DNA from: Mesobacillus subterraneus
Lineage (GTDB): Bacteria; Bacillota; Bacilli; Bacillales; Cytobacillaceae
Reading direction: 5' to 3'
DNA length: 39,214 nt
Assembly (NCBI RefSeq): GCF_000934845.1
Contig: NZ_JXIQ01000062.1
Span: forward strand, 1-39,214
The translations under genes were made by a program, and so were the position numbers. Shown here piece by piece: positions 1-39,214 of this stretch. The number at the start of each line of letters is the position of its first letter. Within the stretch, counting starts at the first letter, position 1. The notes under the pieces are model-generated. The model saw nothing but the letters and a program-made list of their open reading frames with translations. It ran no database searches and was not told where the DNA came from.

Positions 1-83
1 TGGCGGTTTTATCGACGGTTAGAGAGAAAATATCAACGGTTGTCGTATTTTTATCGACGGTTGGAGTGGTTTGATCACTTTAA
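1..83. repeat. 21-bp tandem repeat array, cut by the window edge
   Basis: ATCGACGGTT occurs at 11-20 and 53-62, and ATCAACGGTT at 32-41, an exact 21-bp period. The sequence at 74 (ATCAC) starts to diverge, so the array ends there. The first ten bases look like the tail of another copy, so the array probably continues to the left. Because 21 is a multiple of three, each frame gives a heptapeptide repeat (one reads F-I-D-G), but a stop in the first unit argues against translation. I infer an intergenic repeat. Confidence 0.7.
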
Positions 84-106
84 CAATACGAGCCACAATC
101 TAACCT

Positions 107-223
107 TTATGAGCAATGTAGGTGACTCTCTTCGACATGTGTAGTATCGACTGCCAATTGTTCTTCTTCCTCAATGATTCCTTTGGATAGGTTACAGATG
201 TACCAATCTATCTTCTGGATACG
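107..223 (-). pseudogene. possible transposase remnant
   Basis: The minus strand is open for 38 codons between two TAA stops and has no start codon or ribosome binding site. The predicted peptide ends in a run containing EEEEQLAVDTTHVEE. The AVDTTH-like string is reminiscent of the first catalytic Asp region of some DDE transposases, but this is recognition by eye. It is much too short to function. It may equally be chance coding-like sequence. Confidence 0.25.
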
Positions 224-293
224 TTAATTAAGCAAAATATCCTGGCATATGGTAAGATTAGCAAATAAAATTTATCAGGTGAAGGAGCGTAAC

Positions 294-791
294 ATGGCAG
301 TTAAAATCACCCAAACGGGAGAGCAATTGATTCTGCAGCAAATAACCAGGCTGGAACAAGAACTAAAGCAAGTACGCATCGATAAAAACAGTGCTTTCAA
401 TGCTTGCGGAGATGATAAATTGGCGAATCCTAATTTTCATAAATTAGAGCAAGATGAGCGGATAGTAATGGACCGACTTAACGACATTCAACAAACGTAC
501 AAGACTGCTGAATTAATTGAGGTAAACGAGAGAAATACAGAGGAAGTTTCGATTGGTTCCATTGTTAAGTGTTTGTTTGAGTATCCGGATGATCCAGAGG
601 AAGAAACATACGAAATCGTCGGATATGGGGAATCAAATATTGATGAAAATAAAATTTATTATGATACCCCGGTTGCCCAAAAACTTATCGGTTTAAAAGT
701 GGGAGAGGAAACGCTTCTTTCCATCCCCTCTGGTAAAGTCAAATGCAGGGTTATAGGACTTTATCGCAACTGGGAGGAAGCAGGGAAGTGA
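294..791 (+). CDS. GreA/GreB-family transcription factor paralogue
   Basis: This 165-residue protein has the Gre layout: a charged N-terminal helical hairpin (about 5-75) and a C-terminal FKBP-like domain (about 85-160) with the family-typical YDTPVAQKLIGLKVGEE segment. Canonical GreA binds the RNA polymerase secondary channel and stimulates cleavage of backtracked RNA through two acidic tip residues (D41 and E44 in E. coli). Here D41 is kept, but the E44 position is Ala (KLANP in place of the usual DLSEN or DLKEN). It may therefore bind polymerase without efficient cleavage, which is inference. I chose ATG 294 because AAGGAG lies seven bases upstream; an in-frame ATG at 249 has no such site. 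Confidence 0.8.
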   Translation: MAVKITQTGEQLILQQITRLEQELKQVRIDKNSAFNACGDDKLANPNFHKLEQDERIVMDRLNDIQQTYKTAELIEVNERNTEEVSIGSIVKCLFEYPDDPEEETYEIVGYGESNIDENKIYYDTPVAQKLIGLKVGEETLLSIPSGKVKCRVIGLYRNWEEAGK

Positions 792-918
792 AAAGTAAAT
801 GGGGTCTTGGTTTTGCTATAAAGTTTGAATCCTAAAAGTGGCAGTGATTGATAAGGTTAAACTGGGTTTTTCCAGGGTAGTATAACAGGGAAAACCGTCA
901 GGAGGTGGACGTTCGGTC

Positions 919-1416
919 ATGAAAGTTGTTGTCATTTCCGATACTCATATGCCGAGGAAGGCGATTCAGCTACCGAGGATCCTGAAGCGCGACTTGGAAG
1001 AATGTGATTTCATCATCCATGCCGGGGACTGGCAGACGGTTGACCTTTATTATCAACTGCAACAATTTGCACCAACCATCGGGGTAACCGGAAATGTGGA
1101 TGGTCCGGAACTTAAAAGCCTTCTTAAAACAAAAGAACTATTCATTATAGGGGAATTCCGTATAGGGATTGTCCATGGACATGGCACAGGGAAGACGACT
1201 GAAAAAAGGGCAATAGACACTTTTGCGGACGATGTTGTTGATTGCATTATTTATGGTCATTCACATATACCCATTCTAAAGGAAAATAACGGAGTGATCC
1301 TCTTTAATCCCGGATCTCCGATAGATAAAAGAAGACAAAAAGAATTTTCCTATGGTATCCTGACAATCGGGGAAAAAATTATAGCTAAGCATATTTTTTT
1401 TGAAGATAGCAATTAA
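919..1416 (+). CDS. YfcE/MJ0936-type metallophosphoesterase
   Basis: A 165-residue calcineurin-like phosphodiesterase, full length for the small MJ0936/YfcE class (YsnB in Bacillus). The metal-binding motifs are all present and in order: D8-x-H10, G36-D37, G58-N59, then GIVHGHG and a GHSH motif. Relatives hydrolyse phosphodiesters with two divalent metals; the cellular substrate is generally unknown. The start has AGGAGG upstream. It stands alone, 127 bp after the Gre paralogue, and nothing nearby reveals the substrate. The protein is soluble, with no signal peptide. Confidence 0.88.
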   Translation: MKVVVISDTHMPRKAIQLPRILKRDLEECDFIIHAGDWQTVDLYYQLQQFAPTIGVTGNVDGPELKSLLKTKELFIIGEFRIGIVHGHGTGKTTEKRAIDTFADDVVDCIIYGHSHIPILKENNGVILFNPGSPIDKRRQKEFSYGILTIGEKIIAKHIFFEDSN

Positions 1417-1447
1417 AACCACTGTGCAGAATGGAGTGTAATTCTTT

Positions 1448-1843
1448 TTGACACTATTTGATGTAAAATTTCACGCAGAAGATCAGGTAGAAACAATGAA
1501 GGTCGAAAAATTAGACAGTGAGGATTACGATCAAGCGACTGAAGGGGGCACGCGTCATCTTTTTGACTTGGACACAAATATCGGCTTTTTTGTTTTCTTT
1601 GATGCAGAAGACAAGGAGGGAAAGGTATCCTATTTAATGCTCCAATACGAAGACGACAATGAAATGCCATCTAATTGCTACGGGTTCACGCTTAAGGATT
1701 TCTATGAATTTTCAGCACTGTACCTGAATGACCTTGAATTCACAGAAGAGCTGAACGAAGAAGAGGGAGAACTTGGCCCTGTTCAGCACCTCGCCCATCT
1801 GATTTATCATATAGTCGAGGAAGGAAGGTCAGTAGAGGTGTAA
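1448..1843 (+). CDS. conserved acidic cytosolic protein of unknown function
   Basis: A 131-residue, strongly acidic protein without signal peptide or membrane segment. I do not recognise its family. It has many Glu/Asp residues, a GFFVFFDAEDKEG strand-like centre and a helical C-terminus. It begins with TTG, supported by GGAG eleven bases upstream, 31 bp after the phosphodiesterase, so the two may be cotranscribed. It ends at a shared hairpin facing the next gene. Codon use matches neighbouring genes, so it is very probably expressed. Confidence 0.65.
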   Translation: MTLFDVKFHAEDQVETMKVEKLDSEDYDQATEGGTRHLFDLDTNIGFFVFFDAEDKEGKVSYLMLQYEDDNEMPSNCYGFTLKDFYEFSALYLNDLEFTEELNEEEGELGPVQHLAHLIYHIVEEGRSVEV

Positions 1844-1846
1844 AAA

Positions 1847-1873
1847 GAAGAGCAGGATTTTTTCCTGCTCTTC
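1847..1873. terminator. terminator between convergent genes
   Basis: A 10-bp perfect stem (GAAGAGCAGG / CCTGCTCTTC) with a 7-base loop lies between two converging genes. The run of five T's is on the minus-strand side, so it best terminates the minus gene, but it can serve both. Confidence 0.8.
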
Positions 1874-1879
1874 GTTCGT

Positions 1880-2185
1880 TTATTCCTGTTCGGTTTCTTG
1901 AAGTGCCTGCAAATGTTGTTCGCAATAAGCTCTCACCAATTCTGCTTCATCTTCCTCGAGCTCAAAATCGAGAACTTTTTCTGTTTCTTTTTCAATAAAG
2001 TAGCTTTGGAGAATTCGACTGTTGCTCTCGTCCACGAGGAACAGCACCTTTAAAAACAGCCCATTATCCGTGTAAAGCTCATCGTCTTCATCAACTTCAA
2101 TACTTAAGAAATACTCATATCTGTCCCCTGTCAGAAGCCCAAATGGATCTTCGAGGAGTTCGACCGTATGTCCGGTAATCTTCAT
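1880..2185 (-). CDS. small conserved protein (DUF6509-like)
   Basis: A 101-residue protein beginning MKITGHTVELLEDPFG and continuing LLTGDRYEYFL, which I associate with an uncharacterised Bacillaceae family (DUF6509, from memory). It is acidic and soluble, with a predicted beta-rich N-terminal half and a Glu-rich helical tail. AAGGATGAG precedes the ATG. It is a single gene, convergent with the upstream neighbour and sharing its terminator. No function is known to me. Confidence 0.6.
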   Translation of the reverse strand: MKITGHTVELLEDPFGLLTGDRYEYFLSIEVDEDDELYTDNGLFLKVLFLVDESNSRILQSYFIEKETEKVLDFELEEDEAELVRAYCEQHLQALQETEQE

Positions 2186-2265
2186 ATCTTTCTCATCCTT
2201 TTGATTTTGTCCTTACTATTATATATCGAAATGCTCTTAAACAATCAAGTATCGTCTTCAAAAAA

Positions 2266-2886
2266 TTAGAGAAACAATTTAAGCGCCTGATATCCGAAAT
2301 AGAAGGCAAATCCGATCAGAGACACACCGGAAATAAGGGAAATGAAAGTTAATAACCTTGTTTTGAGCAGCTTTCGAAAGCTACTCGAAATAGCTGCCAT
2401 TACAATATCCCATAAAACGAGACCGAGGATGATACCGAAGCTATAAAAAACAAGTTGTCCGTCTCCATAGCTAGAAGCGGTTTTTGCGAGAACAGAGCCG
2501 TAAATCCCTAACCAGAATAATATGGTCAGCGGGTTAGAAATAGACATAAAGAAACCGGAAAAAAAAGACTTGATACTTGAGTTTCCTTGTCGATGCTCCA
2601 TCATGATTTTTCCTGAATTGGTGATTGTTTCAATGCCTGTATATAGCAAGACGAAGAATCCGAAAAGCCAGAGGAATGACTGCATGAATGGCGTATCAAG
2701 ATACTTAAAAATCCCAAGATAGACAGTAAACATATAGAACATATCAGCTGTCAAGGCACCAAGACCAAAAAGCCATGCCTGTAGAAAGCCGTACTTGATC
2801 CCTTTGTCCATTTGTGCAGCATTCACAGGGCCAATGGGCGCGGCAAGTGACAGGCCAAGGAATACGTAACCAAGGAAAACAGCCAA
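2266..2886 (-). CDS. LysE/RhtB-family exporter, paralogue 1
   Basis: A 206-residue, six-helix membrane protein of the LysE translocator family, which exports amino acids and related small solutes. The family hallmark near the N-terminus is clear (LGLSLAAPIGPVNAAQ). The most likely start is TTG at 2886, preceded by GGAGG at nine bases. A longer frame from 2958 would add 24 hydrophilic residues with no good ribosome site. It closely resembles the protein encoded at 3914-4543, in the opposite orientation. The substrate cannot be told from sequence. Confidence 0.82.
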   Translation of the reverse strand: MAVFLGYVFLGLSLAAPIGPVNAAQMDKGIKYGFLQAWLFGLGALTADMFYMFTVYLGIFKYLDTPFMQSFLWLFGFFVLLYTGIETITNSGKIMMEHRQGNSSIKSFFSGFFMSISNPLTILFWLGIYGSVLAKTASSYGDGQLVFYSFGIILGLVLWDIVMAAISSSFRKLLKTRLLTFISLISGVSLIGFAFYFGYQALKLFL

Positions 2887-3058
2887 TATATCAAACCTCC
2901 AAACCTGAAAGCGTAATTTGCTTGTACTATTTTTATTCAGGTGATTCTTGATGTACAACCTTTTTTATAAAAAAACCAATAAAATTTTGTTTAAATAAAA
3001 AATTAGGAAGTGAATATACTAGTTATTGTGGTGTTTAGCATCAAAACGCAGGTCAGTT

Positions 3059-3087
3059 TTGGAAAAAATAAGAAAGTATGATAAAAT
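3059..3087 (+). promoter_or_regulatory. candidate sigma-A promoter upstream of the ydjO hairpin
   Basis: TTGGAA (3059-3064), a 17-bp spacer and TAAAAT (3082-3087). Predicted start about 3094, just before the large hairpin at 3112. Confidence 0.45.
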
Positions 3088-3111
3088 AGAATAGAAATCA
3101 ACTTTCGGATC

Positions 3112-3167
3112 ATTCATTTATTATAAAAAGTATCATTGCCGGCTTTTTATAATAAATGAATTTTTTT
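3112..3167 (+). terminator. 19-bp perfect hairpin with U-tract in the ydjO leader
   Basis: ATTCATTTATTATAAAAAG (3112-3130) pairs perfectly with 3143-3161 around a 12-base loop (TATCATTGCCGG) and is followed by seven T's. It looks like an intrinsic terminator, yet no gene ends immediately before it on this strand. It lies between a candidate promoter at 3059 and the ydjO-like start at 3261. It could release a short RNA of about 75 nt or attenuate the gene. Confidence 0.6.
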
Positions 3168-3260
3168 ATCAAACGAACGATGATAAGGTTTTCTCAAGAA
3201 TTTATTTTGGATTAACTTAAAGAGAGAGCCCGCGATTAAAATGATAGGAGCGTGAGGAAA

Positions 3261-3467
3261 ATGGCATTTGGAAGAAAACCGCCTGAAGAAATCGTCACTG
3301 CAGAAACGAAAATATGGGAATGCACTGCTGATGATTGCAATTGCTGGGTTCGAGATAACTTTAAAAGCAGCAATATCCCCGCTTGCCCGATTTGCAAAAG
3401 TGATATGAAGGAAACGACCAAGATAATTGAAGTGGTCAACAACCACAGTCAAAATTTAATTGGTTAG
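3261..3467 (+). CDS. ydjO: YdjO-like zinc-ribbon protein
   Basis: A 68-residue protein with five cysteines (C21, C26, C28, C42, C45), including a C-P-I-C knuckle, and the WECTADDCNCW segment typical of the YdjO family, annotated as cold-inducible in Bacillus. It probably binds one zinc ion. The biochemical role is unknown. ATG 3261 is favoured: GAGG lies close upstream, and the in-frame GTG at 3252 sits too near GGAG to be used. It is followed by a strong terminator and preceded by an unusual leader hairpin. Confidence 0.8.
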   Translation: MAFGRKPPEEIVTAETKIWECTADDCNCWVRDNFKSSNIPACPICKSDMKETTKIIEVVNNHSQNLIG

Positions 3468-3481
3468 CAACTGATACAAGA

Positions 3482-3511
3482 AGCCCGGATGAAAATCCGG
3501 GCTGTTTTTTT
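3482..3511 (+). terminator. ydjO terminator
   Basis: AGCCCGGAT and ATCCGGGCT form a 9-bp stem around GAAA, followed by G and seven T's. Confidence 0.93.
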
Positions 3512-3653
3512 AATTATATGAATTTTTTAGGCTTATCCGAATCGGATCGTGTTTAGATACTAGGTTTGAAGGCAAAAGAGGAGAAGTTGTCAAGAACCTG
3601 TTTGTCTAGGTTTCTAAGTGCGACCATCAAACGCAATATTTAACTGAAAAACA

Positions 3654-3682
3654 CAAAAAAAGTGCCTTATGTTAAAAGGCAC
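3654..3682 (-). terminator. tRNA-Leu terminator
   Basis: GTGCCTT (3662-3668) pairs with AAGGCAC (3676-3682). Read on the minus strand, the hairpin follows the tRNA 3' end and is trailed by a run of T's. Confidence 0.88.
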
Positions 3683-3692
3683 CTTTTCTGTA

Positions 3693-3776
3693 TGCGGATG
3701 AGAGGACTTGAACCTCCACGGTGTTGCCACCACTAGAACCTGAATCTAGCGCGTCTGCCGATTCCGCCACACCCGC
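3693..3776 (-). tRNA. tRNA-Leu (anticodon CAG)
   Basis: An 84-nt cloverleaf on the minus strand. The acceptor arm is GCGGGTG / CATCCGC with one G-U pair, the discriminator is A, and CCA is not encoded. The anticodon stem CTAGA/TCTAG holds the loop TTCAGGT, giving anticodon CAG. A long variable arm (GGTGGCAACACC-like) marks a class II leucine tRNA. The T-loop reads GGTTCAAGTCC. It has its own terminator and lies between the two lysE paralogues. Confidence 0.97.
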
Positions 3777-3913
3777 GAATAAGTTATAAAAGAATTATAT
3801 CATAAAAATATTTGAATTCAATTAAAATTTTTATGAATCTAGTACAAGTAGTATTATTCTTCCTTTCCAGCACATAAAATTTACAAAATTGCTGTGTGTT
3901 GGAGGACGACAAC

Positions 3914-4543
3914 TTGAGCATCAGTTTGCTAGCAAGTTATATTTTTTTAGGATTAACTCTTGCTGCCCCGATTGGACCGGTCAATTCAGCAAGGCTGGTT
4001 AAGGGAATTAAAAATGGATTCTGGCATGCCTGGATTGTTGGTACAGGCTCAATGATCGCAGATGCCATTTTCATGTTTCTTATCTATCTTGGACTTGTAA
4101 ATTTTTTGGACATGCCAATCATTCAAATTTTTTTTTGGCTATTTGGCGGTTTCGTACTCATTTACTCTGGGATGGAAGGAATCATAAAGGCCAATAGCAT
4201 TCAACTTGCTTCAAGTAGGGGAAGAGAATCACTGTTTAAATGCTTCCTAACAGGATTTATCCTGTCCATCAGTAGTCCTTTATCAATCCTTTTCTGGATA
4301 GGGATTTATGGATCAGTCCTGGCGAAGACGGCAAGCAATTATGGCCATGCGGACTTATTGATCTACAGTAGCATGATTTTCCTGGGACTAGCAGTTTGGG
4401 ATGTAATTATCGCAGCAATCACGACTGGTTTTAGGCGTTTCTTAACCTATAACAGTTTAAAAACGATTTCTGTATTTTCAGGGATGTCGTTAATAGGCTT
4501 TGGTTTGTATTTCGGATATCAATGCATTAAAGCTTTAATTTAA
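3914..4543 (+). CDS. LysE/RhtB-family exporter, paralogue 2
   Basis: A 209-residue, six-helix LysE translocator, clearly paralogous to the one at 2266-2886: both share LAAPIGPVN, the LFWxGIYGSVLAKTAS loop and an SLIGFxxYFGYQ C-terminus. Like its twin it probably starts at TTG (3914), with GGAGG eight bases upstream. The GTG at 3896 lies within or before the ribosome site and is less likely. The pair point away from each other around ydjO and tRNA-Leu. Export of an amino acid or similar solute is inferred from the family. Confidence 0.82.
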   Translation: MSISLLASYIFLGLTLAAPIGPVNSARLVKGIKNGFWHAWIVGTGSMIADAIFMFLIYLGLVNFLDMPIIQIFFWLFGGFVLIYSGMEGIIKANSIQLASSRGRESLFKCFLTGFILSISSPLSILFWIGIYGSVLAKTASNYGHADLLIYSSMIFLGLAVWDVIIAAITTGFRRFLTYNSLKTISVFSGMSLIGFGLYFGYQCIKALI

Positions 4544-4615
4544 AAAAAATCGTTCAAAACCAATCACCATATTTAAAAATAATGAAGTATATTGCTTTAT
4601 TTTGAAAGAAAATGA

Positions 4616-4644
4616 TTGATTTTTGAAATCGATTACATTATGAT
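4616..4644 (+). promoter_or_regulatory. fru operon promoter with internal CcpA cre site
   Basis: TTGATT (4616-4621), 17 bp, TATGAT (4639-4644). The spacer contains TGAAATCGATTACA (4624-4637), which matches the cre consensus TGWAANCGNTNWCA at every defined position. CcpA-HPr(Ser-P) bound here would cover the promoter, so the operon should be repressed when a preferred sugar is present. Confidence 0.85.
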
Positions 4645-4676
4645 GGATTTACGAAGCAAAATAGGAGGAATGGCTC

Positions 4677-5429
4677 ATGTTAACACCTGAGCGCCACCAG
4701 CTCATTTTACAATTAATCAAGGAAAAATCAATCGTGAAAATTCAAGAACTCCTTGATATCACAGGAGCTTCGGAGTCCACTATACGGCGTGACCTGACAG
4801 TACTTGAAGAGGAAAAATTCTTGAAGAGGATACATGGAGGTGCGGCAAGGCTTAAAGGAAAACTTCAGGAACCGAGCATGAACGAGAAATCTTCCAAAAA
4901 CCTTCATGAAAAAAGGCAAATCGCCAAATTTGCGGCAAGTCTGATTGAAGAAGGTGACAGCGTTTATCTTGATGCAGGGTCGACAATTAAGGAAATGATT
5001 CCTTTCCTGCCTGCCAAGGATATTGTAGTGGTTACCAACGGATTGATGCATTTGCCGGAACTGATGGATAGGAATATTGAAACCTACGTGATCGGCGGTT
5101 ATGCGAAGCCGAAGACAAATGCAGTAATTGGCAGAGGAGCAGTGGCTAGTCTCGAACAATATCGGTTTGATAAATGTTTTCTAGGCGTCAATGGCATTCA
5201 TCCTCATTCTGGATTTACAACGCCAGACCAGGAGGAAGCAATGATTAAATCCAAAGCAATTTTCTTGTCACGAGAAACGTATGTCCTGGCAGACGAAAGT
5301 AAATTCTCGGAAATCACATTTGCTAAAATAGCGGATTTGCAGGAAGCGGCAATTATTACAAATAGTCTAGATGAAGATACGAAAGGGCAATATACCAGCA
5401 AAACTACTATAAAGGTCGTGACACCATGA
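4677..5429 (+). CDS. fruR: DeoR-family fructose operon repressor
   Basis: A 250-residue DeoR-type regulator. The N-terminal winged helix-turn-helix (about 3-58) contains the family signature around GASESTIRRDL; the C-terminal half is the sugar-phosphate sensor domain (DAGSTIKEM and VVTNGL motifs). Known relatives are released from DNA by fructose 1-phosphate. The ribosome site is AGGAGGAATGGCTC before ATG. It is the first gene of fruR-fruK-fruA and overlaps fruK by four bases, so it probably autoregulates. Confidence 0.92.
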   Translation: MLTPERHQLILQLIKEKSIVKIQELLDITGASESTIRRDLTVLEEEKFLKRIHGGAARLKGKLQEPSMNEKSSKNLHEKRQIAKFAASLIEEGDSVYLDAGSTIKEMIPFLPAKDIVVVTNGLMHLPELMDRNIETYVIGGYAKPKTNAVIGRGAVASLEQYRFDKCFLGVNGIHPHSGFTTPDQEEAMIKSKAIFLSRETYVLADESKFSEITFAKIADLQEAAIITNSLDEDTKGQYTSKTTIKVVTP

Positions 5430-6340
5430 TCTATACATTAACACTAAATCCATCTGTCGATTATATCATTGAAGCAGGTGAGATTGTACTTGGAGCTTTG
5501 AATAGAACTTCCTATGAAACCAAACTACCAGGCGGGAAAGGAATCAATGTTTCAAGAGTTCTCCGCTCTCTTGGAGTGGAGAGCAAGGCGACGGGCTTTT
5601 TGGGCGGTTTTACAGGCAAATATGTGGAAGAGTTCCTCCATAAGGAAGGCATATATACCAACTTTGTCAAAGTTGGGGGAGATACAAGAATCAATATTAA
5701 ACTGAAGGCAGAAAAAGAAACGGAAATTAATGCACGAGGACCTGAAATTTCCACCCTTGAAATTGGATTATTAAAAGATCAGATAAAACAGCTAGGAAAA
5801 GGAGATTACCTGATCCTTGCCGGGAGCATTCCATCTAGCATGCCACAAACGATTTATCAGGATATCGTTCAAATCTGCAAAGAAACAGGGGCAGAAGTGA
5901 TGATAGATGCAGAAGGTGAGTTGCTGAAAACCGTGCTTGAGTATAAACCTTTTTTGATAAAACCAAACAATCACGAATTAGGACAGTTTTTCGGTAGAGA
6001 AATTTCAGAAGTGGAGGACGCCATTTTTTATGGACAAAAGCTAGTTGAGGCAGGAGCAAAAAATGTCATCGTTTCCCTTGCTGAAATGGGTGCTGTCTAT
6101 ATAAATGAATCCGGTGCCATTCATGCGAGCGTTCCACAAGGGGAAGTGAAAAGCTCTGTGGGAGCCGGCGATTCAATGGTAGCAGGCTTCCTGGCACAGT
6201 ACTTAAAAACGAATGACCGTGCAAACGCATTTCGATACAGTGTTGCATCGGGAAGCGCAACAGCTTTTTCCATCGGGCTTTGTACACCAGAAAAAATAGA
6301 ATCACTTCTTCCGGAAGTGAAAATTCACAAATTTCAGTGA
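5426..6340 (+). CDS. fruK: 1-phosphofructokinase
   Basis: This 304-residue PfkB-family kinase converts fructose 1-phosphate to fructose 1,6-bisphosphate with ATP. The N-terminal GGKGINVSRVL motif and the C-terminal GAGDSMVAGF motif, with the catalytic Asp and anion hole, are intact. Length is normal. The start overlaps the fruR stop (ATGA) and fruA follows after eleven bases, so it is translationally coupled. Assignment to fruK rather than tagatose or ribose kinases rests mainly on the operon. Confidence 0.94.
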   Translation: MIYTLTLNPSVDYIIEAGEIVLGALNRTSYETKLPGGKGINVSRVLRSLGVESKATGFLGGFTGKYVEEFLHKEGIYTNFVKVGGDTRINIKLKAEKETEINARGPEISTLEIGLLKDQIKQLGKGDYLILAGSIPSSMPQTIYQDIVQICKETGAEVMIDAEGELLKTVLEYKPFLIKPNNHELGQFFGREISEVEDAIFYGQKLVEAGAKNVIVSLAEMGAVYINESGAIHASVPQGEVKSSVGAGDSMVAGFLAQYLKTNDRANAFRYSVASGSATAFSIGLCTPEKIESLLPEVKIHKFQ

Positions 6341-6351
6341 GGGGGAGAACC

Positions 6352-8211
6352 ATGAAAATCATAGAATTGCTGACAAAAGAAACCATTCATTTATCTATGA
6401 CTGCCAGAACGAAGCTCGATGCTGTCAATGAGCTTGTCGATGTACTTGATTCAACCGGTAAATTAACCAATCAAAAAATATTCAAGAAGGAGATTTTGAA
6501 TCGCGAAAAACAAAGCACGACAGGTGTTGGGGATGGGATCGCTATCCCACACGCAAAAACTGGCGTTGTAAAAGAAGCTGCCATCGTATTTGGCCGCTCA
6601 GAGTTAGGGATCGACTATGAATCTCTAGATGGTCTGCCGGCGCATTTATTTTTCATGATTGCAGCCCCTGAAGGTGCAAATAACACGCATCTGGAGGCAC
6701 TAGCACGATTATCAACCATCTTAATGAAGGCTGATGCACGGGAGAAGCTGTTGGTTGCTCAATCTGCAGATGAAGTCATGGATATTATAGACAGTTATGA
6801 CCAGGAAGAAAAAGAAGAGCCATCTGTTGGCGAAAATAGAAAATTCATCGTTGCTGTCACTGCTTGCCCAACAGGGATTGCCCACACGTACATGGCAGCT
6901 GATTCGTTAAAAGCGAAAGCGGCTGAAATGGGCGTAGATATCAAGGTAGAAACGAATGGGTCAGGGGGCGCAAAAAATGTCCTGACGCCAGAAGAAATTG
7001 AAAAAGCTGAGGCTGTCATTATCGCTGCCGATACAAAAGTTAATATGGAAAGATTTGCAGGTAAGCCATTGATCGATGTACCAGTTGCCGAGGGAATCCG
7101 CAGGCCAAAAGATCTGATTGAAAAAGCGGTTAAGAAGGATGCGCCGCTTTATAAGTCGACAGGCAATGTCCCGACAGAAAAGAAAGCAAGCCGTGGAGGA
7201 ATCTATAAGCATTTGATGAATGGTGTTTCAAATATGCTTCCTTTTGTTGTCGGAGGTGGTATCCTGATCGCGATCTCCTTCATGTTCGGCTATAATGCCT
7301 TCAATCCAGAAGATCCATCCTACCATCCCATCGCAAAAGCGCTGATGGATATTGGCGGCGGAGCGGGAGCATTTGGATTGCTGGTACCTATTCTTGCCGG
7401 TTTTATTGCTTTAAGTATTGCAGACAGACCTGGATTTGCTCCTGGTATGGTAGGCGGTGTGCTTGCGGCAATAGGAGGCGGAGGCTTCCTTGGCGGTTTG
7501 GTCGCTGGATTCCTTGCAGGATATCTCGTTCTCGGTCTGAAGAAATTATTCGCTGGTCTTCCTGCGTCACTAGAAGGGATTAAAACAATCCTTTTGTATC
7601 CATTATTCGGAATTGCCCTTACAGGATTCATTATGTTATTCCTGGTAAATAAACCGGTTGGTGCTTTGAACCAGGCAATAACAGACTGGCTGTCAAGTTT
7701 AGGAACAGGAAATGCTGTCTTGCTAGGAATTGTCCTTGGCCTAATGATGGCATTTGACATGGGTGGACCAGTAAATAAAGCTGCTTATGTTTTTGGAACA
7801 GGATTGCTTGCAAATGGTGTATATGAGCCAATGGCTGCTATTATGGCTGCTGGCATGGTCCCTCCATTAGGAATCGCACTAGCGACTACAATTTTTAAGA
7901 ATAAATTTTCAAAAGAAGATCAAGATGCCGGAAAAGCGAATTATATCATGGGACTTTCCTTTATCACGGAAGGTGCAATTCCATTTGCTGCGGCTGATCC
8001 GCTTAGGGTCATTCCATCCGCAATGGCTGGAGCGGCTGTTGCTGGCGGATTGTCAATGATGTTCCATATCGGATTGAGAGCTCCTCATGGCGGTTTGTTC
8101 GTAGTTCCACTTGTGGATGGAGGGTGGCTTTTATACCTCGCCGCAATCTTAATTGGATCAGCTGTCACAGCGGTCCTGCTTGGACTATTGAAGAAACCGT
8201 TATCAAAGTAA
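6352..8211 (+). CDS. fruA: PTS fructose transporter EIIABC
   Basis: A 620-residue fructose phosphotransferase permease that imports fructose and phosphorylates it to fructose 1-phosphate. Domain order is EIIA (1-145, active His in AIPHAKT at 67), EIIB (about 165-265, active Cys172 in ACPTGIAHTY) and membrane EIIC (about 290-620, Gly-rich helices). ATG 6352 follows GAGGGGGAGAACC; an upstream in-frame start inside fruK has no ribosome site. Its product is the substrate of FruK, completing the pathway. It is followed by a strong terminator. Confidence 0.95.
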   Translation: MKIIELLTKETIHLSMTARTKLDAVNELVDVLDSTGKLTNQKIFKKEILNREKQSTTGVGDGIAIPHAKTGVVKEAAIVFGRSELGIDYESLDGLPAHLFFMIAAPEGANNTHLEALARLSTILMKADAREKLLVAQSADEVMDIIDSYDQEEKEEPSVGENRKFIVAVTACPTGIAHTYMAADSLKAKAAEMGVDIKVETNGSGGAKNVLTPEEIEKAEAVIIAADTKVNMERFAGKPLIDVPVAEGIRRPKDLIEKAVKKDAPLYKSTGNVPTEKKASRGGIYKHLMNGVSNMLPFVVGGGILIAISFMFGYNAFNPEDPSYHPIAKALMDIGGGAGAFGLLVPILAGFIALSIADRPGFAPGMVGGVLAAIGGGGFLGGLVAGFLAGYLVLGLKKLFAGLPASLEGIKTILLYPLFGIALTGFIMLFLVNKPVGALNQAITDWLSSLGTGNAVLLGIVLGLMMAFDMGGPVNKAAYVFGTGLLANGVYEPMAAIMAAGMVPPLGIALATTIFKNKFSKEDQDAGKANYIMGLSFITEGAIPFAAADPLRVIPSAMAGAAVAGGLSMMFHIGLRAPHGGLFVVPLVDGGWLLYLAAILIGSAVTAVLLGLLKKPLSK

Positions 8212-8218
8212 TAGAAAA

Positions 8219-8251
8219 AGCCTGCAGAAATTGGATCTGCAGGCTTTTTTA
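8219..8251. terminator. fruA terminator, shared with the facing MFS gene
   Basis: AGCCTGCAG (8219-8227) pairs with CTGCAGGCT (8237-8245), followed by T's. The minus strand also ends in T's, so it serves both converging genes. Confidence 0.92.
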
Positions 8252-8281
8252 CGGATTTTCTTCCTCAAGGAATGTATTTTC

Positions 8282-9559
8282 CTATGTGTTTTTGTCTGGC
8301 TTGATTGACAGAAAGGTGGCGAGGGATGCTGCGATACTTAGTGACGCTAGAAGGATAAAAATAAGTTGGTTCGAATTTGAATTCTTCATCATCAAGGCGA
8401 TGACAGGGGGACCGGCTGCGACGCCAATAAATCTCATTGAACTATATATGGAGGTGATTGTACCTCTCTCCTCCTTCTCAATGCTTTCGGTAATTAGCGC
8501 ATCAAGAGGAGGAAGGCTTGCGCCGATTCCAGTCCCTGCAACTAGGAACATGGTTAATAAGAACCATAATTCATTAGAAAAACTCAGCAGACCTACTGCA
8601 ATCCCAAGTATCAATAAACTGGTAAAAGTGATCCATTTCATCAGCGTTCTATTTTTCTTAATGAGTTTCCCAATAATATACGATGCAGTACAAAGTGCCC
8701 CTAATGGAATGGCCAGGTATAGTCCTTTTTGTAAGTTGTGGATTCCGTATTTATTCTCAAGGAGATCGGACAGGTAAAATAATACTCCGAAAAGGACAAA
8801 CATGACAATTATCCCAATAAAAAAGATGGCATACAGCCAACGCCCATTTTCAGTGAAAATTAGTTTCACTTTTTGGATAAAATCCTTAAAAGGCAATGGA
8901 TTTTCCTCCTTTTTTGGGCTTTTCACCAAAAAAGTCATCAGTACAACCGAAATTGCACTGAAAATGGGAATGGAGAAAAATGGTAGAAACCAGATAAATC
9001 CCGCCAAAAACGAACCAAGAATAGGGCTTAAAACCTTGCCAAGTGTGTTTGCAGTTTCAATTTCGCCAAGCACACCACTGACTTCATCGTCCCCTTTAAA
9101 CATATCCCCTACCAAGGGCAATACGATCGGAAAAGCCCCAGCAGCTCCAACGCCTTGAAGGGCTCTGCCAATTAAGACGATCAAATATCCATCGGTCATT
9201 TGCCATGAAGCCCATCCAGAAATGATTCCACCAATCCCTGTAATAATCAAGCTTGGAATAATGACCTTCTTCCGACCAATATGGTCTGATAAGTACCCAG
9301 CAATCGGGATTAAAAAAATTGCTACTATCGAATAAACAGTAATAATTAAACTTGATTGGAAGGCAGAAATGCCCATTCGTTTTTCCATTACTGGCAAAAC
9401 TGGGATAAGCATTGAATTACCAAGAGTCATCACTAACGGAATAGAGGCAATTGAAACAATGGCCCATTTTTTACTTTTGACAGGATCAACCTTCGTATCC
9501 TTAGATTTTTTATCCAAGAGTTTCCCGGATTTTGGAAACAAATTCTCGAGATAATTCAT
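8282..9559 (-). CDS. MFS drug-efflux-type transporter
   Basis: A 425-residue major facilitator protein with about 12 membrane helices. The loop after helix 2 carries motif A (GYLSDHIGRKKV), and GRALQGVGAAGAFPIVLPLVGD resembles motif C-type proton antiporters of the TetA(L)/Bmr group. The N-terminal 30 residues are Lys-rich and cytoplasmic. Proton-coupled export of drugs or metabolites is inferred; the substrate is unknown. The ribosome site (AAGGCAGG) is weak. It is divergent from the MOSC gene and stands alone. Confidence 0.85.
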   Translation of the reverse strand: MNYLENLFPKSGKLLDKKSKDTKVDPVKSKKWAIVSIASIPLVMTLGNSMLIPVLPVMEKRMGISAFQSSLIITVYSIVAIFLIPIAGYLSDHIGRKKVIIPSLIITGIGGIISGWASWQMTDGYLIVLIGRALQGVGAAGAFPIVLPLVGDMFKGDDEVSGVLGEIETANTLGKVLSPILGSFLAGFIWFLPFFSIPIFSAISVVLMTFLVKSPKKEENPLPFKDFIQKVKLIFTENGRWLYAIFFIGIIVMFVLFGVLFYLSDLLENKYGIHNLQKGLYLAIPLGALCTASYIIGKLIKKNRTLMKWITFTSLLILGIAVGLLSFSNELWFLLTMFLVAGTGIGASLPPLDALITESIEKEERGTITSIYSSMRFIGVAAGPPVIALMMKNSNSNQLIFILLASLSIAASLATFLSIKPDKNT

Positions 9560-9720
9560 TTTTGTAACCTGCCTTTTAATTTATGCTATTTGTAGTGTGA
9601 CCAAAAACGACTGAAAAGATGGTGTCTTTTTATGGTAATGATTGTCCATGTAAAATCTATATGGCATTTTTCCCTTGGAAAGGATAAAATAGTTGGAAAA
9701 GTCCGGAAGGGTGGAGGGAC

Positions 9721-10362
9721 ATGGGACAGATACTGTATTTAAATGTAGGGAAGCCAGAGTTGAAAAACTGGGAGGGGAAAGCGGAACAATCCGCAATCGG
9801 GAAGAAAGGAGTCAAACAAGCCCTTTTGACTCAGAATTCCTTCGAGGGTGATGAAGTAGCAGCAACAGAATACCATGGTGGTCCTGACAGAGCTGTTTGC
9901 TTCTACCCTTTTGAACATTACCAACAATGGTCAGCTGAATTTGATAAAAAGATTGAAACGCTCACTTTTGGTGAAAATATTTCCGCTCTGGGCATGAAAG
10001 AGGCCGACGTATACATAGGAGATATTTACCGCCTTGGGGAAGCGACAATTCAAGTTTCTCAAGGAAGGATTCCATGTTCTAAAATCTCCAAAAACAATGG
10101 TATCGATTTGTTATTGAAAAGAGTAGTTCAAACCGGTTATACAGGATATTTTTTCAGGGTCCTGGAGGATGGGATCGTCAATGGAGATGCTGAAATCGTA
10201 TTGCTGGAGCGTAAACAAGATGACTTTTCTATTCTGATGGCTAATGAAATTCTTTTCCACCGCAGGAATGACAGGAAAGCAATTGAATCACTAATAGGAA
10301 CGGAAGGACTGGCAGTAGCGTGGAAAGAGGAAGTGACTAAACTCTTAATGAAGAAAAATTAA
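9721..10362 (+). CDS. MOSC-domain protein (YiiM/YflK-like)
   Basis: A 213-residue MOSC protein. It has the N-terminal beta-barrel, YHGGPDRAV, GENIS and the conserved Cys119 in GRIPCSKI, all typical of YiiM/YflK. Relatives use the molybdenum cofactor; E. coli YiiM reduces N-hydroxylated bases such as 6-hydroxylaminopurine. GGAGGG lies five bases before the ATG. No terminator is obvious: its stop is only 11 bp before the trp promoter. The modAB genes at the right end could supply molybdate to such enzymes. Confidence 0.87.
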   Translation: MGQILYLNVGKPELKNWEGKAEQSAIGKKGVKQALLTQNSFEGDEVAATEYHGGPDRAVCFYPFEHYQQWSAEFDKKIETLTFGENISALGMKEADVYIGDIYRLGEATIQVSQGRIPCSKISKNNGIDLLLKRVVQTGYTGYFFRVLEDGIVNGDAEIVLLERKQDDFSILMANEILFHRRNDRKAIESLIGTEGLAVAWKEEVTKLLMKKN

Positions 10363-10373
10363 AATTATTTTTA

Positions 10374-10402
10374 TTGACTTTTCTCTTTATTGCCTTTATC
10401 AT
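10374..10402 (+). promoter_or_regulatory. trp operon promoter
   Basis: TTGACT (10374-10379), 17-bp spacer, TATCAT (10397-10402), giving a start near 10409 just before the first T-box leader. Confidence 0.8.
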
Positions 10403-10408
10403 TTAAAA

Positions 10409-10692
10409 CAATATATCGTACAGTGTAGACGAAGAGTAGTAACTGAAACGGGTACTAAAAGAGAGCTGATGGTTGGTGAAAATCAGTGTAACTGTTGCTG
10501 CGAATGGACTTCCGAGCTTCCAAACCGAACCCAATTGGCAGTAGGCTTTGGCGAACTGGCCTTATCGTTACAAAAGGCACGCATTAAAGCATAAATCTTG
10601 CTTGATGCTGCTAAGTGAGCTGTTAATCAGCTAATTAAGGTGGTACCACGGGTCCTCTCGTCCTTATTCAAATAAGGAGGGGGCCCTTTTTT
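10409..10692 (+). ncRNA. T-box leader 1 (tRNA-Trp)
   Basis: A canonical T-box: GAAGAGTAGTAA opens Stem I, GAGAGCTGATGGTTGGTG forms the distal region, and the specifier in GAA-TGG-AC (TGG at 10505-10507) reads tryptophan. The T-box sequence AAGGTGGTACCACGG lies at 10637-10651. The terminator pairs GGGTCC (10650-10655) with GGGCCC (10681-10686), followed by six T's. Uncharged tRNA-Trp should stabilise the antiterminator. The discriminator-pairing base is U (TGGT), unlike C in leader 2. Confidence 0.94.
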
Positions 10693-10734
10693 GTTTGTCT
10701 AAAACTGGGAACCAAATGATTTAATGCGAAAAAA

Positions 10735-11035
10735 CAATAATGGTAACTCGTTGAACAAGAAGAGTAAGCAGGATATTTTCGTTTCAGAGAGCCGGAAATG
10801 GTGTGAACCGGTACGTAATACCTGTTGAATGGCCTTGTGAGAGGCAGCCTGAACCAATAAGTAGGGCTGCCCGGACTCCTCCGTTAAAAGGATAGGGTAT
10901 ATCGAGATCTTTTTAGATTTCCTGTACTTGAAGAGAGGGAACTTTTTTAAGTTCCAACTTGAGGTGGCACCGCGGTCCAATCGTAATCGTCCTCTATACA
11001 GCACATTTCTTTGTGCATGTATAGGGGACATTTTT
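10735..11035 (+). ncRNA. T-box leader 2 (tRNA-Trp)
   Basis: A second complete T-box directly after the first terminator: GAAGAGTAAGCAGG, then AGAGAGCCGGAAATGGTGTG, then GAA-TGG with TGG at 10830-10832 as specifier. The T-box sequence GAGGTGGCACCGCGG begins at 10961. The terminator pairs GTCCTCTATACA (10989-11000) with 11018-11029 and ends in T's at 11031-11035. RNA polymerase must pass both terminators to reach trpE, giving steeper control by tRNA-Trp charging. Confidence 0.94.
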
Positions 11036-11056
11036 ATTTTCTAAGGGGGATTTTAC

Positions 11057-12451
11057 ATGAAAGTAGAAGCTTCGGAAGTGTATGTAGAAGAAATGGAAGG
11101 AGATACGTTAACGCCGATATCCGTTTATCAAAGGATTCCCGGCAAGAAGAAATTCCTTCTGGAAAGCTCTCATAAATATAAAGATTCTGGCCGTTTTTCG
11201 TTTATCGGCAGCGACCCTTTATTTGAGCTTTTGAATGAAAAAGGCGAGACATATCTTATTAGAGAAGGGACTAAGGAGCACATCGGGATATCTTTTTCAC
11301 AGGCTTTGAAAAAGATGCTTCCAAAAATAAAACCTGAGTTAGATATTCCCTTTATCGGGGGTGGAATAGGTTTTGTCAGCTATGATTTCATTCGTGAATT
11401 TGAAGAAATTGGACCGTTGAAGGATGATCCACTAGATATGCCAGAAGCGCATTTGATGTTCTTCGATGAGATTATCGTATTTGACCACCTTAAACAAAAG
11501 ATTAACCTGATTGGCATTCAGTATCCGGGATACAGCAACACTAATTTGATCAGAAAAATAGAAAATCGGAAAAAACAACTTGAATCGACAAATAAAAAAC
11601 AGCCGATCAGTCCCTTTTCCCTATCGGATTTTACAGCCTCTCAAGACAGAGACGAGTATGAAAACTCGGTCAGAATAGCAAAGAGCTTGATTGAGGAAGG
11701 CGAAATCTTTCAAGTAGTTTTATCGAGAAGACTTTCGGCGACTGCAAAAGGAGATCCATTTTCTTTTTATCGAAAATTGAGGATAAATAACCCCTCTCCT
11801 TATATGTATTACATTGATTTTGCAGACTATGCAGTTGCCGGCACTTCGCCAGAAAGCCTTGTCAAGTACCGGGGCGGAATAATGGTTACGAACCCAATTG
11901 CCGGTACCAGGCCGAGAGGGAAAACAGCAGATGAAGATGAAAAACTGGAACGGGAACTAACGCAGGACGAAAAGGAATTGGCCGAACACAAAATGCTCGT
12001 TGATCTCTCAAGGAATGATTTAGGGAAAATATGCGAAGTGGGAAGTGTGAAAATCGATAAATTTCTGGAAGTAGAACGATACCAGTTTGTTATGCACCTC
12101 GTATCGGAGGTAAGCGGGAGGCTGCTATCAGATGCACATCCGATCGATGGATTAGCGGCTTGTCTTCCAGCAGGAACTGTATCAGGGGCACCAAAGATTC
12201 GAGCGATGCAAATCATCAATGAACTGGAGGCGGAAAAAAGGGGTGTTTATTCAGGGGCGGTCGGTTACTTCTCTGCATGTGGAAACATGGATTTTGCCTT
12301 AGCGATCAGAACTTTGGTTGTCAAGGATGGTAAAGGCTATCTTCAGGCAGGCGCAGGGATTGTATATGACTCAGACCCAGCGAAAGAGTTTGATGAAACA
12401 AATCATAAATTAAAAGCATTGATGGAGGCTGCCAATGATTCTACTGATTGA
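11057..12451 (+). CDS. trpE: anthranilate synthase component I
   Basis: This 464-residue chorismate-binding enzyme, with TrpG, converts chorismate and glutamine to anthranilate. The N-terminal part contains the LLESS motif and GRFSFIG used for tryptophan feedback binding; the catalytic C-terminal domain has AGTSPESLV, PIAGTRPRG and the PAGTVSGAPK segment. AAGGGGG precedes the ATG. It is the first gene behind two T-boxes and overlaps trpG by 17 bases. Confidence 0.96.
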   Translation: MKVEASEVYVEEMEGDTLTPISVYQRIPGKKKFLLESSHKYKDSGRFSFIGSDPLFELLNEKGETYLIREGTKEHIGISFSQALKKMLPKIKPELDIPFIGGGIGFVSYDFIREFEEIGPLKDDPLDMPEAHLMFFDEIIVFDHLKQKINLIGIQYPGYSNTNLIRKIENRKKQLESTNKKQPISPFSLSDFTASQDRDEYENSVRIAKSLIEEGEIFQVVLSRRLSATAKGDPFSFYRKLRINNPSPYMYYIDFADYAVAGTSPESLVKYRGGIMVTNPIAGTRPRGKTADEDEKLERELTQDEKELAEHKMLVDLSRNDLGKICEVGSVKIDKFLEVERYQFVMHLVSEVSGRLLSDAHPIDGLAACLPAGTVSGAPKIRAMQIINELEAEKRGVYSGAVGYFSACGNMDFALAIRTLVVKDGKGYLQAGAGIVYDSDPAKEFDETNHKLKALMEAANDSTD

Positions 12452-13037
12452 TAATTACGATTCCTTTACCTATAACCTTTACCAATATTTAAGTGAGCTG
12501 GGAGCTGAAGTGAAAACGGTCCGGAATGATAAAATTTCGATTCAGGAAATCACACGAATGGATCCTGAAGCAATCGTCCTTTCCCCTGGTCCGGGCAGGC
12601 CGGAACAGGCAGGAATTTGTGTCGAAGCAGTTCAACAGTTCGCGCCAAAAATTCCGATCCTGGGGATATGTCTTGGACATCAGGCAATCGCCTATTCATT
12701 TGGCAGTTCAATCATAAAAGCAAAGACAATCATGCATGGCAAACAATCTAAGTTAAGACATTCAGGTAAATCGATCATGATTCATCTGAATGAACAACCG
12801 GAGGTAATGAGGTATCACTCTTTAGTGATCGACCCGCTGACGCTCAGTGAAGACTTTGAGATTCTCGCCGAAGCTGCCGATGACGACGAAATTATGGCAA
12901 TCAAGCATAATCATTACCCTGTATATGGGCTTCAATTTCATCCCGAATCAATTGGAACGGAGAGCGGAAAACAAATGTTATTCAATTTTCTTACTGAAAT
13001 CAGAAAGGAGACTGTAAATGATGAAAAATTATCTTGA
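12435..13037 (+). CDS. trpG: anthranilate synthase component II, glutamine amidotransferase
   Basis: This 200-residue class I amidotransferase supplies ammonia to TrpE. The nucleophile Cys79 in GICLGHQ and the His/Glu pair in QFHPES are present. It starts inside the trpE end and overlaps trpD by 20 bases, indicating tight coupling. In B. subtilis the equivalent gene (pabA) sits in the folate operon and serves both pathways; here it is in the trp operon. It may still also serve PabB, which the sequence cannot tell. Confidence 0.95.
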   Translation: MILLIDNYDSFTYNLYQYLSELGAEVKTVRNDKISIQEITRMDPEAIVLSPGPGRPEQAGICVEAVQQFAPKIPILGICLGHQAIAYSFGSSIIKAKTIMHGKQSKLRHSGKSIMIHLNEQPEVMRYHSLVIDPLTLSEDFEILAEAADDDEIMAIKHNHYPVYGLQFHPESIGTESGKQMLFNFLTEIRKETVNDEKLS

Positions 13038-14046
13038 AATGCTGATCGAAGGAAAATCTCTGCAAGAGCAAGAAATGGAGGAAGCTGTCCAAGGTATTTT
13101 TGCGCAAGAAGTATCAGACAGCGAAATCGCATCCTTTTTGACAGGTCTTAAATCAAAAGGAGAAACGGCAGAGGAGGTTTCCGGGTTAGTCAAAGCGATC
13201 AGAAAGCATGCATTAAATTTTCCAAAGAGAATACCTGATGTGCTTGATAATTGCGGCACAGGGGGGGATGGTTCAAAAAGTTTTAACATTAGTACTACTT
13301 CGGCATTTGTTATTGCTGGTGCTGGAATTACCGTCGCAAAGCATGGAAACAGAAGTGTATCGAGCAAGACTGGAAGTGCGGATGTATTGGAGGAACTCGG
13401 CATTAGTCTAGACTTCTCTCCAGAAGAAACAGAAGAAGTCCTCGAGCAGAATGGGATTGCTTTTTTATATGCTCCTCATGTACACCCGAAATTGAAACAA
13501 ATTATGAAGGTCCGGAGAGATCTAAAAATCCCGACTATCTTTAATTTGATCGGACCGCTGACAAATCCGGTTCAGCTTGATTACCAGTTGCTTGGAATTT
13601 ACCGCAGGGATATGCTTGATAAGTTTGCCCAAGTGCTTGCAAACCTGAACAGGAAGCGAGCGATTGTCGTCAACGGGGCAGGTGGAATGGATGAAGCTTC
13701 TCTTGCAGGCGAAAACGAAATGGTGATTGTTACGGAAGGAGAAATCAAACGAATCAAACTTCTGCCGGAAGAAGTGAATTTGCCAGTGTACGACAATGAC
13801 AGTATTAGAGGTGGAGATGCACGCGACAATGCTGACATATTGCTCCATGTTCTCAAGGGTAAAAAGGGTGCTTATCGGGATACTGTTCTGATGAATGCGG
13901 GTCTTGGAATATACACAGCGGGGAAAGCAGAGTCGATTTTGCAAGGAGTGGAGCTGGCAGCGGAAAGCATCGATTCAGGCAGGGCACTATCGAAACTGGA
14001 AAATTTAATCAGCCTCAGCAAGCAAAATAAAAAGGCGGTCGGTTGA
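13018..14046 (+). CDS. trpD: anthranilate phosphoribosyltransferase
   Basis: This 342-residue enzyme joins anthranilate to PRPP. The PRPP-binding loop DNCGTGGDGSKSFNIST and the anthranilate-site segment KHGNRSVSSKTGSADVLE are intact. It has a helical N-terminal domain and an alpha/beta C-terminal domain, of normal length. Two adjacent ATG codons at 13018 and 13021 follow AAAGGAG; the first has the better spacing. It is third in the operon and separated from trpC by one base. Confidence 0.95.
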   Translation: MMKNYLEMLIEGKSLQEQEMEEAVQGIFAQEVSDSEIASFLTGLKSKGETAEEVSGLVKAIRKHALNFPKRIPDVLDNCGTGGDGSKSFNISTTSAFVIAGAGITVAKHGNRSVSSKTGSADVLEELGISLDFSPEETEEVLEQNGIAFLYAPHVHPKLKQIMKVRRDLKIPTIFNLIGPLTNPVQLDYQLLGIYRRDMLDKFAQVLANLNRKRAIVVNGAGGMDEASLAGENEMVIVTEGEIKRIKLLPEEVNLPVYDNDSIRGGDARDNADILLHVLKGKKGAYRDTVLMNAGLGIYTAGKAESILQGVELAAESIDSGRALSKLENLISLSKQNKKAVG

Positions 14047-14047
14047 A

Positions 14048-14842
14048 ATGCGAACAATACTTGATTCAATCATTGAACGAAAAAAAGGAGAGGTGGAGGA
14101 GTGGAGGAAGCAGAAAATTACGATACAAGCATCACTTTCCGAACCGCGTTCTTTCATCAAAGCATTAAAAGAGGCAAACAATGTCGCTATCATTTCCGAA
14201 TTCAAACGGGCATCCCCTTCAAAAGGAGACATTAATCTTTCATTGGACCCTGCTCAGCAAGCAAAGCTCTATGCCGCGGCAGGTGCATCAGCTATATCTG
14301 TATTAACGGATGAAAAAGGTTTTAAAGGATCCTTTACTGATTTGAAAAAAGTCAGAGAAGCAGTAGAGCTTCCGATTCTATGCAAGGATTTTATCGTCGA
14401 TCCGATTCAAATAGATTTAGCCCGTTCCGCCGGAGCGGATGTCATTTTGCTAATAGCAGCGGCATTGCCTCAAGCGAAATTGGCAGAACTATACGAGTAT
14501 GCCTCTGAAAAAGGACTCGAGTGCCTCGTTGAAATTCATGACGAAACCGATCTCGAAAAAGCACTTGCTATCAATGCTCAAATGATTGGAATTAATAATC
14601 GTGATTTGAAATCATTCGTCGTTGACTTGGCAAATACCGAGAAGCTCGGTCCGCTTGTGAAAAAGACAGGGGCAATGCTAATTAGTGAAAGCGGCATGAA
14701 AACAAGGAGCGATATTGTCCGTGCAGCAGCGGCTGGTGCAGACGGAGTATTAATTGGCGAGACATTCATGACTTCAGCCGATCTTACTGAAACATTCAAC
14801 AATTTCACTGTTTCATCGATAAGGAGTCATCATGAAGGTTAA
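14048..14842 (+). CDS. trpC: indole-3-glycerol phosphate synthase
   Basis: A 264-residue TIM barrel that closes the indole ring. Conserved segments include IISEFKRASPSKG (catalytic Lys and Glu), LCKDFIVDPIQI, a GINNRDL motif and SESGM. It is monofunctional, as in other Bacillaceae, with TrpF encoded separately. It overlaps trpF by eleven bases. An internal AAAAGGAGAGGTGGAGG stretch near its 5' end is coding sequence, not a ribosome site for another gene. Confidence 0.95.
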   Translation: MRTILDSIIERKKGEVEEWRKQKITIQASLSEPRSFIKALKEANNVAIISEFKRASPSKGDINLSLDPAQQAKLYAAAGASAISVLTDEKGFKGSFTDLKKVREAVELPILCKDFIVDPIQIDLARSAGADVILLIAAALPQAKLAELYEYASEKGLECLVEIHDETDLEKALAINAQMIGINNRDLKSFVVDLANTEKLGPLVKKTGAMLISESGMKTRSDIVRAAAAGADGVLIGETFMTSADLTETFNNFTVSSIRSHHEG

Positions 14843-15449
14843 GATTTGCGGAATACGTTCAGTCGAGGCAGCTGGCCATGCAGTTCAATGCGGAGTGGAC
14901 GCTCTAGGGTTCGTGTTTGCCAGGAGCAAAAGACAAATTACAGCCTTAGAGGCAAGAAATATCATTGAAACCCTGCCAAAAGAAGTCTGGAAGGTGGGGG
15001 TGTTTGTAAATGAAAATGCTGAAACAATTAAGCGGATCGCCGAAACTGCTGGACTGACACATATCCAGCTCCATGGGGATGAAAACTTAGAGGATTATCA
15101 ATCAATCGAGCTGCCGTTATTAAAGGCTTATTCTATTCAGTTTCCTCAAGATCTTGAGAAAATGGATACTATAACAGCTGATTACATTCTTCTTGATAGC
15201 CCTCCAGCAGAATATCACGGAGGAAATGGCTCGAGTTTCGAATGGGATCTGGCAGAAGCAATCGGCATGACAAAGACAAATATCATCTTAGCAGGTGGAC
15301 TGAACCCTGAGAATATTGGAAAAGCGATCAGAAAGATAAAACCATTTATGGTGGATGTCAGCAGCGGTGTCGAAACAAACGGCGAAAAAGATTTAACGAA
15401 GATTCAAGATTTTATCACGAAAGCAAAGAATGCAGGGGAGGAAATGTAA
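14832..15449 (+). CDS. trpF: phosphoribosylanthranilate isomerase
   Basis: A 205-residue TIM barrel. The N-terminal KICG motif holds the catalytic Cys, and DSPPAEYHGG and LAGGLNPENI with the DVSSGVE phosphate-binding end are present. It catalyses the Amadori rearrangement before TrpC. AAGGAG lies shortly before the ATG, within the trpC end. Its stop abuts the trpB start with no gap. Confidence 0.95.
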   Translation: MKVKICGIRSVEAAGHAVQCGVDALGFVFARSKRQITALEARNIIETLPKEVWKVGVFVNENAETIKRIAETAGLTHIQLHGDENLEDYQSIELPLLKAYSIQFPQDLEKMDTITADYILLDSPPAEYHGGNGSSFEWDLAEAIGMTKTNIILAGGLNPENIGKAIRKIKPFMVDVSSGVETNGEKDLTKIQDFITKAKNAGEEM

Positions 15450-16655
15450 ATGACGACAAAAGCATATAATTTGCCGGACGAAAAAGGACATTTTGGAAAT
15501 TATGGAGGAAGGTTTGTCCCAGAAACATTGATGGAGGCTGTGCTGGAACTGGAGAAAGAATACAATCGGGCAATGATAGATAAAGATTTTCACACAGAAC
15601 TTCAAAAGCTAATGAAGGATTATGTAGGCAGGGAAACTCCTTTATACTTGGCAGGCAATTTAACCGAGCATAGTGGTGGCGCGAAAATTTATTTGAAGCG
15701 TGAAGATCTGAATCATACAGGAGCCCACAAAATCAATAATACAGTCGGGCAGGCCTTGCTTGCCGTCCGGATGGGCAAGCGAAAGATCGTTGCTGAGACC
15801 GGAGCAGGGCAGCACGGGGTTGCTACAGCGACAGTCTGTGCTTTGCTGAAATTGGAATGTGTCATTTTCATGGGCAAAGAGGATATTAGACGCCAGCAAT
15901 TGAACGTGTTCAGGATGGAGCTGCTTGGGGCAAAAGTGGTAAGTGTTGATGCTGGAAGTGGAACGCTGAAGGATGCTGTAAATGAAGCATTAAGGTACTG
16001 GGTAACAAATGTAAGAGATACCCATTATATTCTCGGATCTGTGATGGGACCACACCCTTTTCCAAAAATGGTCCGAGATTTTCAAAGCGTCATCGGTAAG
16101 GAAACGAAACAACAGTTTTTTGAAAAAGAAGGAAAATTACCCGATGCGCTCGTCGCATGCATTGGTGGAGGAAGCAACTCAATTGGATTGTTTTATCCGT
16201 TTATCGAAGACGAAAGCGTAGCTATTTACGGGGTGGAAGCGGCAGGATTGGGATTGGAAACGGACAAGCATGCAGCATCGCTAACAAAAGGGAAGCCAGG
16301 CGTGCTACACGGCGCGATGATGTACCTTCTTCAGGATGAGGACGGACAAATTCAGGAGGCACATTCGATTTCTGCGGGACTGGATTATCCTGGAATTGGT
16401 CCGGAGCATAGTCATCTTCATGACATCAATAGAGTCCATTATGAATCGGTTACTGACGAAGAAGCACTGGATGCCTTTCAGCTTCTTTCCAAGCTCGAAG
16501 GCATCATCCCAGCTCTCGAAAGTGCACATGCAATAGCGTATGCCGTAAAGCTCGCTGCCGGAATGAGCAAAGAGGAGAACATTGTTGTCTGCTTATCTGG
16601 CCGAGGCGATAAAGATGTACAGACCATTCAAGCTCGAATAGGAGGACAGGAATAA
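15450..16655 (+). CDS. trpB: tryptophan synthase beta chain
   Basis: This 401-residue PLP enzyme condenses indole with serine. The PLP lysine is K94 in [10 protein letters not shown]; the phosphate-binding GGGSNS and the [11 protein letters not shown] segment are intact, as in the TrpB1 class that partners TrpA. GGGGAGG precedes the ATG. Its stop shares one base with the trpA start (TAATG), which should keep alpha and beta subunits in balance. Confidence 0.97.
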
Positions 16656-17419
16656 TGGACAGGATCAAAAAGGCTCTGACTGAAAAAGGAAAAAAAGTAT
16701 TCATTCCTTATATAATGGCGGGGGATGGAGGATTGGAGGCTCTCAAAGAGAGATTGATCTTCCTTCAAAACTCAGGAGCAGACGCGATCGAAATCGGAAT
16801 TCCTTTTTCCGATCCCGTTGCTGATGGGCCAACCATTCAAAAAGCCGGCCTTCGGGCACTTGCTCACGGAACCACTGTGAAAAAAGTACTGAAGGATATT
16901 GCAGCCTATAAGACGGAGATCAAGGTACCATTGATTTTCATGACCTATGCAAATCCAGTAATAGCTTACGGGATTGAAGCTTTTGCAACTGATGCTGCCA
17001 ATGCCGGGATTTCTGGCTGCATTATCCCGGATCTCCCGCTTGAGGAAGAGGATTTGGTCCTTGCTCCTTTTGAACAAAATGATCTGGCCTTGATTCGACT
17101 GGTCACCTTAACGACTCCGAAGGAAAGAATAAGGAAGATTGCGGCAACTGCAACAGGATTCATCTATGCCGTAACAGTTACAGGAATCACGGGGTCTCGA
17201 ACAAAGTTCAGTGATGATCTTGCGGAGTTTTTGTCCTATGTGAAAAGCGTGAGTTCCGTCCCAGTTTTGGCAGGCTTCGGTGTCTCAACAGCAGAACAAG
17301 TGGAGGAAGTTTGCAGGCATTGTGACGGCGTAATTGTAGGCAGTAAAATTATTGATTTGTTTGAGCAGGATAATTTAGAAGAAATGAAGAAGCTTATTCT
17401 CTCTGTTGAAAAAATATAG
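16655..17419 (+). CDS. trpA: tryptophan synthase alpha chain
   Basis: A 254-residue TIM barrel that releases indole from indole-glycerol phosphate. The catalytic Glu46 (AIEIGIPFSDP) and Asp57 (VADGP) correspond to E49 and D60 of the Salmonella enzyme, and the flexible TGSR loop is conserved. It is the last gene of the operon. I see no strong intrinsic terminator in the 117 bp after it, so read-through or Rho-dependent ending is possible. Confidence 0.96.
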   Translation: MDRIKKALTEKGKKVFIPYIMAGDGGLEALKERLIFLQNSGADAIEIGIPFSDPVADGPTIQKAGLRALAHGTTVKKVLKDIAAYKTEIKVPLIFMTYANPVIAYGIEAFATDAANAGISGCIIPDLPLEEEDLVLAPFEQNDLALIRLVTLTTPKERIRKIAATATGFIYAVTVTGITGSRTKFSDDLAEFLSYVKSVSSVPVLAGFGVSTAEQVEEVCRHCDGVIVGSKIIDLFEQDNLEEMKKLILSVEKI

Positions 17420-17537
17420 GTATTTTTTTGAAAAAACGTGCGATTTGTTACAGTACATTCTTGTTTTCCTTTTATATACTAATAGAAAGTGTTGCTTGCA
17501 TGGGAAACTATTTAGTTTATAAAGGAAGTTGACCGAT

Positions 17538-18116
17538 ATGAAAATGTACGAGGCGATTCTCGCTATACTTCAGAAAAAGGGAACCGCAACGATCCCAATC
17601 ATATGTGAGGAAATGAATGAGCAGGCACTACAACTTGCTCAAGACAGAACTCGATTACTAGAAGCTTCCTATATTAAAACAGTTATCAGCCGGAATACGG
17701 AATTGTTCGTTCTAAATGATGATACGGTATCCATTAGGCCAGACAAAGAACCAATGCTGCTAATCGTGGAACTGCATGGATACCCTGGACCGGAGCAGAG
17801 AGTAAGAATAGATTTCACAAGAAATACCTTCACGTATTTTGAATGGCATCTTGATTCTAGAGCACCAGGTCCGATAAAGACGGAAAGCTTCGGGTCTGTG
17901 GGAGAACTCAAAAAAAAGTTGTATTCAGTTAAGCTGTGGGATTGGCAGGATGATTATCACACGGAAGGAATCATTGTTGATGGTACGAGTTGGTCGGTTA
18001 CACTTAAAACAAAAGGAAAGACATATAAAAGCAAAGGTCATGAAGCTTTCCCAAAGGAATGGCACGAATTGTGCAGGGCGATCAGCAAGCTCATTGGAAT
18101 AAAGTTTTCGTGTTGA
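17538..18116 (+). CDS. unknown protein with winged-helix-like N-terminus
   Basis: A 192-residue protein I do not recognise. The first 65 or so residues (MYEAILAILQKKG and the following helices) look like a small winged-helix domain. The middle and C-terminal parts are beta-rich, ending in a helical KEWHELCRAISKLIG segment. It is soluble, with no signal peptide. ATG 17538 has AAGGAAG nine bases upstream; the in-frame TTG at 17529 abuts that site and is unlikely. It is followed by a short terminator. Regulatory or substrate-binding roles are guesses. Confidence 0.6.
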   Translation: MKMYEAILAILQKKGTATIPIICEEMNEQALQLAQDRTRLLEASYIKTVISRNTELFVLNDDTVSIRPDKEPMLLIVELHGYPGPEQRVRIDFTRNTFTYFEWHLDSRAPGPIKTESFGSVGELKKKLYSVKLWDWQDDYHTEGIIVDGTSWSVTLKTKGKTYKSKGHEAFPKEWHELCRAISKLIGIKFSC

Positions 18117-18118
18117 CT

Positions 18119-18140
18119 GCAGGCGCCCTGCGGTTTTTTT
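18119..18140 (+). terminator. short GC-rich terminator
   Basis: GCAGG-CGC-CCTGC (18119-18131) followed by GG and seven T's. The stem is short but GC-only. Confidence 0.7.
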
Positions 18141-18240
18141 CTTTTTCAAAATATGATACGATGAAGGGTAAGTAAAAGGAATTCAAGTTGCCTTTTTAGA
18201 AGCGGTTTTACTTTATGGACCTTGGAGGTCATTGGGAAAA

Positions 18241-19323
18241 ATGAAAGACATATCTGTAAAAGAATTAATCAGTTCAAGAAAATATATCCCTGTTGATGTT
18301 AGAGCACCAATCGAACATAAGGATTCAGCCATTCCTGGGTCGGTGAATATCCCGCTATTTACCGATGACGAAAGGCAGGAAATTGGCACACTTTATAAGA
18401 AATCCGGAGAAAAAGCAGCTAAATGGCGGGCGATGGAAATCGTTGCCCCTAAGCTTCCCCAGCTTCTTAGTGAAATAAAAGACTTGAAAAAGACCGGTGC
18501 CGAGCCAGTTATACATTGCTGGAGAGGCGGGATGAGAAGCCAGTCTGTTGCGTTATTTCTGGAATATTCCGGAATATCCGCCTATCGACTAGAGGGAGGC
18601 TATCGTGCCTATCGGGAATATGTTTTAGAAAAAATTCCCGAATTATTGCCTCACAAGGCAGTTGTTTTGCACGGGATGACTGGGACAGGAAAGACGGATA
18701 TTTTAAAAGTTTTACAGGAAAAGGGCTATCCCGTAATCGATCTAGAACAAATGGCTAACCATCGAGGATCGATTTTTGGAATGATTGGAATGGGAGAATC
18801 CCGCAATCAAAAAACCTTCGATGCACTGCTTTTTCATCGCCTTACTGAAATAACAGAATCGAATTATTTCATCGTAGAGGCGGAGAGCAAGAGAATCGGA
18901 CGGGCTGCCCAACCAGACGAAATAATTGCGAAAAAGGCGGACGGAATTCATTTTCTAGTCAAAAGTTCGATTCCCAAAAGGGTGGAGCGAATTTATCAGG
19001 AATATGTACATCCTTTTAAACAAGAGGTTTGGTTTGAAGAAGAAGTACAAGAAAAAGTCACCAAGCTGCTTAGACGGATTCCCGGAGACGCTGCAACATC
19101 CCTGCGACTAGCCTTGAAAGAGAAAAATTATCATGAACTGATTGAAATCTTGTTAATACATTATTATGATCCGCGTTATGGCCATGCACTCCAGGAGTAT
19201 CCAGGTCCGTTTCTTGAAATTGATGCGGATGTACCGGATGTAGTGGCACAGCTTGAGAAAAAACTAAAACTTTCCCTAGCTGATTCCAATTATGGTTTAA
19301 AAATTGGAGGAAAAGGTTATTAA
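18241..19323 (+). CDS. mnmH: tRNA 2-selenouridine synthase
   Basis: A 360-residue MnmH/SelU (YbbB). The N-terminal rhodanese domain has Cys93 in HCWRGGMRS, and a P-loop GMTGTGKT (145-152) starts the second domain. The enzyme replaces sulfur by selenium at wobble uridine 34 using selenophosphate, via a geranylated intermediate. This implies a selenophosphate synthetase elsewhere in the genome. ATG 18241 is chosen, though GGAGG lies 12 bases away; a TTG at 18232 is too close to it. It is a single gene with its own terminator. It is relevant to the double-UGA frame at 25712. Confidence 0.92.
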   Translation: MKDISVKELISSRKYIPVDVRAPIEHKDSAIPGSVNIPLFTDDERQEIGTLYKKSGEKAAKWRAMEIVAPKLPQLLSEIKDLKKTGAEPVIHCWRGGMRSQSVALFLEYSGISAYRLEGGYRAYREYVLEKIPELLPHKAVVLHGMTGTGKTDILKVLQEKGYPVIDLEQMANHRGSIFGMIGMGESRNQKTFDALLFHRLTEITESNYFIVEAESKRIGRAAQPDEIIAKKADGIHFLVKSSIPKRVERIYQEYVHPFKQEVWFEEEVQEKVTKLLRRIPGDAATSLRLALKEKNYHELIEILLIHYYDPRYGHALQEYPGPFLEIDADVPDVVAQLEKKLKLSLADSNYGLKIGGKGY

Positions 19324-19324
19324 C

Positions 19325-19358
19325 AAAGGAAGGCAGTCATTTGCTTCCTTTCTTTTTT
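19325..19358 (+). terminator. mnmH terminator
   Basis: AAAGGAAG pairs with CTTCCTTT (19344-19351), followed by C and six T's. Confidence 0.85.
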
Positions 19359-19370
19359 GAATTAATATCA

Positions 19371-19399
19371 CTGAATATTCTGCTGATTCATTGTATAAT
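19371..19399 (+). promoter_or_regulatory. promoter of the 79-residue orphan
   Basis: CTGAAT (19371-19376), 17 bp, consensus TATAAT (19394-19399). Confidence 0.65.
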
Positions 19400-19432
19400 A
19401 GTGTAAGGCAAAATTTAATAGGAGGGTGGAAG

Positions 19433-19672
19433 ATGAGCGAATCAAAAACCTGTCATCATCGTTTCTCACTGCATGTAGAAAGCGTTGGTTTCACCAATAA
19501 TGATGGAGTCAACAAATTCAACGCAGGATCAAGGTTCCAAAAAGCTATTACCTGTGGACATTTTGAATTGCCAGTGGAACATAATGATATGATTGAGGTT
19601 AATCAAAACGAAAAAAGGAATAATCTTTTTGCCCCCAAGAATATGTATATTGCCATGATGAATCTACAATAA
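19433..19672 (+). CDS. small orphan protein, 79 residues
   Basis: A small soluble protein that I do not recognise. It has two cysteines, several histidines near the N-terminus (CHHRFSLHVE) and a conserved-looking NKFNAGSRFQKAI middle. AGGAGGGTGGAAG before ATG 19433 is an excellent ribosome site; a longer frame from 19391 would include this site and is rejected. It has its own promoter and terminator, so it is a monocistronic, probably well expressed gene. Confidence 0.65.
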   Translation: MSESKTCHHRFSLHVESVGFTNNDGVNKFNAGSRFQKAITCGHFELPVEHNDMIEVNQNEKRNNLFAPKNMYIAMMNLQ

Positions 19673-19700
19673 TAACAATCTAAATAAATCTTTGAAACTC

Positions 19701-19726
19701 AAACTGGTTCCCGCCAGTTTTTTTTT
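19701..19726 (+). terminator. terminator of the 79-residue gene
   Basis: AAACTGG-TTCCCG-CCAGTTT followed by six more T's. Confidence 0.93.
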
Positions 19727-19795
19727 GTGAAGATTGTTTTTTCACGATAACAAAACACGGGAAACTATTTAACACTATCAGGATAGTCAAAACTT

Positions 19796-19824
19796 TTGGT
19801 TAAAAGGAAATATCATGTTAAAAT
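19796..19824 (+). promoter_or_regulatory. candidate odhAB promoter
   Basis: TTGGTT (19796-19801), 17 bp, TAAAAT (19819-19824). This leaves an untranslated leader of about 110 nt in which I see no recognisable riboswitch. Confidence 0.55.
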
Positions 19825-19943
19825 ACCAATGTAATCGTTTGATATCAGAATTGCATTATTATTCTTTGATTTTACTGTTAATAAGGAATTGGACAGGGTA
19901 ACAGATTATTAGCATGCGTTACGAAAAGCAAGGGGGTTATAGG

Positions 19944-22790
19944 ATGAAGAAGCCTGTTACGGAACATACAGAATGGCCTGGATTTCATGGGGCGAATCAG
20001 GGGTATGTGGAAGAATTGTACGAACAGTTCCTGCAAAATCCAAACGATGTAGATCCTGAAATGAAGGCGTATTTTGAACAGAACCAACATAATCGAAAGG
20101 CAACGAACCCAGCAGTTGATTTTTCAACGCCTGTAACGGGAAATATGTCTGAAAATCCTGCTAAAATTGCCGCCGTCCTGAGATATGCAGATTATATTCG
20201 TTCAAACGGTCATTTGTCTGCAAAAATTCATCCATTATCATCGGGAAGTTTGGATAATCAATGGGATGACTTTGAAATGTGGGGATTGACCGAAGAAGAC
20301 CTAAATTCGGTCCCTGTGGGTCTCGTATGTCCAAGTGCTCCTCCAAATATCAAAACTGGAAAGGAAGCCTTTCAATACCTGAAAAAAGTCTATACGAATA
20401 CAATTGCGACTGAATTTGAACATATAAGTCAATTAGACGAAAAAGAATGGCTAAGGAACAAAGTAGAGTCAGGAGCGCTGATTCCGCAAATCAAAAACGA
20501 AAAGAAAATTGGCTTATATGAACGCCTGGCTGAGGTCGAAAACTTCGAGACATTCCTACATAGGACGTTTGTAGGGCAAAAGCGTTTCTCTATCGAAGGG
20601 TTGGATTCTATGGTGCCACTGTTAGATGAGGTGATAGCCAGTGCAGTTCATAATGACGTAGAGACAATCAATATCGGAATGGCTCACCGTGGAAGGCTAA
20701 ATGTCCTTGCCCATGTTTTAGGTAAGCCGTATGAAATGATTTTTGCCGAATTCCAACATGCGCCAAACAAGGAGTTGGTGCCTTCTGAAGGCTCCATTGG
20801 GATCAATTTTGGCTGGACTGGAGATGTAAAGTATCACCTGGGAATTGATCGAAAAATCAAATCAGGTACTACCGCCAATATTCGGTTAACATTGGCAAAT
20901 AACCCAAGTCATCTTGAATTCGCTGGTGCGGTGGTAGAAGGATTTACCCGTGCTGCACAGGATGACCGTGGCCTTCGAGGATATGCAAAATATGATCCGG
21001 TTAAGGCAATGGCGATTCTCATTCATGGTGACGCAGCATTTCCAGGTCAAGGAATTGTGGCAGAAACATTAAATTTAAGCCGTCTTCCGGGATACAAGAC
21101 AGGCGGTACCATTCATATCATCTCAAATAATACGATTGGCTTCACAACTGAATCAATAGATTCAAGATCTACAAGGTATGCGAGTGACCTTGCAAAGGGA
21201 TATGAAATACCAATTATTCATGTGAACGCCGATGACCCTGAAGCATGTTTGATGGCAGCAAGGCTGTCCTTTGAATACAGGAGTAGATTCGGCAAGGATT
21301 TTTTGATCGACCTGATAGGATATCGCCGATTCGGCCACAACGAAATGGATGAACCAATGACAACCAATCCGGAAATGTATAAGCTTGTTCACAATCATCC
21401 AACAGTCAAAGAACTGTATGGGAAAAAACTAAAAGCTCAGGGAGTGCTCTCCGAAAAAAAACGGGAAGAAATCGAAGAAAATATAAACTCAATCTTGAAA
21501 TCAGCCAATGAAAAAGTTCCGAAAGCAGAGAAAGGGAGAGAAAAAGAACCGGATATTCCGGAAGTGGTAGAAATGGGGATACCGAGGATCAAAACGGGGG
21601 TACCGGCAAATATTTTAAAAAAAATAAATAGCGAGTTGCTTACCTGGCCAGAAGGTTTCACTGTTTTTTCCAAATTGGCGAAAATACTGCAAAGAAGGCA
21701 GGACGCCTTCTCTGAGAATGGGAAAATTGATTGGGGTCTTGCTGAAACTTTGGCTTTTTCCACCATTTTACAAGAGGGGATACCAGTAAGATTAACAGGG
21801 CAGGATTCAGAGCGTGGAACATTCGCTCAACGAAATCTCGTGCTCCATGACAGCAATACGGGAGCACAATTTTCACCGCTCCATACTTTACCGGATGCCA
21901 AAGCGTCTTTCTCCATCCATAATAGCCCGTTATCTGAAGCGGCAGTTGTTGGATTTGAGTACGGGTATAATGTTTTTGCTCCTGAAACCCTGGTTCTCTG
22001 GGAAGCACAGTATGGAGACTTCGCCAATGCGGCACAAGTCCTCTTTGACCAGTTTGTCGCAGCAGGAAGGGCAAAGTGGGGCCAAAAGTCTGGGCTTGTA
22101 ATCCTTTTGCCGCACGGTTATGAAGGGCAGGGACCAGAACATTCGAGCGGGAGAGTGGAAAGATTTCTCACTTTGGCGGCAGAAAATAACTGGACGGTCG
22201 CAAATCTTTCGTCTGCCGCTCAATATTTTCACATCCTCAGAAGGCAGGCAAAGATTTTGAAACAGGAATCGGTTCGGCCGCTCGTTTTGATGACACCTAA
22301 AAGTCTGCTAAGGAACCCACTCGTTGCAGCAGATCCAGCACAACTGACGGAAGGAAGCTTTGAACCGATTCTCGAACAGCCTGGACTTGGATCAAATCCT
22401 GAGCAAATCGAAAGGATCGTATTATGTTCCGGAAAAGTGAGCATTGATATTGCTGAACAACTTGACGGGAAGGATAGCGACTGGCTTCATGTTTTAAGAA
22501 TAGAAGAAATCTATCCTTTCCCGCTTGATGAGCTAAAAGAAAGATTAGCGCAGTATCCAAACTTAAAAGAGATCGTTTGGGTACAGGAAGAGCCTAAAAA
22601 TATGGGAGCGTGGACTTTCGTTGAACCGCGAATCAATGAAGCGGCACCTAACGGTATTAAAGTGGCTTATATCGGACGCAGAAGAAGATCGAGTCCTGCT
22701 GAAGGAGATCCAAATATTCATAAATTGGAACAGGCAAGGATCGTGCATGAAGCTTTGAGCAAAGGAGGAAACGAGGATGGCAGAAATTAA
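19944..22790 (+). CDS. odhA: 2-oxoglutarate dehydrogenase E1
   Basis: This 948-residue thiamin-diphosphate enzyme decarboxylates 2-oxoglutarate in the TCA cycle. The N-terminal E1o-specific helix ([14 protein letters not shown]), [14 protein letters not shown], the ThDP/Mg region GDAAFPGQG with SNNTIGFTT, and the C-terminal EEPKNMGAW segment are present. Length is normal for Bacillus OdhA. ATG 19944 is preceded by AGGGGG at seven bases; an ATG at 19914 lacks a ribosome site. It overlaps odhB by 14 bases. E3 (lipoamide dehydrogenase) is not in this window. Confidence 0.96.
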
Positions 22791-24021
22791 AGTACCTGAA
22801 CTGGCCGAATCAATTACGGAAGGAACGATTGCCCAATGGCTGAAGCAACAGGGTGATCTAGTCCGGAAGGGTGAATACATCGTTGAACTGGAAACTGATA
22901 AAGTCAATGTTGAAATCATTTCCGATTATGATGGAATTTTAACAGAGCTGCTTGCAGCAGAAGGTGATACTGTCAAGGTTGGAGAGGCAATAGCGATAGT
23001 TGGTGAAAAAGCTGACAGCAAAACGGAAGTTGAGCTCCCTAATGCATCAGCTGAAAAACAACAAAATGAGAAGGAATACTCTGTTGATAAGCAAGACCAT
23101 TCTGCTGCCGATGACGGCAGTCAAGGTCGACTCATTGCTTCTCCTGCAGCACGAAAGCTGGCCCGGGAAAAAGGCATTAGTCTATCGCAAGTGTCTTCTC
23201 ATGATCCACTAGGTAGGGTCAGGAAGCAGGATGTCGAATCGTATACGCCTAATCAACAAACTCCTGCAACTAACAGGACGGAAACTGCGGCCTCCTCAGT
23301 TGCTGCGATCAACGGTGACAGTCGCATTGAACGTATTAAAATGTCTAGAAGAAGGCAGACAATCGCCAATAGACTGGTAGAGGTGCAACAGACAGCAGCC
23401 ATGCTCACAACTTTCAATGAAGTCGATATGACAGCTGTCATGGAATTACGGAAGAAGTGGAAGGACCGCTTTTATGAAGAAAATGATGTTCGCCTAGGCT
23501 TTATGTCCTTTTTTACAAAAGCAGTTGTCGCAGCATTAAAGAAGACTCCTTATTTGAATGCAGAAATACAGGGTGATGAATTCATCCTGAAGAAATTTTA
23601 CGATATTGGCGTTGCCGTTGCTGCAGATGAAGGGCTGGTTGTTCCCGTTATCAGGGATGCAGACAGGAAAAACTTTGCCGAGATCGAACGAGATATCAAT
23701 GAGCTCGCCGAAAAAGCAAGATCCAATAAGCTATCTTTAAAGGACCTTCAAGGTGGCACCTTCACGATTACCAATGGAGGAGTGTTCGGTTCATTGCTAT
23801 CGACACCAATTCTCAACGGCCCGCAGGTGGGTATTCTCGGTATGCATACCATTCAGCTCCGTCCGATAGCGATTGATAAGGAACGCATGGAAAACAGACC
23901 AATGATGTACATCGCTTTATCCTACGACCACAGGATCGTCGACGGGAAAGAAGCAGTTACCTTCTTGAAGCTCATTAAACAGCTCATGGAAGATCCAGAA
24001 TCACTGCTATTGCAAGGATAA
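22777..24021 (+). CDS. odhB: dihydrolipoyl succinyltransferase E2
   Basis: A 414-residue E2o core subunit. It has a lipoyl domain (1-75, lipoyl Lys42 in ETDKVNVE), a charged linker, the E1/E3-binding domain (about 120-155, [13 protein letters not shown]), a second linker and the catalytic domain, which ends with the active [11 protein letters not shown] motif. It passes the succinyl group from OdhA to CoA. AAAGGAGG precedes the ATG inside the odhA end. Confidence 0.96.
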
Positions 24022-24031
24022 GTTTTGAAAA

Positions 24032-24060
24032 AAGCACTGCCAAATTGGCAGTGCTTTTCT
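24032..24060. terminator. odhB terminator, facing sda
   Basis: AAGCACTGCCA (24032-24042) pairs with TGGCAGTGCTT (24046-24056) around AAT, flanked by A's and T's on both sides. It can also end the minus-strand sda transcript. Confidence 0.93.
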
Positions 24061-24070
24061 CTTCGTAATT

Positions 24071-24205
24071 CTAACGGTTTTTAAATGGCTTGAGGCCTCT
24101 TTTGGAAATCTCTGTTTTTAAAATCTGTGCCCATTCTTTATCTCTTTCCGACTTTAATGCATCACGATACGAGACCACCAGTTGTTCATTGCTCATAATT
24201 TTCAT
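24071..24205 (-). CDS. sda: sporulation histidine kinase inhibitor Sda
   Basis: A 44-residue protein (MKIMSNEQLVVSYRDALK, then an acidic-basic second helix, EISKRGLKPF) matching the Sda helical hairpin pattern: L-S-x-E-x-L-x-x-S-Y near the start and EI-x-R-G-L near the end. In B. subtilis Sda binds the KinA dimer and blocks entry into sporulation when replication is perturbed. GAGGAGG lies before the ATG. It is convergent with odhB. No DnaA-box consensus is visible upstream, unlike B. subtilis sda. Confidence 0.8.
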   Translation of the reverse strand: MKIMSNEQLVVSYRDALKSERDKEWAQILKTEISKRGLKPFKNR

Positions 24206-24241
24206 TTGCATTCCTCCTCGGTAAGAATGGATTGAATTTTC

Positions 24242-24261
24242 AAACTATAATTTTATAGTTT
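24242..24261. promoter_or_regulatory. 9-bp inverted repeat upstream of sda
   Basis: AAACTATAA and TTATAGTTT form a perfect inverted repeat around TT, 37 bp upstream of the sda start on the minus strand, where a -10 element would be expected. It may be an operator, or only an AT-rich palindrome around a -10 box. Confidence 0.45.
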
Positions 24262-24395
24262 AATCTATTGTAAAGGTTTATTAAGTTTTTGAAAACCCAT
24301 TATGAAGATTTTTTTTTAGTAATTTTTTCTAGTCTTGGAAGTGGCTCGAACTAATTCACCAAAACATCATTCGCACATTAGTTAACAAAAAAAGC

Positions 24396-24424
24396 TTGCA
24401 TTTTTATTTTTAAGCATTTATTAT
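24396..24424 (+). promoter_or_regulatory. promoter of the persulfide dioxygenase gene
   Basis: TTGCAT (24396-24401), 17 bp, TATTAT (24419-24424). An overlapping TATAAT at 24422-24427 gives a longer, 20-bp spacing. Confidence 0.6.
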
Positions 24425-24425
24425 A

Positions 24426-24441
24426 ATACCCATAAGGGTAT
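24426..24441. promoter_or_regulatory. CstR/CsoR-like operator
   Basis: ATACCC-ATAA-GGGTAT is a perfect 6-4-6 inverted repeat overlapping the -10/+1 region. It resembles the GC-centred operators of CsoR-family repressors, including the persulfide sensor CstR that controls cst genes in Staphylococcus aureus. The gene downstream encodes a persulfide dioxygenase, which fits. No CstR gene is in the window. Confidence 0.72.
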
Positions 24442-24496
24442 CGGATGGGGATCTGATATCAAGACATATCGATATACACAGGGAGGAATTTTTTAA

Positions 24497-25630
24497 ATGG
24501 GTATGCAAGCGATCACTGCTGAAAAGCTAAATGAATGGGTAGTTAGCAAGAAGGGCTTTTTTATTTTTGATGTAAGAAATGGCAAGGACTTTGAAGACTG
24601 GAAGGTTGAAGGTGAAAATATTGATTACCTGAATATCCCATACTTTGAATTGATTGATGGCGTCGAAGAGGTTGTTGATCAACTTCCTAAAGATAAGGAT
24701 ATCGTCGTGGTCTGCGCTAAGGAAGGGTCTTCAGTTATGGTTGCCGAAATGCTTTCTGATGCAGGTTTTGATGTATCATATCTTTCTGGCGGAATGAAGT
24801 CGTGGAGTGAATATCTATATCCAGTAGAAGTTTTTAAGGATGATAAAATTAAGGTACTTCAGTTCATCCGTGTTGGGAAAGGCTGCCTTTCTTACATGGT
24901 CCTGTCTGAAAACGAGGCACTGGTTGTCGATCCTTCCAGGTTCACGGACAGGTACACAAACGTAGCGGAAAAAGAAAAGGTGAAAATCACTCACATCGTC
25001 GATTCTCATCTTCATGCAGATCACCTGTCTGGAGGCAAGGAACTTGCTGACGTTACTGGAGCAAAATATTATCTGATGAAAAGTGAAGGGGCAATATTTG
25101 ATTTTGAAGCGCTGGAAGAGCATGATAAAATTGAATTTGAGAACATCACTCTTGAAGTATTGGCTGTCAAAACGCCTGGTCATACCCCGGGAAGTGTTTC
25201 TTTCTTTGTCAATAATAAACTTTTATTCTCTGGGGATACGATCTTTGTAAATGGACTTGGCCGACCAGACCTTGGCGGAAAAGCTGCAGAGTGGGCAAAA
25301 GATCTGTATAATACTGTGTATAGTAAAGTTTCACAAATCGCGGATGATGTGATAGTATTGCCAGGACACTATGCTGCATTTGATGAAGAAGTGAATGCGG
25401 AAGGTTTCATTGGGAGTCAATTAGGATTGATTCGTGATCAAAATGAAATGATGGCCGGTAAGTCGATGGAAGAGTTTGTTGACAAAGTTGCACAATCTGC
25501 ATCAAGCGAGACACCACCAAACTTCGAAGACATCGTCGCAATCAACCGCGGGGTGAAAGTAGTAACAGCTGAAGAAGCAATGGAGCTGGAGATTGGTCCT
25601 AACCGCTGTGCTGTCCACCACACTCATTAA
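24497..25630 (+). CDS. rhodanese-persulfide dioxygenase fusion (CstB-like)
   Basis: A 377-residue, two-domain protein. Residues 1-108 form a rhodanese with Cys73 at the active loop (VCAKEGS); residues 115-350 form an ETHE1-type metallo-beta-lactamase with H171-x-H173-x-D175-H176, H229, D247 and H291. Such proteins oxidise persulfides to sulfite and transfer sulfane sulfur, detoxifying sulfide. S. aureus CstB has the dioxygenase first and rhodanese-type domains after; here the rhodanese is N-terminal. The C-terminus ends CAVHHTH. A CstR-like operator covers the promoter. Enzyme class is firm, physiological role inferred. Confidence 0.9.
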   Translation: MGMQAITAEKLNEWVVSKKGFFIFDVRNGKDFEDWKVEGENIDYLNIPYFELIDGVEEVVDQLPKDKDIVVVCAKEGSSVMVAEMLSDAGFDVSYLSGGMKSWSEYLYPVEVFKDDKIKVLQFIRVGKGCLSYMVLSENEALVVDPSRFTDRYTNVAEKEKVKITHIVDSHLHADHLSGGKELADVTGAKYYLMKSEGAIFDFEALEEHDKIEFENITLEVLAVKTPGHTPGSVSFFVNNKLLFSGDTIFVNGLGRPDLGGKAAEWAKDLYNTVYSKVSQIADDVIVLPGHYAAFDEEVNAEGFIGSQLGLIRDQNEMMAGKSMEEFVDKVAQSASSETPPNFEDIVAINRGVKVVTAEEAMELEIGPNRCAVHHTH

Positions 25631-25634
25631 AATA

Positions 25635-25664
25635 AAAGAGGAGAGCACAGCTTTCCTCTTTTTC
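25635..25664 (+). terminator. terminator or attenuator after the dioxygenase gene
   Basis: AAAGAGGAGAGC (25635-25646) pairs with GCTTTCCTCTTT (25650-25661) with one mismatch, followed by T's. The next two frames lack a clear promoter of their own, so partial read-through is possible. Confidence 0.8.
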
Positions 25665-25711
25665 AAGTTTAAAGAGAAACTAGCACTTATTCGCTTGTGA
25701 GGTGAAAAATT

Positions 25712-25885
25712 TTGGAAAAAGAAGAAAAAAATAAAAACCATTGTGCAGGCGGTTCCTGAGGAATGGGACCTAAGCGTACTGGTGAAGAAGGAAAAGGGAA
25801 ATTCTCTGGCTTCCCCCCGATCTGACCGGCTACGTACATATGGCTCCTGGTAGGAGTCATTTATCTGATCTCTAAATTATTTTAA
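25712..25885 (+). other. 57-codon frame with two in-frame UGA codons: selenoprotein candidate or pseudogene
   Basis: From TTG 25712, with GAGGTG seven bases upstream, one frame runs to TAA 25883-25885. Its only interruptions are TGA at 25757-25759 and 25823-25825. The translation is MEKEEKNKNHCAGGS, UGA, a Gly/Lys/Glu-rich stretch (GMGPKRTGEEGKGKFSGF), PPI, UGA, PATYIWLLVGVIYLISKLF. The last part is a plausible membrane helix, predicting a small C-tail-anchored protein with a Cys-x-Gly-Gly-Ser-U redox-like motif. An 8-bp hairpin follows the second UGA at a bacterial-SECIS-like distance; none is clear after the first. The next gene, a flavoprotein, starts 36 bp later. Alternatives: UGG-to-UGA decay at two tryptophans, or a chance open frame. 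Confidence 0.45.
25840..25860 (+). promoter_or_regulatory. bSECIS-like stem-loop after the second UGA
   Basis: ATGGCTCC (25840-25847) pairs with GGAGTCAT (25853-25860), with one G-U, around the loop TGGTA. The apical loop begins 22 nt after UGA 25823-25825 and has G as its second base. This fits the published bacterial SECIS pattern: loop 16-37 nt from UGA, a short loop, and G among its first two bases. Many hairpins would fit by chance. Confidence 0.4.
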
Positions 25886-25921
25886 AAAATTTTAGTGATA
25901 GCAAATCAGGAGGAGTAAGAA

Positions 25922-26491
25922 ATGCTGGATGTATTAGTGATTGGAGGCGGAATCTCGGGAGGTTCTGCTGCGATTTATACTGCACAAGGTGGGCTGAAAA
26001 CTGGAGTCATTGATTCTGGCAAATCTCAGATAAAACAAGTTACAAAGATATTTAATTATCCGGGCATCAAAGAAATTAGCGGTGTAGAACTTTTGGAAAA
26101 TATCAAAGACCAGGTGATCGCTGCAGGTACTGAATGGAATGAAGGGATAGTGGAGACCGTCAAAAAGAAGGATCATGGATTTTCCGTCATTTTAACGGAT
26201 GGCAATGAATTTGATACCAAACATTTGATTATTGCAACCAATCTTCAAACTTCATTGCTTGAAAGTCTTGGATTCGAGCTGGCAGTCAATGAGAAGGTAC
26301 CAAGCGGAAAAATTAAAAAAGTACTGGGAATCGAGCCGGATGGAACAACAAACCAGCCTAATCTTTATATCACAAGTCTACTGGCAGGTCTTTCAAGTCA
26401 ATCCGTTATTGCTGCAGGGCATGGCGCTGCATTAGGTATTTCAATTGTTACAAAAGAAACAGGTAAAACCTATATGTGGCACGATAAGTAA
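25922..26491 (+). CDS. short FAD-binding, thioredoxin-reductase-like protein
   Basis: A 189-residue protein starting with an FAD-binding Rossmann motif (VLVIGGGISGGSAAIYTA), similar to the FAD half of thioredoxin reductase. It ends with an AAGHGAALG-like segment of the kind that closes the FAD domain. It is much shorter than thioredoxin reductase (about 310-320 residues): the NAD(P)H domain and redox-active CxxC are absent. It may therefore need an electron donor partner or have another role. GGAGGAG precedes the ATG. It follows the double-UGA frame by 36 bp and may be cotranscribed with it. Confidence 0.8.
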   Translation: MLDVLVIGGGISGGSAAIYTAQGGLKTGVIDSGKSQIKQVTKIFNYPGIKEISGVELLENIKDQVIAAGTEWNEGIVETVKKKDHGFSVILTDGNEFDTKHLIIATNLQTSLLESLGFELAVNEKVPSGKIKKVLGIEPDGTTNQPNLYITSLLAGLSSQSVIAAGHGAALGISIVTKETGKTYMWHDK

Positions 26492-26620
26492 TTTTTCATG
26501 TGATATTAAAAAATTTTATTTTTCCCATAATTAGCATCTTATTGACGAAATTAAGAACGGACATTTTGAACATTTTGTTACAACTGTTCTAGCTTTATAT
26601 TAATTAATACGATAACTCCC

Positions 26621-26656
26621 TATAATATAGTGTATACACTTGAGCCTTTTTCAAGT
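26621..26656 (+). promoter_or_regulatory. -10 element and inverted repeat before the small membrane gene
   Basis: TATAAT at 26621-26626 is followed by ACTTGA (26638-26643) and TCAAGT (26651-26656), an inverted repeat in the early leader. The -35 is poor. It could be an operator or a weak hairpin. Confidence 0.35.
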
Positions 26657-26681
26657 ATAGAGATTATGGGGGTATGGTCGT

Positions 26682-26951
26682 ATGAGATGGCTATGGGTTT
26701 TATTGCTGTCGATCATAAGTGTTTTATTCCTTATAAAAGGAATAGAGCTATGGTCGGTCATCGACCATGTGGATAAAGATGGCATTGGGATAACATTTCT
26801 GGGTTTTAGCATTACCGATAAAGTTTTAAATGAAAGGATATCGGGCTATGCACTTGGATTTACGATTGCCTCGATCATTCCATTCCTAGTAGCAGCGAAT
26901 ATTGTTTTTAGGGAAAAAATAAAAAAGAATATTTATGCGAAAAAGATATAA
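26682..26951 (+). CDS. small two-helix membrane protein
   Basis: An 89-residue protein with two hydrophobic helices (about 3-20 and 58-80), a short extracytoplasmic-type loop between them and a strongly basic C-terminal tail (REKIKKNIYAKKI). I do not recognise the family. GGGGG about ten bases before ATG 26682 is the likely ribosome site. It is monocistronic, with a downstream terminator. Confidence 0.65.
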   Translation: MRWLWVLLLSIISVLFLIKGIELWSVIDHVDKDGIGITFLGFSITDKVLNERISGYALGFTIASIIPFLVAANIVFREKIKKNIYAKKI

Positions 26952-26988
26952 ATAAGTCTGGCTAAAAAAGAGCCTGGCTTATTTTTTT
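26950..26988 (+). terminator. terminator of the small membrane gene
   Basis: AAATAAGTCTGGCT (26950-26963) pairs imperfectly with AGCCTGGCTTATTT (26971-26984), running into T's. Confidence 0.8.
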
Positions 26989-27057
26989 GATTGAAAATGT
27001 TACATCCTGAAAAGGGACGGGAATTATAGCAGAAAATAAGGTGATGGAGGAAGACAA

Positions 27058-27726
27058 ATGTGTGGAAGATTTTCGTTATTCGAGGACATAAGTTCCTTGG
27101 AGGATCAATTCAAGTTCGACTTCCGAGATGAGATCGAGATGAGGTACAATATTGCTCCCGGTCAAGAAATATTGGCAGTTATAGACAATGACGAGGGGAG
27201 GATAGGAAAAAAAATGAGGTGGGGATTGATTCCCTTCTGGGCGGATGATGAAAAAATCGGCTATCGTATGATTAATGCGCGTGCCGAGACAGTCGATGAA
27301 AAAGCAAGCTTTAAGGACGCACTTAAACAAAGGCGTTGCCTGATCCTTACCGATGGATTTTACGAATGGAAAAAAGAAGGGAAACATAAGCAACCGTATC
27401 GTTTTGCAATGAAGGATAAAAAACCCTTTGCATTTGCAGGGGTTTGGGAGAATTGGAACAAGGATGGGAAGGATATTGCTTCCTGTACGATTATTACAAC
27501 TAGCGCAAATGAAATAGTCGGAAAAATCCATGATAGAATGCCTGTGATTCTTCCAAAAGAAAAGTTTGAGGTGTGGCTTGACCGGTCACTGAATCAAGCT
27601 AGCGATTTAAAAAAGCTGTTAGTTCCTTATGAAGGGTCCTTCATGGAAGTATATCCAGTGTCAACCGCCATTAATTCGGCAAAAAATGAAGGAAAGGAAC
27701 TTATTGTTCCGCTAAATAGCTTGTAG
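27058..27726 (+). CDS. HMCES/YedK-type abasic-site processing protein
   Basis: A 222-residue SRAP-domain protein. The catalytic Cys2 follows the initiator Met (MCGRFS), N73 is in INARAET, E103 is in DGFYEW and a late His is in KIHDRMPV. Relatives crosslink to abasic sites in single-stranded DNA through Cys2, shielding them during replication; several bacterial members are SOS-linked. GGAGG precedes the ATG. I see no LexA box upstream. Confidence 0.93.
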   Translation: MCGRFSLFEDISSLEDQFKFDFRDEIEMRYNIAPGQEILAVIDNDEGRIGKKMRWGLIPFWADDEKIGYRMINARAETVDEKASFKDALKQRRCLILTDGFYEWKKEGKHKQPYRFAMKDKKPFAFAGVWENWNKDGKDIASCTIITTSANEIVGKIHDRMPVILPKEKFEVWLDRSLNQASDLKKLLVPYEGSFMEVYPVSTAINSAKNEGKELIVPLNSL

Positions 27727-27831
27727 GAAATTACCCCCTTTCAGTTCCAATGTTTGATACAAGTCTTGGTTGTGGTAAAGAAACATACAGTCAAACAACA
27801 AAATGAAAACATGCTGGAAAGAGGGATTTTC

Positions 27832-28035
27832 ATGAATGATTTTACTTCATCAGGATATTATGAACTGACACACAAAAACGACCGTTTTTCTTTTCTGCAA
27901 TTTATGCGAGAGGATGTAATATGTGATGTTTGCTATATCACTTTAAAAAATGTCATTGCTGGTGAAACATTGACTTTTGAACAATCTGAAGTCAGTGGTT
28001 TAAAAAAAGCTGGTGAAAAAGCAAATGCCAGTTAA
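27832..28035 (+). CDS. unknown 67-residue protein
   Basis: A small soluble protein with two cysteines close together (ICDVC) and a Lys-rich tail. I do not recognise it. ATG 27832 follows AGAGGGATTTTC, a good site; a longer frame from TTG 27754 would add 26 residues with no ribosome site. It lies 105 bp after the abasic-site gene and 66 bp before the next small gene, which has its own promoter. Confidence 0.55.
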   Translation: MNDFTSSGYYELTHKNDRFSFLQFMREDVICDVCYITLKNVIAGETLTFEQSEVSGLKKAGEKANAS

Positions 28036-28038
28036 CTA

Positions 28039-28068
28039 TTGCTTATTCCTTGATGGTTTCTTTATACT
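28039..28068 (+). promoter_or_regulatory. candidate promoter of the DUF6501-like gene
   Basis: TTGCTT (28039-28044), 18 bp, TATACT (28063-28068). Confidence 0.5.
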
Positions 28069-28101
28069 AGAGTGTATAAAACTCATGTAAAGGAAGTGCA
28101 A

Positions 28102-28311
28102 ATGATGATCCATATGAACTGGCAGGAACGCGAAACGATCAAGACTCTTAAATGCGTTCATACAGATGCAAAAAAATATATTGTCGATAAGAAGTTAACT
28201 CCAGGAAAGATATATGAGGTCAAGAACGAGACAGAAGAATTCTTTTTTATTATTGATAATTCTGGTAAAGTTGGCGGTTACTACAAAGATTATTTTGAAG
28301 AGAAAAAATAA
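28102..28311 (+). CDS. small conserved protein (DUF6501-like)
   Basis: A 69-residue protein with CVHTDAKKYIV, LTPGKIYEVKNETEEF and a DNSGKVGGYYKDYF tail, which I associate with an uncharacterised Bacillaceae family (DUF6501, from memory). It reads like a small SH3-like or beta-barrel fold. AAGGAAG precedes ATG 28102; a second ATG follows immediately at 28105. A terminator follows. Function unknown. Confidence 0.7.
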   Translation: MMIHMNWQERETIKTLKCVHTDAKKYIVDKKLTPGKIYEVKNETEEFFFIIDNSGKVGGYYKDYFEEKK

Positions 28312-28315
28312 AGGG

Positions 28316-28350
28316 AAAGGCTGGCGGCGAAAACCGTTCAGCCTTTTTTC
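28316..28350 (+). terminator. terminator after the DUF6501-like gene
   Basis: AAAGGCTG (28316-28323) pairs with CAGCCTTT (28339-28346), with extra GCGG/CCGT pairing inside and a T run. Confidence 0.9.
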
Positions 28351-28419
28351 TATTAAATGTATACCTTAACTCAATTTCCTGTGGTAGGATAAGGAAATAT
28401 AGGGTAAGGAGTTGGAGAC

Positions 28420-29001
28420 ATGGATAAAAAAGTCACTTTGGAAGGTAAGACGGTAAAGTTGGTGTCTATGGATTCCAGTCAGCTGGATGGTTTATGGGAG
28501 GCCGGGCAGAATCAGTCAATTTGGGAATTTACATCAGCAAAGGTCACAAATAAAGGCGAGATGAAAAAGGTTGTTGAATCTGCGATCGCAGAAAAAGAGA
28601 AAGGGACGCAAATACCCTTTGTTGTTCTTGACAAGAAAACTGGAAAAATAGTGGGTAGTTCAAGATTCCTCGACATTTCAGAGCTACATAATACGCTTGA
28701 AATTGGCTGGACTTGGTACAGCCCTGAGTATTGGAGAACAAGTGTGAATACGGAAACGAAATTGCTCATGCTCCAGCATGCTTTTGAAAATAGGGGTGTC
28801 AATAGAGTGCAGTTTTGTACAGATTCAAGAAATGTACGCTCACAAACGGCGATCGCCCGCCTTGGTGCGCAAAGAGAAGGAGTGCTTCGCAAACATCGAA
28901 TTATCGCTGATGGTTATATAAGAGATACCGTTGTCTATAGTATCCTAAAAGAAGAATGGCCAGTTATTAAATCAAATTTATATGAAAAGTTAAATAGATA
29001 A
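28420..29001 (+). CDS. GNAT N-acetyltransferase, RimJ/RimL type
   Basis: A 193-residue acetyltransferase of the RimL branch. EIGWTWYSPEYWRTSVN, the helix NRVQFCTDSRNVRSQTAIARLGAQREGVLRKH and the VVYSIL strand are the usual signature; the acetyl-CoA loop precedes the NTETKLLML helix. It could modify a protein N-terminus or a small amine; no substrate is evident. AGGAG precedes the ATG. The crcB pair starts 16 bp after its stop and is probably cotranscribed. Confidence 0.85.
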   Translation: MDKKVTLEGKTVKLVSMDSSQLDGLWEAGQNQSIWEFTSAKVTNKGEMKKVVESAIAEKEKGTQIPFVVLDKKTGKIVGSSRFLDISELHNTLEIGWTWYSPEYWRTSVNTETKLLMLQHAFENRGVNRVQFCTDSRNVRSQTAIARLGAQREGVLRKHRIIADGYIRDTVVYSILKEEWPVIKSNLYEKLNR

Positions 29002-29017
29002 AAGGAAGGTTTTTTTA

Positions 29018-29407
29018 TTGGTATATCTAGGAGTAGGACTTGGAGGAGTGGTAGGAAGCCTCCTGCGGTACTTCGTTAGTGTTAGCACAAGCAACTTCTT
29101 AACGAATGGCTTTCCTGTTGGAACTGTAATAGTGAATTTAGCTGGATCTTTGTTCCTAGGATGGTTCACGTCTCGTATTATCGGGAAAAATATCCTGAAT
29201 CCTGTATTGTCTACTTCCATCGCTACTGGTCTTACAGGCTCATTCACCACTTTTTCGACATTCAGCATGGAAACAATAGTTTATATAGAGGATGGCAGGA
29301 TCGGAATAGCCATATTCTATGTGCTTGTCAGTGCTGTTGGAGGACTGCTCCTTGCAGCAGTGGGTTATAGGCTAGGCGCAGTTCCTTTCGGGGAGGCAGG
29401 AAAATGA
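29018..29407 (+). CDS. crcB: fluoride channel FluC/CrcB, subunit 1
   Basis: A 129-residue, four-helix membrane protein with GSLLRYF, VNLAGSLFLGW and TGSFTTFSTFS, the CrcB hallmarks lining the fluoride pore. It starts at TTG with AAAGGAAGG eight bases upstream. It overlaps the second crcB by four bases. Paired CrcB genes are common in Bacillaceae and may form an antiparallel heterodimer, while single-gene versions are dual-topology homodimers. I find no fluoride riboswitch upstream. Confidence 0.92.
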   Translation: MVYLGVGLGGVVGSLLRYFVSVSTSNFLTNGFPVGTVIVNLAGSLFLGWFTSRIIGKNILNPVLSTSIATGLTGSFTTFSTFSMETIVYIEDGRIGIAIFYVLVSAVGGLLLAAVGYRLGAVPFGEAGK

Positions 29408-29754
29408 GTGGGTTTATATTGATAGCTTTAGGAGGAATGGCCGGAGCTACCTCCCGTTTCATGGTTCAAAGGGTCATCCCGAAGACTATTCTGCCCGTTG
29501 CTACGCTCACAGTAAATCTCTTGGGATCTTTCCTGCTCGGATGGATCGTCGGTCAAGGAATCCAAGGGGATCTATATCTTTTCGCTGCTACCGGATTTAT
29601 GGGAGCATTCACCACTTTTTCAACATTGAATGTGGACTTAGTAAAAATGATCAATAATAAACAATATAAAGTTCTAACAGTATATATGATAATAACCTAT
29701 TTCGGCGGTCTCGCAAGTGGATGTGCAGGCTTAATTATTGGCAGGTTATTGTAG
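29404..29754 (+). CDS. crcB: fluoride channel FluC/CrcB, subunit 2
   Basis: A 116-residue CrcB protein with four helices, GATSRFMV, VNLLGSFLLGW and MGAFTTFSTLN. It begins within the stop of the first crcB (ATGA), so it is translationally coupled. The two differ enough to suggest opposite fixed orientations in the membrane. A bidirectional terminator follows. Confidence 0.92.
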   Translation: MSGFILIALGGMAGATSRFMVQRVIPKTILPVATLTVNLLGSFLLGWIVGQGIQGDLYLFAATGFMGAFTTFSTLNVDLVKMINNKQYKVLTVYMIITYFGGLASGCAGLIIGRLL

Positions 29755-29760
29755 AAAGAA

Positions 29761-29790
29761 AAAACACCAATTCTACTGAATTGGTGTTTT
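29761..29790. terminator. bidirectional terminator between crcB and yidC
   Basis: AAAACACCAATTC (29761-29773) pairs with GAATTGGTGTTTT (29778-29790) around TACT. On the minus strand the last yidC codons and its stop lie inside this hairpin. Confidence 0.95.
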
Positions 29791-30552
29791 TTCTAGCTTT
29801 TCCACTTTTAGTGAATCTTGAGCATAAACTTTTTTTGCCAGTAATGTTTGTACAATCAAGAATATCCCGCCAACTGTCCAGTAAAGTGGAAGGGCGGAAG
29901 GTGCATTCAAGGAAAATAGGACGATCATAGCTGGTGACAGCAGTCCCATCAATTTCATTTGCTTTTTCTGATCTTCTGTCACATTAGACATGGATACCTT
30001 AAACTGCAGGTAGTAGATCACACCGGCTGCAGCAGTGATCCATACATCAGAATGCCCAAGATTGAACCAGAGGAAGGAGTGGCTGGCAATATCGGTGGAA
30101 TTGCTTATCGCATAATAAAGGCCCATCAATATTGGCATTTGTATCAGCATTGGCAGGCAGCCGACAGACAGGGGATTGACGCCGTGCTTCTGATAAAGCC
30201 CCATCATTTCCTGCTGCAATTTCTTTTGTTCAGCAGAATCCTTCGTGTCTTTGAGCTTCTTCTGAATTTCATCCATTTCAGGCTTGAGCACTTCCATTTT
30301 CTCTTTCATGCTTTGCTGACTTTTGTATTGCTTTAACATTAAGGGCATCAAGATCAGCCTAATGAGTAAAGTGATGAAAATGATCGCCAGACCGTAGCTA
30401 TCTCCTGTAATGCCGGCAAAAAACTTGATAAGCCAGGTGAAAGGATTGATAAAGGTTGTCTGGAAAAAGGATCCGTCGCTTGTCAACGACTGACATCCTG
30501 TTAATAGTGCAGGTATCATTAGAACAATCATCATGGTGAATAGCTTCTTCAT
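29773..30552 (-). CDS. yidC: membrane protein insertase YidC/OxaA
   Basis: A 259-residue lipoprotein insertase of the five-helix Bacillus type. It has a signal peptide with lipobox LLTGC (Cys20), the conserved groove Arg65 in TLLIRLILMP, a charged helical hairpin (about 75-110), and NPLSVGCLPMLIQMPILMGLYYAI. It inserts proteins into the membrane, alone or with Sec. AGGAGG before ATG 30552 fixes the start; an upstream frame to 30615 is rejected. Bacillus usually has two paralogues (SpoIIIJ, YqjG); I cannot say which this is. A small membrane gene lies 25 bp upstream. Confidence 0.92.
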   Translation of the reverse strand: MKKLFTMMIVLMIPALLTGCQSLTSDGSFFQTTFINPFTWLIKFFAGITGDSYGLAIIFITLLIRLILMPLMLKQYKSQQSMKEKMEVLKPEMDEIQKKLKDTKDSAEQKKLQQEMMGLYQKHGVNPLSVGCLPMLIQMPILMGLYYAISNSTDIASHSFLWFNLGHSDVWITAAAGVIYYLQFKVSMSNVTEDQKKQMKLMGLLSPAMIVLFSLNAPSALPLYWTVGGIFLIVQTLLAKKVYAQDSLKVEKLEKTPIQ

Positions 30553-30577
30553 TTTTCTCCTCCTAAATGAAATTGGA

Positions 30578-30862
30578 TTAAAAACGAAAGGAGAAAAAAT
30601 TGCTATCTTCCTCACCAGGATTGATTTTTATTTTTACACGCTTAAGAATTTGTAGACGAAGACTTATTCCTAGTTCAGCCTTATTTTTAAAAGCTATTTC
30701 AGAGGATGATGGCTTTAGCTTGATTCCAAATAAGTTTGAATCGATTATAGAGGTGTCACGCAATACCCAGAAAATGGCCATCGACATGCTGATGAGCAAA
30801 GTCAAATAAACACTATATACGGTTGTTGCATCAACTGACTGAACATAAATTTCGGATAGCAT
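30578..30862 (-). CDS. small membrane protein upstream of yidC
   Basis: A 94-residue protein with one N-terminal membrane helix (about 15-35) and a basic cytoplasmic-type tail rich in Lys/Arg (RLQILKRVKIKIN). The ribosome site AGAGGTGAT just before the ATG is near-perfect. It ends 25 bp before yidC and is probably cotranscribed with it. I do not recognise the family. In B. subtilis, MifM encoded upstream of yqjG is a membrane protein that stalls ribosomes to sense insertase activity: same position, size and topology, but similarity of sequence is not evident to me. Confidence 0.72.
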   Translation of the reverse strand: MLSEIYVQSVDATTVYSVYLTLLISMSMAIFWVLRDTSIIDSNLFGIKLKPSSSEIAFKNKAELGISLRLQILKRVKIKINPGEEDSNFFSFRF

Positions 30863-31126
30863 GTCATCACCTCTCTTCTGTCATTGCTTCATTATATTTG
30901 AGAAATCGAACCTTAGCAACTATTAATATATACGGACCTACCTGTAAAAAGTTTCATTTCCCATATAGTGGGATTTCAAAAATGGGATTAGGGACAAAGT
31001 AGATAAAAAACTTCCCAATAAAGAGGAGTGGCAATCATGAAGAAGGTTGTGATTTAGATATTTTGACAGCTCTCATGATAAGATGGTATCAAGAAAAAGT
31101 GGCTTGTCAAGAAACAACCGAAAAAT
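30863..31126. other. intergenic region with decayed-looking frames
   Basis: No convincing gene. On the plus strand GAGGAG precedes ATG 31037, which opens only six codons (MKKVVI) before TAG. TTGACA (31063-31068) and TGTCAA (31105-31110), with TGATA/TATCA nested inside, form an inverted repeat. It may be leftover coding sequence. It presumably also contains the promoter for the small membrane protein-yidC pair. Confidence 0.35.
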
Positions 31127-31861
31127 TCACATCCCCCAATAGGTAACCGTATCAAAAACTCCAACAATGATTAATATGTAACCGGCAAGTTTCTGTACTA
31201 CTGAACCCAGGTTGCGACTTTTTTTCATCAATGTTCCATTCAAGCCGACGTATGAAATAATTGCTGCAAACACAATCAGCGGGATGGAAGTGCCAACGGC
31301 AAAAACAGACGGAAGGATGGCTCCGTAGGATGTGCTCAGAACAATCGGCATAAGAGTGAAGAAGAATAATGAAAACATCGTAGGGCAGAACGCGATGGAA
31401 AAGCTTACCCCCATTAAGAAAGAGCCTGTTTTTCCTTTTCCTGTCCATTGTGGTAGAACAGAAGTTAAGCGATTGACCCAATTAAATGCAAAGAGCCCAA
31501 TAAGTGAAAGGCCGATCACGATGAAAAGAGGACCAATTAGTTTGCGGAACCAAGAAAAGAAGCCTGGTAAGATTTGCTGGAAGCTATGACCAACTAGCCA
31601 AACTGTAAGGCCTAACAGTGTAAAGACAAGTATTTTTCCCAGGATGAAAAATACAATCTCAATCCACTGACTTTTCGTTTGCAGACTTCTGTTGCCATAG
31701 TAGGTTATCGCACCAAGATTTCCTGTCAGTTGGCATGGTGCAAGAGCCCCGACAAGGCCTAAGAGGAAGCTTGCCAATAAAGGGATTTGTTCAGTTTGAT
31801 TGACAAGAGTGAAAAATGGGCCGCTTAAAAAATTACTTATTTCTGTAAACAGTTGATACAT
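31127..31861 (-). CDS. CcdA/DsbD-like membrane protein
   Basis: A 244-residue, six-helix protein. Two membrane-embedded cysteines, Cys43 in GALAPCQLTGN and Cys159 in SIAFCPTMFS, match the pair in the CcdA/DsbD transmembrane domain that carries electrons from cytoplasmic thioredoxin to the outer face. It is longer than typical CcdA. A role in thiol-disulfide transfer or metal/sulfur handling is inferred. ATG 31861 follows TGGAGG at seven bases; five extra residues upstream lack support. No thioredoxin-like partner is adjacent. Confidence 0.75.
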   Translation of the reverse strand: MYQLFTEISNFLSGPFFTLVNQTEQIPLLASFLLGLVGALAPCQLTGNLGAITYYGNRSLQTKSQWIEIVFFILGKILVFTLLGLTVWLVGHSFQQILPGFFSWFRKLIGPLFIVIGLSLIGLFAFNWVNRLTSVLPQWTGKGKTGSFLMGVSFSIAFCPTMFSLFFFTLMPIVLSTSYGAILPSVFAVGTSIPLIVFAAIISYVGLNGTLMKKSRNLGSVVQKLAGYILIIVGVFDTVTYWGM

Positions 31862-31953
31862 AATGAACCTCCACAAAAAAATATTATCACTATGATACTA
31901 AAACAATATCAAAAAAGTATGCAGAAAAAAACAGCGGGCATAAATTCCTGCTG

Positions 31954-32694
31954 TTAATTCACTGCAATATGGGCGGTTAATAGCTTATAAGCATTTTCTA
32001 CTTCTGCGTGGGAAGGTGGTTCAATACCTTTCAGGGGGTACTCGAGCCCCAATGCTTCCCATTTATAAACGCCAAGCTTATGATACGGGAGGATTTCAAG
32101 TTTTTGAACATTCGTCAAGCTGCCAATAAACTCACCTAATTTTGTTAGGTCCTCGATTTCATTTGTGACTCCAGGTACTAGTACATGGCGAACCCAAATG
32201 GGAACTTGGTTGTCAGATAAAAAGTGGGCGAACTCCAAGATGTGATCATTGGCCATACCAGTCAATTTAATATGCTTTTTGCGATTGATATGTTTTAAAT
32301 CTAATAGGATCAGGTCCGTATAGTTCAATAGCTCTTCCAGCTGTTGTTGAAAAAGAGGAGCAGTGGAATAACATCCCCCAGAAGAATCAATCGTGGTGTG
32401 CACGCCTAGTTTTTTACACTCCTTAAAAAGTTGTGTAATAAATGGGATTTGTAACAGTGGCTCTCCACCGCTGACTGTAATGCCGCCGCCAGATGCTTCA
32501 ATAAAAGGGAGGTAGGATTTTAAATCATCGATTAATTCGGAAACAGACATCTGTTTGCCTATGCCGATCTCCCAAGTGTCTGCATTATGGCAAAACTGGC
32601 AGCGCAGCAGGCATCCCTGTGTAAAGATGACGTAGCGGATTCCGGGTCCGTCTACCGTTCCGAAGGTTTCAATAGAATGAATGTTTCCGATCAT
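31954..32694 (-). CDS. pflA: pyruvate formate-lyase activating enzyme
   Basis: A 246-residue radical SAM enzyme. The [4Fe-4S] motif is C28-x3-C32-x2-C35 (GCLLRCQFCHN), with the SAM-binding GGE in TVSGGEPLL. It installs the glycyl radical on PflB under anaerobic conditions. AAAGGGG precedes the ATG. It follows pflB by 75 bp, with an 11-bp hairpin between them that probably lowers its expression relative to the enzyme. Confidence 0.95.
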   Translation of the reverse strand: MIGNIHSIETFGTVDGPGIRYVIFTQGCLLRCQFCHNADTWEIGIGKQMSVSELIDDLKSYLPFIEASGGGITVSGGEPLLQIPFITQLFKECKKLGVHTTIDSSGGCYSTAPLFQQQLEELLNYTDLILLDLKHINRKKHIKLTGMANDHILEFAHFLSDNQVPIWVRHVLVPGVTNEIEDLTKLGEFIGSLTNVQKLEILPYHKLGVYKWEALGLEYPLKGIEPPSHAEVENAYKLLTAHIAVN

Positions 32695-32714
32695 GATGAT
32701 ATCCCCTTTCTTTA

Positions 32715-32752
32715 AAACAGGAGTTCCCGCCAGGGGGAGGCAACTCCTGTTT
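32715..32752 (-). terminator. pflB-pflA intercistronic hairpin
   Basis: An 11-bp perfect stem (AAACAGGAGTT / AACTCCTGTTT) with a 16-base loop. On the minus strand it is followed by only four T's, so it is more likely an mRNA stabiliser or partial attenuator than a full terminator. Confidence 0.7.
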
Positions 32753-32769
32753 CGGCATATGTTTACTAT

Positions 32770-34995
32770 TTACATTGTTTCATGGAAAGTACGGTTAATT
32801 ACATCCATCTGCTGTTCGCGTGTAAGCTTGATGAAGTTTACTGCGTATCCAGATACACGTATTGTTAGCTGCGGATATTCTTCCGGGTGTTCCATCGCAT
32901 TTAACAGAGTTTCCCGGTTAAACACGTTTACGTTTAGGTGGTGACCGTCTTTGATTGCATAGCCATCAAGGATGGAAACAAGATTGTTTATACGACTGTC
33001 TCCATCTTTTCCAAGCGCTTTTGGCACGATGGAGAATGTGTTTGAAATTCCGTCCATAGCATAACTATACGGAAGTTTTGCTACAGATGAAAGGGATGCG
33101 AGTGTTCCTTTCGTATCGCGGCCATGCATTGGGTTAGCACCTGGCGCGAATGGTTCACCAGCACGTCTTCCATCCGGGGTATTCCCTGTCTTTTTACCAT
33201 AAACGACGTTTGAAGTAATCGTTAAGATCGACATGGTATGGACAGAGTTGCGATAAGTCGGGTGTTTACGCAGCTTCGTCATAAAGGTTTTCACGAGTTC
33301 GACGGCGATGCTGTCCACACGATCATCGTTGTTTCCGTATTTAGGGTAGTCGCCTTCTGTTTCAAAATCAATGGCAATGCCGTTTTCGTCACGAATTACT
33401 TTTACCTTTGCATACTTAATTGCACTCAATGAATCTGCGACTACGCTTAAGCCTGCAATTCCCGTGGCCATTGTTCGAAGCACTTCTGTATCATGCAACG
33501 CCATCTCGATTCTTTCATAGCTGTATTTATCATGCATGTAATGAATGACATTGAGAGTGTTGATATAGAGTCCGGCTAGCCATTCCATCACAGTATCGAA
33601 TTTGGCGATTACTTCTTTATAGTCAAGCACTTCGGAAGTTATTGGGCTTAAAGCCGGAGCAACTTGAATCTTAAGTTTTTCATCGACGCCACCATTGATC
33701 GCGTAAAGCAATGCTTTTGCCAGGTTGGCTCGCGCTCCGAAAAACTGCATTTGCTTGCCGATTTCCATCGCTGATACGCAGCATGCGATTCCGTAGTCAT
33801 CGCCGTATTCACAGCGCATTAAATCGTCATTTTCATACTGGATAGAGCTCGTTTTGATCGACATCTCAGCACAATACTTCTTGAAGTTCTCAGGCAGGGA
33901 AGGGGACCATAAAACTGTCAGGTTTGGCTCTGGTGCTGGTCCGAGATTATCAAGTGTGTGAAGGAAGCGGAAAGAGTTCTTCGTCACAAGTGATTGCCCG
34001 TTGTGCGCCATACCTCCTAGTGATTCTGTTACCCAAGTAGGGTCGCCGCTGAATAATTCATTATAGTCTGGAGTACGTGCAAATTTCACGAGACGAAGCT
34101 TCATGACAAAATGGTCGACAAGTTCCTGGGCTTCTTTTTCAGTAAGTGTTCCATTTTGCAAGTCTCTTTCCATATAGATATCGAGGAATGTCGCGACACG
34201 TCCAAGGCTCATTGCTGCACCATTCTGCTCTTTAATTGCTGCAAGATAGGCAAAGTAAACCCATTGGAATGCTTCGCTCGCGTTTGCTGCTGGCTTCGAA
34301 ATATCGTAACCATAGCTCTGTGCAAGCTGCTTTAATTCATTCAATGAGCGGTATTGCTCAGAAATTTCTTCGCGCAGACGCATTGTATCCTCGGTCATGA
34401 CGCTGCTAGTCATTGAATGATCTTTCTTCTTTTGCCCCATTAGAAAGTCAACACCATATAGAGCTACACGCCGATAATCACCGATGATTCTGCCGCGGCC
34501 GTAAGCGTCTGGCAGACCAGTGATGATTCCGGCTTTACGAGCTTGAAGCATTTCCTTTGTATAAACATCGAATACACCTTGGTTATGAGTTTTGCGGAAG
34601 TCTGTGAAGATTTTTTCTACTTCCTTATCCAATTCATACCCATATTCCTCACATGCAGCTTTTGCCATACGGATACCGCCAAAAGGCTGCATAGAGCGCT
34701 TAAATGGCTGATCTGTCTGGAAACCGACAACCTTTTCCTTTGCTTTGTCTAAATAGCCTGGGCCATGGGAAGTGATGGTGGAAACCACTTTAGTATCCAT
34801 GTCAAGGATTCCGCCATTGTCGCGCTCCTGTTTGGTCAATTCCATTACTTGCTGCCACAATTGGAGCGTTTCCTCTGTTGCATCTTCAAGAAAGCTTGAA
34901 TCCCCGGTGAATTCAGAGAAGTTTTTCAAGATAAAATCACGAACATTGATTTCTTCTTGCCAAGTGCCATTATTAAAACCATTCCATTGTTTCAT
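32770..34995 (-). CDS. pflB: formate acetyltransferase (pyruvate formate-lyase)
   Basis: This 741-residue glycyl radical enzyme splits pyruvate with CoA to acetyl-CoA and formate in fermentation. The radical glycine is Gly716 in [11 protein letters not shown]; the catalytic adjacent cysteines are in [20 protein letters not shown] precedes the ATG. The first gene of pflBA, it shows that the organism can grow fermentatively. The upstream region holds TGTGA repeats that may bind a CRP/FNR-type regulator. Confidence 0.96.
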
Positions 34996-35042
34996 TTTTA
35001 CTCACCTCTAGTGGAAATTTATATAACAGTTATCACAGTATT

Positions 35043-35087
35043 ATCATACTACGAATAGAACAGAATGAGTGTGACGTATTTGTGAAA
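35043..35087 (-). promoter_or_regulatory. candidate pflB promoter and CRP/FNR- or ResD-type site
   Basis: On the minus strand TATGAT (35048-35043) is a possible -10, without a good -35. Two plus-strand TGTGA half-sites at 35070-35074 and 35081-35085 are 11 bp apart, and their centre (35077.5) falls at -41.5 from the implied start. They form a direct repeat, not the palindrome expected for FNR. TTTGTGAAA at 35079-35087 is one mismatch from a reported ResD motif. Confidence 0.35.
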
Positions 35088-35192
35088 GAATGAACAATAT
35101 GATTAAATCTCGTATTACATCTTTTAATTTAAAATAATGTATTAAACTGTACTATAACTGTCTGATGCTTTTTATATAAGAGACTAATAGAC

Positions 35193-35257
35193 TTTACAAA
35201 CAATTTAAAACAACTTTACATTCTTTTAATAAGAAGTTAATAGACCACTGCTATAGT
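35193..35257 (+). promoter_or_regulatory. phoA promoter with five tandem Pho boxes
   Basis: TTTACA (35193), TTTAAA (35204), TTTACA (35215), TTAATA (35226) and TTAATA (35237) recur every 11 bp, matching the PhoP box TT(A/C/T)A(C/T)A with 5-bp spacers. TATAGT (35252-35257) is the -10, and there is no consensus -35. The last box ends at about -22, as in PhoP-activated B. subtilis promoters. Confidence 0.88.
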
Positions 35258-35293
35258 AAACAAGTATTAAATATCATATCAGGAGGTATTGCA

Positions 35294-36682
35294 ATGATGA
35301 AAGCTAACTTGAAAAAGAAGATTCTACCGCTCGCTGTCCTATCAACTGTAGCATTCGGCAGTTTAGTAGGAACCTTTAACGCCCAGGCAAAAGATGACGA
35401 GGAAAAAAATCGTGCAGAAATTAAGAATGTGATCTTCCTGGTTGGTGATGGTATGGGAGTCACGTATACATCAGCATACCGCTACTTAAAGGATAATCCA
35501 AAGACGCCAGAAGCAGAGAGAACAGAGCTGGATAAATACTTGGTAGGTAACCAAATGACTTACCCAGAGGACCCAAACCAAAATGTAACTGACTCTGCTT
35601 CAGCAGCAACGGCAATGTCAGCAGGTATCAAAACGTATAACAATGCAATTGCTGTTGACAATGATGGAACAGAAGTAAAGACAGTCCTTGAAGCTGCAAA
35701 AGAAAATGGAAAAGCAACTGGTCTTGTTGCTACTTCGGAAATTACACATGCTACTCCGGCATCCTTTGGCGCACACGATGAGAGCCGCAAAAATATGAAT
35801 GCGATCGCAGATGATTACTATGATGAATTGGTAAATGGCGACCATAAAATAGATGTTATGCTTGGTGGGGGATTGAGCAACTTTGTCAGGAATGACAGAA
35901 ACTTAGTCGAAGAATTCCAAAAAGATGGCTTTAGCTATGTAGACAATAAAGAAGATATGCTTAAGGATACGAATGATCAAGTTCTTGGCCTTTTTGCAAA
36001 AGGAGGCATGGACAAAATGATTGACCGCAAGGAAGAAACTCCATCTTTGGAAGAAATGACGAATTCGGCAATCAAGCGTTTGAATAAGGATAAGGATGGC
36101 TTCTTCTTAATGGTAGAGGGTAGCCAGATTGACTGGGCGGGTCATGACAATGATATTGTTGCCGCTATGAGTGAAATGGAAGATTTCGAGAAGGCATATA
36201 AAGCTGCAATCGAATTTGCGAAAAAGGACAAGCATACATTAGTTGTTGCGACTGCTGACCACTCGACTGGCGGATATTCCATTGGCGCAAACGGAATCTA
36301 TAATTGGTTTGGAGCTCCGATTAAAGCTGCGGAGCGTACACCTGACTTCATGGCAGCTGAAATTGCAAAAGGTGCAGATGTAGAAGCAACACTGAAGAAA
36401 TATATCGATTTTCCATCTGTTGGACTTCCAGAGCTTACAACCGAAGAAATCGAGTCTGTGAAAGCGGCAGCAACAACTAACAAAGCTGTGGGTATTGACA
36501 ATGCGATTGAAAAGATTTTTGACAAGCGTTCCAACACAGGTTGGACAACTGGCGGGCATACTGGTGAAGACGTTCCAGTCTATGCATTCGGTCCTGGAAA
36601 AGAACTTTTCTATGGACAAATTGATAATACGGACAATGCGAAAAACATTTTTGATATTTTGAAAAATGGCAAAAGAAAATAA
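35294..36682 (+). CDS. phoA: alkaline phosphatase, secreted
   Basis: This 462-residue PhoA-type enzyme releases phosphate from organic monoesters outside the cell. It has a signal peptide (1-32, cleavage near AQA), Asp52 in GDGMG, nucleophile Ser101 in TDSASAAT, EGSQIDWAGHDND, a TADHSTGG metal site and TGGHTGEDV. It has the length and metal-ligand set of Bacillus PhoA/PhoB. AGGAGG precedes ATG 35294, with a second ATG directly after. Five Pho boxes upstream predict phosphate-starvation induction. Confidence 0.95.
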   Translation: MMKANLKKKILPLAVLSTVAFGSLVGTFNAQAKDDEEKNRAEIKNVIFLVGDGMGVTYTSAYRYLKDNPKTPEAERTELDKYLVGNQMTYPEDPNQNVTDSASAATAMSAGIKTYNNAIAVDNDGTEVKTVLEAAKENGKATGLVATSEITHATPASFGAHDESRKNMNAIADDYYDELVNGDHKIDVMLGGGLSNFVRNDRNLVEEFQKDGFSYVDNKEDMLKDTNDQVLGLFAKGGMDKMIDRKEETPSLEEMTNSAIKRLNKDKDGFFLMVEGSQIDWAGHDNDIVAAMSEMEDFEKAYKAAIEFAKKDKHTLVVATADHSTGGYSIGANGIYNWFGAPIKAAERTPDFMAAEIAKGADVEATLKKYIDFPSVGLPELTTEEIESVKAAATTNKAVGIDNAIEKIFDKRSNTGWTTGGHTGEDVPVYAFGPGKELFYGQIDNTDNAKNIFDILKNGKRK

Positions 36683-36691
36683 TTCATTTAA

Positions 36692-36727
36692 AAATCTCCC
36701 GCAGGTACCTTGGCCAGCGGGAGATTT
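36692..36727 (+). terminator. hairpin after phoA
   Basis: AAATCTCCCGC (36692-36702) pairs perfectly with GCGGGAGATTT (36717-36727). The T-tract is short, so some read-through into the lipoprotein gene is likely. Confidence 0.75.
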
Positions 36728-36746
36728 ATTAAAAGGGGTTTTCGAA

Positions 36747-37397
36747 ATGAGGAAATACCTGCAATTATTCCTGGCTGCTTCGTTGCTGACCGGCTGCTCA
36801 TTTGCAGAAGCTGATTCAAACAAAACGGAAAAATCTACCGTAATTAATGGCAGTCCAACGAAGAAAAACACAGACGTTTATGTTCCAAATCCACAAGTTT
36901 CAGAAGATATAAGCCTCCATAAAGTTGGCGATTCAATCATTGATGATAAAGGCGAATTAACCCTCAAATCAATGAAAGAAGTGGATAAGACTTTTCAAGT
37001 AAATGGTATTGAGTATACAGTGAAAGATGTGAAATTATTGCACTTTGTTCCTGCCTACAGCTTGATTGATTTTTTTCATGCCTATACGCATGAGGAAGAA
37101 TTTGATTTCGTAAAAATAAGTGTAGAGCTGAAGAATCATTCGAATGAAAACTATCATTTCGGTCCTGTAGCTATGGTGAAAATCAATGGTTCAATCCACA
37201 AGACGTGGGAAGATGATTTTTATCTAGAAAATCTAAATGGCGAAATTTCCGCCGGGCAAACGAAACTCGGCAGTCTTGGTTTTATTGTGGAAGAGCTAGA
37301 TAGCTTGGATAAAGTAGAGCTGCTGTCTGGAGATATCGTTGATGACAACAAAAAGAAAGTCGCAGATCCTGTCAGCTTGGTTGTAAACGGAAATTAA
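36747..37397 (+). CDS. putative lipoprotein, DUF4352-like
   Basis: A 216-residue protein with a lipoprotein signal peptide (lipobox LLTGC, Cys17), a low-complexity polar linker (18-60) and a beta-rich domain. The pattern FQVNGIEYTVKDVKLL, then a VKISVELKNHSNENYHF strand pair, resembles the extracellular DUF4352 immunoglobulin-like fold. ATG 36747 follows AAAGGGG; an upstream frame to 36666 inside phoA is rejected. It may be cotranscribed with phoA at a low level. Function unknown. Confidence 0.75.
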   Translation: MRKYLQLFLAASLLTGCSFAEADSNKTEKSTVINGSPTKKNTDVYVPNPQVSEDISLHKVGDSIIDDKGELTLKSMKEVDKTFQVNGIEYTVKDVKLLHFVPAYSLIDFFHAYTHEEEFDFVKISVELKNHSNENYHFGPVAMVKINGSIHKTWEDDFYLENLNGEISAGQTKLGSLGFIVEELDSLDKVELLSGDIVDDNKKKVADPVSLVVNGN

Positions 37398-37419
37398 AAC
37401 AAGAACTCTAAACAGAACA

Positions 37420-37458
37420 AAAAGGGAAGCCAATAGAAATCGGCTTCCCCTTTTGTTT
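37420..37458. terminator. terminator between the lipoprotein gene and modB
   Basis: AAAAGGGAAGCC (37420-37431) pairs with GGCTTCCCCTTTT (37442-37454) with one bulge. It is flanked by A's and T's and serves both converging genes. Confidence 0.88.
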
Positions 37459-37479
37459 ATTTTAATCGATCGATTTGCG

Positions 37480-38145
37480 TTAGGAAAGGTCACTTTTTAA
37501 AAAGGATATGGACAGCAACAGGAGAAACGAGATGGCCACCATAACAATAACCAAAAGCCAGGCGGTGTTCAGATGACCTGATTCAATTGCCATATAGATA
37601 GCAGTTGGAGCTGTTTGTGTTTTTCCGGGCAGATTGCCTGCAAACATAAGAGTTGCGCCGAATTCTCCAAGAGCTCTGGTAAAACTGAGGATTCCTCCTG
37701 TAACAAGCGATCTTGAAGAAAGAGGCAATGTTACATACCAAAACACTTTCCATTCATTTGCTCCATCTACTCTTGCCGCTTCTTCTGCACCTTGATCAAT
37801 TTGAAGGAAGCCAGTTTTGGCTGACTGATACATCAAGGGAAATGCTACTACCGATGCTGCGATTACAGCGGCCCACCAGGTAAACATAATCGTGCTCCCA
37901 AATAAGCTTTCAACTATTCTGCCAATTGGGCTATTAATCCCAAATAAGATGATTAATAGAAAACCAACTACCGTCGGTGGGAGGACCAAAGGCAATATAA
38001 GCAGTGTTTCTGCTGCTGTTTTGCCAAAGAATTGCTTTCGTGCCATGAATCGAGCGAACAATAGCCCCAATAGAAAAACAGGCACTACTGATATGGAGGC
38101 AATTTCTAGCGATAATTTTACCGGCGTCCAAAAATCACTGCTCAT
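37480..38145 (-). CDS. modB: molybdate ABC transporter permease
   Basis: A 221-residue membrane subunit with about five helices. The ATPase-coupling loop EEAARVDGANEWKVFWYVTLP is intact, and the surrounding ALGEFGATLMFAGN segment is typical of ModB. It follows modA after six bases. No modC ATPase gene follows: a terminator lies directly downstream, so the ATPase must be encoded elsewhere or shared, as reported for yvgL-yvgM in B. subtilis. Confidence 0.92.
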   Translation of the reverse strand: MSSDFWTPVKLSLEIASISVVPVFLLGLLFARFMARKQFFGKTAAETLLILPLVLPPTVVGFLLIILFGINSPIGRIVESLFGSTIMFTWWAAVIAASVVAFPLMYQSAKTGFLQIDQGAEEAARVDGANEWKVFWYVTLPLSSRSLVTGGILSFTRALGEFGATLMFAGNLPGKTQTAPTAIYMAIESGHLNTAWLLVIVMVAISFLLLLSISFLKSDLS

Positions 38146-38151
38146 AAAGAA

Positions 38152-38925
38152 TCATTCCAATGCTGCTTGAAAGCCATATTTTTCAAAAATTTTCGTTGCT
38201 TCTTTGCCTCTCAGGAATTCAAGGAATTTGCTCGCTTCTTCCTTGTGTTTAGAACCCGAAATAACCCCTGCTGGATAAAGGATCGGATCATGCTGAGCTT
38301 CTTCCTCAAAAGGGATAATCCTTACTTGATCAGATATCATGGCATCGGTTTTATAAACAATACCAGCTTCTACGTTTCCGGTTTCAACATAGGTCAGTAC
38401 CTGGCGGACGTCTTTTGTGCGGATAAGCTTAGGTTCAACCTTTTCCCATAAACCTAACGAGACGAAAGCTTGCTTAGCATACATACCCGCCGGGACCGTT
38501 TCCGGAGTTCCAATTGCAATCCTTGAAATGACATCTTCTGTTAGTGATGTGGAAGAAAGAAGGTTTTTGTTATTTTTCTGGGTAATCAACACAAGCTCGT
38601 TTTTTAGTAGTTTGACAGTATGTTGCTGATCTATAAGTTTTTTTGCTTGTAGTGTATCAAATTGATCCTGTGCTGCGGAAATAAATAAGTCTACGGGTGC
38701 TCCCTGGGAGATCTGCTGTTGCAGAGAGCCGGAACCGCCAAAGTTATAGACAATGTTAATGTCTGGATATTGAGTTGAATAGGTTTCTTTCACTTCCTCT
38801 AAAGCCTCTTGAAGGCTTGCAGCGGCAGAAACGGTTAGCTCGCTTTCTTTCGTACCATTGTTGACACTGCAACCGGTGATAATCCCCACCAAGGCAACCA
38901 ACAAAAATAGAAGTAATTTTCTCAA
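38152..38925 (-). CDS. modA: molybdate-binding lipoprotein
   Basis: A 257-residue periplasmic-binding-type lipoprotein with lipobox IITGC (Cys19). The mature domain has AAASLQEALEEV, FGGSGSLQQQI, GAPVDLFISA and PETVPAG, residues that coordinate molybdate or tungstate in ModA. It starts at TTG 38925 with GGAG about ten bases upstream; no in-frame ATG is available. It is first in modA-modB. Molybdate uptake would serve molybdenum-cofactor enzymes, possibly including a partner of the MOSC protein. Confidence 0.93.
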   Translation of the reverse strand: MRKLLLFLLVALVGIITGCSVNNGTKESELTVSAAASLQEALEEVKETYSTQYPDINIVYNFGGSGSLQQQISQGAPVDLFISAAQDQFDTLQAKKLIDQQHTVKLLKNELVLITQKNNKNLLSSTSLTEDVISRIAIGTPETVPAGMYAKQAFVSLGLWEKVEPKLIRTKDVRQVLTYVETGNVEAGIVYKTDAMISDQVRIIPFEEEAQHDPILYPAGVISGSKHKEEASKFLEFLRGKEATKIFEKYGFQAALE

Positions 38926-39060
38926 ACAATGAACATCTCCTTACAGTTTTTAATCATAAGCAATGGTTATAACTGATTATATAGGATAGAGGAGGAGTCT
39001 ATCTATTAAAAATATCACAAGTTGACGAAAATAACATCGATAACGGGGCAGGGGAAAGCA

Positions 39061-39089
39061 AAAATCCCCGGAGAGCATCCGGGGATTTT
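39061..39089. terminator. hairpin upstream of modA
   Basis: AAAATCCCCGG (39061-39071) pairs perfectly with CCGGGGATTTT (39079-39089). Five T's follow on the minus strand, suggesting it ends a leftward transcript from beyond the window. Confidence 0.8.
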
Positions 39090-39151
39090 ATGCTGTTTAG
39101 CAGGAAATTATAAAATTATTTAGTTGTGAATAACTACTTGTAGTTTCCTAA

Positions 39152-39214
39152 TCCAGCTCCAGCGCCTAGCCCCTCGAGTCGCTTCGGTCCGCCCAATGAA
39201 GTCAAAGAACGACT
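39152..39214. repeat. dispersed intergenic repeat, truncated by the window
   Basis: The GC-rich stretch with CAGCTCCAGCGCCTAGC and CCCTCGAGTCGCTTCGG differs sharply from the AT-rich flank. It resembles a repeated intergenic element seen in many Bacillaceae genomes, from memory. No coding potential is evident in the part visible. Confidence 0.5.

Follow-up and report, generated by a model that had tools for sequence, protein, structure and literature searches.

A two-UGA small membrane protein gene of Mesobacillus subterraneus with one SECIS hairpin that may serve both codons

The reading frame and its surroundings

The window analyzed here is a stretch of 39,214 nucleotides of Mesobacillus subterraneus contig NZ_JXIQ01000062.1, and all of the features described in it lie on the plus strand. 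At positions 25712 to 25885, a frame of 57 codons plus TAA opens with a TTG start, separated by 7 nt from the ribosome site GAGGTG (25699 to 25704). Its translation runs from LEKEEKNKNHCAGGS through a first TGA to GMGPKRTGEEGKGKFSGFPPI, then through a second TGA to PATYIWLLVGVIYLISKLF and the TAA stop. The original prediction had given the same frame, ribosome site and pair of in-frame UGA codons, all of which we confirmed from the sequence. Taken with its homologues and its codon-position bias, this frame would encode a small membrane protein with two selenocysteine (Sec) residues.

The first of the two putative Sec codons, as assigned by homologue comparison, is UGA-1 (25757 to 25759, residue 16), which falls in a C-x4-U-G motif. 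The Cys codon of this motif (25742 to 25744) was placed by alignment; of the 125 regions with TGA at both sites, 119 have Cys in that column. UGA-2 (25823 to 25825, residue 38), assigned in the same way, falls in a P-I-U-P motif. Because mean hydropathy reaches 1.76 across residues 36 to 54 (25817 to 25873), a single C-terminal membrane helix, also part of the original prediction, is plausible.

The upstream neighbor (24497 to 25630) is a protein with rhodanese and metallo-beta-lactamase domains, of the persulfide-dioxygenase kind by profile match. Downstream lies a 189-residue FAD protein (25922 to 26491) that resembles the N-terminal third of thioredoxin reductase by profile match and whose translation contains no Cys. 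These profile matches agree with the predicted location between a persulfide dioxygenase and a flavoprotein. A further selenium user in the window, the tRNA 2-selenouridine synthase MnmH, is encoded at 18292 to 19197, as had also been noted. All Rfam matches within 25500 to 26100 were below gathering scores, and a scan for promoters and terminators yielded about as much as its shuffles.

Conservation of the two UGA codons and the Sec machinery

Reading the gene as a selenoprotein gene, as the original prediction did, agrees with the genes present in the M. subterraneus genome. Profile searches detected selA (556 bits), selB (368 bits), selD (394 bits) and tRNA-Sec (58 bits), each over its curated cut-off, and ARAGORN assigned the tRNA the anticodon tca. 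The selD gene itself carries an in-frame TGA (L235; AGUGCK), with a strong GUU-loop hairpin ~33 nt downstream, and on account of these two features SelD is probably a selenoprotein. Beside selB, on the minus strand of locus L007, a thioredoxin-like frame contains a UGA at ~3722, read as the U of a U-S-V-C motif. A hairpin with the loop AGGUC follows ~25 nt downstream of that UGA, and the frame probably encodes another selenoprotein.

We searched for relatives with both UGAs translated as Sec. The gene was found in 74 of 193 genomes of its own family. Among the 76 match rows of that search, 75 had two TGA codons (two of them plus a TAA), one partial match (G015) had one TGA, and none lacked TGA altogether. 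Relatives were also present in 52 of 397 genomes of the order sample, own family included, corresponding to 28 of 135 genera, and in 8 of 398 genomes of the class sample, own genus included. A search of 84,980 species genomes with a nucleotide pattern encoding P-I-(Sec or Cys)-P...WLL..G returned 75 stretches, of which 71 were real and four were chance matches (L052, L059, L072 and L093) as judged by translation. Site 2 of the 71 real stretches was TGA in 70 and TGT in one; Trp at this site was barred by the pattern but permitted by the profile searches. The record titles of these 71 stretches were from Bacillales or Bacilli, except for those of Chryseobacterium sp. ISL-80 (L060) and Pseudomonas sp. 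ISL-84 (L092). Both records have genes of the Mesobacillus or Cytobacillus type and are probably mislabelled assemblies.

Within the family, 72 of the 172 genomes whose tRNA-Sec scored over cut-off had the gene, versus 2 of the 21 others (Fisher p 0.0037). Counted by E-value, tRNA-Sec was below cut-off in 21 genomes of the family and selB in 23. The gene was found without tRNA-Sec or selB over cut-off in G171 (L166) and G175 (L167), both of genus g20, in which selB was over cut-off in 0 of 13 genomes. These two copies may be recent acquisitions that their hosts have no means to decode. Elsewhere, genome G051 has two copies of the gene ~290 nt apart (L079 and L177) with differing N-terminal parts. 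Degenerate relatives were seen at class level in genomes G751 (L243) and G682 (L242); in L243, site 2 is Ser and the front is disrupted, yet the GGC hairpin sequence persists.

For comparison of the two sites, 133 regions were reduced to 130 distinct genes by removing the chance matches L052 and L093 and by counting L091 and L146 as one gene. TGA was present at both sites in 127 of the 130. The remaining three were Halalkalibacter oceani (L089), with the Cys codon TGT at site 1; Peribacillus saganii (L065), with TGT at site 2; and L084, in which site 1 is absent. Trp (TGG) was found at neither site in any of the 130 genes, and no relative with Cys at both sites appeared in the family, order or class searches. 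The residue carried by homologues had been proposed as a check of the original prediction, and the outcome favored it: relatives were many, and every replacement in an intact gene was Cys. From these comparisons, the protein family appears to use Sec almost without Cys forms.

We next consider coding constraint. In the largest equal-length group, with 22 codons between the UGAs, changes at codon positions 1, 2 and 3 numbered 233, 157 and 896 upstream of UGA-1, 471, 259 and 1628 between the UGAs, and 272, 101 and 394 beyond the hairpin described below. The corresponding counts in an upstream control were 17, 15 and 18, from only 15 comparable pairs. Because third-position changes predominate before, between and after the UGAs, this comparative evidence establishes that both are sense codons that are read through. 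Initiation at a start codon between the UGAs, which would bypass UGA-1, was rejected as an explanation: ATG, GTG and TTG are absent from this interval in 99 of 127 genes.

The same data bear on the rival named in the original prediction, in which two UGG codons mutated to UGA in a decaying gene. A few copies are indeed broken, by a TAA between the sites (L091/L146), by a TAG (L206) or by loss of site 1 (L084). As an account of the family, however, decay fails because relatives are spread over many genera, third-position bias surrounds both UGAs, and the SECIS hairpin is conserved. Retention of both UGAs in nearly all genes and the lack of Trp also speak against it, and we give it next to no weight.

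One SECIS hairpin and a long-range helix

Downstream of UGA-2 in the window, folding and conservation identified a SECIS hairpin at 25840 to 25860, with a 9-bp stem and the loop GGU at 25849 to 25851, 23 nt past the UGA. Across the family the hairpin takes the form UGGCUCCU-GGY-AGGAGUCA, and its 3-nt loop starts 23 nt past UGA-2 in 124 of 127 genes. The bSECIS model, as given in PMC13188914, has an apical loop of 3 to 9 nt with a G in the first two positions, a stem of 4 to 16 bp, and a position 16 to 37 nt past the UGA. The hairpin after UGA-2 agrees with that description in loop, distance and stem. Hairpins of this type at or below -7.5 kcal/mol followed UGA-2 in 112 of 127 genes, versus 6.3% of synonymous recodings. 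Several codons within the hairpin are nearly frozen despite having synonyms (CTG in 125, GGA in 122 and CTC in 106 of 127 genes), and some of its pairs covary, including a C-G to G-C exchange in three sequences. Scanned over the genome, hairpin model R1 scored 57 bits here and no more than 15.4 bits (E 0.36) elsewhere, leaving no second strong site. Comparative and folding data agree on one bSECIS hairpin, with the loop GGY, 23 nt past UGA-2.

The situation at UGA-1 is different. By the same energy threshold, a bSECIS-type hairpin followed UGA-1 in only 6 of 127 genes (one of them at 39 nt) versus 0.4% of recodings, and the gene in the window has none. The set of 127 used for folding includes L089, for which an upstream TGA was taken as UGA-1, its true site 1 being TGT; the codon-position counts and, below, the control windows, the swaps within a spacing class and the comparison of own hairpins with M:N draw on that set too. 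Since the six hairpins exceed the synonymous control, a local element is real in some lineages. As a general solution, a SECIS directly after UGA-1 was rejected on these counts and on the folding of the sequence downstream of UGA-1 (mean z -0.10). This lack of a local element in most genes is what could be expected if UGA-1 were read by near-cognate suppression, for example as Trp, with Sec inserted at UGA-2 only. Such decoding would, however, have to be reconciled with the absence of TGG from site 1 throughout the family; the sole replacement there is the Cys codon of L089, near the conserved Cys of the C-x4-U motif. We regard suppression at UGA-1 as highly improbable.

Folds of individual sequences first suggested pairing between two segments that flank UGA-2 at a distance from each other. 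The first, M, begins ~12 to 15 nt past UGA-1, and the second, N, lies between UGA-2 and the hairpin. In the window, predicted folding and the species-swap tests described here place M (GCGUACUGGU) at 25774 to 25783, starting 14 nt past UGA-1, and N (ACCGGCUACGU) at 25825 to 25835. In the swap tests N was exchanged between species, with one representative per similarity cluster (<75% alike). This left 54 or 25 representatives out of 123 distinct sequences (L089 left out), and 37 for swaps within a spacing class. M paired with its own N at -12.95 kcal/mol, versus -8.20 kcal/mol for swapped partners (sd 0.35; 54 representatives; 0 of 20,000 permutations as low). The smaller set of 25 gave -11.95 versus -7.49 kcal/mol (sd 0.51; 0 of 20,000 as low), and restricting swaps to the same spacing class gave -12.71 versus -8.82 kcal/mol (37 representatives; 0 of 10,000). 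Control windows showed no significant excess at any of three thresholds, either upstream of UGA-1 (803, 277 and 139 of 2000) or upstream of UGA-2 (456, 1241 and 1261 of 2000).

The position of the predicted helix is tied to UGA-1. The best register fell within 26 to 32 in 99 of 124 sequences, compared to 42 in the swapped control, and it is anchored to UGA-1 although the distance between the UGAs ranges from 14 to 22 codons. Whereas the linear distance from UGA-1 to the hairpin is 65 to 89 nt, the predicted effective spacing with M:N formed has a median of 22 nt and a range of 15 to 31 nt (54 representatives). For the gene in the window, mRNA ahead of a ribosome at UGA-1 is predicted to reach its minimum energy with M:N and then the hairpin, at an effective spacing of 27 nt as counted by hand on the fold. 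The stability of this combined fold is unexceptional (z only -1.62; matched by 15 of 200 shuffles). M:N also occurs in two genomes from beyond the order that turned up once the idea had formed, with energies of -12.0 and -14.3. Both hairpin and M:N are kept in P. saganii, in which site 2 is Cys.

Genes with a GG/GU hairpin of their own after UGA-1 offered a further comparison, made on 120 sequences without a tree and with a criterion set after the hairpin counts had been seen. Four of the six such genes have weak M:N (-4.8 to -6.6), versus a median of -12.45 in the other 114 (Mann-Whitney p 0.004), as if one solution were replacing the other. In L108 and L183 an own hairpin coexists with M:N, and in L071, L206, L062 and L076 M:N is weak and this criterion finds no own hairpin.

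Other analyses bound the strength of the pairing signal. Two-sided changes exceeded shuffles that ignore relatedness, with 49 cells versus 29.6 in the group with 20 to 21 codons between the UGAs and 21 versus 7.7 in the group with 22 (0 of 500 each); covariation was weak where 16 or fewer codons separate them. With 22 codons between the UGAs, shifting the register by +4 paired 71.1% of cells, versus 68.0% in the proposed one. Across 36 sister pairs, an underpowered set, a change on one side only, in M or in N, cost a pair in 39 cases and left it in place in 13, and two-sided changes kept pairing in only 4 of 9. Mean M:N energy was -13.21 for native genes, -12.06 for within-gene codon permutations and -10.45 for synonymous recodings; part of M:N is therefore due to codons and composition. 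Reversed or shuffled M still beat the swaps by ~1 kcal/mol (44 and 20 of 10,000), and composition accounts for that ~1 kcal/mol of the excess. Folding the interval from UGA-1 to UGA-2 alone gave a mean z of -0.35, which became -1.13 when the fixed SECIS region was added. Alifold, applied per spacing group, recovered the hairpin and missed M:N in most groups. Taking these limits together with the swap tests, we conclude from the species comparisons that M is complementary to N in a register anchored to UGA-1.

We infer that one SECIS is shared by both UGAs. While a ribosome waits at UGA-1, the M:N helix would loop out the intervening mRNA and bring the hairpin to an effective ~22 nt from that codon, where SelB and Sec-tRNA would insert the first Sec. 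With M:N then opened by the ribosome, insertion of the second would be directed by the same hairpin, at its distance of 23 nt from UGA-2. M starts about where mRNA enters the ribosome when UGA-1 occupies the A site, and N lies inside the ribosome when UGA-2 does; given this geometry, M:N could act only at or before UGA-1. A "moving" SECIS of this kind, offered in turn to two UGAs by a helix that the ribosome opens, would make Sec insertion ordered, and we consider it likely. The product would be a membrane-anchored selenoprotein of ~57 residues, with U16 of the C-x4-U-G motif on a soluble N-terminal part and U38 of the P-I-U-P motif at the start of the sole membrane helix.

Both UGAs could also encode Sec while M:N does something else, such as slowing the ribosome or controlling initiation, with UGA-1 served by a weak local element or over a long distance. 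The hairpins after UGA-1 in a few lineages and the frequent breakage of M:N pairs between sister sequences would fit this alternative. On the other side, a bSECIS-type hairpin follows UGA-1 in few genes, and those genes tend to have weak M:N; the register fixes the distance to UGA-1 specifically, and M:N is intact only with a ribosome at or before that codon. We therefore hold it to be unlikely and retain the shared hairpin as the preferred account of decoding.

Gene neighborhood, function and comparison with known systems

Neighboring genes were counted in 131 gene regions, in which related genomes are included and flanks are unequal, with the opposite strand serving as a rough control. Genes for sulfane-sulfur metabolism (relatives of rhodanese, TusA, DsrE, persulfide dioxygenase, CoA-disulfide reductase-like proteins or TauE) lay close by in 83 of the 131 regions when counted on the gene's own strand, versus 5 on the opposite one. 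A copy on plasmid pBO1 lies in a cluster with DsrE, rhodaneses, TusA, glutaredoxin, an MBL hydrolase, TauE/SafE and peroxiredoxin. No entry of the gene table covers the match, which is flanked by a rhodanese gene on one side and, on the other, by genes for a hypothetical protein, CcdA and a redoxin. None of four plasmids has the gene listed at the match (the gene table being incomplete), as expected if gene finders treat UGA as a stop.

The original prediction had paired the protein with the adjacent flavoprotein, reasoning that the latter has no CxxC of its own. The translated flavoprotein has no Cys at all; the partnership itself is weak: a relative of the FAD protein is downstream in only 22 of 131 regions. 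It is mostly a genus-level partner, in relatives of Mesobacillus, and a general flavoprotein partner was rejected. What the C-x4-U motif, the placement of another Sec at the membrane surface and the company of sulfane-sulfur genes suggest instead is a Cys/Sec (selenenylsulfide) redox relay, tethered to the membrane and acting in sulfane-sulfur (persulfide) detoxification. Such a relay would pass electrons or persulfide sulfur between rhodanese, TusA or persulfide-dioxygenase proteins and a membrane or flavin acceptor.

The protein might instead handle selenium, binding or relaying selenide or selenite; this alternative concerns function only. Mesobacillus selenatarsenatis, a selenium-reducing species, has the gene (L069), and in 5 of the 131 regions the gene is preceded on its own strand by selD. 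Sulfane-sulfur genes are far commoner as neighbors, and we find a selenium-handling role rather doubtful. For the joint reading, a membrane-anchored protein with two Sec residues, one SECIS shared through M:N, and a redox relay role in persulfide detoxification, we estimate a probability of about 0.75.

Database comparisons returned no established family. Seventeen members had no NCBIfam match with an E-value of 1 or below, and the window protein alone hit only PknG_rubred in Pfam (E 0.083, below that profile's cut-off). No entry fits in the table of a 2026 catalogue (PMC13188914), whose count is 119 families and subfamilies. Table 1 of that source lists as bacterial two-Sec families MbdU, MduS, FmdB-type UxxU, metal-binding UxxU and the selenobacteriocin SGUG. 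These too have two Sec residues, and none is listed with C-x4-U plus P-I-U-P; by eye, the SGUG motif resembles GSUG here. Among the matches listed in the open-licence literature, a description of this protein or of a shared bacterial SECIS was absent.

The cluster on pBO1, which we take to be a cst-type operon, places that copy among sulfane-sulfur detoxification operons, to which the selenoprotein would be an addition in the gap between the rhodanese and the hypothetical protein. In this respect the gene would link selenium to persulfide detoxification in spore-forming bacteria. It also adds to the Bacillales a widespread selenoprotein family with two putative Sec residues and almost no Cys forms.

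In decoding, the gene resembles bacterial selenoprotein genes with a downstream bSECIS, such as those for formate dehydrogenase and SelD, both in the use of UGA and in hairpin type. Bacterial Sec decoding, as described in PMC13188914, relies on SelB, tRNA-Sec and a GG/GU-loop hairpin 16 to 37 nt past the UGA. Here, in contrast, one hairpin would serve two UGAs that are 14 to 22 codons apart, by way of a long-range helix. One SECIS for more than one UGA is a likeness to certain archaeal and eukaryotic mRNAs; selenoprotein L, according to PMC3541580, has two Sec and one SECIS. In those systems the SECIS lies in the 3' untranslated region and acts at a distance, whereas here it is within a bacterial coding sequence. 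In our judgment the protein forms a new family within a known class and its decoding a new variant, one that seemingly breaks the rule that each bacterial Sec codon has its own SECIS after it and that can be tested by compensatory mutations.
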